Shown here in pieces: positions 1-64,000 of a stretch of DNA of 64,000 nucleotides. Within the stretch, counting starts at the first letter, position 1. Every line of letters starts with the position of its first letter. Both the position numbers and the translations under genes were made by a program. The stretch comes from Paractinoplanes maris (lineage in GTDB: Bacteria; Actinomycetota; Actinomycetes; Mycobacteriales; Micromonosporaceae): the NCBI RefSeq assembly GCF_023544465.1, contig NZ_JALPVL010000017.1:1-64000 (forward strand), given 5' to 3'. The notes under the pieces were generated by a model. It was not told the DNA's origin and made no database searches. It saw only the letters and a program-made list of their open reading frames with translations.

Positions 1-48
1 ACGCGCCCGCGGGGGTGGGGTGCGTGGGGGGGGCGTCTGCGGCCTGCG

Positions 49-63
49 CCCCCCCCCCCCCCC
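49..63. repeat. homopolymer run of 15 C
   Basis: Fifteen consecutive C residues, with G runs of 4-8 just before them. The flanking 1-144 stretch shows no gene I can support. Such runs are prone to length errors in sequencing, so the exact count is uncertain. Confidence 0.85.
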
Positions 64-144
64 ACGACCCCGAGGATCGTGTGCCGTTCGACCAGTTCGA
101 TCATGCGGTGACGATACGGAGGCGGTGCCCGATGTGCCGCTGAT

Positions 145-1140
145 TTACAGGTCGAGCACGGTGCCGTCGATGTCGCCGAGCTCGGATTCCGTCAGCGCCA
201 GGTTGGTGATGGTGGCGACGTTGTTCTCGAGCTGCTCGACGCTGCTGGCGCCGATGATGAGGCTGGTCATCCGCTCGTCGCGCAGGGCCCAGGCCAGGGC
301 CATCTGGGCCAGCGACTGCCCGCGGCGGCGGGCGATGTCGTTGAGCGAGTGGATCCGGGCCAGGGTCTGCTTGTCCAGGGCGTCCTCGTTGAGGAAGCGG
401 CTGGTGCGCACGCGGGAGTCGTCCGGGATGCCGCCCAGGTAGCGGTCGGTGAGCAGGCCCTGCTGCAGCGGGCTGTAGGCGATGCAGCCGGCGCCGGCGT
501 CCTGCAGCGTGTCGAGCAGGTTGTCCTTCTCGATCCAGCGGTTGAGGATCGAGTACGACGGCTGGTGGATCAGCAGCGGCGTGCCCAGGTCGCGCAGGAT
601 GGCCGCGGCCGCCGCGGTCTGCTCCGAGGTGTAGTTGGACAGGCCGACGTACTGGGCCTTGCCCGCGCGGACCACGGCGTCGAGCGCGCCCATGGTCTCC
701 TCGAGCGGCGTCTCGGGGTCGGGCCGGTGGTGGTAGAAGATGTCCACGTAGTCGAGCCCGAGCCGCTTGAGCGACTGGTCGAGCGAGCTGACCAGGTATT
801 TGCGGGAGCCGAAGTCGCCGTACGGGCCGGGCCACATGTCGTAGCCGGCCTTGGTGGAGATGACCAGCTCGTCGCGGTAGGGCTTGAGGTCGGTGGCCAG
901 GATCCGGCCGAAGTTCTCCTCGGCGCTGCCGGGCGGCGGGCCGTAGTTGTTGGCCAGGTCGAAGTGGGTCACGCCGAGGTCGAACGCGCGGCGCACGATG
1001 TCGCGCTGGCGCTGCCAGGGCCGCTCGTGCCCGAAGTTGTGCCACAGGCCGAGCGAGATGACGGGCAGGCGCAGGCCGCTGCGCCCGGTCCGCCGGTAGG
1101 GCATGGTGTCGTAGCGGTCGCCCGCAGGGGTGTAGATCAC
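145..1140 (-). CDS. aldo/keto reductase, glyceraldehyde-3-phosphate reductase-like (YghZ/MgrA type)
   Basis: A 331-residue NAD(P)H-dependent aldo/keto reductase of the AKR14/YghZ group, a cytosolic (beta/alpha)8 barrel. The usual tetrad is visible: Asp61 and Tyr66 (DLANNYG), Lys97 (STKAGYD) and His137/138 (IFYHHRPD). The C-terminal cofactor segment reads IIGASSVEQL. E. coli YghZ reduces L-glyceraldehyde 3-phosphate and methylglyoxal, so an aldehyde-detoxifying role is inferred, not shown. The GTG start at 1140 lies 6 nt behind a TAGGGT hexamer, which suits leaderless transcription. It diverges from gcvP and its riboswitch. The length is normal for the family and nothing looks broken. Confidence 0.9.
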   Translation of the reverse strand: MIYTPAGDRYDTMPYRRTGRSGLRLPVISLGLWHNFGHERPWQRQRDIVRRAFDLGVTHFDLANNYGPPPGSAEENFGRILATDLKPYRDELVISTKAGYDMWPGPYGDFGSRKYLVSSLDQSLKRLGLDYVDIFYHHRPDPETPLEETMGALDAVVRAGKAQYVGLSNYTSEQTAAAAAILRDLGTPLLIHQPSYSILNRWIEKDNLLDTLQDAGAGCIAYSPLQQGLLTDRYLGGIPDDSRVRTSRFLNEDALDKQTLARIHSLNDIARRRGQSLAQMALAWALRDERMTSLIIGASSVEQLENNVATITNLALTESELGDIDGTVLDL

Positions 1141-1146
1141 TACCCC

Positions 1147-1152
1147 ACCCTA
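1147..1152 (-). promoter_or_regulatory. candidate -10 box (TAGGGT) of the aldo/keto reductase gene
   Basis: On the minus strand TAGGGT ends 6 nt before the GTG start, so transcription would begin at or next to the start codon. No Shine-Dalgarno sequence is present. Confidence 0.45.
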
Positions 1153-1200
1153 GAGACATACGGTGGAAACGTGTCCGCTGGTAGGTTGGTTGCCAGCCAT

Positions 1201-1340
1201 GCGGGAGAGACCAGCGGATCAATGATTCGTGATGGCGCCGAAGGGGCAAATCCTCCCCGGAACCTCTCAGGCAAAAGGACCGCGTGGGCAGGCGACTCTG
1301 AAGCCGTCCGTGCTCGTGCGCGGGGTGACAGAGGGGGAGG
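1201..1340 (+). ncRNA. glycine riboswitch upstream of gcvP
   Basis: The conserved core blocks of the glycine aptamer are present: GCGGGAGAGA at 1201-1210, GCGCCGAAGGGGCAAA at 1235-1250, and CCTCTCAGGCAAAAGGACCG at 1263-1282. The GGGAGAG and CCTCTC segments can close the P1 helix. A further helix is possible between CTCTG (1296-1300) and CAGAG (1329-1333), the usual companion helix or degenerate second aptamer. A second CCTCTC at 1353-1358, just before the AGGAG ribosome site at 1361-1365, could compete for GGGAGAG and act as the expression platform (inference). In this family, glycine binding turns on glycine-cleavage genes, which fits gcvP directly downstream. Confidence 0.93.
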
Positions 1341-1370
1341 CCGCCTTGTCGACCTCTCTTAGGAGCCGTC

Positions 1371-4175
<2,805 letters not shown>

Positions 4176-4188
4176 GAAACCCGGTGGT

Positions 4189-4220
4189 AAGCGCGCCCTT
4201 CGTCGTCGGGGGGCGCGCTT
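4189..4220 (+). terminator. hairpin terminator after gcvP
   Basis: A perfect 10-bp stem (AAGCGCGCCC at 4189-4198 with GGGCGCGCTT at 4211-4220) around a 12-nt loop, 13 nt after the gcvP stop. It may act in both directions, because the convergent DUF5999 gene ends at 4281. Confidence 0.8.
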
Positions 4221-4280
4221 TCGCTACTCTGAGTAGCGGTCTGATGTCGGCCGGGGCGCCGACTGTCAGGTACTTTTCAG

Positions 4281-4481
4281 TCAGGCCGCGAGGGCGTGCG
4301 GGGCGGGCCCGCGGTGCGGTTCGATCATCGTGCCGTCGGGCAGGATCTCGCCGGTGTCCTCGAAGACGATGACGCCGTTGCAAAGGAGGCTCCAGCCTTG
4401 CTCGCGGCACGTCGCGACGGTCCGCGCGGCCTCACGATCGACGGCTTCGGCGGTGGGGCAGGGGTTCATGTGCTGGCACAT
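4281..4481 (-). CDS. DUF5999 family small protein
   Basis: A 66-residue protein starting MCQHMNPCPTAEA with a central WSLLCNGVIVFEDTGE. This matches my memory of DUF5999, a small family common in Streptomyces and relatives with no established function. The conserved Cys/His pairs near the N-terminus could bind a metal, but that is a guess. The ATG at 4481 has a plausible GGAGAA ribosome site about 9 nt upstream. It stands alone, divergent from the pabB gene. Confidence 0.8.
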   Translation of the reverse strand: MCQHMNPCPTAEAVDREAARTVATCREQGWSLLCNGVIVFEDTGEILPDGTMIEPHRGPAPHALAA

Positions 4482-4571
4482 CAGGTGTTTCTCCGGTCGG
4501 GGGGCTTGTGTGATGACTCACAACGACGGTGACGGACGTTACCTCAAATCGAACGACGACGGTTCGAGCCG

Positions 4572-5864
4572 GTGACGGTGTCGCCATTGACAGAATCCTC
4601 GTCTCCGATGGTCCACGGAAGCCGGTCGATCGGCCACTTCCCGACACCCCCTTTCGTCGCTCCACCGGGTGCTCCGGCGTCCTGCCAGGGCCGTCACCGT
4701 GCGTCAACATGGTTCCAATGGTCCAGGTGTGACGGTGGTGACCCCGCAGAGCTTGTCGCCGAGTTCCTCGCCGACAACGGACTGCGCGTGCGAAACATTG
4801 ACCGAACGGCTGGCCACGTTCGCCCGATCGGCGCTGGCTCGATCTGCGGAGCGGCACTGTACGTGTCGGCTGATGCCGGTTGCGTAATGGCCGGGGGTGC
4901 TCTGGGGGCGCCTTCGCCGGTGCCGTCGATCCCGGATGTCTATGCCGTGGTCTACGAGCACTTCGCGGGGGACGTCCCGCCGGTGGGGCCGGTGGGGCCG
5001 GTGGGGCCGGTGGGGCCGGTGGCGCCTCTGGCGCCGTTGTCGCCGTTGTCGCTCGGGGAGTGGGAGCCGAGTTGGACGCCGGCGGAGCATGCCGATGCGG
5101 TCTCGGCGGTGCGCTCGGCGATCGGGCGGGGTGACGTCTATCAGGTCAACGTCGTGGGGCACACCAGCGCGTCGTACACGGGAGATCCGTTTCCGGGCCT
5201 CCAGCGGGTGGCCGCGCTGCCGGGGGCTCGCTACGGCGGTGTGCTGAGCGGTGACGGCTGGGCCCTGGCCACGGCGTCGCCGGAGACGCTGGTCGAAGTG
5301 CGCGACGGACGGGTGATCACGCGGCCGATCAAGGGGACCCGGCCGGCCACCGCGCAGGGCCGCCGGGAGCTGCTGGCGTCGGCCAAGGAACGGGCCGAGC
5401 ACGTCATGATCGTCGATCTGTCGCGCAACGATCTGGCCCGGCTGCCCGGGCTGGGGCCGGTCGAGGTGGAGGAGCTTTTCGCCGTACGCCGGTGGTCCGG
5501 GCTCTGGCAGGCGGAGTCGGTCGTGTCGGCGCCCATCGTGGGCGAGCTCGGGCTGGCGTCGCTGCTGCGGGCGCTGGTGCCGGGTGGATCGGTGACCGGG
5601 GCGCCCAAGATCGCCGCGCTGGCCGAGATCGCCCGGCTCGAACCGGTGGGCCGCGGTGTGAGCATGGCCGCGGTCGGCTGGGTCGGGCCCGGCCACCTGG
5701 ATCTGGGGCTGACCATCCGGACCGTGGCGGTGGACGGCGCCCGGGTGCACGCGTGGGCCGGCGGCGGCATCACCTGGGACAGCGACCCCGAGGACGAGGT
5801 GGCCGAGGCCGCCGCCAAGCTGGCCCCGATCCAGCGGGCGCTCGGTTCTGTCGTACCCCGGTGA
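4572..5864 (+). CDS. pabB: aminodeoxychorismate synthase component I
   Basis: A chorismate-utilising enzyme of the PabB/TrpE family. The C-terminal catalytic domain has PIKGTRP with Lys254 (the lysine that marks PabB against the PIAGT of anthranilate synthase), DLSRNDLAR and PGGSVTGAPK. It should aminate chorismate to 4-amino-4-deoxychorismate for folate or pABA-derived products, with a glutaminase partner that is not nearby. The N-terminus is uncertain. Homology seems to begin around DPAELVAEFLADNG (about 4737), there is no good ribosome site, and GTG 4572 and ATG 4608 are the only plausible in-frame starts. Residues about 136-161 form a GPV-rich low-complexity stretch made by a 9-bp tandem repeat. 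Confidence 0.85.
   Translation: MTVSPLTESSSPMVHGSRSIGHFPTPPFVAPPGAPASCQGRHRASTWFQWSRCDGGDPAELVAEFLADNGLRVRNIDRTAGHVRPIGAGSICGAALYVSADAGCVMAGGALGAPSPVPSIPDVYAVVYEHFAGDVPPVGPVGPVGPVGPVAPLAPLSPLSLGEWEPSWTPAEHADAVSAVRSAIGRGDVYQVNVVGHTSASYTGDPFPGLQRVAALPGARYGGVLSGDGWALATASPETLVEVRDGRVITRPIKGTRPATAQGRRELLASAKERAEHVMIVDLSRNDLARLPGLGPVEVEELFAVRRWSGLWQAESVVSAPIVGELGLASLLRALVPGGSVTGAPKIAALAEIARLEPVGRGVSMAAVGWVGPGHLDLGLTIRTVAVDGARVHAWAGGGITWDSDPEDEVAEAAAKLAPIQRALGSVVPR
4978..5022 (+). repeat. 9-bp tandem repeat inside pabB
   Basis: The unit GGTGGGGCC is repeated about four to five times and then decays into GGCGCCTCT-like copies up to about 5056. It encodes GPVGPVGPVGPV followed by APLAPLSPL. The unit length is a multiple of 3, so the frame stays open at any copy number. 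Confidence 0.9.
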
Positions 5865-5961
5865 ACTCGGCCTGTCGTACCCGGTGGGCTCGGTCCTGTC
5901 GTACCCGGTGGGCTCGGTCCTGTCGTACCCGTTGGGCTCGGACTTGTCGTACCCCGGTGAG
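5841..5961 (+). repeat. 24-bp tandem repeat spanning the pabB stop and the gap to the next gene
   Basis: Five copies of a 23-25-bp unit begin at 5841, 5866, 5889, 5913 and 5937, each built as CTCGG, two or three variable bases, then TGTCGTACCC. The first copy contains the pabB stop codon (5862-5864). The last copy supplies the GAGAAGG ribosome site of the reductase gene. Copies three and four are nearly identical, which suggests recent slippage or unequal crossing-over. Confidence 0.9.
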
Positions 5962-5973
5962 AAGGTCTCGGGC

Positions 5974-6549
5974 ATGCCGAAGACGCAGTACTACACCGCC
6001 ACCTCCATCGACGGGTTCATCGCCGACGAGCACAACTCGCTCGACTGGCTCTTCGAGACCGGCGACGGGCGGGAGGACGACAGCGGCACCGAGCCGTTCG
6101 CCGCGTTCTTCGCCGGCGTCGGCGCGTTCGCGATGGGCGCCACGACTTATGAGTGGGTTTTCGCCCACGAGAGACTCGGCGAGCAGCCGCAGAAATGGGC
6201 CGAGTATTACGGCGACGTGCCGTCCTGGGTGTTCACCCACCGGCAGCTGCCTCCGTTACCCGGCTCGACGGTGCACTTCGTCCAGGGCGACGTGCGACCG
6301 GTGCACGCGGCGATGACCGCCGCCGCCGGTGACCGCAACATCTGGATCGTCGGCGGTGGTGAGCTGGCCGCCGCGTTCGCCGACGCCGGCCTGCTCGACG
6401 AGATCATCCTGGGCGTCGCCCCGGTGACGCTGGGCGCGGGCGCCCCGGTGCTGCCGCGCCGGCTCACCTCGTCCCGGCTGACCCTCACCGGGCTCGAGCG
6501 GCGGGGCCCCTTCGCCTATCTGACCTACGCGGTGGGGGCGCCGGCCTGA
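5974..6549 (+). CDS. dihydrofolate reductase family protein (RibD C-terminal domain)
   Basis: A 191-residue protein starting MPKTQYYTATSIDGFIAD, typical of RibD_C/DHFR-like NADPH reductases. Near the C-terminus, WIVGGGELAAAF is the nucleotide-binding loop of the fold, followed by the usual ILGVAPVTLGAGAPVLP. The substrate is unknown; many of these uncharacterised actinobacterial reductases are neither FolA nor RibD. The ATG at 5974 was chosen over an upstream in-frame GTG at 5884 because GAGAAGG (5959-5965) is well placed and the extra residues would only be translated tandem repeat. It lies 110 nt after pabB and may be cotranscribed, although a folate link is only inferred. Confidence 0.88.
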   Translation: MPKTQYYTATSIDGFIADEHNSLDWLFETGDGREDDSGTEPFAAFFAGVGAFAMGATTYEWVFAHERLGEQPQKWAEYYGDVPSWVFTHRQLPPLPGSTVHFVQGDVRPVHAAMTAAAGDRNIWIVGGGELAAAFADAGLLDEIILGVAPVTLGAGAPVLPRRLTSSRLTLTGLERRGPFAYLTYAVGAPA

Positions 6550-6672
6550 CCCGTTTGGCGGCATTCGAGGGATCAGGCACTATGGGGTTCCCGTTCGAGG
6601 CCTCCGCCACGGTCACCGAACGGCCCGGTCGGCACGTCTTGTTTTGTGAGACGGGTGCGGAGAGGGTTGGCT

Positions 6673-7515
6673 GTGACCGAAGACCTGCGTGCGCTGATGC
6701 GGGCGGAGCTGAACAACGAGCGGCCACCGCCGCTGGGCGACGTGGTGGGCGCCGCGCTGCGTGACGGCCGGCGGATCCGCCGTCGCCGTCGCCGGGCGGG
6801 CATGGCGGCAGCCGGCTCGGCCGGGGTGCTGGCCCTCATCCTCGTCGGCGGGGTGGCCGCCTATTCCGAGCCGCCGCATCCCCTCGAAGTCGCCGTCGCA
6901 CCACCGGCCTCGGTGATGCCGCTGTCACCCGCTGCCACCGTCAGCCCTTTGCCGCTCGGCCCGACCGCGTCCGCACCTCCCGGATCTGTGCCAGTCAGCC
7001 CGACCGCCCCCACGACCGGCCGTCCCGGGCGTACGTTGGCGATCCACAGCGGCGTCGCACAGGCCGCCGGAACGCTCGAGAAAGCGACAACGGGGGCCAT
7101 GCTTCATCTTCTGACGCAGCTTCTGCCGTCCGGCCGGACGAGCCGGGCCGCCGTCGCGGACAGCGGCGACCGCCATGTGCAGATCTACCTCGACCGCGGT
7201 GCCGGGCCGGCCCTGCTGCGACTGACCCTCGGCCAGTTGCCGGCCGACGGCAAGCGCCCGGCGCGCGGCGACACAGCGACGGTGTCGATCCTGCACGTCG
7301 ACGACAACTGCCTGCAGGACACGGTGGTCATCGCGCGCTGGCCCGACGGCACCGCCGTCCAGCTCGATGTCGCCTCCTGCCGGGCCCGCTCCCCGCTCAC
7401 CGGCGACGAGGCGGCCCGGATCGTCGCCGACCCCCGGTGGGGCGTGATCATGGACGCCGACCTGGTCAAGGCGGGCGACAAGGAGTTCGGCGGGGCCCCG
7501 GTGTTCGCGTCGTGA
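6673..7515 (+). CDS. single-pass membrane protein, probable anti-sigma-like partner of the downstream SigE-type sigma factor
   Basis: About 280 residues. A short cytosolic head (VTEDLRALMRAELNNE) is followed by a basic RRIRRRRRR patch, one transmembrane helix (about residues 36-57) and a Pro/Ser/Thr-rich extracytoplasmic linker. The globular C-terminal region contains an LHVDDNCLQDT segment. There is no zinc-binding anti-sigma (ZAS) HxxxCxxC motif. The GTG at 6673 was chosen for the GGAGAGG at 6659-6665. Its stop overlaps the start of the sigma gene (GTGA), so the two are translationally coupled. The regulatory role is inferred from topology and this coupling; a plain lipoprotein-like sensor domain is the alternative. 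Confidence 0.7.
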   Translation: MTEDLRALMRAELNNERPPPLGDVVGAALRDGRRIRRRRRRAGMAAAGSAGVLALILVGGVAAYSEPPHPLEVAVAPPASVMPLSPAATVSPLPLGPTASAPPGSVPVSPTAPTTGRPGRTLAIHSGVAQAAGTLEKATTGAMLHLLTQLLPSGRTSRAAVADSGDRHVQIYLDRGAGPALLRLTLGQLPADGKRPARGDTATVSILHVDDNCLQDTVVIARWPDGTAVQLDVASCRARSPLTGDEAARIVADPRWGVIMDADLVKAGDKEFGGAPVFAS

Positions 7516-8003
7516 CCGACGACGAGCAGTTCGCCGAGTTCGCCCAGGCCCACGCCGAGCGCCTGCGCACCACCGCGTTCATGCTGTGCCGCGACTGGCA
7601 CCTGGCTCAGGACCTGACCCAGACCGCCCTGACCAAGCTGTTCCTGAGCTGGCGCCGGGCCGTGCAGTCCGACAACCTGGTCGCCTACGCGCAGAAAATC
7701 CTGCTCCGCGTCTTCCTCGACCACCGCCGGCGCCGCTCCTCGACCGAGTCCACCACCGCGGTGCTGCACGAGCCGGTCTACCGCGAAAGCCCCGAGCTGC
7801 GCCTCACCATGCTCGACGCCCTGGCCCACCTACCCGAACGCGACCGAGCCATCGTCGTGCTGCGCTACTTCGAGGACTACAGCGTCGACCGCGTCGCCGA
7901 CGTCCTGGAACTGCCGATCAGCGTCGTCAAGAGCCAGACCCGCCGCTCCCTGGCCAAGCTGCGCGAGTTGCTGGCCGAGGACCAACTGGCCCTCTTCGCC
8001 TGA
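7512..8003 (+). CDS. SigE-family ECF RNA polymerase sigma factor
   Basis: 163 residues with the two ECF domains. Region 2 covers about residues 10-75 (CRDWHLAQDLTQTALTKLF, with the -10 recognition helix near YAQKILLRVFLDHRRRR). Region 4 follows a short linker (AHLPERDRAIVVLRYFEDYSVDRVADVL and VVKSQTRRSLAKLREL). The GTG at 7512 overlaps the stop of the upstream membrane protein by 4 bp. Target promoters cannot be told from the sequence. The pair resembles the many SigE-type cassettes of Actinoplanes and Micromonospora, where the membrane partner is written before the sigma factor. Confidence 0.92.
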   Translation: MTDDEQFAEFAQAHAERLRTTAFMLCRDWHLAQDLTQTALTKLFLSWRRAVQSDNLVAYAQKILLRVFLDHRRRRSSTESTTAVLHEPVYRESPELRLTMLDALAHLPERDRAIVVLRYFEDYSVDRVADVLELPISVVKSQTRRSLAKLRELLAEDQLALFA

Positions 8004-8047
8004 CCCCCAGCAGCGGAACCCCGACCCGCCTTTATCCCGCCCGCACA

Positions 8048-8200
8048 GCCTGCGCCGCGGTCGCCTCTGCGCTGGTCGCCTGAGCGTGGGCGGCCTTCAT
8101 CGTGGTGGCTGGAGCCTGCGCCGCGGTTGTCCTTGCGCTGGTCGTCTGAGTCTGGGTGGCCTTCATCGTGGTGCCTAGGACCTGCGCCGCGGTCGCCTCG
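8048..8200. repeat. 66-bp direct repeat in the 8004-8522 gap
   Basis: Two full 66-bp copies (8048-8113 and 8114-8179) and a partial third (8180-8200), each starting with CCTGCGCCGCGGT and containing GGCCTTCATCGTGGTG. Weaker matches to the same motifs (CTTTATCC, GGTCGCCTGAG) recur near 8340-8400. The rest of this 519-bp gap holds no gene I can support. On the minus strand the repeat stays open for about 110 codons, but the product is only a 22-residue repeat rich in Asp, Gly and His. Confidence 0.8.
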
Positions 8201-8509
8201 CTCTGTCATCGCCAACTCGAACGCTCAACGGCCCGTGCCCGTGGCTGAGTCGCTGTTGACCTCGCAGGCCGTGGTGGTCAGGTTGCGCCTGAGCTTGAGC
8301 CACCCTTGCCCAGGGTGCGCGAGCCGCGGTCGCCGTCGCCCTGGTCGCCTGAGCAGTAGTCGCCCGCTCTGATCGCCGGGGCCGCGTCGACTGCTTTATC
8401 CGCCCGACACCTGGTGGTCTGAGTCCCGCCGACCGGCTCAGTCGTCTGGGGCCCGGGCGGTCTGTGCTCGTCGGGTGGGCCTGGGCGGCGGCCGTCCGTA
8501 ATGGGCCGA

Positions 8510-8515
8510 TAATCT
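8510..8515 (+). promoter_or_regulatory. candidate -10 box (TAATCT) of def
   Basis: GATAATCT ends 7 nt before the def ATG and there is no Shine-Dalgarno sequence, pointing to a leaderless transcript. Confidence 0.5.
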
Positions 8516-8522
8516 GTCGACC

Positions 8523-9023
8523 ATGACAGTGCGGCCCATCAGGATCTTCGGCGACCCGGTGCTGCGCACCGAGGCCGACCCGGTCACCACGTTCGACGCC
8601 GAGCTGCAGGCCCTGGTCGACGACCTGGAGGACACGGTCCGCGAGCCCGGCCGAGCCGGCGTAGCGGCCCCCCAGATCGGCGTGAGCCTGCGCGTGTTCT
8701 CCTACAACGTCGACGACACGATCGGCCACCTGATCAACCCGACGCTGTCGGACTTCGAGGGCGAGCAGGACGACGAAGAGGGCTGCCTCTCCATCCCCGG
8801 TCTGTACTTCCCCACCAAGCGCGCGATGTCGGTCACCGCCACCGGTTTCGACCGCCACGGCGAGCCGCTGGTCATCCACGGCACCGGTTTCCTGGCCCGA
8901 GCCCTCCAGCACGAGACAGACCACCTCAGCGGCACCCTCTACATCGACACCTTGACCGGCGACGTCCGCCGCCAGGCCCTCCGCGAACTCCGCCGCGTCC
9001 GCCCCACCCCACCGTCCCGTTGA
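8523..9023 (+). CDS. def: peptide deformylase
   Basis: 166 residues with all three deformylase motifs: GVAAPQIG (motif 1, residues 47-54), EGCLSIP with metal ligand Cys88 (motif 2), and the QHETDH motif with His130, Glu131 and His134 (motif 3). It removes the N-formyl group from nascent proteins at the ribosome. The basic C-terminal tail (RRVRPTPPSR) is short. Actinobacteria often carry several def paralogues, and this standalone copy next to no fmt gene may be a secondary one. Transcription is probably leaderless from the TAATCT box. Confidence 0.95.
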   Translation: MTVRPIRIFGDPVLRTEADPVTTFDAELQALVDDLEDTVREPGRAGVAAPQIGVSLRVFSYNVDDTIGHLINPTLSDFEGEQDDEEGCLSIPGLYFPTKRAMSVTATGFDRHGEPLVIHGTGFLARALQHETDHLSGTLYIDTLTGDVRRQALRELRRVRPTPPSR

Positions 9024-9317
9024 CCGACCAGGCCTACCCCGTCCGCCCCGAGCGCTGCTAGATGCCTCACCGTCGGGTTGGCCCGCAGCGCCGGCCGTAG
9101 ATGCTCCATACCGTCGTGTCAGCCGACCGCGCCGACCCGCCGCGTGCCGCCTGACCGATGCTGGCCCAGCCGCGACCGTTGCGGGCGCGGTGGCCGGCTC
9201 CTCGACGAGGATGGGCCTTTGATATCCGGTGCTAGCTTGTGGAGGAAGGTGGTAGCGCATCCGTCGCGGTGGGCCGCCAGGTTGTCAGCCTTTCCGCCCG
9301 GTCCTGGGAGAGATGCG

Positions 9318-9527
9318 ATGACGAGCAACGACACGCCCCCGGGCGCTGCAGGTCTCGGGATCTGGGAAAACATCGGGATCTGGATCGCCTTTGGCGCCGC
9401 CGCCGGCCTCCTCGTCGGGATGTTCCTTGACAACCTCGCTCTCGGTGTCGGGCTGGGTCCGGCCCTTGGTGTGGCCGCCTGGGCCGTCTTCATCGCGCCG
9501 CGAAGGAATGCCCGCGGCGAATCCTGA
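9318..9527 (+). CDS. small two-helix membrane protein
   Basis: A 69-residue protein with a short polar head (MTSNDTPPGAAG) and two hydrophobic, glycine-rich segments (about residues 20-38 and 42-60) ending in a basic APRRNARG tail. The form WENIGIWIAFGAAAGLLVGM followed by a second LGVGLGPALG segment is familiar from short conserved actinobacterial membrane proteins of unknown function. The ATG at 9318 has GGGAGAGA (9307-9314) upstream. It is a single gene; the 294 bp before it show nothing recognisable. Confidence 0.65.
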   Translation: MTSNDTPPGAAGLGIWENIGIWIAFGAAAGLLVGMFLDNLALGVGLGPALGVAAWAVFIAPRRNARGES

Positions 9528-9695
9528 GCGTCGCGCCCGAGTATCCGGCTTCGGGGTCGAACGACTCTCTCATCTCGGCCACGATGCGCGCCGTAACCCA
9601 GGTTCGTCCCCGGATCGCCTACGCGGATGGTGAACGGGCCTCCGGAGCTACCGCCGACACGACCGGCAGGTCAAGATCCGCGAGTGGTGCCGGTT

Positions 9696-9846
9696 CCGCG
9701 AACATTCGGGCAGGCCGCGCTGGGGAACGAGGGGTCGCACGTCGCGAGCATCTCGGCAGGCCGCGCTGGGGAACGAGGGGTCGCACGTCGCGAGCATCTC
9801 GGCAGGCCGCGCTCGGGTATGAGGAGCCGCAAGTCGCGAACATCTG
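9696..9846. repeat. 46-bp direct repeat in the 9528-10167 gap
   Basis: Three 46-bp copies begin at 9709, 9755 and 9801 with GGCAGGCCGCGCT and end in GTCGCGAGCATCTC or a close variant. A partial copy precedes them from 9696. The first two copies are almost identical; the third is diverged. The remaining 640-bp gap has no supported gene. A 12-bp palindrome CATCCTAGGATG lies at 10092-10103. Confidence 0.85.
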
Positions 9847-10167
9847 GCTCCCGAGCGAGCGGACGAAGCCACGCTTCCCATCGCCGCCAGTGACCACATC
9901 GGTCAGTGCACGTACAGGATTGGTGGAGGGCGGGCACGGGTTGGCCCGCTGACGCGCAGCGGTGCTCCGCCGACCGGCAGTGTGGGCATGCGTGATTCCT
10001 CGGGGTTGCCACGCCGAGCCGGCCCCCGGGTTGTAGACGATCACCACCGCTCGCATCGACAACGGTCCGAGGCATCCAGCGCCAAGCATTCCATCCTAGG
10101 ATGCCTTACAGGCGGAGATCACCAGCACAACGGACGAGCGACCCTGCGGGCCGCTCGCGACTTCGAC

Positions 10168-11013
10168 TCAAACAGTGAGGGACTGGGTGCCCAGCACGAT
10201 GGCGAGGGCCAGACGGTCGGCGTCCTCGGTGCCGGGCTCGGCGGTGTAGACGCCGATACGCAGGTCGTCGCCGGCCACGACGAGGGTGTCGCAGTCGAGT
10301 GTCAGGCGGCCCACCGCCGGGTGGTCGATCACCTTGCGCTTCGACAAGTCGGGTGGTGGCGGCGGGGCCTCGGCGTTCCACAGCTCGGTGAACCGTGGCG
10401 TCGCGTGGCCCAGGTCGGCGATCAGGCGGCGCAGTGACTGGTCGGCCGGGTAGCGGGAGGCGGTCAGGCGCAGGTCGGCCACCAGCAGTGCCTCGTGGTC
10501 GGCCTGCTCCCGCGGGGTGTGGACGACGCGGTTGGGTGGGCCGGCCAGGTTGCGCCAGATGGAGTTGCGTTCGAGCCCGCGCCACGCGGTGGTGTCGCCC
10601 ATCAGCGCGTCGTAGGGCGCGTTGGCCACCACCAGGGTCCAGGTGGCGTCGTAGACGACGACCGGGGTGCCCGACAACCGGTCGAGCAGACGCTGCACGC
10701 TCGGGGTGAGGTGGGACGGGACGACGTCGAGGCTCGGGGTGGCGTGCCCGGCCAGGCGGTAGAGCAGGTCACGCTCCGGGGCGGACAGGCGCAGGGCGCG
10801 AGCGAGGGCCTCGACGACCTGGGCTGAGGGCGTGGTGGCGCGGCCCTGCTCGAGCCGGGTCAGGTAGTCGGCCGAGATGCCCGCGAGCTGGGCGAGCTCC
10901 TCCCGGCGCAGACCGGTGGCGCGGCGCCGGCGGCCGGTTGGCACGCCGACCGCGTCGGGGACGACGCGATCACGCCAGCGCCGCAGGCTGCGGCCGAACT
11001 CCCAGGGCTCCAC
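10168..11013 (-). CDS. XRE/MmyB-type transcriptional regulator
   Basis: 281 residues. An N-terminal helix-turn-helix (GLRREELAQLAGISADYLTRLEQ, about residues 30-55) is followed by a long ligand-binding region of the MmyB-like type (VVVYDATWTLVVANAPYDALMG and a WRNL segment after it). The GTG at 11013 (VEPWEFGRSLRRWRDR) was chosen because homologues begin there and upstream residues are low-complexity translated promoter DNA. It diverges from the SDR gene with about 100 bp between starts, the usual arrangement in which this family controls a neighbouring oxidoreductase. The ligand is unknown. Confidence 0.88.
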   Translation of the reverse strand: MEPWEFGRSLRRWRDRVVPDAVGVPTGRRRRATGLRREELAQLAGISADYLTRLEQGRATTPSAQVVEALARALRLSAPERDLLYRLAGHATPSLDVVPSHLTPSVQRLLDRLSGTPVVVYDATWTLVVANAPYDALMGDTTAWRGLERNSIWRNLAGPPNRVVHTPREQADHEALLVADLRLTASRYPADQSLRRLIADLGHATPRFTELWNAEAPPPPPDLSKRKVIDHPAVGRLTLDCDTLVVAGDDLRIGVYTAEPGTEDADRLALAIVLGTQSLTV

Positions 11014-11116
11014 GCCGTCCAGTCTGCTCCGCGGCAAGGTGGTTGTCCTGGCCCTGTCAGTCCTACGAAAACGGGACGGCTGCCTGCCGGTCGGTGGTTC
11101 GGTGACGCTGATCCGC

Positions 11117-12040
11117 ATGACTGGAACCGTTTTGATCACCGGCCCCACGCGGGGCCTGGGCCGGGCGGCTGTGCTCGCGATGGCGGGCCGCCCTTCCTCC
11201 GTACGACCGGATCTGCTCCTGCTCGGCCGGGGTTTGTCGGCCGTCGCCGCCGAGGCTCGCGCGCTCGGCGCCCGGGTCGAGGAGGTCACCGCCGATCTGT
11301 CGCGGCTCGCTGACGTGCGGTCGGCGGCCACCACCGTACGGGAAATGCTCGACGCCGGAGCGGTGCGGCCGCTGCGGGCGCTGGTCGCGAACGCGGGGGT
11401 GATGTCAGCGGACACCCGGCGGGCGTCGGCCGACGGTTACGAGTTGACGTTCGCGGTGAACTATCTGGCCCATTCCCAGCTGATCGGGGACCTGGTCGGC
11501 TCGTTGACCGCCCCGGCCCGGGTGGTGCTGCTGGGCTCGAACACCTACCACGCGAACGTCTGGCGCCGGCTGCTCCACGTGCCCGAGGCGCGCTGGCGGG
11601 ACCCGCTGGAACTGGCCCGTCCCGCGACCGGCGAGGCCGCCCCCGGCCAGGCGGCGAGCGGTGTCGCCTATTCGAACGCCAAGCTGGCGATCCTGTACTA
11701 CGCCCACGAGCTGCAACGCCAGGCCGGCCCGGGCATCGCGGTGTCGGTGTTCGAACCCGGTTGGATGCCGGGCACCGACCTGGGACGCGACGCTCCGGCC
11801 GCCCTGCGGTCGATCATGCGAGGGGTCGCCCGCCTGCCCGGCGTCTCCACGCCGGGCAAGTCCGGTCCCGCACTGGCCTCACTCGCCCTGGACGACCGGT
11901 GGGCAGCCGCCCGCGACGGCGCGTTCATCCTGAAAGACAAGATCATCGACGTCCAGCCGGTGGCTCACGACCGCAACCGGGAGCGCCGTCTGTGGGCCGC
12001 CACCACCGAGTTGCTGGAGCATGCCAGCACCCACAGTTGA
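11117..12040 (+). CDS. short-chain dehydrogenase/reductase
   Basis: 307 residues with a Rossmann start (TVLITGPTRGLGRA: TGxxxGxG), NAG motif (VANAGVM), catalytic Ser in VVLLGSNTYH and the YSNAK Tyr/Lys pair. It is longer than the core SDR fold, as in retinol-dehydrogenase-like actinobacterial members. The substrate is unknown. ATG 11117 is preferred over in-frame upstream starts because the Rossmann strand begins two residues later. Regulation by the divergent XRE protein is inferred from layout. Confidence 0.88.
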   Translation: MTGTVLITGPTRGLGRAAVLAMAGRPSSVRPDLLLLGRGLSAVAAEARALGARVEEVTADLSRLADVRSAATTVREMLDAGAVRPLRALVANAGVMSADTRRASADGYELTFAVNYLAHSQLIGDLVGSLTAPARVVLLGSNTYHANVWRRLLHVPEARWRDPLELARPATGEAAPGQAASGVAYSNAKLAILYYAHELQRQAGPGIAVSVFEPGWMPGTDLGRDAPAALRSIMRGVARLPGVSTPGKSGPALASLALDDRWAAARDGAFILKDKIIDVQPVAHDRNRERRLWAATTELLEHASTHS

Positions 12041-12720
12041 GCGGACGGCCGTCGTAGATGCGGTCGATGGTCGCCGTGGCCTTGCTCAAGTCCCTCGCCA
12101 ACCCGAGGGTCAGCAGCAGAGGGACGTAGTGGTCGGCGGTGGGTGGGTGATGGTCGAGGCGGCTGTGCTCAGGTCGGTCGCGGCCCCGAGGGTCAGCAGC
12201 AGGGGGACGTAGTGGTCGGTGGGTTGGGCGATGTCGCCGTCGGGGCTTTGGTGAAGGTGTCGACGTCGCCGCGGCGGACAGCACCCCCTCGACCGACCAG
12301 TGGACCAGCGCGTCGGCGAGAGCTGGTTTGCGGGGCTAAGGCGAAGCTGTGGGTCATGAAGCCGGAGCCGATGACGAGGATGCCTTCGTCGCACAGGGAG
12401 CGCAGCCGGCCCAGCTCGAGCGTGACTTGGGGCTCGAGGCTGGCATGGACAGCAGGACGACGGGGACGTGTACATCGCCACGAGGGGAAGAAGGGGCCGC
12501 GGTCGGTGAACTGGTGCACGGGCCCGGTGGAGCAGGGCGCCGTGACGGGGCGGCCCAGATGGGCAGCGTCCCGGGTGACGTAGGGAAGGGTGCAATTGCG
12601 GGGTTGGAAGCCGCCGAAGTCGTAGTGGAGCGACAGCGCCGCGGGTGCGTTTTCCCGGTGGGCGGAGACGATCACGATGACTCGGGGGTGGGGCATCGTC
12701 TGTCCCCAGGTGATGTGGCG
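12041..12720 (-). pseudogene. degraded DODA/LigB-type extradiol ring-cleavage dioxygenase
   Basis: Recognisable pieces of a 4,5-DOPA-dioxygenase-like protein occur in order but in different frames. They are PRVIVIVSAHRENAPAALS (from 12696), HYDFGGFQPR, HQFTDRGPFFP, ILVIGSGFMTHSFAL and ADHYVPLLLTLG. The N-terminal third is missing and several frameshifts separate the blocks. The 3-prime end is duplicated: the segment encoding TDHYVPLLLTLG occurs twice, near 12200 and 12115, each followed by a DLS-like segment. Intact relatives are about 260 residues. It sits downstream of doxX, the order seen in quinone-response modules, so the module has probably lost this enzyme. Confidence 0.8.
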
Positions 12721-12735
12721 TTGTGACCGTGCGGG

Positions 12736-13116
12736 TCAGGAGCCGAAGGAATACGGGCCGAAGCGGCCCCAGGCCACGACGGCGGCCAGCAGCAGCAGGG
12801 CCACGTTGATGCCGATGGCCTGGTTTTCCTTGCGCCGGGCGTGGACCACGATCGCGCCGACCATGATGAGGGCCAGGCCGAGGGCAGCCAGCGGCACGAG
12901 CACCGGGACGATGTCCAGCGCGGCGGGCAGGATCAGCCCGATCGCGGCGAGGACCTCCAGAGCGCCGATCAGCTTGACCGTGCCCGCGCTGTAGCTCTCC
13001 ATCCAGGCCATGCCGGACGCGGCCAGCTTCTCCTTGGGCTGTGTCAGCTTCATGATTCCGGCGGCGGCGAAGGCGGCGGCCAGCAGGCCGGCGATGACCC
13101 ACAAGACGATGTTCAC
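12736..13116 (-). CDS. DoxX family membrane protein
   Basis: 126 residues with four predicted transmembrane helices (about 4-22, 46-64, 70-90, 101-118) and the family signature FAAAGIMKLTQPKEKL after helix 1. DoxX-like proteins such as B. subtilis MhqP are induced by quinones and thiol-reactive electrophiles. The divergent MarR gene and the ruined dioxygenase downstream match such a module. The reaction is not established. The ATG starts 117 bp from the MarR start, so both promoters share the spacer with the GATCACTTAA repeats. Confidence 0.88.
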   Translation of the reverse strand: MNIVLWVIAGLLAAAFAAAGIMKLTQPKEKLAASGMAWMESYSAGTVKLIGALEVLAAIGLILPAALDIVPVLVPLAALGLALIMVGAIVVHARRKENQAIGINVALLLLAAVVAWGRFGPYSFGS

Positions 13117-13167
13117 GAGGCTCTCCGGCCACTCGATGACTTCAAGCTTTGAGTGAACCTAGACCCG

Positions 13168-13211
13168 GATCACTTAAAGCCGCAAGTCAACTGGGACCGT
13201 AGATCACTTAA
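13168..13211. promoter_or_regulatory. candidate MarR operators between doxX and marR
   Basis: GATCACTTAA occurs twice, at 13168-13177 and 13202-13211, 34 bp apart. The first extends to ACTTAAAGCCGCAAGT, with ACTT/AAGT ends inverted. The second contains the CACTTAAG palindromic core. Their position in the divergent spacer suggests binding by the adjacent MarR protein. Confidence 0.5.
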
Positions 13212-13221
13212 GGTGTGAAGT

Positions 13222-13227
13222 TATGCT
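13222..13227 (+). promoter_or_regulatory. candidate -10 box (TATGCT) of the marR gene
   Basis: TATGCT ends 6 nt before ATG 13234 with no ribosome site between, so the mRNA is probably leaderless. The second candidate operator lies 11 bp upstream and would block it when bound. Confidence 0.5.
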
Positions 13228-13233
13228 GGCGAC

Positions 13234-13752
13234 ATGGAGGACGTTGCCGAGCCGCGGTGGCTCGACCAGGAGCAGCAGGAGACCTGGATCGCGCTGGCCG
13301 GGATGCTCGTGCGGTTGCCGGCCGCCATCGACGCTCAGCTGCAGCGCGACGCTCAGCTGAGCCACTTCGAATACCAGGTGCTGGCCGGCTTGTCGATGGC
13401 ACCTGAGCGCACGTTGCGGATGAGTGTGCTGGCCTCGTTCGCCGAGGGTTCCCTGGCGCGGCTGTCGCAGGTGGTCACCCGGTTGGAGAAGCGCGGCTGG
13501 GTCCGCCGGACACCCGACCCCGCCGACGGGCGTTTCACCCTGGCGATCCTGACCGGCACCGGCATGGACAAGGTCGTCGCGGCCGCCCCCGGGCACGTCG
13601 CCGAAGTGCAGCGGCTCGTCTTCGACAGTCTCACCAAAGCCCAGCAGCGCCAGCTACGAGACATCGGCCGGCGCGTCGTCCGGGCCATCGACCCGAACGA
13701 TCCCTGCCTCGACGGGGACCCGTTCCGAACCGACCCGCCGGAGCAGAAATAG
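13234..13752 (+). CDS. MarR family transcriptional regulator
   Basis: 172 residues with the MarR winged helix-turn-helix: LSHFEYQVLAGLSMAPERTLRMSVLA, then LARLSQVVTRLEKRGWVRRTPDPADGR, where the basic wing carries the DGR signature. The long C-terminal helix is suited to dimerisation. No cysteine stands in the usual OhrR position, so a ligand or quinone sensor rather than a peroxide sensor is likelier. It is divergent from doxX and probably represses both genes through the GATCACTTAA repeats (inference). Confidence 0.92.
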   Translation: MEDVAEPRWLDQEQQETWIALAGMLVRLPAAIDAQLQRDAQLSHFEYQVLAGLSMAPERTLRMSVLASFAEGSLARLSQVVTRLEKRGWVRRTPDPADGRFTLAILTGTGMDKVVAAAPGHVAEVQRLVFDSLTKAQQRQLRDIGRRVVRAIDPNDPCLDGDPFRTDPPEQK

Positions 13753-13773
13753 TCCAAGCCGTCCGGCACTCGA

Positions 13774-13779
13774 TAGCGT
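13774..13779 (+). promoter_or_regulatory. candidate -10 box (TAGCGT) of the deaminase gene
   Basis: GATAGCGT ends 6 nt before ATG 13786; no Shine-Dalgarno is present. Confidence 0.5.
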
Positions 13780-13785
13780 CGGCCC

Positions 13786-14283
13786 ATGACGCCGGACGAG
13801 ATGGTCAAGGCCGCGGTTGCCGTCGCTGAGGCCGGGATGGCGGCGGGGGAGTTGCCGATCGGGGCGGTGGTGGAGATGGGCGGGCAGATCGTTGCCAGCG
13901 CGTTCACCCGGGACGTCTCGCTGGGGCGCCGGCTCGTGCACGCCGACCTGCTGGCCATGATCGAGGCTGACGAGAAGCTGGGGTGGCGGGCGCGGCCGCA
14001 TCCGCTCAGGCTGGCCGTCAACCTCGAGCCGTGCCTGATGTGCCTGGGCGCGGCGATGGCTCTCAAGGTGGACGAGGTGTATTACGGCCTCGAGTCCCCC
14101 GCGGACGGCGGTGCCTCGGTGGCGGCGGCCTGGCCGGTCAGCCCGGACCTGCCCTGGTATCGCCCGCCGGTCATGCTCGGCGGTCTGCGCCGGGCCGAGG
14201 TGCAGGACCAGTTCCGCCGCTATTGCGAACGTGCCCCGGACTCGGGTCTGCGCAGCTGGGCCGCAACCCTGCTCGACCGGTGA
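13786..14283 (+). CDS. nucleoside/CMP deaminase family protein
   Basis: 165 residues of the zinc-dependent cytidine-deaminase fold. The zinc ligands are His52 and the Cys83/Cys86 pair in EPCLMC. Residue 54, normally the proton-shuttling Glu of HAE, is Asp here (VHADLLA). The protein otherwise looks complete, with PIGAVVEMGG in the core. I recall related actinobacterial proteins with the same HAD, so it is probably a subfamily trait rather than damage, but activity is uncertain. The base or nucleoside it acts on is unknown. It converges on the siderophore operon. Confidence 0.85.
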   Translation: MTPDEMVKAAVAVAEAGMAAGELPIGAVVEMGGQIVASAFTRDVSLGRRLVHADLLAMIEADEKLGWRARPHPLRLAVNLEPCLMCLGAAMALKVDEVYYGLESPADGGASVAAAWPVSPDLPWYRPPVMLGGLRRAEVQDQFRRYCERAPDSGLRSWAATLLDR

Positions 14284-14303
14284 AATCGGGCCACGGCCCG
14301 GCT

Positions 14304-15419
14304 TCAGAGGATGACGAAGGTGGGTGGGTCGTGGCGCAGGAAGTCGTGGTGGGAGATGTCCCACCCGTAGGCGCCGGTGCGGCCGAAGACCAGCAGGTCT
14401 CCCGCTCGGACCTGGGCAACGTGCCGGGCGCGGCTCAGGACGTCGCGGGGGGTGCAGAGTTCGCCCACGGCGTCGATCTCGGTGTCGGTGACCGAGGGCC
14501 GGGGGTAGGGGTGCGGCCAGTCATCGACCGGGAGGACGGTGAACGGGTGGCTGTAGTGCCAGGCGGCCGGTAGGCGGAAGTGGTGGGTGCCGCCGCGCAG
14601 GACGGCGAACGTGCGGCCGTGGGTGGTTTTCACGTCGAGGACGGTGGCGGCGTACCAGCCGGCGTCGGCGGCCAGGTAGCGGCCCGGTTCGAAGATCAGA
14701 TCGATGCCGGGTGGGACGGTGATCGAGCGCAGCGGGGTCAGGTCCATCGATGTGCCGGTCAGGTAGTCGATGCCGAAGCCGCCGCCGACGTTGACCACGC
14801 GGGGGTTGATGCCGGCGGCCTGCGACCAGCGCAGGGCTTCGCGGACGAAGGCGGCGTGGGCCTCGCCGTCCAGGTTGTTGGAGACGGCGTGCAGGTGGAA
14901 TCCGATGATCCGTACGCCGGGGACCGCCAGCGCCTCGCCCAGCTGCGCCTCGTCGACGCCGAACGGGGTGGGCGTGCCGGTCATCGTGTGACTGCCGGTC
15001 AAGGCGCTGCCCGCGCGGTTGACGCGCAGCACCACCTCGGCCCCGGGGCGCAGGGCGGCGATCCGGTGCAGTTCATGCACGCTTTCGGCGTTGATCTGCG
15101 CGCCGGCGTCGAGGGCGGCGGCCAGCTCCGTGTCGGTTTTGGCCGGGCCGCCGAAGACGATGCGGCGTGCGCCCGCCCGCAACGCCAGGGCCAGTTCACC
15201 GCCGGAGGCCACTTCGAGCCCGTCGCAGGTGGCGGCCAGCGTGGCCAGCACCGAGGGATGGCCGTTGGCTTTCACCGCGTACATCAGGGAAGCCGGAACC
15301 GGCAGACCGGCCCGGACCACCGCTGCTCGCGCACGCAGCGCGGCCGTGTCGTAGACGTAGGCGCAGGCCGGGCGGGGCAGCTCGAGCAGGGCCCGGACGA
15401 CGTGCTCAGGCGGGTGCAT
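14304..15419 (-). CDS. type III PLP-dependent decarboxylase of a siderophore operon
   Basis: 371 residues of the alanine-racemase-fold (type III) decarboxylases. The PLP lysine is Lys50 in MYAVKANGHP. GGGFGIDY and EPGRYL bind the phosphate. The substrate-pocket Cys322/Asp326 (ELCTPRD) and Tyr351 (GAYG) belong to the partner-subunit active site. SbnH (staphyloferrin B), PvsE (vibrioferrin) and AcsE (achromobactin) are known relatives in NIS operons, where they decarboxylate an amino acid or a citryl-amino acid intermediate. The ATG at 15419 lies inside the end of the preceding synthetase gene (14-bp overlap), giving tight coupling. Confidence 0.87.
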   Translation of the reverse strand: MHPPEHVVRALLELPRPACAYVYDTAALRARAAVVRAGLPVPASLMYAVKANGHPSVLATLAATCDGLEVASGGELALALRAGARRIVFGGPAKTDTELAAALDAGAQINAESVHELHRIAALRPGAEVVLRVNRAGSALTGSHTMTGTPTPFGVDEAQLGEALAVPGVRIIGFHLHAVSNNLDGEAHAAFVREALRWSQAAGINPRVVNVGGGFGIDYLTGTSMDLTPLRSITVPPGIDLIFEPGRYLAADAGWYAATVLDVKTTHGRTFAVLRGGTHHFRLPAAWHYSHPFTVLPVDDWPHPYPRPSVTDTEIDAVGELCTPRDVLSRARHVAQVRAGDLLVFGRTGAYGWDISHHDFLRHDPPTFVIL

Positions 15420-16902
15420 GCAGCGGGTTCCGCACCGGGACGTAGATGTCGCCCGCACCGGCCAGCCGCATCCGCACCAGCGCCTTGTGCGGCACGGCCG
15501 GGGCGGTGAACGCGGCGTGGTCGGCGGGTGCCGCGTGTTCGTCGACGACGGCCCGGATGATGCGCCAGGCGCGGTCCTCATCGATCCCGAGGTGCTGGTT
15601 GAGGCGCAGGACGAGTTCGCCGAGGTGGGCCTGAAACAGCGTGTAGCCGATCTTCGCGCGGAACACGTCGAGGTCGTCGGTGCCCACGACCGAGCCCGGC
15701 CACAGGTCGATGTCGTGCCCGGCGGCGGCCAGGCGCGGGCGGTGCAGGCGCAGCCCGGCGAAGTCGCGCAGGGCCAGCCGGTGCGGGCGCCCGCCGAGGA
15801 AGGTGGGAAGGCAGTTCTGCAGGTGGGCTTCGAGGGCGACGCCCTGGGCGGTGAGCCGCATCAGCGGCGGGACGACCAGTTCCGCGTACGCCCGGAGCCA
15901 CGCCCCCGGGTCCCCGGTGACCAGCTCGTCGAGCAGGAACGGCAGCGCCCCGCCGGGGACGGCGCGCTCACCGGGCTGCAGGCGTCCGGCGAGCCCGTCG
16001 CGGCGGATGGCCGACAGGTCGCGCCCGGAGCCGACCGGCACGGCCGCGCCCGCCGTCTCGGCCATCAGCAGCAGCGTGTCGTCGCCGCCGGTCAGCCGGT
16101 GCAGCAGTGTCGACACGGCCGGGCCGTTGCGGGTGCTCGCGGTGCTGATGCTGCGCCGGGTCGAGGTGACCTGGATGTCGAGGGACACCTTCAGGTATTG
16201 CCCGGTGCCGGGCAGCAGCAGCGTGCGCAGGGCGGCGGTGGGGATGGCGTCGAGTTCGTCGTCGAGGATCCGCAGGGTGCCGTCGGCGAGCAGGTCGCCG
16301 TAGCGGTCGGGCAGCACGTTGTCGCGCTGCCAGGCGTGCACCGGCTGCACCGCGTACCCGGCCGGCTTGGCCACCTCGGGGAACACGTCGTCGCCGATCA
16401 GCAGGTCGGAGCGGACGGCGACGAAACCGATCCGGGTCCGCTCGGTCTCCAGGTCGTGGGCCAGCACGTCGCCGGTGTCCCAGCCCAGCCGGGTGCGCCC
16501 GCACGGGTGCAGGTTGTGCCCGGCCACCGCGAGCCGTTCCAGGCCGATCGCCTGCTCGTCGGGGTCGTCGCCGACCGGCGGCCGGGGGCGGGCCAGGGCG
16601 ATGGCCAGGTTCATCACCGCGTTGCGCAGCTCGGCCGCGAAGCCGGGGGCGTCGATGTCGCCGAGCAGTTCGACCGGGTCGCCGGCCCCGGCCGCCGGGT
16701 ATTCGACACGTCCGAAGCCGTGCCGCTCGCCCGGGCCCATGTCGCGCAACCCTTCCCGTACGAGGGCGCCGCGCAGCCGCCGGCCGACGGTGTCCGCGGC
16801 CTCGGGCAGCGCCGCCAGGAAGCCGGGCACCAGATCGGGGGCGTGGACCGCCAGGGCGGCCTCGGTGTGCGCGATCCGTTCGGGACGCAGCGTCTTGTTC
16901 AT
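15406..16902 (-). CDS. NIS siderophore synthetase (IucA/IucC family), second of two
   Basis: 498 residues. NRPS-independent siderophore synthetases adenylate a carboxylate such as citrate and couple it to an amine or alcohol. Seen here are the ATP-loop motif HPCGRTR (His132), KVSLDIQVTSTRRS in the nucleotide site, EAHLQN, and a FhuF-like C-terminal domain (HKALVRMRLAG). The start ATG overlaps the upstream synthetase stop (ATGA). It is normal or slightly short for the family (about 580). The subtype (A, B or C, by substrate) cannot be set by eye. Confidence 0.92.
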   Translation of the reverse strand: MNKTLRPERIAHTEAALAVHAPDLVPGFLAALPEAADTVGRRLRGALVREGLRDMGPGERHGFGRVEYPAAGAGDPVELLGDIDAPGFAAELRNAVMNLAIALARPRPPVGDDPDEQAIGLERLAVAGHNLHPCGRTRLGWDTGDVLAHDLETERTRIGFVAVRSDLLIGDDVFPEVAKPAGYAVQPVHAWQRDNVLPDRYGDLLADGTLRILDDELDAIPTAALRTLLLPGTGQYLKVSLDIQVTSTRRSISTASTRNGPAVSTLLHRLTGGDDTLLLMAETAGAAVPVGSGRDLSAIRRDGLAGRLQPGERAVPGGALPFLLDELVTGDPGAWLRAYAELVVPPLMRLTAQGVALEAHLQNCLPTFLGGRPHRLALRDFAGLRLHRPRLAAAGHDIDLWPGSVVGTDDLDVFRAKIGYTLFQAHLGELVLRLNQHLGIDEDRAWRIIRAVVDEHAAPADHAAFTAPAVPHKALVRMRLAGAGDIYVPVRNPLHAPA

Positions 16903-18638
16903 GCGTGTGCCGCCATCGGGTTGGGGAGCAGGGCCCATCGGTCGTCGAGCGGGTCGGTGGCCAGCCGCATCGCGGTCGTGGCCTTGATCGGCAGGGGGTC
17001 CTGGAGCAGGTACGCGACGTCCTCGCTGCCGGTGGCGCGGACGGCGCGGGCCACGATGGCCCACAGCCGGTCCGGGTCGGCGCCGCTGGTGCGGGTGAAC
17101 GTGGCGATCAGCTCGGCCGCGACGGTGCCGAACGCGGCCGCCGACAGTTTGGTGCGCAGCTCGGCCGGGTCGTCGCTGGGCAGGTCGCCGTGCAGTTCGG
17201 GCGCGTCGAGGCCGGCGTTGCGCAGCCGGGTGGCGCTGACCCGCACGCCGCCCAGGTCGCGGTAGACGATCCGTACCGGCCGGTCGCCGTCCAGGACGAC
17301 CAGCGTGTTCTGGCCGTGGGCTTCGAGGGCCACGCCGCGGGCCAGCACCCGGGTGATCGGGCCGAAGAACACTTCCGAGAGCTCTTCGAACCACCCGTAC
17401 GGGTCGTCGAGGCGCACCTGCAGGGCGGCGAACGCGGCCAGCGGCACAGCGAGTTCGCTCGGTTCGAGTTGCGGCGCCTCGCGGATGACGTGGGCCAGGT
17501 GCCGTTGCGGGACGCCGTCGACCACGACCGCGCCGGCGGCGATCTCGGCCAGGATCTCGATGGGCTGGTCGGCGGTGAGCCGGCGCAACAGGCGGGAGAG
17601 CACCGGACCGTTGTGCACGGCAGCGGGTGACACGGTCCGGACGGCGCTGGTCATCTGCACGTCCACCGCGGTCTTGATGTGCGGGCCACCGTCCACGGGC
17701 GCGACGGTACGCAGCGACATCAACGGGCGTACGGGATCGGACTCGCCGTCCGGGATGAGCCAGGGGTAGCGGGCGACGAGGCGGGCGGCCTGCCAGGGAT
17801 GCGCGTGCAGGATCGGCGCGGCAGTGCCGTACCAGCGGTCCCGGGGCACCCGCAGCCGGTGCAGCCGGATCACGGGGGAGTGCTCCGGCGCGTACGCGAG
17901 GACGTCGGCCACGGTCATGCCGCCACGGGTACGGCAGCAGGGGTGCAACGGGTGGCCGTCGGTGATCAGCTGCTCGATGCGGCCGAGCGCGTCGGGGTCG
18001 CCGGGCTCGGGCAGGCGCTGCTCCGGCCGGTCGGCGCGGGCCAGAGCCAGGTTGGCCACACTGTTGTCGATCTCCTCAGCCAGCGGCACGTCACCCCAGA
18101 GCAGGCGTACGAGGTCAACGGGCGCCACGATGACCCGGTGCTCGGGCGTCCCGCTCGCGGACTGGGCCTGCACACGCTCGCCCTCGACGACTTCGCTCGC
18201 GGACACCGCATCAGCACCGGACACGGCCACCGACGGCATCACCGTCACCGTCTCACCGGTGAACCCCGCCTGATCAGCAGCGTTGCCCGCGGGTTCGGCC
18301 TGAGCGGCGGTCATCGGGTGGCGTACGGCTTCAATCGCGAGGCCGGCGTGGGCCACGGCGAAGGGCTGCGCGGCCCCGGCGGGGTAGCGCAGATGCGTTT
18401 TTGTGCCTGTGGGCGGCGCCGTGAAGGTGGCTTCGCCGGGGCCGCGGGCGATCAGGCCGGGGAGGGGTTCGCGGTCGATGGCGCCCAGGAGCCGGGCAAG
18501 GATGGCCGCCTGTGCGCCCGGAAGTTCGGCGTCGTAGCGCGCGACCAGGTCGGGCCGGAGGATCGCGAGGTCCTCACGGGTCCGAAGGGGACCGGCGGTG
18601 TGCCGGTGCGGCAAGGCGCTTGCGGGAGGTCGCGGCAC
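16899..18638 (-). CDS. NIS siderophore synthetase (IucA/IucC family), first of two
   Basis: 579 residues with HPCCRTR (His232), KTAVDVQMTSAVRT, EAHGQNTLV and the C-terminal KATTAMRLA ferric-reductase-like end. Between residues about 115 and 165 lies an Ala/Val/Ser-rich stretch without family similarity, probably a loop insertion. The GTG start at 18638 follows GGAGAA by about 8 nt. It is the first gene of a three-gene operon (synthetase, synthetase, decarboxylase), all overlapping. No exporter, ferric-siderophore receptor or reductase is beside it, so uptake must be encoded elsewhere. Confidence 0.92.
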   Translation of the reverse strand: MPRPPASALPHRHTAGPLRTREDLAILRPDLVARYDAELPGAQAAILARLLGAIDREPLPGLIARGPGEATFTAPPTGTKTHLRYPAGAAQPFAVAHAGLAIEAVRHPMTAAQAEPAGNAADQAGFTGETVTVMPSVAVSGADAVSASEVVEGERVQAQSASGTPEHRVIVAPVDLVRLLWGDVPLAEEIDNSVANLALARADRPEQRLPEPGDPDALGRIEQLITDGHPLHPCCRTRGGMTVADVLAYAPEHSPVIRLHRLRVPRDRWYGTAAPILHAHPWQAARLVARYPWLIPDGESDPVRPLMSLRTVAPVDGGPHIKTAVDVQMTSAVRTVSPAAVHNGPVLSRLLRRLTADQPIEILAEIAAGAVVVDGVPQRHLAHVIREAPQLEPSELAVPLAAFAALQVRLDDPYGWFEELSEVFFGPITRVLARGVALEAHGQNTLVVLDGDRPVRIVYRDLGGVRVSATRLRNAGLDAPELHGDLPSDDPAELRTKLSAAAFGTVAAELIATFTRTSGADPDRLWAIVARAVRATGSEDVAYLLQDPLPIKATTAMRLATDPLDDRWALLPNPMAAHA

Positions 18639-18848
18639 ACCGCCAATTCTCCGTATCGCATCGACGAGTTCTCCTGGGGGCGGCTCGAGGTGAGCGAGAA
18701 CGCAGTAACCAAATCATCATCCTAGGACGGCTTACAGGGTGTGCGCCTCAACACCGGCGCACCGAACCACCAAGAACCCAAGAACAAAAAGGAATCAACG
18801 ACATCCACGGTTTCGATTTCGGTGGACGCCGGGTGCTTGAGTCGGTGT

Positions 18849-19178
18849 GTGAATACGGGGATCCGCTCGGCGCGGATGGTTGTGGTCGCCGGCTTGATGG
18901 TGGGCGTCGTCGGCGGGTGCGGTGGTGACGAGGGCGAGCAGGTGCGGCGGATCGCGGTCTGTGTGCCGGTCAGCGCGGACCGGCCGAGTGGGGTGCAGGG
19001 CCGGGTCGAGATCCGGCAGGCCGCCGCGGTGCTGGCCGGTGGTTCGGTCGCGGCGGGTGGCAGCTTCGAGGCGGCGGTGCCGGCTGATGCGGCGGTCGAC
19101 GTGTACCTCGACGATGTCCTGCTCGACAGCAGCCCGGCCCAGTTCGACGACGTCAAGCTGAACTGCCCGGCCGGCTGA
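18849..19178 (+). CDS. small putative lipoprotein
   Basis: About 109 residues. GTG 18849 gives a short basic n-region (VNTGIRSAR), a hydrophobic core (MVVVAGLMVGVV) and a lipobox VGGC, so the mature protein would begin at Cys. The exported part is about 80 residues of unknown family with a DVYLDDVLLDSSPAQFDDVKLNC segment. There is no clear ribosome site and ATG 18876 is an alternative start without positive charge. It is divergent from the siderophore operon, about 210 bp away; a role in iron handling is possible but unsupported. Confidence 0.55.
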   Translation: MNTGIRSARMVVVAGLMVGVVGGCGGDEGEQVRRIAVCVPVSADRPSGVQGRVEIRQAAAVLAGGSVAAGGSFEAAVPADAAVDVYLDDVLLDSSPAQFDDVKLNCPAG

Positions 19179-19187
19179 TCCTGGGCA

Positions 19188-19209
19188 CTGTACCGTCCGG
19201 ACGGTACAG
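19188..19209. promoter_or_regulatory. perfect palindromic operator before tetR
   Basis: A 22-bp perfect inverted repeat without spacer: half-site CTGTACCGTCC followed by its exact complement GGACGGTACAG. It ends 8 bp before the TetR start codon, so the bound regulator would block its own transcription and that of the coupled membrane gene. Confidence 0.85.
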
Positions 19210-19217
19210 TTGCGGGC

Positions 19218-19727
19218 ATGGGAACCGCACGGGAGCGCATTCTGGATGCCGCGGAGGAGCTGATCACCGCCGGTCAGGTCCCGCCCGCGTTGGACGCGGT
19301 GGCCGCGGCGGCCGGCGTGAGCAAGGGCGGACTGCTCTATCACTTCGACAAGCGGTCCCTGCTGCAAGCGTTGGTGACCCGGGCCTTGCACCGATTCGAC
19401 GAGCGGCTGACGGCGGCCGCGACGCAGGGGACGATGGCCGCCGCCTGGCTGCGGTTGTCGGTGCCCGCGCCGGGTGAGCGCGCGGTGTACCGGGCCATCA
19501 TGTCGATGATGCGGCTGACCGCCGGCGGCGAGTTCGACCTGCCGCACGAGGTGGGCGAGGCCGAGCAGCGCTGGCAGCGGATGCTGGCCGCCGAGCTGGG
19601 TGACCCGGTCCGGGCCCGGCTGGTGCGGCTGGTCGGTGACGGGTTGTTCATGGCGGCGCTGACCGGGCCGCCTCCGACGTCCGCTGAGGTGGAGCACCTG
19701 CTTGACCATCTCGGCTTGCCGTCGTGA
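19218..19727 (+). CDS. TetR family transcriptional regulator
   Basis: 169 residues. The N-terminal HTH is RERILDAAEELITAG...ALDAVAAAAGVSKGGLLYHF, with the recognition helix and LLYHF turn of the family; the C-terminal ligand-binding domain is short. It starts 8 bp after a 22-bp palindrome and its stop overlaps the next start (GTGA). Autoregulation and control of the neighbouring GAP-type membrane protein are therefore likely (inference from layout). Confidence 0.93.
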   Translation: MGTARERILDAAEELITAGQVPPALDAVAAAAGVSKGGLLYHFDKRSLLQALVTRALHRFDERLTAAATQGTMAAAWLRLSVPAPGERAVYRAIMSMMRLTAGGEFDLPHEVGEAEQRWQRMLAAELGDPVRARLVRLVGDGLFMAALTGPPPTSAEVEHLLDHLGLPS

Positions 19728-20389
19728 CCGCGTCGCTGCTGGCTGGTGTGGCCGGTCTGGCCCTGCTGGACGCGCTGAATCCGGCGACGATCGCCGGGGT
19801 GGCATTGCTGCTGCTCGCCCCGATGGCGCATCCGGTGCGGGCGGCGGCCGGGTTTGTCGCCGGTGCCTATCTGACGGTCTTCGTTCTCGGGGCGGTGGTG
19901 TACGCCGGAGCCGATGTCGCGGCCGGTGCCACCGGTGACGGTTTGCTCTGGGTGCGCCGGATCGCGTTCACGGTGGCGGCGGTGGCGCTGGCCGTGGCCG
20001 GGTTGCGCCGGTTGCGTGCTCGGGTCCGCCCGGCGGTCACCGTGCCGCGCTGGGTCAACCCGTTGAGCGCGGCCGTGCTCGGGTTGGTCATGACGGGCGC
20101 GGATCTGCCCAACGCCTTCCCGTACTTCATCGCCGTCGAACGGATCGTCAACGCTGATGTCGGCACCACCCGGTCACTGGTGATCATTGCCGGGTACGCG
20201 CTGGTCTACTGCCTGCCGTGCCTGCTGCTGCTGATCGCCGGCGCCACCCGCGGTGACCGGGTCCGCCGCCGTCTCGGCCGCCTCTACGAGCAGCTCGGCG
20301 CGGAGAGGAAGATGCCCCGCAGCGTGCCCATCGCGGTCGCCTACCTGACCGCGGCGGCCGGCGTCATCACCATCGCCGCACTGGCCTGA
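19724..20389 (+). CDS. GAP-family (Sap-like) six-helix membrane protein
   Basis: 221 residues, six hydrophobic segments, opening LLAGVAGLALLDALNPATIAG. The DALNP motif in helix 1 and LPNAFPYF midway are typical of the GAP/LysE-superfamily proteins related to mycobacterial Sap, which help export or position lipids. The substrate here is unknown; a small-molecule efflux role under the coupled TetR is equally possible. The start overlaps the tetR stop by 4 bp. Confidence 0.82.
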   Translation: MTASLLAGVAGLALLDALNPATIAGVALLLLAPMAHPVRAAAGFVAGAYLTVFVLGAVVYAGADVAAGATGDGLLWVRRIAFTVAAVALAVAGLRRLRARVRPAVTVPRWVNPLSAAVLGLVMTGADLPNAFPYFIAVERIVNADVGTTRSLVIIAGYALVYCLPCLLLLIAGATRGDRVRRRLGRLYEQLGAERKMPRSVPIAVAYLTAAAGVITIAALA

Positions 20390-20399
20390 TCGCGGGTCG

Positions 20400-20860
20400 C
20401 CCCCGCGCCTGGCAGACCACGCGTGTGCCAGCCCGTGTGGTCGGCCAGGCTGGGTGGCGGCGCCCGTATGGTCGGCCATGCGTGTGCCGGCGCCCGTGGA
20501 GTCGATCAGGCTGGGTGCCCGCCCCGCGGAGCTGGCTTGACTGAGTGCCGGCCCCTGCAGGGTCGATCAGGCTGGGTGCCGGCCTCGCGGAGTTGGCTTG
20601 GCTGGGTGGCAACCCCCGTGTGGTCGGTCAGGCTGGGTGCCGGCCCCGCGGGGTCGGCTTGGCTGGGTGCTGGGTGCCGGCCCCGCGGGGTCGGCTTGGC
20701 TGGGTGGCAACCCCCGTGGTCGGTCAGGCTAGGCGCCGGCCGCCGAGGGGTTGGCCAGGCTGGGTGTCCCCAGACACGGGGTTGGCTTGGCTGGATGCCG
20801 GCTCCGTCGGCCAGGCTGAGTGCCGGCTCCGGTGGAGTTGGCTTGGCCCGTGCCGACCCT
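20400..20860. repeat. degenerate 30-33-bp tandem repeat array in the 20390-21071 gap
   Basis: A dozen or more diverged copies of a unit with the core GGTCAGGCTGGGTGCCGGC, alternating with GGCTTGGCTGGGTGG. A higher-order copy of about 97 bp is visible: GGCTTGGCTGGGTGGCAACC recurs near 20595 and 20692. The array stays open in several frames, but the products are repetitive and not gene-like. The last 200 bp of the gap, up to the ABC-F gene, hold nothing recognisable. Confidence 0.85.
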
Positions 20861-21071
20861 CACCGTCGCGTCGCAGGTCGGGACGTGTCGACCGCACCGA
20901 GCGGGCGGCCGGTGGGCTATATGGGTTGCGGAGAGCGTGGCGGGCGGGGCAAGGTTGTCGGCGGATCTGATGTCTAGCGCCGGGAGTGCTGCTCTTCATG
21001 TGATAGCGGACCGACCTTTGTGAATCGCCTCGCCGTTCGCGCGGTGGCGTGTCCCTGTCGGTGTCTCGCTC

Positions 21072-23003
21072 GTGGAGGGTTCTTTGTTAAAGGCTGTCAA
21101 TCTCAGTTGTTCGTATGACGGCGACCCGTTGTTCGCCGGGCTCGATCTCGTGGTGGGCGACGGGGACCGGATCGGGTTGGTGGGTCCCAACGGTGCTGGT
21201 AAGTCGACGCTGTTGCGGGTTCTGGGCGGTGAGCTGAGACCGCAGAGCGGCAGCGTCACCTATGGTCCGGACACCCGGATCGGTTATGTGGCCCAGCAGA
21301 TGCCCGACCCGGACGGGACGGTGGGTGATTTCCTCACCGCGGGCCTCGGCGAGCTGGCCGAGGTCACCCGGACGATGCGCGAGCTCGAGCACCGCCTGGC
21401 CACCGCCGCCGGCGACCAAAGCTCCGCCGGTGACGACAGTCGCGGGCGCAGTGAGGGCTCCGGGAGCAACGAAAGCCTCGGGGACAACGAAAGCCCCGGA
21501 GACAACGGCCCCGGGAGAAGCGACAGCCCCGGGAGCAATGACAGTGCCGCGGGCAACGACGGGCCTGGGCGCAGTGACGGGCCTGGCCGCAACGACAGGC
21601 CCAAGCGCAGTGGCGTGCCCGGGCGCAACGACAGCCCCGCAGACGACAAAGGCCCCGCCGGCAATGAGGCGATCACTGGGATGAGCCTCGCCGGCGACGG
21701 GACTCCGGCTGCCGGGAACGCCGACGAAGGCGCCGACACCGCTGATGAGCTGCTGGTCCGGTATGGCGTTGTGCAGGAGCGCTGGACCGCGCTGGAGGGT
21801 TGGAAGGCGGAGGCTCGCATCGCCGAGATCCGCCAGCGCCTGGATATCGCCCATCTCCCCGATGAGCTGGCTTTGTGGCAGGTCAGCGGTGGTGAGCAGG
21901 CGCGGCTTCTGTTGGCGCGGGCTCTGCTCGACGAGCCGGATGTGTTGTTGCTGGATGAGCCGACCAATCACCTGGACGCCGAGGGCATGGCCTGGTTGCA
22001 GGGCTGGCTGAAGTCGTACGCGGGTGGGGTTTTGACCGTCAGCCATGACCGTGCGTTCCTCGATGCTGTGGTCACGCGTGTTCTGGAGTTGGACGGTATC
22101 GACACTGAGGTGCAGGACTACCCCGGTGGTGGTTACACGGCGTATCGGGTGGAGAAGCAGCGTCGCTGGGAGCGGTTGTTGCTGGATTTCGAGGCGCAGG
22201 AGAAGGATCGCCGCCGGTGGGAGGCGGACATCGAGCGGACGAAGGAGTATTCGCGGGGGGTGGAGAACGCTTCGGGGCTGGGGGTGGCCGGTCCGCATCT
22301 GCGGCGGGTGGCCCGGTTGGTGGCGCGGAAGGCCAAAGTCCGGGAGCGGCGTCTGCGGCGGCAGATGGAGTCGGTGCGGTGGATTGCTCACCCTCGTACG
22401 CGGCCGCCTTTGACGTTGGCTTTCCCGGCTGATCAGGCCGATCCCGGTGAGGTTGTGCTGAGGGTGCGGGATCTGTCGGTGTCGGCGGGTGATCGGCTCC
22501 TGCTCGACGGGGTGGAGCTTGAGGTACGGCGCGGTGACCGCATTTTGGTCACGGGGCGCAATGGTGCGGGGAAGACGACGTTGCTGCGCGCGTTGGCGTC
22601 GGATGACACCGCTGTGTTGCCGCAGACCACTGACGGTCTGCGGTCGAAGGTGACCGTGATGGAGTTCTTCCGGTCGCGGGTGCCGGTGTATGCCGAGGAC
22701 GCCGAGCGGTTGTTGCTGGGGCATCAGTTCGGCCCGGATCAGTGGGATGCGCGGTTGAGCAGTCTGTCGGCCGGGGAGTTGCGGCGTCTGCTGCTGGCGG
22801 TGCTGGTCAACAGTCCGGCGCGGATCTTGTTGCTGGACGAGCCGACGAACTTCCTCGACCTGGACGCCTTGGACGTGATCGAGGAGGCGTTGCGCCGGTA
22901 TCGGGGCACGGTGGTGGTGGTGACGCATGACCGGTATTTCGCGGAGGCGATCGGGTTCGGGCGGCGCTGGCATGTCGCGGACGGTGCGGTGATCGAAAGC
23001 TGA
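21072..23003 (+). CDS. ABC-F ATPase with a hexapeptide-repeat insertion
   Basis: 643 residues, two ABC domains without membrane segments. NBD1 has Walker A GPNGAGKST, signature VSGGEQ and Walker B LLLDEPTNHLD. NBD2 has GRNGAGKTT, LSAGE and LLLDEPTNFLD. The linker is long and charged. ABC-F proteins act on the ribosome, in translation regulation or antibiotic protection; which applies is unknown. Residues about 115-225, inside NBD1 between Walker A and the signature, are a disordered Gly/Ser/Asn/Asp/Pro insert absent from typical members. The start is GTG 21072, but TTG 21084 behind GGAGGG is possible. Confidence 0.9.
   Translation: MEGSLLKAVNLSCSYDGDPLFAGLDLVVGDGDRIGLVGPNGAGKSTLLRVLGGELRPQSGSVTYGPDTRIGYVAQQMPDPDGTVGDFLTAGLGELAEVTRTMRELEHRLATAAGDQSSAGDDSRGRSEGSGSNESLGDNESPGDNGPGRSDSPGSNDSAAGNDGPGRSDGPGRNDRPKRSGVPGRNDSPADDKGPAGNEAITGMSLAGDGTPAAGNADEGADTADELLVRYGVVQERWTALEGWKAEARIAEIRQRLDIAHLPDELALWQVSGGEQARLLLARALLDEPDVLLLDEPTNHLDAEGMAWLQGWLKSYAGGVLTVSHDRAFLDAVVTRVLELDGIDTEVQDYPGGGYTAYRVEKQRRWERLLLDFEAQEKDRRRWEADIERTKEYSRGVENASGLGVAGPHLRRVARLVARKAKVRERRLRRQMESVRWIAHPRTRPPLTLAFPADQADPGEVVLRVRDLSVSAGDRLLLDGVELEVRRGDRILVTGRNGAGKTTLLRALASDDTAVLPQTTDGLRSKVTVMEFFRSRVPVYAEDAERLLLGHQFGPDQWDARLSSLSAGELRRLLLAVLVNSPARILLLDEPTNFLDLDALDVIEEALRRYRGTVVVVTHDRYFAEAIGFGRRWHVADGAVIES
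21462..21638 (+). repeat. 18-bp repeat encoding a G-x-N/S-D/E-x-P hexapeptide array
   Basis: About ten degenerate 18-bp units, residues 131-189 of the ABC-F protein (GSNESL, GDNESP, GRSDSP, GRNDSP and so on). All keep the reading frame. Confidence 0.85.
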
Positions 23004-23015
23004 CACGATGGGCGC

Positions 23016-23945
23016 ATGTTCGTGGTGCCCAGGCAGGGTGGGGAACTGGCCGTCGGTGGTCCGGCGGAGCAGGTCACCGAGGTGTGGCTGGCGAACCGGC
23101 GGTTGTCGGAGCACACCCGGGCCGCGTATCGGCGGGATGTGTCGGCGTGGCTGGCGTGGTGTTCGGAGCGTGGCGCTGATCCGCTGCGGGCGTCGTTTCT
23201 GGAGGTGAACGCGTACGCCCGGGGTTTGGAGGCGCGGGAGCTGGCGCCGTCGACGGTGGCCCGGAAGTTGTCGGGGTTGTCGAGTTGGTACGACTTCTTG
23301 ATGAAGATCCGGGCGGTCGACACGAATCCGGTGGCCGGGGCGGACCGGCCGTTCGTGTCACGGGATCATTCGGCGACGCTGGGCCTGGCCGCCGACGAGG
23401 TCGACGCGCTGATCGAGCGGGCCCGGGCCGCGGGGACCAGGCATCACGCGGTGATGACCATCCTGGCCGATCTGGGTTTGCGGGTGGGTGAGCTCGTCGG
23501 CCTGGATCTGGGGGATGTGGGCTGGGAGCGCGGGCACCGTACGGTCCGGTTTGTCGGTAAGGGTGGCAAGCAGCGACGCCGGGCGCTGACCCCGGCCGCG
23601 TCGGCTGCCCTGGACGCCTATCTTCAGGTGCGCGGTGACGGTGACGGCCCGTTGTTCATGACGTCGACCGGGGGCCGGCTGGATCGGCATGCGGTGTTCC
23701 GGTTGCTGCGCCGGTTGGCCGCGGAGGCCGGGATCGCCGAGGCCGACCGGTTGTCGCCGCACTCGTTGCGGCATGCGTTCGCGACGGCGGCCCGGGCTGA
23801 GGGTGTGGCGTTGGAGGATGTGCAGGACGCGATGGGTCACGCCGATCCGCGGACGACGCGGCGGTACGACCGGGACCGGCACAACCTGGATCGTGATCCC
23901 GCCTACATGATCGCTGCCGCGCGTGCCCGCCGCGCCGGGGCGTGA
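23016..23945 (+). CDS. tyrosine recombinase (XerC/XerD type)
   Basis: 309 residues: an N-terminal SAM-like core-binding domain (about 15-100) and a C-terminal catalytic domain with the full set Arg156 (GLRVGE), Lys182 (GKGGKQ), His249/Arg252 (HSLRHAF), His275 (MGHADPRTT) and the nucleophile Tyr284. Size and motifs match chromosome-dimer-type Xer enzymes and small integrases. The ATG lies 13 nt after the ABC-F gene, with CACGAT 6 nt upstream. No attachment site or phage gene is adjacent, so a housekeeping or orphan role is likelier than a prophage integrase. Confidence 0.92.
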   Translation: MFVVPRQGGELAVGGPAEQVTEVWLANRRLSEHTRAAYRRDVSAWLAWCSERGADPLRASFLEVNAYARGLEARELAPSTVARKLSGLSSWYDFLMKIRAVDTNPVAGADRPFVSRDHSATLGLAADEVDALIERARAAGTRHHAVMTILADLGLRVGELVGLDLGDVGWERGHRTVRFVGKGGKQRRRALTPAASAALDAYLQVRGDGDGPLFMTSTGGRLDRHAVFRLLRRLAAEAGIAEADRLSPHSLRHAFATAARAEGVALEDVQDAMGHADPRTTRRYDRDRHNLDRDPAYMIAAARARRAGA

Positions 23946-23999
23946 CCGCGCCGCCTATGCTCGGCGGCGGTAAAAAGCGGATCAAAGAGGCGGTCGGGG

Positions 24000-24836
24000 T
24001 TGAACATCTTCGAAGCGGTGCTGCTGGGCGCCGTTGAGGGCTTTACCGAGTTTCTGCCCGTGTCGAGCACCGGCCACCTGACGATTCTGGAGAAGTTGCT
24101 CGGTTATCGGATCGACGATCCGGCGATCACCGCGTTCACAGTGATCATCCAGTCGGGTGCGGTGCTGGCGACGATCATCTTCCTGCGCAAGGACATCGCC
24201 CGGGTGGTTCCGGCGTTCCTGGCCGGCCTGTTCGCCAAGGACAAGCGGGACAACCCGGACTTCCGGTTCGGGTGGGCGGTGCTGCTGGGCGCGATCCCGA
24301 TCGTGATCGTGGCGTTGTTGTTCAAGGATCAGGTGGAGACGACGCTGCGCAGCCTGTGGTTCGTGGCGAGCGCGTTGATCCTGTGGTCGGGGGTGATGGC
24401 GTTCGCCGATCACGCGGCCACCCAGGTGAAGCATCAGGAGGATGTGACCTGGAAGGACTCTTTGATCATCGGCTTGGTGCAGTGTCTGGCGCTGATCCCC
24501 GGTGTGTCCCGGTCGGGCGCCACGATGTCGGCCGGTCTGTTGCGCGACTTCGATCGGGTGACGGTGACGAAGTTGTCGTTCTTCCTGTCGATCCCGGCGT
24601 TGCTGGGTGCGTCGATCCTGCAGGGCTTCGAGGAGGCCGGGAACATCTCGGCCGGGGTGGGCTGGACGAACACGCTGATCGCGACCGTGGTGAGTTTCGT
24701 GGTGGCCTATTTCTCGGTGAACTGGCTGCTGCGGTTCGTGTCGCGGCACTCGTACAGCATTTTCATCTACTACCGGGTGGCGCTGGGTGTGCTGCTGATG
24801 GTGCTGCTGGTCACGAACACCATCGAACCGAAGTGA
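24000..24836 (+). CDS. uppP: undecaprenyl-diphosphate phosphatase
   Basis: 278 residues, about eight transmembrane helices, with both UppP/BacA signatures: EGFTEFLPVSSTGHL near the N-terminus and PGVSRSGATM in the middle. It recycles undecaprenyl diphosphate to the lipid carrier used in peptidoglycan synthesis and gives low-level bacitracin resistance. The start is TTG at 24000, with AGAGG about 9 nt upstream; the homologous N-terminus (NIFEAVLLGAVEG) leaves no better choice. Its stop overlaps the start of the DUF3626 gene. Confidence 0.96.
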   Translation: MNIFEAVLLGAVEGFTEFLPVSSTGHLTILEKLLGYRIDDPAITAFTVIIQSGAVLATIIFLRKDIARVVPAFLAGLFAKDKRDNPDFRFGWAVLLGAIPIVIVALLFKDQVETTLRSLWFVASALILWSGVMAFADHAATQVKHQEDVTWKDSLIIGLVQCLALIPGVSRSGATMSAGLLRDFDRVTVTKLSFFLSIPALLGASILQGFEEAGNISAGVGWTNTLIATVVSFVVAYFSVNWLLRFVSRHSYSIFIYYRVALGVLLMVLLVTNTIEPK

Positions 24837-25783
24837 CCTCGCCCGGCGAGCGCGCCCTGCGGCATGTGCGGGAGTTGTTTCCCGCCGCCGGTCCGGCCGA
24901 GGTGCCGCCGGCCTCGATCACGGTCAACTTCCACCCGGACCGGTTGCTGGCCGACGGCCGGACGGTGGCCGAGCACCTGGCCGCCGAGGGTGTCTACCGC
25001 AGCCAGTTCGAGACGCGTATCTCCAACGGTGGCCTGACCGCGTTCGCCGGTGGTGACCGCGATGTGTGGGAGCAGCGCATGTTCCCCGGCGTCTACGACG
25101 GTGCGGCGGGCCGGCCGGTCTACGGTGCGCTCAACCTGGCCGGTTACCCGGACGGGGCGTCGCCACGGTTCGGCAGCTGCCACCTGATCCTGGCGCCGCA
25201 CGTGTCGGCGCGGGCCACGTTCAGTCACGGTGACAGTTTCACCGAACCCACCGTGTTCGGTACGGCGGCCACGTTCGGTGCGGTGTGGGCGGCGCTGCTC
25301 GACGAGGTGTCACGCACCGGCCGGGCGCTCAACGTGGCGGCGGCGTCGCCGGCCGAGTGGGTGGCCGCGCTCGGTGCGGCCCGTCCGGGACCCGGGCGGG
25401 CGATGGACGACTACGTCGAGGCCCAGGTCCACGGCGGTCTCACCCTGGCCGGGGACGTCACGGCCGTCGTGGCCGACCCTTCCTTCCGCGGTACGGCGGT
25501 GGAGGCGCAGTTGCGAGGCCTGGGCACAGAGCTGCGGTGGGCGCCCGGCTTCGAACTGCCGGCCGACGAGTTCCCGGCTGACCTGAAAGGCCCGCAGGTG
25601 CCGCCGCTGGTGCGGGCGGTGGCCGACCACTACGGCCGCGATGTCCTGGACGCGGCCCTGGTCGGCCGGGCCACCCACGAACCGGCGACGTGGGGCGCTT
25701 TCGGCACCCCACCCGAGGTGCTGCAGCTACTCAAGTACGTGTGGCACATCCTGGTCATCCAGGGAGCACCAGCCACCCGTTGA
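24833..25783 (+). CDS. DUF3626 domain-containing protein
   Basis: 316 residues. ITVNFHPDRLLADGR, SNGGLTAFAGGDRDVWEQRMF, RFGSCHLILAPHV and a C-terminal LLKYVWHILVIQG match my memory of DUF3626, an uncharacterised bacterial family. There is no signal peptide or membrane helix. Conserved His/Glu/Asp residues suggest an enzyme but no reaction is known. The GTG at 24833 overlaps the uppP stop (GTGA), so the two are co-translated; whether that reflects a cell-wall role is open. Confidence 0.8.
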   Translation: MTSPGERALRHVRELFPAAGPAEVPPASITVNFHPDRLLADGRTVAEHLAAEGVYRSQFETRISNGGLTAFAGGDRDVWEQRMFPGVYDGAAGRPVYGALNLAGYPDGASPRFGSCHLILAPHVSARATFSHGDSFTEPTVFGTAATFGAVWAALLDEVSRTGRALNVAAASPAEWVAALGAARPGPGRAMDDYVEAQVHGGLTLAGDVTAVVADPSFRGTAVEAQLRGLGTELRWAPGFELPADEFPADLKGPQVPPLVRAVADHYGRDVLDAALVGRATHEPATWGAFGTPPEVLQLLKYVWHILVIQGAPATR

Positions 25784-26031
25784 GCCGCCCCCGGTCAGCC
25801 GGCCACCCGGTCAGCCGCCGCCACGCTGCCGGGTTCCCCGTCGACGGTGACCCAGGGGCCGACCGGCGAGGTCCAGGCGGGGCGGGCCGGCGGCGTGGTG
25901 ACGGGATCGCAGCAGTCGTCCCGCGGCGGCATCCGCAGCGCGAGCGTCGGGCGTCCCGGCATCCCCTTGACGGCGGCGTTGTGGTTCAGCGCCCCGGCAG
26001 CCGCCGCGGCGAGCAGATGGACGCTGCTTGT
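25784..26031. other. gap of 248 bp with an open minus-strand frame but no start
   Basis: On the minus strand, directly after the TetR stop and in the same frame, about 75 codons stay open until a TGA near 25799, reading HLLAAAAAGALNHNAAVKG and onward with normal codon bias. There is no ATG or GTG near its beginning. It could be a former C-terminal part of an upstream gene or chance; no function is claimed. Confidence 0.35.
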
Positions 26032-26628
26032 TCACGTTCCAGGTGTGTCGTGGACACCAGGTGCCGTCCGGACCAGAGCCCCGTGCAGGAACAACGCGAC
26101 AACGTGCTCGGCCCGGACCGGCTGAACCTCGTTCGGGACGCGTGTGCAGGACTGGGCCATGCTGAGGAACAGTTCGGCCAGGGTGGCAGAGGGCAGGCGC
26201 AGGTGGTGTTCGTCCGGCTCGAGCAACCGGGCGACAGCCGCCTGGAACTCGGGCTGGATGCCGAAACTCCGACGATCTGTACGGCCGGTCGGCTGGGCCG
26301 GGTGCTCGACAAGCTCGGTGCGGACACGCTCGGCGTACGCGCGGAGAATGTCGATCACCTGCAGCAGGCGGGCTTCGACCGGCTGGTCACCGCGGACCGC
26401 CTCCAGCCGCCGCACTTCCGCGGCCGGGTCCAGCGTCGCCATCATGTGTGCCGTCATGTCGGACACCCAGGCCTGCATGACCGCGTCCTTGTCGGCGAAC
26501 ATGGCCAGCAGTTCGGCCTCGTCGACACCCACCACCTCGGCGATCCGGCTGGTGGTCATCGTGTCCCATTCGCTGACCAGGTGCGTGACCGCCCGCACGA
26601 CCCGGTGACGCAGTTGCTCCGAGCTCAT
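26032..26628 (-). CDS. TetR/AcrR family transcriptional regulator
   Basis: 198 residues. The N-terminal HTH reads LRHRVVRAVTHLVSEWDTMTTSRIAEVVGVDEAELLAMFADKDAVM, with the usual F-x-x-K turn. A helical ligand-binding domain follows, with several Met and Arg-rich helices. The ATG at 26628 begins MSSEQLRHR. It is divergent from the NUDIX gene (75 bp). The target and ligand are unknown; nothing transport-like is adjacent. Confidence 0.85.
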   Translation of the reverse strand: MSSEQLRHRVVRAVTHLVSEWDTMTTSRIAEVVGVDEAELLAMFADKDAVMQAWVSDMTAHMMATLDPAAEVRRLEAVRGDQPVEARLLQVIDILRAYAERVRTELVEHPAQPTGRTDRRSFGIQPEFQAAVARLLEPDEHHLRLPSATLAELFLSMAQSCTRVPNEVQPVRAEHVVALFLHGALVRTAPGVHDTPGT

Positions 26629-26690
26629 CAAGGCCCCCGCCACGCACGCTAACAGGGCCCGGTGGGCGAGGACGGTTTGCGGTGATCCAC

Positions 26691-26696
26691 TAGCGT
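26691..26696 (+). promoter_or_regulatory. candidate -10 box (TAGCGT) of the NUDIX gene
   Basis: TAGCGT ends 7 nt before ATG 26704, with no ribosome site. Confidence 0.5.
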
Positions 26697-26703
26697 CTGT
26701 CGC

Positions 26704-27213
26704 ATGCCAGTTCCCGAGTACGTGACGCGGATGCGTGAGCACATCGGACACGACCTGCTCCTGCTGCCCGGCGCCGGCGCGGTGGTCCGGGACGAGCAGG
26801 GGTGGATCCTGCTGCTGCGGCGCTCGGACAACGGCCGGTGGTCGCTGCCGGCCGGGATGATCGAGCCGGGGGAGCAGCCGGCCGAGGCGATCCTGCGGGA
26901 GGTCGCCGAGGAGACCGGGGTGATCGCCGAGATCGAGAGCCTGGCCGGGGTGGCCACCCACCAGACCGAGTACCCCAACGGGGACAAGTGCTGCTTCCTG
27001 GCCGTGTGGTTCCGGTGCCGGGCCGTCGGCGGGGCGCCGCGCCCGGACGGTGACGAGTCGCTGGAGGTGGGGTTCTTCGCTCCCGACGCGTTGCCCCCGC
27101 TCGGCGAGTTCGCGGAGCTGCGGATCAGGACCACCGCCGAGGCGGGCGCTCCGGCCTGGTTCGCCGCGCCCGGCGAGACGTACGACGCGTTCGGCCCGGC
27201 TCACGGCCTCTGA
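26704..27213 (+). CDS. NUDIX hydrolase
   Basis: 169 residues with a perfect NUDIX box (Gx5Ex7REUxEExGU): the G of GMIEPGEQ, then REVAEETGV. The box binds Mg2+ and the diphosphate of substrates such as NDP-sugars, ADP-ribose or oxidised nucleotides. FLAVWFRCR and the VGFFAPDALPPL segment resemble ADP-ribose/NDP-sugar-type members, but the substrate is not determined. It is a single gene, probably leaderless. Confidence 0.93.
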   Translation: MPVPEYVTRMREHIGHDLLLLPGAGAVVRDEQGWILLLRRSDNGRWSLPAGMIEPGEQPAEAILREVAEETGVIAEIESLAGVATHQTEYPNGDKCCFLAVWFRCRAVGGAPRPDGDESLEVGFFAPDALPPLGEFAELRIRTTAEAGAPAWFAAPGETYDAFGPAHGL

Positions 27214-27338
27214 CCCACCGCGGGCCACTACGATGCCCCGCATGTGGTGCGAGACAGGTGCGGTCACGGTGGTCGCGCCGCGCATCGCGTCCGCCCCCTG
27301 GCCGGCCGGCACCGCCGCGGTCGAGGTCCCCTGAGCTG

Positions 27339-27914
27339 ATGAGTCCGCAGCAGCTGGTGGTGGGGTTCTTCGCCGCGGCCGCGCTTGTCGCGGTGATCAC
27401 GATGATCCTGCGCCGCCGCGGCCAGGAGGATCTGCTGGGCCGCCAGATGCGCGAGATGCAGGCGCGGGCCGCCGCCGCGGCGTCCTCGGACCCGGACGCC
27501 CACCTGCGGGACGCGGCCCCCGGGATCGCCGACGCCCGCATTCACGAAGGTGCGCCCGCCCCTGGTGAAGCCCCACCCGACGAACCGACTTCCGATGCGG
27601 AGCCGGTGTCGTCCGGCGCGCAATTCTCCGACGCCACCGCCGCACCGGACGGGGGGTCGTCCACGCCCGGCGGGGAACACGACGCCCTGGCCGACGCGAC
27701 CGCCGCACCGGACGGGAGGCCGTCCGCGCCCGGCGGGCAGCACGACGCCCTGGCCGACGCGTTCGCCTGGCTCCGGATCGCGGCGCTCGTGGAAGCCGGG
27801 CAGCGCGAACAGGCGGTCGAGTTGCTCAGCACCACGATGGCCATCTCGGCCGGCGAGGCGGCGATGCTCGTCGACGGCCTGAGCGACGCGGGCGGTGAGC
27901 GTCCCCCCGGCTGA
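27339..27914 (+). CDS. small membrane-anchored hypothetical protein with a tandem duplication
   Basis: 191 residues. An N-terminal transmembrane helix (LVVGFFAAAALVAVITMIL) is followed by a basic RRRGQ stop, an Ala/Asp/Pro-rich linker and a C-terminal helical segment (FAWLRIAALVEAGQREQAVELL and onward). The linker holds a 21-residue tandem duplication starting DATAAPDG. I do not recognise the family. The start ATG 27339 is preferred over an upstream in-frame codon because the helix follows at once. It converges on the GntR/UMF1 pair. Confidence 0.6.
   Translation: MSPQQLVVGFFAAAALVAVITMILRRRGQEDLLGRQMREMQARAAAAASSDPDAHLRDAAPGIADARIHEGAPAPGEAPPDEPTSDAEPVSSGAQFSDATAAPDGGSSTPGGEHDALADATAAPDGRPSAPGGQHDALADAFAWLRIAALVEAGQREQAVELLSTTMAISAGEAAMLVDGLSDAGGERPPG
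27630..27755 (+). repeat. 63-bp tandem duplication inside the preceding coding region
   Basis: Two 63-bp units (27630-27692 and 27693-27755), both beginning GACGCC/GACGCG-ACCGCCGCACCGGAC and ending in an ALA-encoding triplet series. They encode DATAAPDG...GGEHDALA and DATAAPDG...GGQHDALA. Confidence 0.9.
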
Positions 27915-27922
27915 CCGGTGGG

Positions 27923-28279
27923 TCAGAGGCCGAGGGCCGCCCGCACCAGCGCCAGCGCCGTCTCCGGGGGCACACCCAACCCGGACACCTTCTCCGCGTA
28001 CGCGGCGGCCGCTTTCTGGGCCTGGGCCGAGGTGCCGGCCGCGCGGGCGGTGACGACGGTGCCCAGCCGGCCCCGGGTTTCCACGAGGCCGGCCAGTTCG
28101 AGCTCCCGGTAGGCTCGGGCCACCGTGTTCGCCGCCAGGTTCAGTTCCGCGGCCAGAGCCCGTACGGGGGGAAGCTTTTCTCCCGCGGCCAGCGAACCCT
28201 CGGCGGCCAGCGCCGCGATGCGCAGCCGCACCTGTTCGTACGGTGGTGCCGGCGAGGCCGGGTCGATGGTGATGTCCAT
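27923..28279 (-). CDS. GntR family regulator (YtrA subfamily)
   Basis: 118 residues: an N-terminal winged HTH (PPYEQVRLRIAALAAEGSLAAGEKLPPVRALAAELNLAANTVARAYRELE) and only a short C-terminal helical tail, the layout of the YtrA subfamily. It follows the UMF1 transporter gene with a 1-bp stop/start overlap, so it is cotranslated with it and may regulate it. YtrA-type regulators often control ABC transporters, so the pairing with an MFS protein is a little unusual. Confidence 0.9.
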   Translation of the reverse strand: MDITIDPASPAPPYEQVRLRIAALAAEGSLAAGEKLPPVRALAAELNLAANTVARAYRELELAGLVETRGRLGTVVTARAAGTSAQAQKAAAAYAEKVSGLGVPPETALALVRAALGL

Positions 28280-29655
28280 CAGAGCAGTCTGGGGGGTGTG
28301 TTGCCGACCGCGGTGATGGCGCGGCGGATCGGGACGAAGGCCAGCAGCACACCACCGACGACGAAGAACACGACCAGCGAGATGATGCCGAGCCGGTAGC
28401 TGTCGGTGAGCTGGAAGATCAGGCCGAACAGCAGCGGGCCGAGCCAGCTGGTGCCCTTGTCGCTGATCTCGTAGAAGCCGTAGTACTCGCCTTCCTTGCC
28501 GTCCGGGATGAGCTGGGAGAACAGGCTCCGGCTCAGGGCTTGGCTGCCGCCCAGGACGATGCCGATGCCCGCGCCGAGCAGCATGAACGGCAGCGGTTCC
28601 CCGGCCGGCAGCCAGTACGCGGCGACGATGACGACCAGCCACAGGGCCAGGCTGAGCAGCACCGTCTTGCGGGCGCCGATCCGCGTCGCCAGTGCGCCGA
28701 GAGCCAGCGCGCCGCCGAAGGCCAGGAACTGCACGATGAGGATGGTGACGATCAGGGTGGACTGTTCGAGGTCGAGTTCCTCGCTGCCGAACTGGGCGGC
28801 CAGCGCGATGACGGTCTGGATGCCGTCGTTGTAGATCAGGTAGGCCAGCAGGAAGAACAGCGTCAACGGGTACGCCTTCAGGCTGCGCAGGGTGTGGCCG
28901 AGCTGTTTGAACCCGTCGGTGAGCACGTTCCCGCGGGAGGTGGCGGCGCCGGCCGCCGGGTGTTCCTTCAGCCAGCGCAGCGGGATCAGGGTGAACACGG
29001 CCCACCAGATGCCGGCGCTGACGATGCAGAACCGGGCGATGTCCAGGGTGCGCTGGTCGTCGCCGTCGACCGACAGCAGCATCACGGCGACCAGGTTGGC
29101 CGCGAGCAGCAACCCCCCGCCGAGGTAGCCGAGCGCCCAGCCGCGGCTGGACACCTTGTCCCGTTCGTCGGGGCCGGCCAGTTGCGGCAGGAACGAGTTG
29201 TAGACGACCACGGCCGCGCCGAACGCGATGTTCGCGATCAGGAACAGCAGGCCGCCCAGCCAGTACCGGTCGCCGGTCACGAACACCATGGCGATGGTGG
29301 CGGCGGCGCCGAGGAACGCGGCCCCGGCCAGCAGCGGCTTCTTCCGCGGCGCCCGGTCGGCGATCGCCCCCATGATCGGCAGGACGAACACGGTGAGCAG
29401 GACCGACAGCGACACCACGTACGGGTAGAAGGAGCCGGCGGCGACGGTGATCCCGAACGGGTGGACCCGGCCGGTGCAGTCGTCGGTGCCCAGCGGGCAC
29501 CCGGCGGCGATCTCGGTGACCGTGGTCAGGAACGGGCCGAGGAAGACGGTCAGGACGGTCGTGGAGAAGGCCGAGTTGGCCCAGTCGTAGAAATACCAGC
29601 CGGTGCGCTCGCGCCGGGCGGGGGCGGCGGTCAGGTCGGTGCCGGGTGCGGCCAT
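28279..29655 (-). CDS. UMF1-type major facilitator (Atg22/BtlA-like)
   Basis: 458 residues and about twelve transmembrane helices, with the family start GWYFYDWANSAFSTTV and the mid-protein NDGIQTVIALAAQFG. The bacterial UMF1 group is related to yeast Atg22, a vacuolar amino-acid exporter; the bacterial substrate is not known. TGGAGCC lies about 10 nt upstream of the ATG as a ribosome site. The stop overlaps the GntR start. The 78-bp gap before it separates it from the dynamin operon. Confidence 0.88.
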   Translation of the reverse strand: MAAPGTDLTAAPARRERTGWYFYDWANSAFSTTVLTVFLGPFLTTVTEIAAGCPLGTDDCTGRVHPFGITVAAGSFYPYVVSLSVLLTVFVLPIMGAIADRAPRKKPLLAGAAFLGAAATIAMVFVTGDRYWLGGLLFLIANIAFGAAVVVYNSFLPQLAGPDERDKVSSRGWALGYLGGGLLLAANLVAVMLLSVDGDDQRTLDIARFCIVSAGIWWAVFTLIPLRWLKEHPAAGAATSRGNVLTDGFKQLGHTLRSLKAYPLTLFFLLAYLIYNDGIQTVIALAAQFGSEELDLEQSTLIVTILIVQFLAFGGALALGALATRIGARKTVLLSLALWLVVIVAAYWLPAGEPLPFMLLGAGIGIVLGGSQALSRSLFSQLIPDGKEGEYYGFYEISDKGTSWLGPLLFGLIFQLTDSYRLGIISLVVFFVVGGVLLAFVPIRRAITAVGNTPPRLL

Positions 29656-29733
29656 GTGCTTCGGCTCCAGGTGTCGATCGTCAGCGCCGAAACTATGTCA
29701 CCCCGGTGCGAGCGGCGGGGAGAGGCCGGGTAC

Positions 29734-30213
29734 TCAGTTTTCGCTGAACCACTTGGCCAGGGTGCTGATGGCCGGGTCGTCGGAGTCGGCCAGCGCGGCC
29801 CACGGGTCCTGCGCGGGGGGAAGGTCGACGCCGGCGTACTCGGCGAACTCCTCCGGGCGTACCGGGTCGGGAGTCTCGTCCAGTGCGGCGGCGGGCACGA
29901 CACCGAGGCTGCCGGTGTCGATCCACGGGAACCCGTCGACCGGTTCGGGCAGCTCACCGACGTCGACCGCGGCCGGGAACACGTCCAGCGGTTCCTCGGC
30001 CACGACGTCGTCGGCCACCGGCTGGTCCTCGGCGGCAGGTTCCTCGTACGACGTGTCGTGGTGCTCGGCGAACTCCGGCGGCGACCAGTCGTGCTCGTCG
30101 TCGTCGTGGTGGTCCTCCGGTGGCGGCGGTTCGAAGCTGTGGTCGTCGGCGTGCGGCTCCTCGAAGACCGGGAAGTCGTCGTGGTGGTCGCCGAAGTCGT
30201 GGTGGTCGGTCAT
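29734..30213 (-). CDS. acidic, His-rich hypothetical protein of the dynamin operon
   Basis: 159 residues, about one third Asp/Glu, with clustered His-Asp runs (DHHDFGDHHDDFP, EDHHDDDEHDW) and many prolines. It is predicted to be disordered, except for a C-terminal hydrophobic helix (DPWAALADSDDPAISTLAKWF). There is no signal peptide. Its ATG overlaps the stop of the membrane dynamin gene (ATGA), so it is made with it. It could bind metals or act as an adaptor for the GTPases; neither is shown. I do not recognise a family. Confidence 0.7.
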   Translation of the reverse strand: MTDHHDFGDHHDDFPVFEEPHADDHSFEPPPPEDHHDDDEHDWSPPEFAEHHDTSYEEPAAEDQPVADDVVAEEPLDVFPAAVDVGELPEPVDGFPWIDTGSLGVVPAAALDETPDPVRPEEFAEYAGVDLPPAQDPWAALADSDDPAISTLAKWFSEN

Positions 30214-32009
30214 CGGTCCTCCTCGTCGTGGGGCACGGGGGTCAGGACCCGGGCCTTGGTCAGGGCCGTGTCGGCGGCGCGCAGTCTCGCGCGGACCCCG
30301 TCGAGCTCCTGTTGTGCGGCGGCGCGGCGTTTGGTGCGGCCGGCCGCGTCCTCGGCGGCGGCCGCGTCGATCTCGGCGATGTGCGCGTCGAGGTCCTTGA
30401 GGCGTTTCTCGACGGCGTCGTCGACGGCGACGCTGAGCGCGTACTGCAGGTCGGTGAACCGGTTGGCGATCTCGTCGGCCAGGGCGGCGCGGGCCTCACC
30501 GAGGACGTCGCGCAACCAGACCCGGGCCTGCTGCCGGTCGGTCTGGACCCGGCGGCGGTACAGCACGTACCCGCCGGCGGCCAGGCCCAGCCCGATCCCG
30601 GCCACCGGCACCAGCAGCCCCCCACCGACGGCCAGCACGGACGCGCCGAGGATCGCGCCCCGCCCGGCCATGAAGGCGATCCCGCCGGCGGACAGGGCGA
30701 TCAGCAGGTTGTCGGCCGAGCCGTCGCGCGGCGGGGCGGCGTCCATCGCGTGGCGCAGGGTCGCGTTGAGCCGGCCCAGCATCTCGGCGCGTTCGGTCTG
30801 GTCGAACACCGACGCCAGCACTTTCTCACCGACCTGGGCGAACGTGTCCTCCAGGCGTTCGGACAGCTGCACGGCGACGGCCTGCAACTCGGCGTCGAGT
30901 TGCTCGGGCAGCCGGGCCAGGGCCTCCCCGCGCCCGGAGTCGATCCGCTCGGAGAACTCCTGCTGCACGGCGGCGATGCGGGTGCGCAGATGCCCGACGG
31001 TCTCCACCCGGGCGCGCTGGGTCTCGGTGCTCAGCAGCAGTGTCCACTGCCGCGACTCGGTGCGTTTGCGGGCCGCCAGGGCGGCTCGTTCGGCGCGCAG
31101 CTGCGCGGTCCGGGCCGGGTCGGCCTCCACCGCCCGTACGCGGTCGTGGGCGGCCTTTTCCAGCCGGGCCAGTTCACCGCGGCCGGCCCGCAGCACGTTG
31201 GCCAGTTGCAGCTGATGCCCGCGGCCGGCCAGTTCGACCAGGGCGTGCTGCAGCTCGGCGATCTTCGACGCGTCGACCAGGGCCGCCTGGTCGTCCGGTC
31301 CGGCGTCCACGGCCAGCTCGGCCAGGGCGGAGGACACGGCGAACCAGGCGGCGCCGGCGAACCGGGGCGCGTGCGCGCGCAGCAGCGCCTGGTTGTCGTC
31401 GAGGATCCGCCGCCACCCCGGATACGCGTCGATCTTGGTGAGGGCGAACACGACCGCGTCGACCCGTTGGCTCGCGGCGACCAGGAAGTCGAGCTCGGGC
31501 CGTGACAGCGGGGCCGACGCGTCGGCGACGAACATCAGCGCGGTGGCCCGGTCGACGGCGGCCAGCGCGACCGCGGTGTGCGCCGGGTCGAGCCCGCCCA
31601 CCCCGGGGGTGTCGAGCAGGCTGACATAGCGTAGCAGCGGCGCCGGATGGGTGACCTCGATGCGGCGGGCCCGCTGCACACCGGTGGCCCATTCGGCCAG
31701 CCCGTCGATCACGATCGGCTCGGCCGAGCCGGGCAGCCACGCCCGGGCCCCGAACTCACCCGGCACGAACTGCAGGTAGGTGGCGGTGGCCACGGCCGCG
31801 TCGACCGGGGACAGGCCGGGCACCCCCAGCAACGCGTTGATCAGTGAGCTCTTGCCGCGTTTGGTCTCCCCGACGATGACCACCTCGGGCCGGGTCAACC
31901 GGCGGCGGCGCAACTCGGCCAGTTCGGCCCCCGCGTCCGGGTCGTGCGTGCGCACGTACGCCAGGGTGTCCTTGACCGTGGTGTCGAGGATCGCGGTGAG
32001 GTCGGTCAT
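30210..32009 (-). CDS. dynamin-like GTPase with C-terminal membrane segment
   Basis: 599 residues. The GTPase domain has P-loop GETKRGKSS (47-55), a switch Thr (ATATYL), G3 LLDTPGVGG and G4 TKID. A long helical stalk follows, then a glycine-rich hydrophobic paddle of two helices (about 438-484) and a final charged coiled-coil region. This is the architecture of bacterial dynamins that remodel or stabilise membranes (Streptomyces DynA/DynB at sporulation septa, mycobacterial IniA). The start overlaps the stop of the other GTPase gene (ATGA). Heterodimer formation with it is expected from known pairs. Confidence 0.9.
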   Translation of the reverse strand: MTDLTAILDTTVKDTLAYVRTHDPDAGAELAELRRRRLTRPEVVIVGETKRGKSSLINALLGVPGLSPVDAAVATATYLQFVPGEFGARAWLPGSAEPIVIDGLAEWATGVQRARRIEVTHPAPLLRYVSLLDTPGVGGLDPAHTAVALAAVDRATALMFVADASAPLSRPELDFLVAASQRVDAVVFALTKIDAYPGWRRILDDNQALLRAHAPRFAGAAWFAVSSALAELAVDAGPDDQAALVDASKIAELQHALVELAGRGHQLQLANVLRAGRGELARLEKAAHDRVRAVEADPARTAQLRAERAALAARKRTESRQWTLLLSTETQRARVETVGHLRTRIAAVQQEFSERIDSGRGEALARLPEQLDAELQAVAVQLSERLEDTFAQVGEKVLASVFDQTERAEMLGRLNATLRHAMDAAPPRDGSADNLLIALSAGGIAFMAGRGAILGASVLAVGGGLLVPVAGIGLGLAAGGYVLYRRRVQTDRQQARVWLRDVLGEARAALADEIANRFTDLQYALSVAVDDAVEKRLKDLDAHIAEIDAAAAEDAAGRTKRRAAAQQELDGVRARLRAADTALTKARVLTPVPHDEEDR

Positions 32010-33505
32010 CGCCGCACCTGCTGGGCCAGCAGGTGGAAACCGCGGTGCGCGACCTGGGCGACCCGGGACTGCGCGGGCCCGGCCCCGGCGACCGCGTAGA
32101 CCCGCCACCGGTTGGCCGCGGCCACCGCCGCGGTGGCCAGCTCGTCGGCGCCGGCGTCGGGCAGCCGCAGGATCCACCGCGGATCCTCCGAGGTGGCCAG
32201 CCGGGTCAGTTCCTGCTCCCACTGCATCGGCATCGGCACCGAACCGGTGGCGACCCGCTGCGCCGCGTCGAGCAGCCGCAACCGGTGATAGGCGGGGTCG
32301 CGCAGCAACCGCTCCACCGCGCCGCGCAACCGCTCCCGGTCGTTCTCGTCGCGGGTGTGCCCGGCCAGGCGTTCCAGGCGGGCCAGCGCCCACCCGGCCT
32401 TGATGGCGTCCGAACGCCACCGGAACGTCTCCTGCAAGGTGTGCTGCAACCGGGGGAACCCGGACGCGGCGACCAGGCGGCGCACCAGCTCCCCGGTGGA
32501 CACGTCCGGCTCGGCGGCCAGCTGGGCCAGCGCGAAACCGATCCCGTACAGGTCGAGCGCGCCCAGCAGACGCTCGCGCTGCTCGGCGCCGAGCACGGTG
32601 GCCCGGGACCGGAACAGGTCGGCCGATGCCAGGATCAGCTTGAGCTGCCCGGCCGGCAGAGCGGCCAGCTGCTTCAACGCGTCCCGGTCGGCGCCGGTCA
32701 ACCGGCCCGACTCCCCGGTCTCGGCCAGCAGGCCCACCACCGGCACGACGTCGGAGACCGTCCGGGCCAGCAGCGCGCCCTGTTGCTCGGCCAGCGGCGC
32801 CGCGACCGGCCACGGGTCACCGGCCCCACCGACCAGCGTGTCGACCTTGCCGAACACGCCCAGCGCGTTGATCGGGCTCGACGCCAGCCGGGCCGAGGCA
32901 TCCCGGAACGCCTCCAGCGCCCGCACGTCATCGGCCCGCACCGCCTGGGTGAACACGTAGACCACGGCCTCGGCCGCGGCGACCTCCCCGGCCGAGTCGG
33001 CGTCGATGTCGGCGTCGAACGGGGCGGTGGACACCCCGACGGCCTCCTCGGCGCGGGCACTGACCACCGTGTCGGTCGACGCCAGCCCCGGGGTGTCGAC
33101 CACGGTCAGCTCGCGCAGCTTCTCACTGGTGAGGGTGACATCCACGAACGCCACCCGGGACGCGGGCACCCCGAGGCGTTGCGGGATCATCCCGTCGTCG
33201 TCCAGTGGCAGGCTCTTACGCTGCCCGTCGCGGCACACCACATCGACCCGGTCGGCCGTCCCGTACCGGAACCGGGTGACCACCCGGGTGCACTCACCGA
33301 CCGCCGTCTGCGCCACCCGGCGCCCGATCAACGCGTTGACGAGTGTCGACTTTCCGGCTTTCAACCGCCCCGCGATCGCAACGCGTAGCGGCTCGCCGAG
33401 ACGATCGCGGATCTGAATGAGCTGGTGACCGGCCTCCGCACCGACACGGGACGCCATTTCGTCACAGAGCGTCGCTACGCTGGCGCTCAGCGGGCCGCTC
33501 ACCAC
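32006..33505 (-). CDS. dynamin-like GTPase, partner without membrane segment
   Basis: 499 residues. P-loop GRLKAGKST (46-54), G3 VVDTPGLAS, and G4 GKVD in place of the usual TKxD. The rest is helical stalk (DLYGIGFALAQLAAEPD and onward) and no clear transmembrane helix, resembling the soluble partner in DynB/DynA and IniC/IniA pairs. It is the first gene of the operon. The start at GTG 33505 is followed by a second in-frame GTG and the ribosome site is weak. Divergent from the LuxR-type ATPase gene with about 190 bp between. A septation or membrane-stress role is inferred. Confidence 0.88.
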   Translation of the reverse strand: MVSGPLSASVATLCDEMASRVGAEAGHQLIQIRDRLGEPLRVAIAGRLKAGKSTLVNALIGRRVAQTAVGECTRVVTRFRYGTADRVDVVCRDGQRKSLPLDDDGMIPQRLGVPASRVAFVDVTLTSEKLRELTVVDTPGLASTDTVVSARAEEAVGVSTAPFDADIDADSAGEVAAAEAVVYVFTQAVRADDVRALEAFRDASARLASSPINALGVFGKVDTLVGGAGDPWPVAAPLAEQQGALLARTVSDVVPVVGLLAETGESGRLTGADRDALKQLAALPAGQLKLILASADLFRSRATVLGAEQRERLLGALDLYGIGFALAQLAAEPDVSTGELVRRLVAASGFPRLQHTLQETFRWRSDAIKAGWALARLERLAGHTRDENDRERLRGAVERLLRDPAYHRLRLLDAAQRVATGSVPMPMQWEQELTRLATSEDPRWILRLPDAGADELATAAVAAANRWRVYAVAGAGPAQSRVAQVAHRGFHLLAQQVRR

Positions 33506-33695
33506 GACTCGTCAGCCAGGCACACTGTCGGAGAGAATGTGCAGACCACGGCGGGTGTCACTGCCGGCCCTCCTCGCGTGTCGGGGCGGGCCGTCAGATC
33601 CCGCCCGCCGCAGGCACAGCCTACGGACCGCGCACGAGCAGGGGATCCCGTGTTCGTGCCACGCGCACCACGACGAAAGACAGGGGAGGGCTCAG

Positions 33696-36600
33696 GTGGC
33701 GGAAGCGCTGCGTCAGGCCGCCGCCATGCTGCAACGCCCCGGGCTCGTCGTCCTGACCGGCCCGCCCGGCAGCGGCCGGAGCACGGCGCTGCGCGAGATC
33801 ACCGCCGCGGTGGCCGGCCCGGTCCAAGCGGGCGGTGGCCTGGCCATGCTGCAGACCGTGCCCGCCCTGGCCCTGTCCCGGGCCGTCCGCGCCCGGCTGC
33901 CCGCCGACGACGTGCACCTGCTGGCCGAGGCCGTCCGCTCCCGGGTCCGCGGCGGCCTGCTCGTCCTCGACGACGTGCACTACGCCGACCCGGCCACCCT
34001 GGCCGCGCTGCCCCTGCTGGCCGCGCACTGCCGGGTCCTGACCGCCCTGCGCACCCCGCACCGGCTGCCCGCCGAAGCCCTGGAAGCGTTACGCGCGGCG
34101 GCGACCGGCTGGATCGAGGTGCCCCCACTGGACCGGGTGGCCGCGCTCGAGCTGGCCCGCCGCACCGCCGGCAACCTCGACGAGAGCACCCTGGCCGCGG
34201 TGACCGACCGGGCCGGCGGCAACCCCCTCGCGATCACCGCGCTGGCCCGGCAGGCCGCGGCGGGCCGGGCCGCGTCCGGGCCGGGCATCGACCAGGTCGC
34301 GTACGCCATCGCGACCGCCCTGGCCGACCTGCCCCGCCCGGCCCGCACCGCCCTGGCCGCGCTCGGCCTGCTCGGCCGGCCCGCCCCGGCCGCCCTGCTC
34401 GGCCCCGGCGCCACCGACCTGCTCACCGCCGGCCTGGTCGCGCCCGCGTCCGCCCTGCTCGGCGCCCCAGCATCATCCGGTCCGCGGCCACCGCGCGCCG
34501 CGGCTGCGGCTGCGGCTTCCGTCCCGGACCCGGCAGCACGCGGTCCGGTCACCTCGCCGGGGTCGGCTGCCTTGCCGGGGTCGGCCGCCTTCTTGCCGGG
34601 ATCGGCGGCCCCGCCGGGCTCCGCTGCCTCGGGCGGCTCCGTCGTCTCCGTGGGCGGCGCTGCCGAGGGGGAGATGCTGCTGCCGGTGTCGACCTATGTG
34701 GCGGAAACCGCGGCCGGGCTGCTCGACGCGCCCGCCCGGGTCGAGCTGCACACCCGGCTGGCCGAGCTGACCCCGCCCGCCGAAGCAGCCCGGCACCTCG
34801 CGGCCGCCGGGGACTTCGCCGGTGCGCACCGGCGGGCGCTGGTCGCGGCCGACCACAGCACCGGCGGCGACCGGGCGGCCCTGCTGCTGTTCGCCTGCGA
34901 ACTGGACGTGCCGGTCGACCCGCGGGTCCGGATCGCCGCGGCCGACGCGGCCCTGACCGCCGGCCGGCCGGCCGCCGCGGCGCGGGTGCTGCAGACCGGT
35001 GAACCGCTCGGACCGGAAGCCGACGTGCTGCTCGGCGAAGCGCTGTTGCAGGCCGGGGACCCGGCGGGAGCGCGGGCCGCCGTGCGGCTGGTCCCCGACG
35101 CGGCCACCGGCCCGGTCCTGTCCGGACGCGACCGGGTGCTGCTGCTGGCCGAGCTGGCCACCGACCCGTCGGCCGCCCAGGACCTGGCCGGCAAGATCAG
35201 CGCCCGGCACGCGCAGCCGTCGCCCGGTGTGGCGGCCGCGCTGGCCGCGGTGCAGGCCCATTTCCGTACGCCGGGGTGGGACACCGCCCTGGCCGCGGCC
35301 ACCGCCGGCGGTGACCCGCTGATCAGCCGCTGGTCGGCGTGGCTGCTGGTCGAACAGCTGGCCGCCGACGGCCGGCTCACCGAATCGGCCGACGTGGCCC
35401 TGGCCGCCGCCCGGGACAGCGCCGCCGACCTGGCCTACGGCTGGCAGACCCGCTTCGCCGCCGCCGCCGACTGGGCCCTGGCCCTGCACGGCTCCATCCC
35501 CGGCGACGTCATCACCACCACCATCCCGGACTCCGCGTCCACTGCGGGCGCTGCACCCCCCGCGCAAATCCCCGGCCGAGCCTCCGACGGTTCCCTGCCC
35601 ACCCCCGCGCCGGGTCCGGCCGACGGTCTTTCCCCCGCGCATATGCCGGACGGTGGTCTCTTTCTCGTGCACACGCCGGGCCCGGATGGCGGTTCTCCTG
35701 CCGGGCATATGCCGGGCGGGGCCAACAGTCCTTCCGGTGCTGATGGGCCTGCAGCGGCCGGGCCGGTGAGTGCGGGTGCTGGTTTCCCCGCGCCCGGCGG
35801 GGCCAACAGTCCTTCCGGTGCTGACGAACCCGTCGCGGTCCCGATGGCAGGTGTGGGCGGTCGTTCTCCCGCGCCGGGCACGGCCGGCGGTTCTCCCGGT
35901 GCGCAGGGGGCTGTTGCGGCGCGGATGTGGGACGGGGCTGACGGCGTACTGAAAAGGGCCTCGAACCTGACCGACCGCGCGTTGCCGGACGAGGCGCGCG
36001 GCTACGCGACCGCGGCGGCGGCGCTGATCGAGGCCGACACCGGGCTGCTCGCGGCGGCCCGGGCGCACCTGGACGGCGGGCCCGCGCATCCGGCCATCGC
36101 GTGGGTGGCTCAGGAGACCGCCTGGCTCGACGGGCAACCGGACCGCGCCACCCAGAGCGGCCCGGCCGCCGCCGAGACCGGGCTGCTGGCCGGGTTGCAC
36201 GCCATCACCGCCCGGTGGGCGGCGCACGACCTGGGGGAGTTCACCGCGGCGCCGATTCCGGGCGGGCTTCCGGGCGCCGCCCGGCGTACGCTGACCGCCT
36301 GGGCCACCGGGACCGGCTTCACCGCCGCCGCGGACACCTGGCGGCCCGTCGCCCTGCGCGAGCGGATCCGCTGCCTGCTCGCCGCCGGGGTGACCGACAC
36401 CGACCCGGCCCGGGCCGTCGCCGCGCTGCTCACCGCGGAGCAACTCGCCGACGCGGCCGGGCTGACCGTGCTGGCCGGACGGGCCCGCCGCGGGTTGCGG
36501 CGCCACCACGTGCACCGCGACACCCGCAGCCCCCGCTCGGGTGACCAGCTGACCCGCCGCGAGACCGACGTCCTGCGGCTGGTCGCCGCCGGGGAACCCA

Positions 36601-36770
36601 CCCGCCGGATAGCCGGGCAGCTCGGCATCTCGGCCGAGACGGTCGACACCCACATCCGCGCCGGGATGCGCAAGCTCGGAGCCCGGACCCGTACGGAAGC
36701 AGCCGCCCTGGCCTTCGCCACCCACCCGGAAGAGACCGACACGAATGACACGTACAAGGATGGCCGGTGA
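33696..36770 (+). CDS. large LuxR-family regulator with AAA ATPase domain
   Basis: About 1024 residues. The N-terminal AAA/STAND-like ATPase has Walker A GPPGSGRST (near residue 25) and Walker B LLVLDDVHYAD. A long helical, TPR-like middle leads to a C-terminal LuxR HTH (LTRRETDVLRLVAAGEPTRRIAGQLGISAETVDTHI). GTG 33696 was chosen for AGGGGAGGG at 33682-33690; residues upstream of it are not family-like. Two Pro/Gly/Ser/Ala-rich stretches (nt about 34470-34670 and 35530-35910) interrupt the middle. It ends in a GTGA overlap with the next gene. The signal it senses is unknown. Confidence 0.88.
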   Translation: MAEALRQAAAMLQRPGLVVLTGPPGSGRSTALREITAAVAGPVQAGGGLAMLQTVPALALSRAVRARLPADDVHLLAEAVRSRVRGGLLVLDDVHYADPATLAALPLLAAHCRVLTALRTPHRLPAEALEALRAAATGWIEVPPLDRVAALELARRTAGNLDESTLAAVTDRAGGNPLAITALARQAAAGRAASGPGIDQVAYAIATALADLPRPARTALAALGLLGRPAPAALLGPGATDLLTAGLVAPASALLGAPASSGPRPPRAAAAAAASVPDPAARGPVTSPGSAALPGSAAFLPGSAAPPGSAASGGSVVSVGGAAEGEMLLPVSTYVAETAAGLLDAPARVELHTRLAELTPPAEAARHLAAAGDFAGAHRRALVAADHSTGGDRAALLLFACELDVPVDPRVRIAAADAALTAGRPAAAARVLQTGEPLGPEADVLLGEALLQAGDPAGARAAVRLVPDAATGPVLSGRDRVLLLAELATDPSAAQDLAGKISARHAQPSPGVAAALAAVQAHFRTPGWDTALAAATAGGDPLISRWSAWLLVEQLAADGRLTESADVALAAARDSAADLAYGWQTRFAAAADWALALHGSIPGDVITTTIPDSASTAGAAPPAQIPGRASDGSLPTPAPGPADGLSPAHMPDGGLFLVHTPGPDGGSPAGHMPGGANSPSGADGPAAAGPVSAGAGFPAPGGANSPSGADEPVAVPMAGVGGRSPAPGTAGGSPGAQGAVAARMWDGADGVLKRASNLTDRALPDEARGYATAAAALIEADTGLLAAARAHLDGGPAHPAIAWVAQETAWLDGQPDRATQSGPAAAETGLLAGLHAITARWAAHDLGEFTAAPIPGGLPGAARRTLTAWATGTGFTAAADTWRPVALRERIRCLLAAGVTDTDPARAVAALLTAEQLADAAGLTVLAGRARRGLRRHHVHRDTRSPRSGDQLTRRETDVLRLVAAGEPTRRIAGQLGISAETVDTHIRAGMRKLGARTRTEAAALAFATHPEETDTNDTYKDGR
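35715..35824 (+). repeat. 29-bp direct repeat inside the LuxR ATPase gene
   Basis: Identical 29-bp copies at 35715-35743 and 35796-35824, both encoding GGANSPSGAD within the second low-complexity insert. Spacing is 81 bp (27 codons), so the frame is kept. Confidence 0.85.
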
Positions 36771-37312
36771 CCAGACAGCCCGACGCTCCTCGCCACGTCG
36801 TCGCCAACCACGGCGACGCCGACACCGTGCTGCGCAGACTGACCCGCGACGGCTGGGTGGCCCGCGACGGCTTCGCCCTGCCCGACCCGGCGTGGGATGT
36901 CACCGGCAGCCGCCTGGTCCTGCACGGCCGGGTCGGCGACCCCGACACCCTGCAACTGGCGGTCCTGGCCGCCGCCCGGGGGGCGGGCATCGTCGCGATC
37001 TGCGACTTCGAATCCGCCCTGGGCCGGGCCCTGGTCGACGACCTGGCCCGGCTCGGCCCGGTCAACCAGGGCCTGACCGAACCGGTGGGGGGTGACACCG
37101 CGGTGACCGACCTCGTCCCCGAACAGCGGGCCCTGCTCGACCGGCTCGCCGCCGGTGACACGATCGCCGCGGCCGCCGCCGCCGAGTTCCTGTCCCTGCG
37201 GACCGCGAACCGGCGGATCGCCGAGGCCCGGGCTTTGTTCGGTGTCCGCACCACCCGGGAGGCCGTCCTGGCCTACCTGCGCCAGCGCGGCGCACCACCC
37301 CGCCAGCACTGA
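36767..37312 (+). CDS. small LuxR-HTH protein coupled to the ATPase regulator
   Basis: 181 residues. The C-terminal 60 (LVPEQRALLDRLAAGDTIAAAAAAEFLSLRTANRRIAEAR and onward) look like a LuxR/NarL helix-turn-helix. The N-terminal part (about 1-105) has no family I know. It starts with a GTGA overlap on the large regulator, so the two form a unit. It could be a DNA-binding partner or an antagonist; this is inference only. Confidence 0.72.
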   Translation: MTRQPDAPRHVVANHGDADTVLRRLTRDGWVARDGFALPDPAWDVTGSRLVLHGRVGDPDTLQLAVLAAARGAGIVAICDFESALGRALVDDLARLGPVNQGLTEPVGGDTAVTDLVPEQRALLDRLAAGDTIAAAAAAEFLSLRTANRRIAEARALFGVRTTREAVLAYLRQRGAPPRQH

Positions 37313-37352
37313 GAGATCCCCGCGACGACCGGCTCGGCCGCCAACGAGCCCG

Positions 37353-38198
37353 TCACACCTCGCTCAGCCACCGCTCGTGCGCGGTGACGAGCCGCCGCCA
37401 CAGCGCGGCCTTCTCCTCCGGCGTGACGTCGCTGAGAGTGAGCCCGAAGACATCACCCAGCGCACCGAAGTAGTCGTCCGGCTCCTGCAGGACCGTCCGG
37501 GTGCCGGCCGAGCCGACCCGGGTGAGTGTCAGCCCCCGCAGAATGTCAGCTCCCGCGCTGTCGCGGCGCTGCACCGTCGCCGTCCGGACGAACACCGACT
37601 GCGGTGACGTCGACAAATGCTCGTGCTTACCGGTAAAAGCGGTCATCGGCACCGCCCCGGGCCGGAAATCCATGCCGGCGAACCCGCCGCGCTCGTCGTG
37701 GTCGAACCGCCAGCCTCCCGCCTCGGCCTCCGACGGCCGCAACCCGTAGGTGAACGGCCCCTGCCGGTACACGCCCTCAGCCAACGGCAACGGTTCGTAC
37801 AATCCGTCACCCATCCCCAGATCGACCAGCCACCGTCCGTCCGGACCGGACACGGTGAGCACCAGATGGTTGCCGCTCGCCCCGGCCGACGGATCCGCGT
37901 GCCCCTGCACCCCGCCGACATGCCGGGTGACCTGATAGCCGAGCGCTTCCAGCAGCCCCGCGAACGCGCCGTTGAGGTGGAAGCAGTACCCGCCACGCCC
38001 GCGCAGGATCCGCTGCGCCGATTCCCCCGGGTCCACCGTCGTGCGCCGCCCGAGCCAGATCTCCAGGCACTCGTACGGGACCCGCTCGGCGTGCGCCCGA
38101 TGCAGAGCGAACAATCCGGCCGTGCCCGGTGGTGTCCCGGCCAGCCCGGTCAGCCGGAGCCGCCGCAGGTAGCCGTCCACGTCGATCCCCGTGGCCAC
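37353..38198 (-). CDS. arylamine N-acetyltransferase
   Basis: 281 residues with the NAT catalytic triad: Cys72 in RGGYCFHLNG, His111 in GNHLVL and Asp126 in LVDLGMGDG. NATs transfer acetyl from acetyl-CoA to arylamines and hydrazines; in actinomycetes some act in amide synthase roles for natural products, but no such cluster is here. The GTG start directly abuts the stop of the PPOX gene, so both are in one operon. Normal length. Confidence 0.94.
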   Translation of the reverse strand: MATGIDVDGYLRRLRLTGLAGTPPGTAGLFALHRAHAERVPYECLEIWLGRRTTVDPGESAQRILRGRGGYCFHLNGAFAGLLEALGYQVTRHVGGVQGHADPSAGASGNHLVLTVSGPDGRWLVDLGMGDGLYEPLPLAEGVYRQGPFTYGLRPSEAEAGGWRFDHDERGGFAGMDFRPGAVPMTAFTGKHEHLSTSPQSVFVRTATVQRRDSAGADILRGLTLTRVGSAGTRTVLQEPDDYFGALGDVFGLTLSDVTPEEKAALWRRLVTAHERWLSEV

Positions 38199-38858
38199 CT
38201 ACTGGTACCGGTACTTCAACGCGTCGGCCTCCGTCTGCTCGATGTCGGCGATCGTCAGCCCGGGCATCCGCAGCTGGGCCAGGGTCACCTCAGCCGAGGT
38301 CGGCTGGGCGTCGGCCGGCAACCACTGATCCGGTTTCCAGGCGGCGCCGCGCAGCAACGCCTTGGGGCAGTGCGGGTAGACCTCCTCGATCCCCACCACC
38401 AGCGCACTGGCCGGTGGTTTACCCACGGCGGTCAGCTGCGACAGCAGATCGGGGCGGGTCGACACGCAGGCCCGGCCGTTGAGCCGCAGCGTCGTGGTGC
38501 GCCCCGGGATGACGAACAGCAACCCGGCCCGGCCGGTGGCGATCACGTTCTGCAGGCTGTCCAGCCGCTTGTTGCCGGTCGCGTCCGGGATCGCCACGGT
38601 GGTCGCGTCCAGGACGGAGACGAAACCGGCCGGACCGCCGCGCGGGGAGACGTCACAGTTGCCGTCGGCGTCCACGCTGGCCACGAAGACCAGGGAGGAA
38701 CAGCTGATCAACTGCCGGGTCTGGTCGGTGAGCTCGGTCATCTGCTTACGGACGGCGGGTTCGCCGGGCATCGCGTACACCCGGCGCAGGGTCTCCTCGT
38801 CGGACACCGCGTCCAGGCGCAGCGAGTCGAAAACGTTCGGGACACGGGTGACCGTCAT
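38199..38858 (-). CDS. pyridoxamine 5-phosphate oxidase family FMN protein (MSMEG_1061 type)
   Basis: 219 residues of the split-barrel flavin fold: LVFVASVDADGNCDVSPRGGPAGFV, then DATGNKRLDSLQNVIATGRAGLLFVIPG, the usual FMN-contacting stretch. The EEVYPHCPKALLR end matches MSMEG_1061-type members. It is probably an FMN or F420-dependent oxidoreductase of unknown substrate. ATG 38858 lies 7 nt behind TAGGGT (leaderless) and replaces a longer reading with no ribosome site. It is followed immediately by the NAT gene. Confidence 0.88.
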   Translation of the reverse strand: MTVTRVPNVFDSLRLDAVSDEETLRRVYAMPGEPAVRKQMTELTDQTRQLISCSSLVFVASVDADGNCDVSPRGGPAGFVSVLDATTVAIPDATGNKRLDSLQNVIATGRAGLLFVIPGRTTTLRLNGRACVSTRPDLLSQLTAVGKPPASALVVGIEEVYPHCPKALLRGAAWKPDQWLPADAQPTSAEVTLAQLRMPGLTIADIEQTEADALKYRYQ

Positions 38859-38865
38859 ACCGCCG

Positions 38866-38871
38866 ACCCTA
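38866..38871 (-). promoter_or_regulatory. candidate -10 box (TAGGGT) of the PPOX-NAT operon
   Basis: On the minus strand TAGGGT ends 7 nt before ATG 38858. It sits inside the last 10 bp before the TPR gene's stop region, so the operon starts within about 25 bp of its neighbour. Confidence 0.5.
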
Positions 38872-38881
38872 AACGGAGCTC

Positions 38882-39328
38882 TCAAATGCCCTCGGCGAAC
38901 GCCGCCCGGATGCTGTCGCCGTACGCGTCGCCGGACAACGCGCCCAGGTGGGCCTGCCCCAGGTCGAAGTGCCGGCGGGCGGCGGCCTGGTCACCGAGGC
39001 GGCGGTAGTCCACGGCCAGGTTCAGGTGCAGCGACGGCAGCAGGGCGTTCCTTCCGCCGGCGTTGCCCCGGTCGACGGCCTGCCGGTCGGTCAGCTCGTC
39101 CAGGAAGGCCAGCGCCCTCAGGTCCCAGGCCAGTTCGTCCTCCGGGGTGTCCTGGACGTCGGCCAGCGAATGGGCGAGGAACACCTTGAGGAACGGGTCG
39201 TTGCCGCCTTCCACCTCGGCGATCAGCGACTCCAGCAGGGCTCTGGCCTGCGGTGCGCGGCCCTGCTCCCGCAACGCGATCCCACGGCGGATCGTCGCAT
39301 AGGCCGGCGACTCGGGCGACGTCGTCAT
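38882..39328 (-). CDS. tetratricopeptide-repeat protein
   Basis: 148 residues of paired helices: YATIRRGIALREQGRAPQARALLESLIAE, a middle VFLAHSLADVQ helix pair, and LHLNLAVDYRRLGDQAAARRHFDLG, all fitting the TPR pattern. Such small proteins in actinobacteria are usually protein-protein scaffolds of unknown partner. The ATG overlaps the stop of a 40-codon upstream gene (ATGA), so it is translationally coupled to it. Confidence 0.75.
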   Translation of the reverse strand: MTTSPESPAYATIRRGIALREQGRAPQARALLESLIAEVEGGNDPFLKVFLAHSLADVQDTPEDELAWDLRALAFLDELTDRQAVDRGNAGGRNALLPSLHLNLAVDYRRLGDQAAARRHFDLGQAHLGALSGDAYGDSIRAAFAEGI

Positions 39329-39447
39329 GGGCGCTCCCCAGCCTGCGTCATCGCCCGGCCGTGGCCCTTGCGGCGCAACGGCGCCGGGTCGATCAGGCTC
39401 AGTGCGAAGTGCTCCTCGGTCATCGGTTCGAGCTGCACACTGCCCAT
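39325..39447 (-). CDS. 40-residue leader-like small protein
   Basis: A 41-codon frame starting MGSVQLEPMTEEHFALSL and rich in charged residues (PLRRKGHGRAM). ATG 39447 is 8 nt behind a TAGGGT box, and its stop overlaps the TPR gene start (ATGA). Promoter and coupling argue that it is translated. It has no helix for a membrane and no family I know; it may work only as a coupling leader. The call rests on context. Confidence 0.5.
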   Translation of the reverse strand: MGSVQLEPMTEEHFALSLIDPAPLRRKGHGRAMTQAGERP

Positions 39448-39455
39448 GACGGGAA

Positions 39456-39461
39456 ACCCTA
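39456..39461 (-). promoter_or_regulatory. candidate -10 box (TAGGGT) of the small leader/TPR operon
   Basis: TAGGGT on the minus strand ends 8 nt before ATG 39447. Confidence 0.45.
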
Positions 39462-39519
39462 GCGGCCTGGGCCGGACGCCATGGACCCCAGGAACACGAG
39501 AGGGGCTCCTGTGGACGGC

Positions 39520-39960
39520 TCAGCCGAAGGACAGCAACGCGCCTCGGGTGTCGAAGCGGGCCGAGCCGGCCCAGGCGATCTCCCACCGGTTGCCCTCAGG
39601 GTCGGCGAAGTAGCCCGACCGGCCACCCCACGGACGGTCGACGGGGGGTGCCACGGCCGTCGCCCCGGCCGTCACCGCGGCCGTGAAAGCCGTGTCGACC
39701 TCGGCGGGGGAGTCGACGTTGCAGGCCAGCGTCACCCCGGACCAGGACCCGGGCTGCCCGGCACCGCCGGGGACGGCCTCGGCGGCCAGCTCATCGACCG
39801 GATACAGCGCGAGCAGGACGCCGCCGAGCAGGAAACCGGACCAGGTGTCGTCACCGCCGGGCAGCTCGGGCCAGGCCAGCGACCGGTAGAAGATGCGTAA
39901 CGCGCCCACGTCGCGGGCGCCGAGGGTCACGACGGTCAGCCGTGCGGGGATGCCAGCCAT
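39520..39960 (-). CDS. VOC (glyoxalase/bleomycin-resistance fold) protein
   Basis: 146 residues with two beta-alpha-beta-beta-beta units: LTVVTLGARDVGALRIFYRSL, then GVTLACNVDSPAEVDTAF and the C-terminal metal-side motif YFADPEGNRWEIAW. VOC members include glyoxalase, dioxygenases and antibiotic-binding proteins; the function here is not known. The start ATG 39960 faces the kinase gene only 36 bp away. Confidence 0.88.
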   Translation of the reverse strand: MAGIPARLTVVTLGARDVGALRIFYRSLAWPELPGGDDTWSGFLLGGVLLALYPVDELAAEAVPGGAGQPGSWSGVTLACNVDSPAEVDTAFTAAVTAGATAVAPPVDRPWGGRSGYFADPEGNRWEIAWAGSARFDTRGALLSFG

Positions 39961-39984
39961 GCGGTCATCCTGCCGTGGGGGTAC

Positions 39985-39990
39985 GACAAT
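39985..39990 (+). promoter_or_regulatory. candidate -10 box (GACAAT) of the kinase gene
   Basis: GACAAT ends 6 nt before GTG 39997 and no ribosome site is present. Confidence 0.4.
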
Positions 39991-39996
39991 GGCCGG

Positions 39997-40602
39997 GTGG
40001 ACGTCTACTGGATCGGTGGGGGCAGTGGTGGCGGCAAGTCCACGATCGCGCGGCGGCTCGCCCGGCGGCACGGGCTGCGGCTTTACGACACCGACGCGGT
40101 CATGCGGGGACACGCCGCGCGCAGCGACCCGGCCACCAGCCCGCACCTGGCCGCGTTCCTGACCATGAGCATGGACGAAAGGTGGCTGCGACCGCCCCGG
40201 ATCATGCTGGACACGTTCCACTGGTTCCGCGGGGAAAGCTTCCAGCTGATCCTGGACGACCTGGCCGCGCTGCCACCGGGACCACCGGTGATCGCCGAAG
40301 GGTTCCGGCTGCTGCCCGAGCTCGTACCCCGGCCCGCCCGCGCCGTGTGGCTGCTGCCCAGCCCCGCGTTCCGGCGGGCGGCGTTCGACAGCCGTGGCTC
40401 GACCTGGCAGATCGCGGCACAGACCAGCGACCCCGGCGCCGCGCTGGCCAACCTGCTGGAACGCGACGCGTTGTTCACCGAGCGGCTGCGCGCCGGCACC
40501 CGGCGGCTCGACCGGCCGGCCATCGACGTCGAACCGGGCATGACCGAGAACGATCTCAGCGCCCGGGTCGAGGCGGTGCTCGGCCTGAAAGAACACACCT
40601 GA
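39997..40602 (+). CDS. P-loop kinase-like protein
   Basis: 201 residues. P-loop GGGSGGGKST (7-16), LYDTDAVMRGH near residue 30, and PVIAEGFRLLPEL in the middle are typical of small-molecule kinases of the shikimate/gluconate/2-phosphoglycerate kinase fold. The lid region contains DERWLRPPRIM. The substrate is unknown. It is separate from the aminoglycoside-phosphotransferase-fold gene that follows 126 bp later. Confidence 0.8.
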   Translation: MDVYWIGGGSGGGKSTIARRLARRHGLRLYDTDAVMRGHAARSDPATSPHLAAFLTMSMDERWLRPPRIMLDTFHWFRGESFQLILDDLAALPPGPPVIAEGFRLLPELVPRPARAVWLLPSPAFRRAAFDSRGSTWQIAAQTSDPGAALANLLERDALFTERLRAGTRRLDRPAIDVEPGMTENDLSARVEAVLGLKEHT

Positions 40603-40728
40603 CCCCCGTACGGGAAGAAAGCGTGACCAAAACGCCCGGAGTGCGTCAGATGCCGGACAACACCGGGTGGACATCGGCGATAAAGTCTTGCGCGCTATGC
40701 GTTTGTCGTCACCCGGGCGGGGGCCGAA

Positions 40729-41583
40729 GTGACCGGAACGGTCGACCGTGCGTGGCCCCGGACCGCCCGCCTGGACGCCCCACGGATCATCGAGCGGATC
40801 GCCGACATCACCGGCGTCCAGCTGATCCTGGAGGGCCCGGCACCCGGCGGTGAGGTCGGCGCCGCCTACGTGCGCTGGCCCGACGGGCGCCGATCCGTGC
40901 TGACCGAGGGACGCTCCCGCAGCGGCCCCCTCGTCGACCGCGCCCGCCGCGCCGGCGTGCCCACCGCCCGCCACGAGCTCGCCGCCCACGTCGACGGCGC
41001 CCGCGTCATCGTCCAGCAACGACTCCCCGGCACCCCACCGGCCGCCGTCGACGCTCACCTCGTCCGGCAGATGCTCGCCCTCAACGACCGGCTGGCCGGC
41101 ATCCTCGTCGACGACCCCGCCCCGAAACCAGCCGACCTCTATCTGACCGGCGACGGCCCCGGGTTCTGCCTGCACGAACCGCTCGCCGGGCACAGCACCC
41201 GCTCGGCCGCCCTGCTCGAGCGCATCCACGCCGTCGGCGCCGCCAACGGATCAGCCATGGTCGGCGACGACCTGGTGCACTTCGACTTCCACCCCGGCAA
41301 CGTGCTCGTCGACGACGGCCACGTCACCGGGCTCATCGACTGGGACGGCGCCGCCCGCGGCGACCGCCACTTCGACCTGGTCACCCTGCGGTTCTGGCTC
41401 ACCGGCCGCGGCGACGACCTGACCACCCCGATCGACCGGCGCCTCGACGCCGTCTCCCCGCGCCGCCGCGACACCTACTGGGCCCACGTCAGTTTGCGCA
41501 TGGTCGACTGGTCCATCCGCCACCACGACGACACCGCCGTCGAGCACTGGCTGACCGTCGCCGAATCCGGCTTCCCCGAGTGA
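40729..41583 (+). CDS. aminoglycoside-phosphotransferase-fold kinase (APH family)
   Basis: 284 residues. The APH catalytic loop is HFDFHPGN (Asp186, Asn191), followed by the DFG-like IDWDGA (Asp204). The N-lobe is short and lacks an obvious Walker motif, as expected. APH-fold proteins phosphorylate antibiotics, choline, homoserine or sugars; I cannot tell which. The GTG start at 40729 has only a weak GGGGCCGAA ribosome site. In the 126-bp gap upstream, CGATAAAG (40678-40685) might be part of a promoter. Confidence 0.82.
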   Translation: MTGTVDRAWPRTARLDAPRIIERIADITGVQLILEGPAPGGEVGAAYVRWPDGRRSVLTEGRSRSGPLVDRARRAGVPTARHELAAHVDGARVIVQQRLPGTPPAAVDAHLVRQMLALNDRLAGILVDDPAPKPADLYLTGDGPGFCLHEPLAGHSTRSAALLERIHAVGAANGSAMVGDDLVHFDFHPGNVLVDDGHVTGLIDWDGAARGDRHFDLVTLRFWLTGRGDDLTTPIDRRLDAVSPRRRDTYWAHVSLRMVDWSIRHHDDTAVEHWLTVAESGFPE

Positions 41584-41653
41584 CGCGAGTGACTGCCCTC
41601 AGCCACCCGGATGACCCGGGACCCGGCCCCCGGCGTGCGATCATTGCCGCCTG

Positions 41654-42517
41654 ATGGACAGCACCTCCACCCCGCTGATGTGGCGGTTCATGCTCGCGCT
41701 CTCCCGCGTGGTCGTGTTCCCGTTGGCCCGGCTCCGCGTCTCCGGTGACATCCCGGCCGATCTGCGCACCGGCCCGCTGATCCTCGCGGCCAACCACGTC
41801 AGCCCGTTCGACCCCGTCGTGATGACCGCCGCCTGCCACAAAGCCGGCATCGCCCCCCGCATCCTGGCCACCGGCGGCCTCTTCGACGCCCCCATCGCCG
41901 GCGCCGCCATGCGTGCCGCCGGGCACATCCGCGTCGACCGCAACACGACCCGCGTCGCCGACGCCCTGCCCGCCGCCGCCCAAGCCCTCGCCGACGGCGC
42001 CCTCGTGCTGGTCTACCCCGAAGGCCGCATCGGCCTCGACCCGTGGATGTGGCCCGAACGCGGCAAGACCGGCGTCGCCCGCATGGCCGCCGCCGCCCAC
42101 GCCCCCGTCCTCCCGGTCGCCCAATGGGGAGCGCACGCCGTCCTGCCCTACGACACCCCGAAGCACATGCTGCGCTCGGTGCTGCGAGCCATGCTCCGCC
42201 GCCCGATCGTCCACGTCCGCTTCGGCACCCCGGTCGACCTGTCCGCAGTCACCGGCACCCCCGGCGCCCAAGCCATGCAGGCCACCCGCCTGATCATGGA
42301 CGGCATCCACGACACCCTGATCCCGCTGCGCCCCGGGGAGCTCGAAACCCCCCGCTTCGTCGACCGGACCCGAGCCCACGACGTCTCCCGGGTCCGCCCC
42401 CGCCGGCCCACCCCGCCGCAGCCCCCAACCGTCGACGACCGCGCACCGGAACCGGCCGCCCACCCCCGCCGCGCGATCTTCCGCCGCCGGGCCGGCACCC
42501 ACGCCAACCAGCCCTGA
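41654..42517 (+). CDS. 1-acyl-sn-glycerol-3-phosphate acyltransferase-like (PlsC family)
   Basis: 287 residues. The acyltransferase block I is NHVSPFD (His48, Asp53), and block III is YPEGRIG (Glu123). Blocks and spacing fit lysophosphatidate or lipid-acyl transferases that sit on the inner face of the membrane. Residues about 215-287 are a Pro/Arg-rich tail with no homology. The substrate is not determined. No riboswitch or operon partner is visible. The ATG at 41654 has no clear ribosome site. Confidence 0.88.
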   Translation: MDSTSTPLMWRFMLALSRVVVFPLARLRVSGDIPADLRTGPLILAANHVSPFDPVVMTAACHKAGIAPRILATGGLFDAPIAGAAMRAAGHIRVDRNTTRVADALPAAAQALADGALVLVYPEGRIGLDPWMWPERGKTGVARMAAAAHAPVLPVAQWGAHAVLPYDTPKHMLRSVLRAMLRRPIVHVRFGTPVDLSAVTGTPGAQAMQATRLIMDGIHDTLIPLRPGELETPRFVDRTRAHDVSRVRPRRPTPPQPPTVDDRAPEPAAHPRRAIFRRRAGTHANQP

Positions 42518-42603
42518 GCCGACAGCCGGGTGCATCACTTCAGCGCGCCGGTCTCACCGCGCTCGTCCTGCCCGCCGCGGCTGCCGAACTGGCGACCGCC
42601 CAC

Positions 42604-42656
42604 TGGCGTCGGATGACACCGCTGTGTTGCCGCAGACCACCGACGGGCTGCGGTCG
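42604..42656. repeat. 53-bp fragment copied from the ABC-F gene
   Basis: Fifty-one of 53 bases are identical to 22594-22646, an interior part of the ABC-F gene just after its second Walker A (encoding LASDDTAVLPQTTDGLRS). Here the piece lies between two unrelated genes and is not part of any supported gene. The 42518-42816 gap otherwise holds only the duplicated gene tail described next. Confidence 0.92.
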
Positions 42657-42667
42657 CGGCCGGCGCG

Positions 42668-42766
42668 CGGCCCGCACGACTGCCTAGAACGCCCGCTGCC
42701 GGCCTCAACCGGCGGCGGTCACGGCTTCTCGGTCAGCCGAGCCTCGACCTCAGCCAACTCGGCCTG
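42668..42766. repeat. duplicate of the 3-prime end of the downstream minus-strand gene
   Basis: About 99 bp here repeat 42767-42873 with small differences. The original copy contains the stop codon, last codons and hairpin of the 42817-43605 gene. CGGCCCGCACGACTGC opens both copies, and CTCGACCTCAGCCAACTCGG is shared near their ends. The second copy has an extra 8-10 bp. Confidence 0.85.
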
Positions 42767-42794
42767 CGGCCCGCACGACTGCTTGGAATGCCCG

Positions 42795-42816
42795 CCGCCG
42801 CCTCAACCGGCGGCGG
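42795..42816 (-). terminator. hairpin after the 42817-43605 gene
   Basis: An 8-bp perfect GC stem (CCGCCGCC with GGCGGCGG) around a 6-nt loop begins 1 bp after the stop. There is no T run, so it may only be a stabilising or weak terminator. A copy of it lies in the duplicated tail. Confidence 0.45.
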
Positions 42817-43605
42817 TCACGGCTTCTCGGTCAACTCGGCCAGCCGCGCCTCGACCTCAGCCAACTCGGCCCGCAACCGCCGCGCCTGCTCCTCAGCCTC
42901 GCTGCGCTCCGCCGACAAAATCAGCTCCACCGCCTCCTGCACCCCGGGCACGTCGACCAGCGCCACCATCCGCAACGCCTCAGCCGGCCGGACCACATAA
43001 GGCTTGGCCAGCACCTTCGAACCCTGCGAAGCCGCCACCGTCCACTCGCCCTCGCCGTAGGCCAACGTCACCGTCAACGCCGGCGGCGGTTTCGGTTTCG
43101 CCGACCGGCCCGCCGCCTTCCGGGGCCCAGGAGCCGCCGTCACGTCATCGCCACCCTTCCGCGGCGCGGGAGCGCCCGCCCCGCCCTCACCGCCGGCCGC
43201 CTTGCCCACCGGCGACCCGCCGGCCCCACTGACCGCCGCTTCACCCGACCCGTTGACCGCCGCGGGCACTTTCGGCGCCACCCGTTTCGCACCGGGCGCC
43301 GGCTGATCGAGAACAAACGCCGGCCCAGCCGGAGCCGCCGGCCCGGGCGCCGCCGGGACCGCCGCCTTACGCGCGGTCGCACCCCGCGGCGCCACCCGCA
43401 GATCACCGGGGGAGAAGGGCAACTCATCCCGGCCGAACCGCACCACCACCCACTCGTCCGACGAAGCCGGATCACCCAGCTCGATCACCTGACCGAGCTG
43501 ACCCGCCATCTGCCCGGCCCCCTCGGTGAACTGGACCCGAGGCTTACGCCCGGCCGCCAGCCCGTCCCGGATCGTCTGCAACTCGTCGGTGCTCAGCCCA
43601 GCCAT
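42817..43605 (-). CDS. conserved hypothetical protein with C-terminal coiled coil
   Basis: 262 residues. A compact N-terminal domain (LSTDELQTIRDGLAAGRKPRVQFTEGAGQMAGQLGQVIEL and DEWVVVRFGRDELPFSPGDL) is followed by a long Ala/Pro/Gly/Lys linker (about 75-170), a second conserved patch (LTVTLAYGEGEWTVAASQGSKVL) and a final coiled coil of Glu/Arg/Leu heptads. I recall similar proteins in Micromonosporaceae, but no function. GGAAGG precedes the ATG by about 9 nt. No membrane segment is seen. Confidence 0.75.
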   Translation of the reverse strand: MAGLSTDELQTIRDGLAAGRKPRVQFTEGAGQMAGQLGQVIELGDPASSDEWVVVRFGRDELPFSPGDLRVAPRGATARKAAVPAAPGPAAPAGPAFVLDQPAPGAKRVAPKVPAAVNGSGEAAVSGAGGSPVGKAAGGEGGAGAPAPRKGGDDVTAAPGPRKAAGRSAKPKPPPALTVTLAYGEGEWTVAASQGSKVLAKPYVVRPAEALRMVALVDVPGVQEAVELILSAERSEAEEQARRLRAELAEVEARLAELTEKP

Positions 43606-43700
43606 CACGTCAGCCCTTCCACGGCTTCGAACATCTGTATGACACTTCTACCAGGTGCCCCCGACATTCCCGCGAGACGCCCCGCTGAAAGATTGCAGTC

Positions 43701-44207
43701 ATGGCACTGGAGACGAACCGCCTGCTGTTGAGACCCTGGCGGGTGGCCGACGCGGCCGTCCAGCACGAGCTGTGGACCGAACGCGACCCCCGAGTGCCGG
43801 CACACCGCCGCATCGACGCCGACGGGCACCCCACCGTCGCGGAGCTCGCCGACCGGATCCGCGCCGAGCCACCATCGCCGATCCGGCTCCTGGCGATCGA
43901 GCGCAGATCCGCCGGTGACGTCGTCGGGTACTGCGGGCTGATCGACGGCCGCCGAGGAGCGGACGGTGAACCGGAACTGGCATTCGAACTACTACGCCGA
44001 TCCTGGGGCCAGGGATACGCGACCGAAGCCTCCCTCGCCGTCCTCGATCAGGCCAGATCATCCGGGTACCACCGCCTGTGGGCCACGGTCCGGGACTGGA
44101 ACACCGCATCCCGCCGCGTCCTGGCCAAACTCGGATTCGTCGAGACCGGCCACCCGGAAGCCGACGCGGTGCACGGGGCCATGCTGTTCGTCACCCGGCA
44201 GCTCTGA
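43701..44207 (+). CDS. GNAT N-acetyltransferase (RimJ/RimL-like)
   Basis: 168 residues: LETNRLLLRPWRVADA, then LAFELLRRSWGQGYATEA (the acetyl-CoA loop Q/RxxGxG/A variant, WGQGYAT), and NTASRRVLAKLGFVETG. These are the hallmarks of RimJ/RimL-type acetyltransferases. The target is unknown. AAGATT lies 6 nt before ATG and could be a -10 box. It is followed immediately by a broken hydrolase gene. Confidence 0.92.
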   Translation: MALETNRLLLRPWRVADAAVQHELWTERDPRVPAHRRIDADGHPTVAELADRIRAEPPSPIRLLAIERRSAGDVVGYCGLIDGRRGADGEPELAFELLRRSWGQGYATEASLAVLDQARSSGYHRLWATVRDWNTASRRVLAKLGFVETGHPEADAVHGAMLFVTRQL

Positions 44208-44213
44208 GGTGGG

Positions 44214-44698
44214 ATGCGGCGACAACCCGCACCCGTCATCCTGAACCTGGCCCGCCTGGCCCCCGACCGGATCAACCGGCTCATCCTGCTCGACCCCGGC
44301 CTGGCCCTGCCCCCGGCACTGGCCATCGAACTCGCCGCCGACGCCCGCACACCCCGGCCTACGACAGCCCGGCCGACGCGGCGGGGGACAGGACCCGCAC
44401 CTGGCCCCCGGAAGCCGCCACTCTGGTCGACGACCAGATCACCCGGCACCCCGACGGCCGCCGGCGATACACCGCCGGCCTGGCCGCCGCGAACCACTCC
44501 GAACTGGCCGGGCCGGCCATCACCCCACCCGCCGGCACACCAACGTTGCTGGTCAAAGCCCTGCTCTCACCAGCACTCCCGCCCGGCTACCCCGAGCTGT
44601 GCCGCCGGACCCTGCACGACGACTTCACGCTGACCGAACTCGACTGCGGCCAACAGGTGCCCCTCGAACGCCCCGCCCTGATCAGTGGAACAGCTTGA
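44214..44698 (+). pseudogene. truncated, frameshifted alpha/beta hydrolase
   Basis: The region begins with LNLARLAPDRINRLILLDPGLALPP, the part of an alpha/beta hydrolase after the nucleophile elbow. It continues in another frame from about 44350 with YDSPADAAGDRTRTWPPEA, a catalytic-acid strand (PAGTPTLLVKAL) and DLDCGQQVPLERPAL. The N-terminal half with the GxSxG serine is missing and at least one frameshift is present. It ends over the 3-prime end of the gdx gene. A remnant of deletion. Confidence 0.85.
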
Positions 44699-44996
44699 GC
44701 CCGACCACCCCGGCGACCACCAGCAACAACGACAAGATCCGCAGCAGGCTCGCCGACTCACCGAGAAACACCATCCCGGCCAGCGCCGTACCCACCGCAC
44801 CGATACCCACCCACACCGCATAACCCGTACCGATGGGAATGCTGCGCAAGGCGTAACCCAGCCCGACCATCGACGCCACCAGCGCCACCGCGAAGACAAC
44901 GCTCGGAACCAGGCGGGAGAACCCCTGCGACCGGCCCAGCGCGACAGCCCACACCGACTCGAGCACACCCGAGAAGACCAGAACAACCCAAGCCAC
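44682..44996 (-). CDS. gdx: guanidinium exporter, SMR family (SugE/Gdx type)
   Basis: 104 residues, four transmembrane helices. The membrane-embedded Glu13 lies in VLESVWAVAL. SQGFSRLVPS and SIPIGTGYAVWVGIGAVG match the Gdx subclass rather than the multidrug EmrE subclass. Gdx exports guanidinium in exchange for protons as an antiparallel dimer. Start is GTG 44996, with GAGGG upstream next to a guanidine-III riboswitch, so it should be made when guanidine accumulates. Confidence 0.92.
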   Translation of the reverse strand: MAWVVLVFSGVLESVWAVALGRSQGFSRLVPSVVFAVALVASMVGLGYALRSIPIGTGYAVWVGIGAVGTALAGMVFLGESASLLRILSLLLVVAGVVGLKLFH

Positions 44997-45015
44997 GACG
45001 ACGCACCACCCTCAC

Positions 45016-45058
45016 GCGGTCGTCTTTGCCTGCCGGGTACGACACGTCCTCGTCCGGG
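45016..45058 (-). ncRNA. guanidine-III (ykkC-III) riboswitch
   Basis: On the minus strand the sequence carries the ykkC-III signature: CCGGACGAGG at the 5-prime end, CGTACCCGG in the centre and CAGGCAAAGACG near the 3-prime end. This is close to the consensus as I remember it. The 3-prime end is a few bases from the GAGGG ribosome site and about 20 nt before the GTG of gdx, in keeping with control of translation start. Finding it before a Gdx-type exporter is the expected association. Confidence 0.88.
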
Positions 45059-45088
45059 ATAGCCGCTGCTGCGGTACCACCACCCAAG

Positions 45089-45823
45089 CTAGCAAACCGT
45101 CGGCGACCGTCCAGTGACGCAATACTCCCGGCCAGAAGTATCACGCAACGTCGTCCACTCACCAGGCACCCGCCGCACGACCGACGCCCCCAGCCCCACA
45201 TGCCGCGTCACCTCTCGGTCGACGTCATCGCACGCCAGATCCACATGCATACCGGCCGACGCCGACCCGACCCGCTGCACAAGCAGCTTCAACGGCATCC
45301 CCGCACCCCGCACCAGATGCTCGAACTCCGGGGAATCCGAGGCCCGCCGCTCCCACCCGGTCAACGCCGACCAGAACCCCACTTCACGATCAAAAACCTT
45401 CCCCGGTACGTCGACACACACCTGATCCACCAGGCTGACCTGCCCGCCCGGCCACCGCACCGGCGCCGGCCGCACCACCTCACCCGACCACGGCACCAGA
45501 CAGAACACCGCCCCGGCCGGGGACCGCAACACCACCAGATCACCCTCGTCGAGCACCACCGACGCCCCCAGACCCACCGCCTCCCCGGCCGCACCCCGCA
45601 CCGACGACACATGCAGATCCAGATGCGTACGCGGGGGAGAGGAACCCAGAACCTGCACCCGCAGATACGCGTCACCGTCACCCGGCACCAACGTCGCGAA
45701 ATCCCCCCGCCGCGCCGACAACGACGACCCCGTCACCGCCAACCAGAACGCCTCACCAGCACGCGACGGCGAATCCAGAAACCCGGTGACCCACCTGACC
45801 TCCACAAGATCGCCCCCTGTCAC
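45089..45823 (-). CDS. two-domain VOC family protein
   Basis: 244 residues, two VOC modules: residues about 8-115 (VTGFLDSPSRAGEAFWLAVTG...GAVFCLVPW) and about 125-240 (VDQVCVDVPGKVFDREVGFWSALTGWE...GREYCVTG). Each has the beta-alpha-beta-beta-beta pattern, with His/Glu in metal-ligand-like places (HLDLHVSS, HVDLACDD). The function is unknown. Start GTG 45823 or 45805; both are weakly supported. It faces the SMR pair and its 5-prime end lies 31 bp from that pair's first gene. Confidence 0.82.
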   Translation of the reverse strand: MTGGDLVEVRWVTGFLDSPSRAGEAFWLAVTGSSLSARRGDFATLVPGDGDAYLRVQVLGSSPPRTHLDLHVSSVRGAAGEAVGLGASVVLDEGDLVVLRSPAGAVFCLVPWSGEVVRPAPVRWPGGQVSLVDQVCVDVPGKVFDREVGFWSALTGWERRASDSPEFEHLVRGAGMPLKLLVQRVGSASAGMHVDLACDDVDREVTRHVGLGASVVRRVPGEWTTLRDTSGREYCVTGRSPTVC

Positions 45824-45854
45824 ACTGCACCGACCTCATCGAAGGAGCCCACCG

Positions 45855-46193
45855 ATGAAGTGGCTGACCCTCGGCAGCGCGATCATCTCAGAAGTCAGCG
45901 CCAGCCTCGCCCTGCGCGCCGCCGTCGACAACCCCGCCTGGTACGTCCTCGTCGTCGGCGGCTACCTCGGCGCCTTCATCCTCATGGCCCTGCTGCTGCG
46001 CCAGGGCATGCCCATCGGCGTCGCCTACGGCATCTGGGCCGCCAGCGGCGTCGCCCTCACCGCCCTGGCCGCCGCCGTCATCTTCGGCGACCCCCTGACC
46101 TGGCTCATGACCGTCGGCTTCGCCGCCATCATCGGCGGCGTCCTGCTCATCGAAACCGGCTCCCGCACCACCGAGAGCGAAACAGCCCGGTGA
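45855..46193 (+). CDS. SMR transporter, first of a coupled pair
   Basis: 112 residues, four helices, Glu13 in IISEVSASLALR, MPIGVAYGIWAASGVAL in helix 3 and LIETGS at the end. Paired SMR proteins such as EbrA/EbrB form heterodimers for multidrug or cation efflux. GAAGGAGC (45841-45848) is a good ribosome site before ATG 45855. Its stop overlaps the next start (GTGA). Confidence 0.9.
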   Translation: MKWLTLGSAIISEVSASLALRAAVDNPAWYVLVVGGYLGAFILMALLLRQGMPIGVAYGIWAASGVALTALAAAVIFGDPLTWLMTVGFAAIIGGVLLIETGSRTTESETAR

Positions 46194-46510
46194 GCTACCT
46201 CTACCTCGCCCTCGCCATCACCCTGGAGATCAGCGCCACCATGGCCCTGCGCGTCTCCGACGGCCTGCGCGCCAAGAAATGGCTGGCCCCGATCCTGCTG
46301 GGCTACACCGCGTCGTTCACCCTGCTCTCCCTCGCCCTGCAGGAAGGCATGTCCATCGGCATCGCCTACGGCATCTGGTCAGCCATCGGCATCGCCGGCA
46401 CCGCGCTCATCGCCAAAGCCGCCTTCCACGACCCCCTCACCAAGAAGATGGCCGCCGGCATCGCCCTGGTCATCCTCGGCGTCCTCCTGGTCGAACTCGG
46501 CAGCCACTGA
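46190..46510 (+). CDS. SMR transporter, second of a coupled pair
   Basis: 106 residues, four helices, with Glu13 in LALAITLEISATMALRVSDG, MSIGIAYGIWSAIGIAG in helix 3 and LVELGSH at the end. The start GTG overlaps the partner's stop. The two differ in their loops and charge, as expected of an antiparallel heterodimer. The substrate is unknown. The guanidine-III element belongs to the other SMR gene, not to this pair. Confidence 0.9.
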   Translation: MSYLYLALAITLEISATMALRVSDGLRAKKWLAPILLGYTASFTLLSLALQEGMSIGIAYGIWSAIGIAGTALIAKAAFHDPLTKKMAAGIALVILGVLLVELGSH

Positions 46511-46536
46511 CCGGCAACAGCCTCGCCCCGGGCCCC

Positions 46537-47028
46537 TCAAGCTGATTCGCTGACGCGAGAGCCGTCCGTTGTCCCGCCGCCAGTGCCGGGCGACAAATCG
46601 GAACTCGATGGGGGAGCCGGCCACTTCTTCGGCCGCAGGGACGGGCCGGTCAGCGCCCGCTTGACCTCTTCCGGATAAAGGTGCCCCATCGCCGCCCACC
46701 ACTGCCGGAGAGCCGGACTGTTGCGGTAGAGGAGGTTGAAGTGGTCGTCCCAGTCGCCTTTCAGATGCGGCAGGACCGTCTCGACCGCGATGCACATCTC
46801 GGCGACGTCCCCGATGTAACCGGCGATGGCCAGCAGACGCTGACGCTCGACCGGATCGACCGCCTCCTGATTCGCGGAGAAATACGGCCTCAGCTCCGGT
46901 CGCTCCACAAAGATCATGTTGATGTCGGAGAAGGCTTTGGTCAGCGTGGGCGACAGCAGCAAGACACTGTGTATCCGCTCGCCGGGTGCGGGGCGGCGGA
47001 ACGCCCACGAGAACACCAGACTGATCAC
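46537..47028 (-). CDS. DUF6082 family protein
   Basis: About 163 residues. MIFVERPELRPYFSANQEAVDPVERQRLLAIAGYIGDVAEMCI is the central signature of DUF6082, a family of unknown function I recall from actinobacteria. The first 30 residues (VFSWAFRRPAPGERIHSVLLL) may be a basic-hydrophobic head. GTG 47028 is chosen because longer versions would run into the GNAT gene. Its first base is adjacent to the ATG of that divergent gene. Residues after about 140 are a Ser/Gly/Pro tail. Confidence 0.7.
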   Translation of the reverse strand: MISLVFSWAFRRPAPGERIHSVLLLSPTLTKAFSDINMIFVERPELRPYFSANQEAVDPVERQRLLAIAGYIGDVAEMCIAVETVLPHLKGDWDDHFNLLYRNSPALRQWWAAMGHLYPEEVKRALTGPSLRPKKWPAPPSSSDLSPGTGGGTTDGSRVSESA

Positions 47029-47511
47029 ATGAAGGTCAGACGAGCCGAAGCCGCCGACATCCCGGCGATCATGGCGATCGGACACCAGACGTGGCCACCC
47101 ACGTACGCGTTCGCCGGCGAGGACTACATCACGCACGGGCTCGCCACCTGGTGGTCAGCTGAGGCCGTTGAGCGCAGCCTGCGCAACACCACAGTGCTGA
47201 TCGCCGAGGACGAACACGGGGCGATCGGAACCGGGAACATCGACCTGCGCGCGGCCACGGCCATCATCTGGAAGCTGTACGTCGTACAACACGCCCAGGG
47301 GACCGGTGCCGGCTCAGCGCTCCTGACCGAACTCGTCCACCTGGCCGGCGGTGCTGCCGTACGGCTCGAGTACACCGACGGCAACACGCGGGCGGCCCGT
47401 TTCTACGCCGCACACGGTTTCACGGAGATCAAGCGTGAGCCCAGCGACCGGCCTGGATGGCCTGACACCGTCTGGCTCGAACGATCCATCGACGATATTC
47501 CAGGTCGTTAA
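47029..47511 (+). CDS. GNAT N-acetyltransferase
   Basis: 160 residues: MKVRRAEAADIPAIMAIGHQTWPPTY, then LYVVQHAQGTGAGSALLTELV (the acetyl-CoA loop QxxGxG/A) and NTRAARFYAAHGFTEIKRE. The ATG abuts the divergent DUF6082 start. No ribosome site is visible, which may again mean leaderless transcription. The stop codon (47509-47511) lies in the left arm of the dif-like site. Substrate unknown. Confidence 0.88.
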   Translation: MKVRRAEAADIPAIMAIGHQTWPPTYAFAGEDYITHGLATWWSAEAVERSLRNTTVLIAEDEHGAIGTGNIDLRAATAIIWKLYVVQHAQGTGAGSALLTELVHLAGGAAVRLEYTDGNTRAARFYAAHGFTEIKREPSDRPGWPDTVWLERSIDDIPGR

Positions 47512-47528
47512 TTTACATTATGTCAACC
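47501..47528. other. dif-like XerC/D recombination site
   Basis: A 28-bp site with the 11-6-11 layout of dif: left arm CAGGTCGTTAA (47501-47511), centre TTTACA (47512-47517), right arm TTATGTCAACC (47518-47528). Compared with E. coli dif, the right arm matches TTATGTTAAAT at eight of eleven places. It agrees better with the actinobacterial dif core as I remember it (right part ACATTATGTCAA). It is an AT-rich island in GC-rich DNA, 333 bp before a tyrosine recombinase gene. Chromosomal dif, an integration scar or chance are all open. Confidence 0.55.
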
Positions 47529-47847
47529 TGGGAACGGGGCGGCCCTGGCGGCAAGAATCGCAGAATCCGGCACTGACCCGCATTCAACGCGACTTGCGCG
47601 TAGACCGCCGATCCGCATTGACCTCCCGCGCCCCGGCGACAGACTTTCACGCTCGCGGCCAGGTTCCCGCAAGCCGGTCACGACACGCTGAACGTCTGGG
47701 TTGCCGATGCCGGCGCGACGATCTCGCAGGCCGAACGGCGGCGATTCTCTGGGCGCGCTGCTGATCGGCACAGTTCGACAGCGATTCCCCCGAGTGCGCC
47801 CGACAGCTGCCACCAACCTCGCTCCGTACAAACGTGCGAAAGTGCTG
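47529..47847. other. gap without a recognised gene before the recombinase
   Basis: 319 bp. In the plus direction a piece from about 47660 reads LNVWVADAGATISQAERRRF with normal codon use, but there is no start codon of quality and no family I know. It may be a gene remnant left by an insertion at the dif-like site. Confidence 0.4.
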
Positions 47848-47853
47848 TATAAT
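47848..47853 (+). promoter_or_regulatory. consensus -10 box (TATAAT) of the second recombinase
   Basis: A perfect TATAAT, 7 nt before ATG 47861. No good -35 is seen. Transcription should begin at the start codon. It is the only perfect consensus -10 noticed upstream of a gene in this window. Confidence 0.75.
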
Positions 47854-47860
47854 AGGTCAT

Positions 47861-48817
47861 ATGCATGAGAACCGGGATGCTTCGGTCAGCACGCTCATCG
47901 GAGACTTTCTTGCCGCTCGGGCTGTGCGCAAGCCGTCGGTTCACACGCTGGCGGCGTACGAGAGGGATTTGAACTCGGTTGTCGCCCTGATGGATCGTGA
48001 CAATGTCACCCTCGGTGACCTCTCCCCTCGCCTCCTGCGCGGCGCCTTTGCCCGTTTTGCGAGCTCTCGTGCACCGGCCTCGGTGGCGCGGGCCTGGTCG
48101 AGCTGGAACGCGTTCTTCACGTTCCTGGTGACCGAGCAGGTGGTGGCCGGCAATCCGATGTCGGCCGTTGACAAGCCGAAACAGGCGGTGCACTCCCCCA
48201 AGCCGTTGCGGGGTGAGGACACTCCGGAGCAGCTTCTCGATGCGGTGAGCCGGGCCGACGACCGTCAGCGGGATCCGTGGCCCGAGCGTGATGTCGCTGT
48301 GCTCGCGCTCGCTCTGTGTGCCGGTCTGCGGTTGTCGGAGCTTCTGGGGTTGCGTGTCGGCTCGTTCCTGGGGCGTCCGGGTGAGCGGCGGGTCGAGGTG
48401 GCCGGTAAGGGTGGCCGGCCGCGGACCGTACCGGTGGAGCCGGAGCTGGATGCGGTGGTGCAGCGTTATGTGGAGAGCCGTCGTCTGCGGTTCGGCCGGG
48501 TGGGTGCCGGTGACGCGCTGATGGTGGATCGGCGGGGCGCTCCCCTGCAGCGTGGTGGTCTGCAGTATCTGGTGAGTTCGTGTTACCGGCGGGCCGGGGT
48601 GAACGATCGGGTGCCGCGGGGTGCTCAGTTGCATGCGTTGCGGCACACGTTCGCGACGCGGCTGGCTGAGGACGGGGCGAATGCCAGCGAGATCATGCGG
48701 TTGCTGGGGCATGCGTCGTTGGCGACGTCGCAGAACTACATCGAGGTGACGGCGGAGCAGCAGCGCGCGGCCGTGCGGGCGAACCGCACGAACCGCGCGC
48801 TGGGCAGGCTGGGGTGA
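47861..48817 (+). CDS. tyrosine recombinase near the dif-like site
   Basis: 318 residues. N-terminal SAM-like domain (about 10-105) and catalytic domain with Arg157 (GLRLSE), Lys183 (GKGGRPR), His258/Arg261 (HALRHTF), His284 (LGHASLATS) and nucleophile Tyr293. The enzyme resembles XerC/XerD and small dif-using integrases. ATG 47861 is 7 nt after TATAAT, so the mRNA is leaderless. No phage or plasmid gene follows. Together with the dif-like site it could be a housekeeping resolution system or an element that uses dif (inference). Confidence 0.92.
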   Translation: MHENRDASVSTLIGDFLAARAVRKPSVHTLAAYERDLNSVVALMDRDNVTLGDLSPRLLRGAFARFASSRAPASVARAWSSWNAFFTFLVTEQVVAGNPMSAVDKPKQAVHSPKPLRGEDTPEQLLDAVSRADDRQRDPWPERDVAVLALALCAGLRLSELLGLRVGSFLGRPGERRVEVAGKGGRPRTVPVEPELDAVVQRYVESRRLRFGRVGAGDALMVDRRGAPLQRGGLQYLVSSCYRRAGVNDRVPRGAQLHALRHTFATRLAEDGANASEIMRLLGHASLATSQNYIEVTAEQQRAAVRANRTNRALGRLG

Positions 48818-48821
48818 GGGG

Positions 48822-49247
48822 TCAGGCGACGGTGAGTTTGACGTCGATGTTGCCGCGGGTGGCGTTGCTGTAGGGGCACACCTGGTGGGCGGCTTCGAGG
48901 AGTCGCTGGGCGGTGGCTTCGTCGACGCCGGCGAGTTCGGCTTCGATGGTGGCGTTGAGCTGGAAGCCGGGGGTGCCGTCGGTTTTGGGGCCGATGCCGA
49001 CGTCGACGGTGATGGCGGTGTCGGTGAGTTCGACCTTCTCGTTGCGGGCGACCAGTTTGAGGGCGCTGTGGAAGCAGGCGGCGTAGCCGGCGGCGAAGAG
49101 TTGCTCGGGGTTGCTGTGGGCGCCGCCGGGGCCGCCCATCTCCTTGGGGACGGCGAGGTCGAAGTCGAGGACGCCGTCGCTGGAGCGGACGTGGCCGTTG
49201 CGGCCGTCGCCGGAGGCGGTGGCGCTGGCGGTGTAGATCGCGGTCAT
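48822..49247 (-). CDS. ohr: organic hydroperoxide resistance protein
   Basis: 141 residues, the OsmC/Ohr fold. Catalytic Cys58 (AACFHSAL) and Cys124 (VCPYSNATRGN) are both present. Ohr reduces organic hydroperoxides with a lipoylated or dithiol partner. The start overlaps the ohrR stop (ATGA), so the two are translationally coupled and share the peroxide-responsive promoter. Confidence 0.97.
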   Translation of the reverse strand: MTAIYTASATASGDGRNGHVRSSDGVLDFDLAVPKEMGGPGGAHSNPEQLFAAGYAACFHSALKLVARNEKVELTDTAITVDVGIGPKTDGTPGFQLNATIEAELAGVDEATAQRLLEAAHQVCPYSNATRGNIDVKLTVA

Positions 49248-49684
49248 GGTTGGCCGGCCTTTCGGTTGGTGTGGCGGATGCGGTTGAGCAGGTGGTGGAG
49301 CTGGGTGAATTCGTCGTCGGTGAGGTCGGTGGTGCAGGCGATGCGGCGGGGCAGGTCGGTGAGGTGGTCGCGCAGGCGGGTGCCGCTGTCGGTGAGGTGG
49401 ATCTCGACGGTGCGTTCGTCGGTGGTGCCTCGTTCGCGGCGGACGTGGCCGGCGGTTTCGAGTCTTTTGAGCAGGGGTGACAGGGTGCCGCTGTCGAGGT
49501 CGAGGAGCTGGCCGAGGTCGCGGACGGTGGTGGGGCCGCGGTGCCAGAGGACGCGCAGGGCGAGGTATTGGGTGTAGGTGAGGCCGTGGGGGTCGAGGGC
49601 CGGGCGGTAGATGGCGGTCATGGCGCGGCTGGCCGCGTGGAGTTGGAAGCAGACCATCTGTTCGAGTCCGGTGCTGTCGACCAT
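49244..49684 (-). CDS. ohrR: OhrR, MarR-type peroxide-sensing repressor
   Basis: 146 residues. The redox cysteine Cys12 (MVCFQLHAASR) stands in the conserved OhrR place. The winged HTH is TYTQYLALRVLW, LGQLLDLDSGTLSPLLKRLETAGHV and the wing DERTVEIHLT. Only one Cys in the N-terminal part is seen, so it would be of the one-Cys type needing a small thiol. ATG 49684 is chosen over an upstream in-frame codon because the operator is just behind it. The repressor gene comes first and ohr second. Confidence 0.95.
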   Translation of the reverse strand: MVDSTGLEQMVCFQLHAASRAMTAIYRPALDPHGLTYTQYLALRVLWHRGPTTVRDLGQLLDLDSGTLSPLLKRLETAGHVRRERGTTDERTVEIHLTDSGTRLRDHLTDLPRRIACTTDLTDDEFTQLHHLLNRIRHTNRKAGQP

Positions 49685-49698
49685 GCGGGAACGGTAGC

Positions 49699-49720
49699 GC
49701 ACAACTTAGTTGTGCACAAC
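49699..49720. promoter_or_regulatory. OhrR operator
   Basis: Two overlapping perfect palindromes: GCACAACT-T-AGTTGTGC (49699-49715) and GTTGTGCACAAC (49709-49720). They begin 15 bp upstream of the ohrR ATG. The ACAACT/AGTTGT arms resemble known OhrR boxes. The divergent GNAT gene starts 29 bp from the other end and may also be affected. Confidence 0.85.
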
Positions 49721-49748
49721 GGATGTGTGGCGGTGATCGCCACGGTGT

Positions 49749-50264
49749 GTGATCATCGCTCGCGTGCCGGACATCCGTTTCGTACAGCTGTCCCCCGCGG
49801 CTCTGACCGCGCTGATCGATGGTGACCTGGCCGCCGCGAGCGCGGAGGCGGGCGTCCCCCTGAGTCCCTATCTGGTGGAGGAGGCCTGGTTGTGGCGTAT
49901 CCGTCTGGAGGACATCCAGGCCGATCCGGCCGCGGCCGAGTGGATCGCGCGGGCCGCGGTCGCCGAACCGGACGGTGTAACAGTCGGTCACGGAGGGTTT
50001 CATGGGCCCCCCGATGCCGACGGGGTGGTCGAGGTGGCGTACTCGGTCGATCCTGAGCACCGCCGGCGGGGTTATGCGAAGGCGATGCTGCGGGCGCTGC
50101 TGGAGCGGGCCGACGCGGATCCGCGGGTGACGGCGGTGCGGGCGAGCATCCGCCCGGACAATGTGGGGTCGCGGGCGACGATCGCCGGGTTCGGGTTCCG
50201 CAAGGTCGGTGAGCAGTGGGATCCCGAGGACGGTCTGGAGGACGTCTACTTGCGGTCGAGCTGA
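49749..50264 (+). CDS. GNAT N-acetyltransferase
   Basis: 171 residues. VEVAYSVDPEHRRRGYAKAMLRALLE carries the acetyl-CoA loop (RRRGYA), and IRPDNVGSRATIAGFGFRKVGEQ the C-terminal half. GTG 49749 or GTG 49764 could be the start. The 3-prime end overlaps the convergent phosphatase gene by 19 bp. Substrate unknown. Confidence 0.9.
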   Translation: MIIARVPDIRFVQLSPAALTALIDGDLAAASAEAGVPLSPYLVEEAWLWRIRLEDIQADPAAAEWIARAAVAEPDGVTVGHGGFHGPPDADGVVEVAYSVDPEHRRRGYAKAMLRALLERADADPRVTAVRASIRPDNVGSRATIAGFGFRKVGEQWDPEDGLEDVYLRSS

Positions 50265-51022
50265 ACGAGCAGGGGCAGGTGGTCGGACAGGGCCGGGCGG
50301 GTGGTGGCGACCTGGACGACACGGCCGAGGTCGTCGAGGCCGCGCGGGTCGGCCAGGATGTGGTCGAGCTGGACGCGGGGCATCGGGCTGGGGAAGGTCT
50401 CGGCGCGGGCGAGGGTGCGCCAGCCGGTGACGGCGCGGACCGGGCGGGCGGGCATGTTGAGGTCGCCCAGCAGGACGCGGGGGGCCGGGAGGGCGCGCAG
50501 GGCGCGGACGGCGTGGCGTAGCTGGCGCAGGTTCCAGCCGGGCACGAACGACAGGTGGGTGGTGGCGACGGTCATCGGGCCGCCGGGGGTGTCGAGGACC
50601 GCGGCGAGCAGCACGCGGGGTTCGTCCTTGAGCAGCCGCAGGCCGTTGTCGGGGTCGTAGATGGGTGAGCGCATGGGCGCGCCGGGCAGGGTGGTGATCT
50701 GCCAGCGGGTGACCGGGTAGCGGCTGACCAGGGCGATGCCGTAGAGGGGGTGCTGGTTGTCGTCGTCGCTGCGCCAGGGTTGCCAGGTCTCCCCCGGGGT
50801 GCCGACGACGGCGGCGGCGAAGCGGTGCACGGAGGCGCCGAGCGCGTCGGCGGCGATGGCGGTGAGGTCGAGCAGGCCGCTGCGGGGCTGGGCTTTGTCG
50901 ACCTCCTGGAGCCCGAGGACGTCGGCGTCGAGGTCGGTCACGGCGGCGGCGACCCGATCGGCGTGTACCGTGCCGTCGGACAGGGATCGGCCGTGCAGGA
51001 GGTTGAACGTAGCCAGGCGCAC
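50246..51022 (-). CDS. endonuclease/exonuclease/phosphatase family protein
   Basis: 258 residues of the EEP fold: VRLATFNLLHGRS (Asn motif), LGLQEVDK (catalytic Glu), THLSFVPGWN, LLGDLNMPAR (Asp-Leu-Asn) and SDHLPLLV (Asp-His). It could be a phosphodiesterase or phosphatase acting on nucleic acid, lipids or nucleotides; no signal peptide is seen. GTG 51022 was chosen because homologues begin with this strand and it lies 7 nt behind TATATA on this strand. An upstream ATG at 51061 would overlap the divergent small gene. Confidence 0.87.
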   Translation of the reverse strand: MRLATFNLLHGRSLSDGTVHADRVAAAVTDLDADVLGLQEVDKAQPRSGLLDLTAIAADALGASVHRFAAAVVGTPGETWQPWRSDDDNQHPLYGIALVSRYPVTRWQITTLPGAPMRSPIYDPDNGLRLLKDEPRVLLAAVLDTPGGPMTVATTHLSFVPGWNLRQLRHAVRALRALPAPRVLLGDLNMPARPVRAVTGWRTLARAETFPSPMPRVQLDHILADPRGLDDLGRVVQVATTRPALSDHLPLLVQLDRK

Positions 51023-51029
51023 GGCTCTG

Positions 51030-51035
51030 TATATA
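51030..51035. promoter_or_regulatory. palindromic -10 box (TATATA) shared by two divergent genes
   Basis: TATATA reads the same on both strands. On the minus strand it ends 7 nt before the phosphatase GTG (leaderless). On the plus strand it precedes by about 9 nt the GGAGAAG ribosome site (51044-51050) of the small membrane protein gene. TTGAAC at 51003-51008 is a loose -35 for the plus direction. Confidence 0.55.
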
Positions 51036-51053
51036 ACCAGTTCGGAGAAGACG

Positions 51054-51143
51054 ATGTTCATCAAGGCACTCTGCTGCTCAGTGATGATCTTCATCGCAGT
51101 GGCCTGGCTGGGGATCTGGTTGCAGCGCCGTCGCAACCGATAA
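51054..51143 (+). CDS. 29-residue single-helix membrane protein
   Basis: MFIKALCCSVMIFIAVAWLG and an IWLQRRRNR end: one hydrophobic helix with a basic tail (positive-inside). Good GGAGAAG ribosome site 4-10 nt before ATG 51054, a TATATA box in the right place, and a TAATG overlap with the next gene. The double Cys in the helix might bind metal or heme; this is speculative. I know no family of this length. Confidence 0.6.
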   Translation: MFIKALCCSVMIFIAVAWLGIWLQRRRNR

Positions 51144-51613
51144 TGCCTGTCATGACTGATGATCTGATCGCCGAGCTGGAGTCGCAGGAGCGCGAGCTCG
51201 AGCTGAGCCGTTTCGACAACGCCGACGCGTGGCGGCTGGGCAGTCTGCTGGTCGAGCTGGCCACCGGGCGCGGGTTGCCGGTGGCGATCGACATCCGGCG
51301 GGGTGCGCAGCAGCTGTTCCATGCCGGCTTGGCCGGCAGTGTGGCCGACAACGACCGGTGGATCGAGCGCAAGGTGCGGGTGGTCGAGCGGTACGGGGTG
51401 TCGTCGTTCCTGGTGGGGCGCCGGTTGGCCGCGAAGGGTCAGGAGCTGGACGCGGGCATGGGTGTGGACCCGGCCGACTATGCCGCGCACGGTGGGGCGT
51501 TCCCGATCCGGATCCGTGACGTGGGGGTGGTCGGGGTGGTGACGGTGTCGGGTCTCCCTCAGGCCGACGATCACGCGCTGGTGGTGGAGGCGTTGCGGGC
51601 GTTTCGCTCGTAG
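51143..51613 (+). CDS. UPF0303/heme-degrading-domain (HbpS/GlcG-like) protein
   Basis: 156 residues: LESQERELELSRFDNADAWRLGSLLVELATGRGLPVAIDIRRG and the end part HGGAFPIRIRDVGVVGVVTVSGLPQADDHALVVEAL, typical of the UPF0303 branch of the HbpS/GlcG fold. Members bind heme or flavin-like ligands in some cases; the role is not fixed. ATG 51143 overlaps the stop of the 29-residue gene (TAATG), so translation is coupled; ATG 51152 is the alternative. Confidence 0.85.
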   Translation: MPVMTDDLIAELESQERELELSRFDNADAWRLGSLLVELATGRGLPVAIDIRRGAQQLFHAGLAGSVADNDRWIERKVRVVERYGVSSFLVGRRLAAKGQELDAGMGVDPADYAAHGGAFPIRIRDVGVVGVVTVSGLPQADDHALVVEALRAFRS

Positions 51614-51660
51614 CGAGAAATCCTTCCGTCCGGCCGGGAGCGGCGGGCAGGGTCGGTGGC

Positions 51661-52620
51661 ATGAGATTGCTGATCCTGGGTGGGTCCGGGTTCGTGGGCC
51701 GGGCTGTCGCCGATGAGGCTGTGCGCCGCGGCTGGGACGTGACCGTGTTCAACCGGGGGCTGCGCGACGCGCCGGCCGGGGTGACGACGGTGACCGGTGA
51801 CCGGCTGGGTGATCTGAGCGCGTTGGCCGGCGGGTCCTGGGACGCGGTTGTCGACACCTGGTCGGCTCAGGGTGAGGCGGTGCGCCGGACGGCGGAGCTG
51901 CTCAGTGGGCGGGCGGGGCATTACGCGTACGTGTCGAGCCGCTCGGTGTACTCCGGTGAGCAGCATGAGAAGGCGGAGGATGCCCCGCTGGTCGATGAGG
52001 GCGACGAGGGGTACGCCGGGGACAAGCTGCGCGGTGAGCTCGGGGCGGCCGTGTTCGACGGGCCGGTGCTGCTGGCCCGGGCCGGGCTGATTTTGGGACC
52101 GCACGAGGACGTCGGCCGGTTGCCGTGGTGGCTCAACCGGCTCGCCCGCGGCGGTCCGACGCTGGCGCCGGGTCCGCGGGAGCTGACCCTGCAGTACATC
52201 GACGCCCGGGACCTGGCGACCTTCCTGCTGGACACCTCGGCCCGCCGGGTCGCCGGGCCGTTCGACCTGGTCAGCCGGCCCGGGCACACGACGATGGGTG
52301 AGTTGCTGGAGGTGGCGGCCGAGGTGACCGGTGGGCGGGCGGAGCTGCGCTGGACCGATCCGGAGACGATCGTGGCGGCCGGGATCGAGCCGTGGACGCA
52401 GCTGCCGATCTGGTTGCCGCCGGGTGAGCTGCACGATTTCCTGCACGACGGTGATGTCGGCAAGGCGTACGGGGAAGGTCTGGTCTGCCGTCCGGTGCGC
52501 GAGACGGTCGAGGACACGTGGGCGTGGCTGCGGGGTCTGCCCGGGGACGTGCCGCAGCGCGCCGACCGGCCCCAGGTGGGTCTGGACCCGCAGGCCGAGG
52601 CGAAGGTGTTAGGCGATTAG
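51661..52620 (+). CDS. NAD-dependent epimerase/dehydratase-like protein
   Basis: 319 residues. A GGSGFVG Rossmann turn at residues 7-13, Ser/Tyr motif VSSRSVYS, YAGDK in the catalytic Tyr-x3-Lys place, and a C-terminal GELLEVAAEVTGG substrate region. An extended-SDR, likely acting on a nucleotide sugar or as a reductase; the short N-terminal NAD loop and no isomerase partner leave the substrate open. The 3-prime end overlaps the convergent deaminase gene by 12 bp. Confidence 0.85.
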   Translation: MRLLILGGSGFVGRAVADEAVRRGWDVTVFNRGLRDAPAGVTTVTGDRLGDLSALAGGSWDAVVDTWSAQGEAVRRTAELLSGRAGHYAYVSSRSVYSGEQHEKAEDAPLVDEGDEGYAGDKLRGELGAAVFDGPVLLARAGLILGPHEDVGRLPWWLNRLARGGPTLAPGPRELTLQYIDARDLATFLLDTSARRVAGPFDLVSRPGHTTMGELLEVAAEVTGGRAELRWTDPETIVAAGIEPWTQLPIWLPPGELHDFLHDGDVGKAYGEGLVCRPVRETVEDTWAWLRGLPGDVPQRADRPQVGLDPQAEAKVLGD

Positions 52621-53559
52621 CTCGGCCAGCCGGGCCGCGCCGACGTTGCCGCCCGAGATGATGACACCGATCCGGGCCGGGAGCGGGTCGAGCCGGCCGG
52701 CCAGCAGGGCGGCCAGGCCGGTGGCGCCGCTGGGCTCCATGACCTGCTTGAGCCGGTCGACGGCGAAGCGCAGCGCGTCGCGGATCTCCTCGTCGCTGAC
52801 CAGCACGATCTGGTCGACCAGCTCCTTGTTGATGCTGAAGGTGAGCTCGCCGGGGGTGGGCGCGGCCTGCCCGTCGGCGATGGTGCGCGGCACGGCGACG
52901 GTGACACGCTCGCCGGCGGCCAGCGACAGGAAGGTGTCGTTGCCGGCCTCGGGTTCGACACCGATGACCCGGATGCCCGGTTGCGAGCCCTTGGCGGCGA
53001 TGGCACTGCCGGCGATCAGCCCGCCGCCACCGACCGGGACCAGGAGGGCGTCGAGGTGACCGGTCTCCTCGAGCAGTTCGAGCGCGGCGGTGCCCTGACC
53101 GGCGATGACGTCGGGGTGCTCGTAGGGCGGGATCAGGGCGAGACCACGCTCGGCGGCGAGCCGGTTGCCGATCTCCTCCCGGTCACCGGTGTACCGGTCG
53201 TAGGTGACGATCTCGGCGCCGTAACCGGCGACGGCGTCGAGCTTGGACCGCGGCGTGTCCTCGGGCATGACGATGACGGCGGTGGTGCCGAGCTCGGCGG
53301 CGGACAGGGCGACCGCCTGGGCGTGGTTGCCCGACGAGTACGCGGCGATGCCGCGCCGCAGCTGCTCGGGGGTGAGCCGGCGGATCGCGTTGTAGGCGCC
53401 GCGGAACTTGAACGCGCCGATGCGTTGCAGGTGCTCGGCCTTCAGATACACCTCGGCGCCGACCCGGGCGTCGAGGGTGCGCGAGCGCAGCACCGGGGTG
53501 CGGTGGGCGACGCCTTCGATGCGCTTGGCCGCGTCCTGGACGTCCTGCAACGTGACCAT
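52609..53559 (-). CDS. threonine ammonia-lyase (threonine/serine dehydratase-like)
   Basis: 316 residues of the fold type II PLP family. Lys51 forms the PLP aldimine (GAFKFRGA), SSGNHAQA (75-82) binds the substrate carboxylate, and VGGGGLIAG binds phosphate. There is no C-terminal ACT domain, so it is of the short catabolic type (TdcB-like) or a serine racemase/dehydratase. GTG or ATG could not be told by ribosome site; GTG-like 53559 reads MVTLQDVQDAAKR. It is divergent from a hydrolase gene. Confidence 0.93.
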   Translation of the reverse strand: MVTLQDVQDAAKRIEGVAHRTPVLRSRTLDARVGAEVYLKAEHLQRIGAFKFRGAYNAIRRLTPEQLRRGIAAYSSGNHAQAVALSAAELGTTAVIVMPEDTPRSKLDAVAGYGAEIVTYDRYTGDREEIGNRLAAERGLALIPPYEHPDVIAGQGTAALELLEETGHLDALLVPVGGGGLIAGSAIAAKGSQPGIRVIGVEPEAGNDTFLSLAAGERVTVAVPRTIADGQAAPTPGELTFSINKELVDQIVLVSDEEIRDALRFAVDRLKQVMEPSGATGLAALLAGRLDPLPARIGVIISGGNVGAARLAELIA

Positions 53560-53590
53560 AAGTCGTTTCCCTCCGGTGGCCGCGGGGCGA

Positions 53591-53596
53591 TAGCGT
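53591..53596 (+). promoter_or_regulatory. candidate -10 box (TAGCGT) of the hydrolase gene
   Basis: GATAGCGT ends 7 nt before ATG 53604; no ribosome site. Confidence 0.5.
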
Positions 53597-53603
53597 GCGC
53601 GCG

Positions 53604-54353
53604 ATGACGCTATCTCATGACTCCGACGGAACCGGCCCGGCTGTCCTGCTGGTGCACTCGACGGTGTGCGACCGCCGCATGTGGCGACCCCAGGTGGGGG
53701 CGCTGGTCACGGCCGGGTTCCGCGCTGTGGCTTGCGACCTTCCCGGGTACGGGGATTCGCCCGTGCCCGCCGGGCCGGTCGACACCGCGGCCGAGGTGCT
53801 GAGCGTGCTGGACGCGCTGGGTATCGAGTCGGCCGCGCTGATCGGCTCGTCCGGGGGTGGCGGGGTGTTGCTGGAGCTGGCCGCGCGGTGGCCGGACCGG
53901 GTCGACGCGCTGGCCCTGCTGTGCACGGCCGGCCCCGATCTGGAGCCCGGCCCGGAGCTGCGGTCGTTGTGGAAGCGGGAGAACGAGCTGGCGGAGGCGG
54001 GCGACGTCGAGGCCGCCACCGAGCTGAACGTGCGCTTCTGGCTGGGCCCGCGGGCCGGCGACGACACGCGGGCGCTGGTGCGTGAGATGCAACGGCACGC
54101 GTTGGAGGTGCAGCTGGCCTCCCCCGAGCCGGAAGAGATCGAGACCCCGTACGACCCGGCCACGATCACGGCCCGCACGCTGCTCGTCTCCGGGGCCCAC
54201 GACCTGCCCGAGTTCGGCGTGCTGGCCGCCGGCCTGGCCACCCGCATCCCCGCCGCCCGGCACGTCGAGCTGGACTGGGCCGGTCACCTGCCCAGCATGG
54301 AAGACCCCGAGCCGGTCAACGAGCTGCTGCTGGAGTTCCTGCAGCCCCGTTGA
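53604..54353 (+). CDS. alpha/beta hydrolase
   Basis: 249 residues. VLLVHSTVCDRRMWRPQV is the oxyanion strand, GSSGGG the nucleophile elbow (Ser), and the C-terminal half holds LLVSGAHD (acid) and DWAGHLPSME (His). ATG 53604 is chosen over GTG 53595 because TAGCGT lies 7 nt upstream. The lid (about 120-170) is charged and Asp/Glu-rich. Substrate unknown. Confidence 0.9.
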   Translation: MTLSHDSDGTGPAVLLVHSTVCDRRMWRPQVGALVTAGFRAVACDLPGYGDSPVPAGPVDTAAEVLSVLDALGIESAALIGSSGGGGVLLELAARWPDRVDALALLCTAGPDLEPGPELRSLWKRENELAEAGDVEAATELNVRFWLGPRAGDDTRALVREMQRHALEVQLASPEPEEIETPYDPATITARTLLVSGAHDLPEFGVLAAGLATRIPAARHVELDWAGHLPSMEDPEPVNELLLEFLQPR

Positions 54354-54390
54354 CCAGGCCGGCGAGCCCGAGGGCTCCGGGTGCGGGCGG

Positions 54391-55242
54391 TCAGGCGGCG
54401 GAGCGGAAGCCCTGCAGGTCGGTGGCGGCCAGGCGCGAGGCCATGGTCGAGCGGGCGGCGATCTTCGCGGCGTAGACAGCTCGGCGGCGGGCTACGCAGC
54501 CGTCCTTGGCGGTGCCGGTTTCCTGCTGGTCCATGTGGGTGCTCAGGCCGTCCTTGAGCAGGGCCAGGGCCTCGGTGCGCAGCTGGGAGACGCGGCTCTC
54601 GGTGACGTTGAGCTCGGCGGCGACCTCGGACAGGGGGCGCTCGCGCAGGAACGACGCCTCGACGACGAAACGCAGGCGCTCGGGCAGCACGGCCACGGCG
54701 TCGTGCAGGTAGCCGACCCGCTCGCGGTGCAGCAGCAGCTCCTCCGGGTTCAGGGCGGTCTCGGTGACCATCTCCTCGGCCGTGCCGGCCGCGAAGCCCT
54801 GCAACGACAGCACGGCCGCGCGCTGCACGTCGTCCTGGACGTTGGCCAGTTCGCTGACGGCCACGCCGAGCAGCGTCGCCAGCTCGGTGTCGGTGGGCGT
54901 GCGGCCCAGCTGGGCGGTCAGTTCCTGGCGGGCCTGCTCGGCGCGGCGGGCCCGGGCCCGCACCGACCGGCTGGCCCAGTCGAGCCCGCGCAGCTCGTCG
55001 AGCAGGGCACCGCGGACCCGCAGGGCGGCGAACCGGCCGAACGGGATGCCCCGGTCCGGGTCGAACGCCTTGGCCGCGGTGACCAGGGCGGCGTAGCCGG
55101 CCGAGGCCAGGTCGTCACGGTGCACGTGCGGCGGGACCTTGAACAGCATCTCGCGCACCATGTGGCCGACCAGGGCCATGTTGTCGCGGATCAGGGTCTC
55201 CTGCTCGCGGCTGACGGTCGTGGCGGTGATGGTGGCGCTCAT
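54391..55242 (-). CDS. FliA/WhiG-like RNA polymerase sigma factor
   Basis: 283 residues. Region 2: LIRDNMALVGHMVREMLFKVPPHV, DLASAGYAALVTAAKAFDPDRGIPF, then RVRGALLDELRGLDWASRSVR, the FliA/WhiG motif. Regions 3-4: DAVAVLPERLRFVVEASFLRERPLSEVAAELNVTESRVSQLRTEAL. A C-terminal extension of about 45 residues, Arg/Ala-rich with a Cys, is unusual. In Actinoplanes such factors serve flagellar or sporulation genes; here that is inference. AAGGGGGAA is its ribosome site. Three phased CGGTTGC repeats stand upstream. Confidence 0.92.
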   Translation of the reverse strand: MSATITATTVSREQETLIRDNMALVGHMVREMLFKVPPHVHRDDLASAGYAALVTAAKAFDPDRGIPFGRFAALRVRGALLDELRGLDWASRSVRARARRAEQARQELTAQLGRTPTDTELATLLGVAVSELANVQDDVQRAAVLSLQGFAAGTAEEMVTETALNPEELLLHRERVGYLHDAVAVLPERLRFVVEASFLRERPLSEVAAELNVTESRVSQLRTEALALLKDGLSTHMDQQETGTAKDGCVARRRAVYAAKIAARSTMASRLAATDLQGFRSAA

Positions 55243-55304
55243 TCGTGGTTCCCCCTTGTCGTTGCTGACAAGAGGTGACTTTTGTGGGCGCCGGGTGCAG
55301 AAAA

Positions 55305-55332
55305 CGGTTGCTCACGGTTGCCGCTCGGTTGC
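55305..55332. promoter_or_regulatory. three helically phased CGGTTGC repeats before the sigma gene
   Basis: CGGTTGC begins at 55305, 55315 and 55326, spaced 10 and 11 bp, one per DNA turn. They lie 63-90 bp upstream of the sigma factor ATG. This is typical of sites for cooperative regulator binding; the protein is unknown. Confidence 0.6.
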
Positions 55333-55338
55333 TCTCAG

Positions 55339-55388
55339 AAAAGCCCGGCCGGAACCCTCAAGTGAGCACTCCGCAGCGCGGCCGGGCT
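55339..55388 (-). terminator. terminator after the response regulator gene
   Basis: On the minus strand AGCCCGGCC (complement of 55380-55388) pairs with GGCCGGGCT (55342-55350), a 9-bp stem with a 29-nt loop, followed by TTTT. It lies 4 bp after the response regulator stop and keeps the four-gene operon apart from the sigma gene. Confidence 0.75.
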
Positions 55389-55392
55389 GCTG

Positions 55393-56004
55393 TCAGGTGA
55401 GTAACCAGCCGTTCTCGACGGCCAGGCGGACGGCTTCGGCGCGGGTGCGGGCTCCGGTCTTGCCGATGGCGGCGGAGAGGTGGTTACGGACGGTGCCCTC
55501 GGACAGGTGCAGCTCCCGGGCGATGTCGGCGACCGTCCCCCCGTCGCGGGCCGCCCGCAGCACATCGGCCTCCCGTTCGGTCAACGGCGAATCGCCCTGG
55601 GCCAGTGACTGCGCGGCCAGCCCGGGGTCGACCACCCGCAGACCCTCGTGCACCCGGCGGACCGCGTCGGCCAGCCGGCGGGCCGGGGTGTCCTTGACGA
55701 TGAACCCGCCGGCCCCGGCCGCCATGGCCTGGCGCAGATACCCGGCCCGGCCGAACGTGGTCACCATCAGCACCCGTACGGAGGGCATCGCCTGATGCAG
55801 GGCGCGCGCCGCCGCGACCCCGTCCAGGCCCGGCATCTCCACATCGAGCAGCGCCACGTCCGGTTCGGTGGCCTGCGCCGCCGCCACCACCTCGTCACCG
55901 CGGCCGACCTCGGCCACCACCTTCAGGTCGGGTTCCATGTCGAGCAGGGCGGCCATCGCCCCGCGCACCAGGGCCTGGTCGTCGGCGAGCAACAGCTTGA
56001 TCAT
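55393..56004 (-). CDS. NarL/LuxR-type response regulator
   Basis: 203 residues. Receiver domain with phospho-acceptor Asp54 (LLDVEMPG), Lys in FIVKDTP, and a LuxR HTH (LTEREADVLRAARDGGTVADIARELHLSEGTVRNHL). DesR/LiaR-like. Its ATG overlaps the histidine kinase stop (ATGA). Its likely targets are the ABC operon it belongs to and perhaps the phased repeats next door (inference). Confidence 0.95.
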   Translation of the reverse strand: MIKLLLADDQALVRGAMAALLDMEPDLKVVAEVGRGDEVVAAAQATEPDVALLDVEMPGLDGVAAARALHQAMPSVRVLMVTTFGRAGYLRQAMAAGAGGFIVKDTPARRLADAVRRVHEGLRVVDPGLAAQSLAQGDSPLTEREADVLRAARDGGTVADIARELHLSEGTVRNHLSAAIGKTGARTRAEAVRLAVENGWLLT

Positions 56005-57122
56005 GTCGGTACCTCCACGCGTACCCGGAATCCCGGCTCGTTGTCCCGGGCGCCCGCCACGAGCCGGCCGCTCATGGCCTCGGCGCGGCGCCGTAGTCCG
56101 CTCAGGCCCTGCCCGACGACGAAGGACCCGCCCATCCCGTCGTCGATGATCTCCACGCAGGTGGGGGTGAGCTCGACCCGCACGTGCCGGGCCCGGCTGT
56201 GCCGCACGACGTTGGTGACCGCCTCCCGGATCGTCCAGGCGAACAGCTCCCGGTTGCGGGTGGGCACCTCGTCGGCCGCGCCCGGCAGCTCCGCCTCGAC
56301 GTTGGCCGCGGCCAGCGCCTCCCGGGCGGCCGCGATCTCGCCGGGCAGGGAGATGCCGCGGACCCCCATCGCCGTGGTGCGCACATCGGCCAGGGCGTCG
56401 CGGGCCAGGGTCTCCAGGTCGGCCAGCTCCTTGCGGGCGCGTTCCACATCGACGTCGAGCAGCCGCTGCGCCAGTTCGGCCTTCACGGTGACCACGGTCA
56501 GCGAGTGCCCGAGGATGTCGTGCAGGTCGGCCGCGATCCGGGCCCGCTCGCCGGCCACCGCCCGGTCGGACAGCTCACGCTGGGCGGCGATCAGGCGGCG
56601 CTGCCGTTCGGCGGCCATCCGGATCCCGTACGTGGCCAGCGAGCCCAGCAGCACGGCCAGCCCGTAGCCGCCGTCGGCCCAGCCGTCGACCGTGCGCGGC
56701 GCGATCTCGGCCCCGACGAACAGGATCAGCGCCAGCGGCGCGGCCTGCGCGATCGGCAGGTTCACCATGGCCAGGGCGGCGATGTAGACCAGGCAGGTCA
56801 ACGCGTGGTCACCCGCGCCGGGGACCTGCAGCGCGAACAACGCCAGCAGCAGGACGAGCCCGAGCCAGGTCCGCACGATGTGCCGCGGTGGCGGCGTGGC
56901 GTCCTGCGGGAACGGGGCGCGGCCACCGCGAGCGACCAGGTACACGTAACTCACCGCGAACACGGCGACCGAGATCAGCCCGGTGACCCGCCAGTACAGG
57001 TCCGGCTGGTCGAGCAGGGCCCCGACGTTGCCGCTGAGGTAGAACAGCCAGACGGCGGCGAACACCCACCCGAAGCGCGGTGGACCACTCGTCGCCGTCA
57101 TACCGAGGAACTTACGGCTCAT
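56001..57122 (-). CDS. sensor histidine kinase (DesK/HisKA_3 type)
   Basis: 373 residues. About five or six transmembrane helices in the first 180 residues, then the HisKA_3 motif ERARIAADLHDILGHSLT with the phospho-acceptor His, and a short ATPase domain (IREAVTNVVRHSRARHVRV, IIDDGMGG, GLSGLRRR). Start ATG 57122 overlaps the permease stop (ATGA). No extracellular domain of size, so it probably senses the membrane or the transporter itself. Confidence 0.93.
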   Translation of the reverse strand: MSRKFLGMTATSGPPRFGWVFAAVWLFYLSGNVGALLDQPDLYWRVTGLISVAVFAVSYVYLVARGGRAPFPQDATPPPRHIVRTWLGLVLLLALFALQVPGAGDHALTCLVYIAALAMVNLPIAQAAPLALILFVGAEIAPRTVDGWADGGYGLAVLLGSLATYGIRMAAERQRRLIAAQRELSDRAVAGERARIAADLHDILGHSLTVVTVKAELAQRLLDVDVERARKELADLETLARDALADVRTTAMGVRGISLPGEIAAAREALAAANVEAELPGAADEVPTRNRELFAWTIREAVTNVVRHSRARHVRVELTPTCVEIIDDGMGGSFVVGQGLSGLRRRAEAMSGRLVAGARDNEPGFRVRVEVPT

Positions 57123-57901
57123 ACGCGCGCGGTGGCCCGCCGGAACCGCCACATCGCGCCCGCCGCGAACAGGGCCGTCCACAGGACCACGTTGAGCACG
57201 GCCAGCCCCAGGTTGCCGTCGTGGGTCAGCGGGTACCGGGCGATCTCACCGACCCCGTACACCGGGGTGAACTTGGCGATCGCGGCGAACGTGCTGCCGA
57301 ACTGGTCCAGCGGCACGAACAGGCCCCCGGCGAAGGAGAGCACGGCCAGCACCGGGCCGAGGATCTGCATGACGTTCTCGCTGGGCAGCAGATACCCCAT
57401 GAACAGGCCGAACGCGGCGAACACGAGGGCGCAGGCCCAGGCCAGCAGGCCGCAGAACACCCACGCGGACGCGGGCAGCTGCGCCCCCGAGAACGCGCCG
57501 ACCACGAACACGACCCCCACCGACACCGCACCGATGATCATGGCCAGGGCCAGTTTCACCGCGATGTAGGCGATCGGGCGCAGCGGGGTCAGCCGCAGCT
57601 GCCGGCTCCACCCGGCGGCCCGCTCGATGGACACCATCGCGCCGCCGGAGGTGGTGGCCAGCATCGCGCCGTAGACGGCCATGCTGACCAGGATGTACCC
57701 GGTGACGTTGCCGTCGCCGAGCCGTTCGGTCTTGTAGTCACCGCTCGTGCCGAACAGCAGGAAGAACACCGCCGGCATGATGAATGTGAAGATGACGGTG
57801 CGGCGGTTGCGCGCCATCCGGCGCAGCTCGAGCCCGATCATCGCGGGGTTGAACCCGCCGAAGCGGGGCAGTGTGCGGGCCGGGGCGGCGGTCGTGGTCA
57901 T
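57119..57901 (-). CDS. ABC-2 type exporter permease
   Basis: 260 residues, six transmembrane helices, beginning GFNPAMIGLELRRMARNRRTVIFTFIMP and with the ABC-2 signature region SIERAAGWSRQLRLTPLRPIAY. Works with the ATPase encoded before it, which overlaps it by 4 bp. Substrate unknown; such exporters with DesKR-like regulators often handle peptides, lipids or drugs. Confidence 0.92.
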   Translation of the reverse strand: MTTTAAPARTLPRFGGFNPAMIGLELRRMARNRRTVIFTFIMPAVFFLLFGTSGDYKTERLGDGNVTGYILVSMAVYGAMLATTSGGAMVSIERAAGWSRQLRLTPLRPIAYIAVKLALAMIIGAVSVGVVFVVGAFSGAQLPASAWVFCGLLAWACALVFAAFGLFMGYLLPSENVMQILGPVLAVLSFAGGLFVPLDQFGSTFAAIAKFTPVYGVGEIARYPLTHDGNLGLAVLNVVLWTALFAAGAMWRFRRATARV

Positions 57902-58815
57902 TTCGGGGGCTCCTCGTCGGCCGTCAGGGCCAGGAACGCGTCCTCCAGGTTCCGGGAGGTGATCTCCAGGTCCCGGGCCGCGGTGCGGGTGAGCAGGTGA
58001 CGGGCGATCCCGTCGGAGTCGTTGCCGTGCAGGAACACCGTGTCGCCGCGCACCTCGGCCCGGTCGACCCCGGCGATCGCGGCCAGGTCCGCCTCGACGG
58101 CGCCGGGCAGGGTGGCCCGCACCGTGCGGCCGGAGGCCAGGGCCTTGACCTCGGCCGCGGTGCCGTCGGCGACGATCCGCCCGCGCCGCACGAAAACGAC
58201 CCGGTCCGCGTACGCGTCGGCCTCCTCCAGATAGTGGGTGGCGAAGATGACCGTGCGGCCCCGGCGGGCGTCGTCGCGGATCGCCGACCAGAACTCGTGG
58301 CGCCCGGCGACGTCCATGCCGGTGGTCGGCTCGTCGAGGATCAGCAGCTCCGGGTCGGGCAGCAACGCCATCGCGAACCGCAGCCGCTGCTGCTGCCCGC
58401 CCGAGCACTTGCCGACCAGCCGGCCGGCCACGTCGGTCAGCCCGGCCCGCTCGATGGCCTGCCCGACCGCCGTACGGGGTTTGCCGAACAGCACCGCGGT
58501 CAGCCGCACGGTCTCCTCGACGGTGTAGTCCTTGAGCAGCCCGCCGGTCTGCATCACCGCCGAGACCAGCCCGAGCGCGACCGCGTCGTGCGGTGCCCGC
58601 CCGTACACCTCGACCGTGCCCCGGTCGGGTTGTTGCAGGCCGAGCAGCATGTCGACGGTGGTGGTCTTGCCGGCACCGTTGGGGCCGAGCAGCGCGACCA
58701 CCTCGCCCGGCCGGATGCACAGCGAGACGCCGTCGACGGCGGTCACCGCGCCGTAGCGCTTGACGACGCCGGACAGGTCGACCGCTGCGGTGTCGAGAGC
58801 GGTGGTGAGGGTCAT
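57898..58815 (-). CDS. ABC exporter ATPase (DrrA/CcmA-like)
   Basis: 305 residues. Walker A GPNGAGKTTT, Q-loop MQTGGL, signature CSGGQQQRL, Walker B LLILDEPTTG and H-loop THYLEEAD. The C-terminal about 80 residues form the extra domain of DrrA-like exporters. Signature begins CSGGQ rather than LSGGQ, a small variation. It is the first gene of an operon of ATPase, permease, histidine kinase and response regulator, all overlapping by 4 bp. Confidence 0.95.
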   Translation of the reverse strand: MTLTTALDTAAVDLSGVVKRYGAVTAVDGVSLCIRPGEVVALLGPNGAGKTTTVDMLLGLQQPDRGTVEVYGRAPHDAVALGLVSAVMQTGGLLKDYTVEETVRLTAVLFGKPRTAVGQAIERAGLTDVAGRLVGKCSGGQQQRLRFAMALLPDPELLILDEPTTGMDVAGRHEFWSAIRDDARRGRTVIFATHYLEEADAYADRVVFVRRGRIVADGTAAEVKALASGRTVRATLPGAVEADLAAIAGVDRAEVRGDTVFLHGNDSDGIARHLLTRTAARDLEITSRNLEDAFLALTADEEPPK

Positions 58816-58932
58816 GGGCTCATCGTGGGCCGCCCGGGCGGTCCGGCCGGCTGCCACGCGTCACGGCCCCGGCATGACATTCGTCAGTGCTCACCGCTGG
58901 CGCCGGGCGGCCCCGCGCACCAGAATGCGGCG

Positions 58933-59457
58933 ATGGAACCGACGCACAGCGCGCTGATCGTGGCCGTCGCCGAGGCCGAGGCCGTCGTCGGCGCGCACCG
59001 CGACCTTCTCGACGAGGCCGCGTCGTGGGGGGTGCCCGCGCACATCACGGTCTGCTTCCCGTTCCTGCCGCCGGCCGAGATCGACGAGCACGTGCTGGCC
59101 GGGCTGCGCCAGGCCGCCGCCGGGGTGCCCGCGTTCTTCTGCGCGCTGACCGAGGTCCGCTGGTTCGACGAGCGGGTGGTGTGGCTGGCCCCCGACCCAC
59201 CCGGCCCGTTCCAGTCGCTGACCGCCGCGGTCACCGCCCGGTTCCCGGCCGCGCGGCCCTACGACGGCCTCTACGACGAGGTCGTCCCGCACCTGACGAT
59301 CGGGCACGACCATCCCCCGGCCGCGCTGAAGGGTGCCGCCGACGCGGTCGGCGAGCACCTGCCCATCCACGCCCGGGTGACCTCGATGCGCCTGGCCGTC
59401 GGCTCCCCGGTCCCGGGCGCGTCGTGGCTGACCCTGGAGGAGTTCGCGCTGGGTTAG
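58933..59457 (+). CDS. 2H phosphoesterase (2-prime,5-prime RNA ligase-like)
   Basis: 174 residues with two HxT motifs, His37/Thr39 (HITVCF) and His120/Thr122 (HLTIGHD), the active site of 2H phosphoesterases. These enzymes act on cyclic phosphates at RNA ends or nucleotide derivatives. CAGAAT lies 6 nt before ATG as a possible leaderless -10. The 3-prime end overlaps the convergent MMPL gene by 4 bp. Confidence 0.88.
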   Translation: MEPTHSALIVAVAEAEAVVGAHRDLLDEAASWGVPAHITVCFPFLPPAEIDEHVLAGLRQAAAGVPAFFCALTEVRWFDERVVWLAPDPPGPFQSLTAAVTARFPAARPYDGLYDEVVPHLTIGHDHPPAALKGAADAVGEHLPIHARVTSMRLAVGSPVPGASWLTLEEFALG

Positions 59458-61565
59458 GCCGCCGCGGCCGGCTCCCTGTCCGGTTCGGGTTCGACCGCCG
59501 GGACCACCGGCCGCCGGGTGAGTTTCTCGCCCTCGACGTCGACATCGGGCAGGACCCGGTCGAGCCAGCCGGGCAGCCACCACGCGGCCCGGCCCAGCAG
59601 GGTCATCACCGCCGGCACCAGGATCATCCGGACCACCACCGCGTCGAACACGATCGCCATGCCCAGCCCGAACCCGACCGACTTGATGATCGCCTCCGGG
59701 CCGAGCATGAACCCGAAGAACACACTCATCATGATCAGCGCGGCCGCGGTGACGACCCGGGCGCCGTGCCCGAAACCGCTGATCACCGCGGCCCGCGCGC
59801 TCGCGCCGTGCACGAAGTCCTCCCGCATCCGGGTCACCAGGAACACCTGGTAGTCCATGGCCAGCCCGAACACGATCCCGATGAGCAGGATCGGCAGGAA
59901 GCTGATGATCGGCCCGGTCTGGCTGATCCCGAACTCCTGCGCCATCCACCCCCACTGGAACACCGCGACCAGCGCCCCGAACGTCGCCGCCACCGACAGC
60001 AGGAAACCCAGCGTCGCCTTCAACGGCACCAGCAGCGACCGGAACACCAGGGCCAGCAGGACAAAGGCCAGACCGACGACCAGGACCAGGTACGGGATCA
60101 TCGCGTCCGACAACTTCTCGCTGATGTCCGCGTTGACGGCTGTGGTGCCGGTGACCCCGAGGACGTGGTCGACACCGCGCAACGTGTGCACGAGTTCCTC
60201 GGTGGCCGCGTCCTGCGGGCCGGTCGCCGGGATCACCGTGATGACCGAGGTGTCACCGGCCTCGTTGGTCACCGCCGGCGCGACCACGGCGACACCGGGC
60301 ACCCCCTGCAGGGAGGTACCCGGTTCGGCGACCACGGTCAGCGGCCCGTTGAACCCCGGCCCGAACCCGTCGGACAACAGGTCGTAGGCGCGGCGCTGAG
60401 TGGTGTCGGCCGCGGCGCTGCCGTCGGTGGGCAACCCGAGGCGCAGGTCCAGGGCGGGCAGCGCGATCACGCCGAGACCGAGCACCGCGGCCAGCAGGGC
60501 CACCACGGGGCGGCGGGCGATCACCCGCACCCACCGCTGCCCGAGTGCCGGCTTGTCGGTCTCCTCCCGTACGCGGGAAGCGGTGATCCTCGGACCGGCG
60601 AACCCGAGCAGCGCCGGCAGCAGGGTCAACGCGATCAGCACCGCCACCGCCACGGTGCCGGCGGCGGCCACCCCCATCTGAGTCAGGAACGGGATGCCGG
60701 CCACGGCCAGACCGGCCAGCGCGATGATCACGGTGAGCCCGGCGAACACGACCGCGTTCCCGGCGGTGCCCACCGCCCGCCCGGCCGCTTCGACGCGGTC
60801 CCGCCCGGCCGCCAGCTCACCGCGGTAACGCGACACGATGAACAGCGCGTAGTCGATGGCCACGGCCAGACCCAGCATCATGGCCAGCGTCGAGGTGGTG
60901 CCGGACAGCTCGGTGAACCGGGTGGCGATCCCGATCCCGGCGAAGCCCAGCGCCACCCCCACGACCGCGGTCAGCAGCGGCAACCCGGCCGCGACGAGCG
61001 ACCCGAAAGTGACCACCAGGACCAGGGCGGCCACCACGACGCCGATCAGCTCACCGACCGGGGCGTGCCCGCCGGCCTGCACCGCGTCGCCGCCGGCCTC
61101 GGCGATCAACCCGTCGGCCCGCGCCCACTTGATCACGTTGTCGAGCCCGTCGCGGGCCTCACCGCTCAGCTCACCCGCCGGCACCCGATAGGTGACCTGC
61201 ACGTAGGCGACCGTGCCGTCGGCGTTGCGGGCGGGCGCGGTGACCGCGGCGACCTGCGGGGCGCTCTCGAGCGTGTCGACCGCCCGGCCCATGGCGTCCG
61301 CGTCGAGCCGGCCCCCGCCCGGCTGGGCGAACACGACCCGCGCCGACGCCCCGGAGCTCTGCGCACCGGCCTGCGGGAACCGTGCGGCCAGCAGGTCGAT
61401 GGTCTGCTGGGCGGGCGTGCCCGGGATGCTGAAACCGGCGGTGGTGGGCTTCTGCAGCACCGCCATGCCGGTGACCGCGGCGACCAGCACGGCCGTCCAG
61501 GCCAGCAGCACCGTCCAGCGGCGGCGCGAGGAGAACCGGCCCAGCCGGTAGAGGAACGTAGCCAT
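59454..61565 (-). CDS. MMPL/RND family transporter
   Basis: 703 residues, about twelve transmembrane helices in two halves, each with an extracytoplasmic loop after helix 1. Typical motifs: AIDYALFIVSRYRGEL and AMDYQVFLVTRMRED (the functional Asp-Tyr pairs of MmpL). MmpL proteins export lipids, siderophores or drugs. ATG 61565 is preferred over a GTG 9 nt earlier because GAGGAG lies at a good distance. The C-terminal tail is acidic and Pro-rich. No mycobacterial-type MmpS partner is adjacent. Confidence 0.95.
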   Translation of the reverse strand: MATFLYRLGRFSSRRRWTVLLAWTAVLVAAVTGMAVLQKPTTAGFSIPGTPAQQTIDLLAARFPQAGAQSSGASARVVFAQPGGGRLDADAMGRAVDTLESAPQVAAVTAPARNADGTVAYVQVTYRVPAGELSGEARDGLDNVIKWARADGLIAEAGGDAVQAGGHAPVGELIGVVVAALVLVVTFGSLVAAGLPLLTAVVGVALGFAGIGIATRFTELSGTTSTLAMMLGLAVAIDYALFIVSRYRGELAAGRDRVEAAGRAVGTAGNAVVFAGLTVIIALAGLAVAGIPFLTQMGVAAAGTVAVAVLIALTLLPALLGFAGPRITASRVREETDKPALGQRWVRVIARRPVVALLAAVLGLGVIALPALDLRLGLPTDGSAAADTTQRRAYDLLSDGFGPGFNGPLTVVAEPGTSLQGVPGVAVVAPAVTNEAGDTSVITVIPATGPQDAATEELVHTLRGVDHVLGVTGTTAVNADISEKLSDAMIPYLVLVVGLAFVLLALVFRSLLVPLKATLGFLLSVAATFGALVAVFQWGWMAQEFGISQTGPIISFLPILLIGIVFGLAMDYQVFLVTRMREDFVHGASARAAVISGFGHGARVVTAAALIMMSVFFGFMLGPEAIIKSVGFGLGMAIVFDAVVVRMILVPAVMTLLGRAAWWLPGWLDRVLPDVDVEGEKLTRRPVVPAVEPEPDREPAAAA

Positions 61566-61687
61566 GCGTTCCACGCTCCTCGCGATCGCGGCCCGCCACG
61601 TCGTCTTTGCGCAGACAGCACGGCGCCGGGTGGCACGGGTGCGCCGCGGTGATGCCGGCGGGACGGATGGGACGGATCAGCGGCGGA

Positions 61688-61693
61688 TAGGGT
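61688..61693 (+). promoter_or_regulatory. candidate -10 box (TAGGGT) of the bacteriophytochrome gene
   Basis: GATAGGGT ends 6 nt before ATG 61700; no ribosome site. Confidence 0.5.
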
Positions 61694-61699
61694 CGGATC

Positions 61700-63841
61700 A
61701 TGACCGAGTGGCTGCCCGACCGTGTCGCCGCGGCCGAACGGGAGTCCGGCACCCCCTTCGACCTCACGGCGTGCGTCCGCGAGCCCATCCACCGGCTCGG
61801 CGGGGTCCAGTCGTACGGGGCCCTGCTCGCCGTCACCGGCGACCGGGTGAGCGTGGTCAGCGACAACGCCGCCGCCGTGCTGGGGACCGGTGAGCTGGCC
61901 GGGGCGCCGATCGACCGGGTGCTCGGGGAGCAGCAGCGTCAGGCGCTGTGGTCGCTGGCCGGCACCGGCGCCGGGCAGACCGCGATGATGCCGCTGGAGC
62001 TCGGCGAGCGGCGGTTCGACGTCACCGTGCACCGCTCCGGTGAACACGTGGTGCTCGAATTCGAGCCGGCACCCGGCACCCCGGACTTCGAGACGCTGTA
62101 CGCGCCGGTCCGGCAGGCCCTGAACCGGCTGCAACGCGCCGGCACCGTCGTCGAGGCGTGCCGGGCCGCCGTCCGCGAGATCCGCGAGATCACCGGCTAC
62201 GACCGGGTGGTGGCCTACCGGTTCGAGGGCACCGAGGGCCCCGGCGAGGTCATCGCCGAGCAGGTCAGCGCCGACTGGGAGCCGTGGCTGGGGCTGTGGT
62301 TCCCGGCCACCGACATCCCGCCGCAGGCCCGCCGCCTCTACGAGCACAACTGGATCCGAGTCATCGCCGACGTCGGCGACGCCACCGCCCGCCTGCGACC
62401 CGACGGCGAGGCCCTCGACCTGTCCCTGTCGGTGCTGCGCACGGTGTCGCCGTTCCACCTGGAGTACCTGCGCAACATCGGGGTCACCTCGTCGATGTCG
62501 GTGTCGCTGCTCGACGACGGCCGGTTGTGGGGGCTGATCGCCTGCCACGGCCGCGACCCGCGGATCCTGAGCCCGCAGACCCGCGCCGCCTGCGAGTTCT
62601 TCGGGGTGGCGCTGTCGCTGCACCTGGCCGCCCTGCGCGAGCGCGACGAGTCCGCGGCCCGGGAGCGTTCCCGTACGGTCATCGCGCGCCTGCTCGAGCG
62701 GTACTCGCTGGATCTGGCGATGCCCTGGTGGAGTGACCCGGCCGGGCTGGAACAGGTGATCGGCTGCGACGCGGTGCTGGTGCGCAGCGACGGGGTGGTC
62801 GTGTCCAGCTCACCCGAGGTGCCGGCGGTGCCCGCCACGGTGACCGTGCCACCGGTCGGCGACGTCTGGCACAGCGACCAGCTGGCCGGGCCGTTCCCCG
62901 GGGCGCTGGTGGTGCCGTTCGGGACCGGCGGGGACTGCATCGTGTGGCTGCGCCGCGAACGCAGCGTGCCGCGGCGGTGGGCGGCCGACCCCCGCACACC
63001 GGTGGTCCTCGGACCGCACGGCGAGCGCCTGACCCCGCGCGGGTCGACGGCGGTGTTCCTGGCCTCGGTCCGCGGGCGCGCCATGCCCTGGACGACCACC
63101 GACCTGGCCATGGCGGTCGAGCTGGGCCGGGCCGTCATGAGCGTCGCCGTCACCCACGCCCGGCAGCTGGCCGAGGCCAACGTCGACCTGGACGCGTTCG
63201 CGCACGCCGCCGCCCACGACCTGAAGGAGCCGTTGCGGGGGATCGCCAACACCTCGACGTTCATCACCGAGGACGCCGCCGGGCGGCTCGACGAGGTGAC
63301 CCTGCGCCGGCTGGAGTCGATCCAGCGGCTCGCCACCCGGATGGACGCGCTGCTCAACGCCCTGCTGTCCTATGCGCGCCTCGGGCGTACGGCGCTGAAC
63401 CGGTCCCCGGTCCCGCTGGGCGACGCCGTCACCCGCGCCCTGGACGTCGCCGGGCCCCGGTTGCGCGAAGCGTCGGTCACCGTCACCCATGAACCGGGCA
63501 CGCTGGTCGCCGACCCCCTGCTGTTCGACCAGGTGCTGGTCAACCTGCTGGTCAACGCGGCGAAATACGCCCGGCCCGGCGGCGGCCAGGTGCGGGTCGG
63601 CGTCCAGGACGGTGCCCTGTACGTGCGCGACAACGGCATCGGCATGCCGGCCAACCTGCGCGAGGAGGCGTTCCAGCTGTTCCGCCGGCTGCACCCGGAC
63701 GCCGCCCGGGACGGCTCCGGGGCGGGGCTGGCCATCGTGCGGCGCATCGCCGAACGGCACGGCGGTCAGGCGTGGGCCGAGGACTCCCCCGGCGGCGGCA
63801 CCACCATCCGGGTCACGTTCGGCTCCCGCGACCTCCAGTAG
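61700..63841 (+). CDS. bacteriophytochrome histidine kinase
   Basis: 713 residues, PAS-GAF-PHY plus HisKA/HATPase. Cys25 (LTACVREPIH) is the expected biliverdin attachment site. The GAF domain has PATDIP (Asp205) and His253 in SPFHLEYLRNIGV, both chromophore contacts. Phospho-acceptor His506 lies in AAAHDLKEPLRGI, and the ATPase has LLVNAAKYA and DNGIGMP. It should sense red/far-red light through biliverdin. The heme oxygenase (bphO) that makes biliverdin is not in this window. The response regulator on the opposite strand overlaps its last 76 bp. Confidence 0.95.
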   Translation: MTEWLPDRVAAAERESGTPFDLTACVREPIHRLGGVQSYGALLAVTGDRVSVVSDNAAAVLGTGELAGAPIDRVLGEQQRQALWSLAGTGAGQTAMMPLELGERRFDVTVHRSGEHVVLEFEPAPGTPDFETLYAPVRQALNRLQRAGTVVEACRAAVREIREITGYDRVVAYRFEGTEGPGEVIAEQVSADWEPWLGLWFPATDIPPQARRLYEHNWIRVIADVGDATARLRPDGEALDLSLSVLRTVSPFHLEYLRNIGVTSSMSVSLLDDGRLWGLIACHGRDPRILSPQTRAACEFFGVALSLHLAALRERDESAARERSRTVIARLLERYSLDLAMPWWSDPAGLEQVIGCDAVLVRSDGVVVSSSPEVPAVPATVTVPPVGDVWHSDQLAGPFPGALVVPFGTGGDCIVWLRRERSVPRRWAADPRTPVVLGPHGERLTPRGSTAVFLASVRGRAMPWTTTDLAMAVELGRAVMSVAVTHARQLAEANVDLDAFAHAAAHDLKEPLRGIANTSTFITEDAAGRLDEVTLRRLESIQRLATRMDALLNALLSYARLGRTALNRSPVPLGDAVTRALDVAGPRLREASVTVTHEPGTLVADPLLFDQVLVNLLVNAAKYARPGGGQVRVGVQDGALYVRDNGIGMPANLREEAFQLFRRLHPDAARDGSGAGLAIVRRIAERHGGQAWAEDSPGGGTTIRVTFGSRDLQ

Positions 63842-64000
63842 TCCAGGGTCTGGGCGAGCACGCTCTGGAACAACGCGAAGTTGATCGGCTTGTAGAGGTA
63901 ACTGTCGGCGCCGGCCGCGTAGCAGGCCTCGGCCTCGGCCTGGTTCTCCGAGGACGTGAACACCACCAGCCGCAACCCGTCGAGCTCCGAGCGGGCCCGG
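63766..64000 (-). CDS. response regulator, Rcp1-like, cut by the window end
   Basis: Only the last about 77 residues lie in the window; the 5-prime end is outside. LRLVVFTSSENQAEAEACYAAGADSYLYKP is the second half of a receiver domain (Thr/Ser, then Lys-Pro), with NFALFQSVLAQTLDYW as the final helix, as in phytochrome-associated single-domain regulators (Rcp1-like). It is the likely phospho-acceptor of the phytochrome. The two genes are convergent and overlap by 76 bp, so the last 25 codons are antisense to the kinase end. Confidence 0.85.
   Translation of the reverse strand, partial: RARSELDGLRLVVFTSSENQAEAEACYAAGADSYLYKPINFALFQSVLAQTLDYWRSREPNVTRMVVPPPGESSAHA

Follow-up and report, generated by a model that had tools for sequence, protein, structure and literature searches.

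A dif-like sequence a few hundred base pairs in front of a tyrosine recombinase gene raises two questions: whether the sequence is the dif of its chromosome, and what the recombinase does beside it. We analysed a window of 64,000 nucleotides (bases 1–64,000 of contig C9, 279,808 bp) from a genome of 9,351,851 bp in 31 contigs. A preliminary description of this DNA had proposed a 28-bp site with an 11-6-11 layout that overlaps the stop of a GNAT gene and is followed by the recombinase gene. It had read the site as the chromosomal dif, with the window at the terminus, or else as the mark of an element integrated at dif. The sequence, coordinates and layout of the site were all borne out (Table 1). 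The GNAT stop codon (47509–47511) falls inside the site, and 332 bp separate the site from the recombinase ATG at 47861.

Table 1. Positions in the window of dif, the second site, the recombinase gene and the nearest strand-polar motifs.
Feature	Position	Strand	Details
Nearest CGGGGGAG left of dif	45632–45639	+	points towards dif
GNAT acetyltransferase gene	47029–47511	+	3' end overlaps dif; neighbour, outside the recombinase module
dif, 28 bp, CAGGTCGTTAA-TTTACA-TTATGTCAACC	47501–47528	+	single genomic copy; likeness to F. alni dif; counterparts in relatives
dif XerC arm	47501–47511	+	11-6-11 layout
dif centre	47512–47517	+	11-6-11 layout
dif XerD arm	47518–47528	+	11-6-11 layout
Second site, GTGCTGTATAA-TAGGTC-ATATGCATGAG	47842–47869	+	313 bp right of dif; placed by start alignment and arm pairing
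Tyrosine recombinase P0003, 318 aa	47861–48817	+	catalytic R157, K183, H258, R261, H284, Y293
Nearest GGGGGAG right of dif (CTCCCCC on + strand)	48193–48199	-	points towards dif
Nearest CGGGGGAG right of dif	50789–50796	-	bottom strand

The 28-mer is the chromosomal dif at the replication terminus. With up to three mismatches allowed, it matched its own genome once and a reversed control not at all, and a looser dif consensus led to the same single place. The agreement with the actinobacterial dif core stated in the preliminary description also holds. The predicted Frankia alni dif, as given in the accessible part of PMC3025954, is identical at 21 of 28 positions, and a dif-based consensus (GNNGWTAATNNACATTATGTCAA, up to two mismatches) occurs in 54 of 60 genomes (own included), once in each, against one reversed-control match in all. 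The single match in the own genome and the 54 of 60 genomes with near-empty reversed controls place the dif match far beyond chance. Across 150 genomes of the family to which the window belongs (f1, probably Micromonosporaceae, to judge from the names of related loci), a dif pattern with up to three mismatches was found in 110, twice in 6 of these, and its reversed control in 9. The XerC arm is worn in several close relatives of the window, and a 17-bp stretch like ATCCATCGACGATATYC to the left of dif is alike in the window and its close relatives (L073–L083), including those that diverge beyond its left end. Of 30 relatives' dif loci searched by tblastn, only L030 shares the GNAT gene at dif with the window. 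The alternative of an element integrated at dif was not supported, no second dif copy being found in the own genome; nor was an IMEX there, one copy at up to three mismatches leaving no two dif copies to flank foreign DNA.

A GC-skew switch, which had been proposed as a mark of the terminus, was not seen in a complete genome of the same genus (G176; 20 stretches, means of +0.005 and +0.002, p 0.97), and contig C9 showed no clear switch. Because bulk GC skew was uninformative, we replaced it with a polar octamer, CGGGGGAG, chosen on G176 as the most strand-biased word (39 leading, 1 lagging) and then tested on other sequence. On C9 the octamer occurs 7 times on the top strand and 0 on the bottom strand to the left of dif, and 0 and 20 times, respectively, to the right; the strand switch falls between 45.6 and 50.8 kb. 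Its heptamer GGGGGAG changes strand at dif in the same way, with 11/11 occurrences left of dif on the top strand and 36/36 right of dif on the bottom strand of the window's own contig, 500 of 509 heptamers in 62 family loci, and 125/130, 72/77 and 95/99 in three other groups. The look for FtsK-orienting motifs that had accompanied the proposal yielded a candidate by analogy, GGGGGAG/CGGGGGAG, converging on dif; the accessible portion of a paper on FtsK-orienting-type words (PMC5993296) does not print it. A single conserved dif together with the switch of the polar motif means that the window holds the terminus.

The genome also encodes XerC (contig C1, near dprA and rpsB/tsf/pyrH) and XerD (contig C31, between alanine dehydrogenase [ald] and parA genes), these names and those of ald and the ParA-type gene being our probable reading of the translations. 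The site thus has the 11-6-11 layout and core sequence of the phylum, a single copy at the terminus between switching polar motifs, and both recombinases encoded in the genome, as in canonical XerCD/dif, and XerCD recombination is predicted at it. Matches to XerC and XerD were present in 37 of 40 genomes sampled, including all 33 chromosomes or genomes that bear the adjacent recombinase. Three genomes from three genera of the family (G070, G075 and G098) are without dif, XerC, XerD and the adjacent recombinase together. The same holds for dif and the recombinase in every other member of these genera that was sampled, save for a 3-mismatch dif-like match in G199; the chromosomes may be linear there, or may rely on another system.

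The product of the adjacent gene, P0003, scored 176.9 bits against the XerC model, 158.2 against XerD and 150.5 against PRK00283, under the respective cutoffs of 335, 330 and 279, and 70.4 bits against XerS (cutoff 267). The genome's own XerC and XerD score 306.4 and 324.9 bits against their equivalog models, also under the cutoffs (335 and 330), and they pass the third model; both pass NF001399. In a tree of 85 proteins, built by a quick method with long branches flagged, 54 relatives of P0003 fall together with a support of 99, and the 15 XerC and 15 XerD proteins lie outside their clade. The assignment of P0003 as XerC or XerD was rejected on its scores under the cutoffs, its separate clade and the presence of XerC and XerD genes elsewhere in the genome.

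P0003 has intact catalytic residues. The catalytic R157 and K183 are kept in 66/66 relatives and H258, R261, H284 and Y293 in 65/66, the exception being a fragment. It is these intact residues by themselves that speak for catalysis, and for dimer resolution, by P0003, both of which we treat as predictions. Values of dN/dS against six close relatives were 0.08–0.18, consistent with purifying selection on the recombinase. The predicted structure (mean pLDDT 86.8, pTM 0.66; residues 287–293 below 50) and Foldseek confirmed that the protein is a tyrosine recombinase but went no further (TM-scores of about 0.4–0.65), and a PDB profile search gave XerD as the best match (E 3.4e-35). The accessible part of PMC8138268 places such proteins among the simple tyrosine recombinases. 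A fourth tyrosine recombinase in the window, P0006 (23016–23942, 24 kb from dif), is flanked by an ABC-F ATPase-like gene and an uppP-like gene and is under the XerC, XerD and PRK00283 cutoffs.

P0003 (E ≤ 1e-50) is present in 76 of the 150 family genomes, in 20 of 44 genera, and its gene is close to dif in nearly all of them. One contig holds both gene and dif in 74 of the 76, with dif always on the start side of the gene and 266–9,742 bp upstream (within 2 kb in 66), in the same orientation as the gene in 66 and the opposite orientation in 8. Outside this pattern, the best that G066 offers is a dif-like sequence with 4 mismatches, 633 bp upstream, and G124 has dif on another contig. Among 62 named family loci, which include Actinoplanes, Paractinoplanes, Micromonospora, Salinispora and Plantactinospora (L135, a weak match from another family, was dropped), 61 have a dif-like site (up to four mismatches) 282–3,123 bp upstream in the same orientation, and the other lacks upstream DNA. 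In the order as a whole, relatives of P0003 (E ≤ 1e-35) were found in 83 of 298 genomes. In a second family, f15, which we guess to be Pseudonocardiaceae, dif lies 283–961 bp upstream and inverted in 13 of 22 loci fetched, the other 9 having no good dif in the stretch. The recombinase is absent from 35 of 110 dif-bearing family genomes, so the module that it forms with its site is dispensable; nor is it a replacement for XerCD, since all 33 recombinase-bearing samples still encode XerC and XerD.

That site, a second and conserved 28-bp sequence of 11-6-11 layout, lies at the start of the recombinase gene. The "perfect TATAAT" before the recombinase in the preliminary description is indeed present (47848–47853); it is the left arm of this site, whose right arm holds the recombinase ATG (47861–47863), and it may serve in addition as a -10 element. 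In the window 6 of 11 arm pairs are complementary, and close relatives are equally weak. In many other relatives the site is a palindrome with 8–11 of 11 pairs, as in TTCATGCATAA-TGGCAA-TTATGCATGAA from f15 and ATCATGCATAA-TATCCC-TTATGCATGAC from Micromonospora.

We scanned 103 loci (1.99 Mb) for palindromes with at least 8 of 11 pairs and TAA...TTA. This gave rise to 80 matches, one of them a dif itself (L131), and 71 lie within -400 to +60 of the gene start. Of 63 family loci (the window and L073–L134), 51 contained a palindrome by this rule and 12, the window among them, did not; a looser rule found the site in 61 of the 62 family loci with dif. A few cases depend on the rule: L076 and L080 fail the arm-pairing rule, and L193 and L195 fail the looser rule and pass the scan. 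Across 77 distinct sites, arm complementarity is 82.6%; 2000 shuffles, which ignore relatedness, averaged 74.1% and never exceeded 77.4%. Pairs 3, 4 and 7 have changes on both arm sides, which we read as probable compensatory changes in the arms.

The second site is single-copy in its own genome and lies between the converging polar motifs, as dif does. The sequence TGYATAATRNNNCWTATGCA, with up to two mismatches, has its sole own-genome match at 47846–47865 and marks the gene start in 24/24 genomes tested of the window's clade; near dif, it was not found in 12 genomes with dif and without the recombinase. Additional, distant matches occur in three more of these 24 recombinase-bearing genomes (G065, G107 and G194) and in dif-only genomes (G080 and G163), G070 has a 1-mismatch match, and the reversed control matched in 3 of 44 genomes. 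The median offset between the site and dif is 462, 465, 285 and 378 bp in four groups, with separations from 237 bp to 3.1 kb on either side of dif. A polar motif stands between dif and the site in 6/61, 0/13, 0/7 and 0/11 loci with a detected site.

Such clustering could reflect no more than a gene order that is conserved around the terminus. Some neighbours besides the recombinase are indeed kept as well: a gene on the - strand at 42817–43608 of the window, about 4–5 kb left of the recombinase, is kept in 55 of 63 family loci, its position varying. The deciding test is therefore where the site lies in genomes in which the gene has moved. In six loci (L184, L186, L188, L190, L192 and L196) the gene is 1.5–9.7 kb away and the site 214–369 bp from dif; in L197 about 1.8 kb separate the site from dif, and 1.5 kb separate it from the gene. 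In 11 f15 genomes the gene is unlinked, 143 kb to 1.57 Mb away on the same contig (six) or on a separate contig (five), and the site is 340–610 bp from dif in 10 of them, or 335–610 bp in 11/11 by the looser rule. That the site keeps near dif when the gene moves, that the orientation of dif relative to the gene has changed while both stayed close, and that the arms carry what look like compensatory changes all count against simple gene order, an explanation to which we give very little credence.

Genomes without the recombinase provide the converse. The palindrome was found within 1.3 kb of dif in 0 of 20 family genomes and 0 of 7 f15 genomes with dif and without the recombinase, under the looser rule as well (both are chosen sets, the 20 being taken from the 35 in the family); one of the 20 has a palindrome 5.6 kb from dif, and none of the 20 has a tyrosine recombinase within about 6 kb of dif. 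A site near dif where the gene has moved, and none near dif without the recombinase, together establish that the gene and second site occur together and that the nearness of the site to dif outlives that of the gene. The nearness is not strict, since in the window's clade the site is at the gene start and moves along with the gene, lying 2.3–3.1 kb from dif in L092, L129 and L132. One further genome, G292 (L317), has an 11/11 palindrome 935 bp from its chromosomal dif and its only recombinase match on a 191-kb contig, perhaps a plasmid; in the similar genomes G042 and G362 no such palindrome was found in 1.5 kb on either side.

These distributions bear on the idea that the palindrome is an operator only, through which the recombinase represses its own gene, its real target lying elsewhere (dif itself, for example). 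In the window's clade the site covers TATAAT or CATAAT and the start codon, and it travels with the gene in L092, L129 and L132, which would suit an operator. The palindrome nevertheless stays near dif despite a distant gene in six loci and in 10 of the 11 f15 genomes, so that operator as its sole function is unlikely; we regard this explanation as quite improbable.

We consider it somewhat probable that the locus encodes a second, single-recombinase resolution module beside dif, consisting of a P0003-type enzyme and its own 28-bp site. By the established logic of Xer systems, a small catalytic recombinase that has a single 11-6-11 site on each chromosome can recombine nothing but the sister copies of that site, which amounts to dimer resolution or unlinking. 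On this model, two copies of P0003 would bind the 28-bp site, and the bound site would recombine with the copy on the sister chromosome. FtsK, led by the inward-pointing GGGGGAG, would bring the terminus to the division septum, and P0003 would recombine its sites at that time. The outcome would be a second route, alongside XerCD/dif, to chromosome dimer resolution or to the final unlinking of the termini. Where the site covers the promoter-like hexamer and the start codon, as in the clade of the window, binding of P0003 would also repress its own gene. This reading is favoured by the place of the gene beside dif, by a site that keeps to dif in several clades after the gene has moved, by the joint occurrence of the two, by the arm pairing, the intact catalytic residues and dN/dS values, by the polar motifs and by the palindromes of plasmid relatives. 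Telling against it are the weak palindrome of the window's clade (6 of 11 pairs in the window) and the worn dif XerC arm of close relatives, a nearness of site and dif that is not strict in that clade, the retention of XerCD, the dispensability of the module, the two groups of f15 in the protein tree, and the Mycolicibacterium plasmid loci in which the rule used found no palindrome. For the wider statement, that many Micromonosporaceae and a second large family of the order keep XerCD/dif beside a third Xer recombinase with a near-dif site, used in trans if the gene has moved, we see the balance as even. That the two systems share the work, for example by serving vegetative growth and sporulation respectively, is speculation.

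The main rival gives the recombinase an accessory role. Accessory proteins act at plasmid sites such as cer, and the recombinase, bound at its site and no resolver itself, could similarly form a complex that acts on XerCD/dif, affecting the selectivity of resolution or the alignment of sister termini. The site and dif are mostly a few hundred bp apart (medians above), XerCD is always kept alongside the recombinase in our sample, and the recombinase is likewise missing from G070, G075 and G098, in which XerC, XerD and dif were not found, all as an accessory complex would have it. Against such a role stand the catalytic residues, which are kept without exception (the fragment aside), and the 11-6-11 layout, which is that of a crossover site; in addition, the separation and side of the site vary from 237 bp to 3.1 kb on either side of dif, and plasmid relatives with such a palindrome exist. 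We judge the accessory role to be unlikely, though a serious contender.

The plasmid relatives comprise 57 matches in 72,556 plasmid records, from Mycobacterium, Mycolicibacterium, Rhodococcus and Prescottella, and are 37–41% identical to P0003 among the matches listed (30 of 57). Of five plasmids examined, two from Rhodococcus (L312 and L313) carry upstream palindromes of 11/11 and 10/11, and the Mycolicibacterium loci L310, L311 and L314 have none by the rule used. Three plasmid-sized contigs among the genomes analysed (L180, L182 and L185) have palindromes of 8–10/11. Relatives of this kind suggest that multimer resolution may be their trade.

They also raise the possibility that a mobile element (plasmid or IMEX-like) once targeted the terminus and that P0003 is what is left of it, or a resident form of it; the palindrome would then be an old attachment or plasmid-resolution site. 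The occurrence of both dif orientations relative to the gene is in keeping with such an origin, as is the division of f15 into two groups in the 85-protein tree, which indicates that inheritance was not simply vertical. A mobile element is harder to reconcile with an own genome in which no additional copy of dif or of the second site was found around foreign DNA, with the apparent purifying selection, with a gene that has kept its place by dif in 74 of the 76 family genomes (20 genera) that carry it, and with recombinase-less dif loci that bear no trace of it. This origin seems to us improbable.

A second resolution module would share features with several known systems. XerS/difSL of streptococci and lactococci and XerH/difH of Helicobacter and Campylobacter are modules of one recombinase and a nearby site (PMC5357621, accessible part). 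Like them, the module proposed here would have a single recombinase with a nearby site, a terminus location and palindromic arms, though the palindrome is weak in the window itself; they replace XerCD, whereas here XerC and XerD are present and dif lies next to the module, which does not stand in place of XerCD/dif. In the accessible part of PMC9765430, XerL/dif of Legionellales has a single recombinase whose gene may be distant from the site, even plasmid-borne, much as the gene is away from the site in some of our relatives. XerL, which we compared by description, has no other Xer system and no adjacent canonical dif, in contrast to the coexistence with XerCD/dif seen here. An IMEX at dif likewise has a recombination gene beside dif; the present module differs in having its own recombinase and a site unlike dif, and in the own genome no foreign DNA was found between copies of dif. 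From XerCD/dif itself it is set apart by a third protein that scores under the cutoffs, belongs to a separate clade and goes with a different palindromic site.

The described Xer systems compared here, in the portions of the sources available, number one per chromosome, either XerCD/dif or a single-recombinase replacement. We found no description of the present arrangement in the open-licence literature among the matches listed, and the whole words "dif" and "Xer" are both absent from the accessible part of a Micromonospora chromosome study (PMC11537254); the module beside dif is apparently undescribed so far. If true, the retention of two Xer systems close to each other at the terminus in several families would raise the question of whether they represent redundancy, division of labour or cooperation, and could be an intermediate in the origin of single-recombinase systems. 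The pair would also provide a sharp terminus marker for draft actinobacterial genomes and a compact recombinase and site for genetics. A further tyrosine recombinase, distinct from P0003 and sharing 27% identity with it, is encoded ~0.4 kb from dif in G037, a genome of family f3 (L007, 1711–2859).
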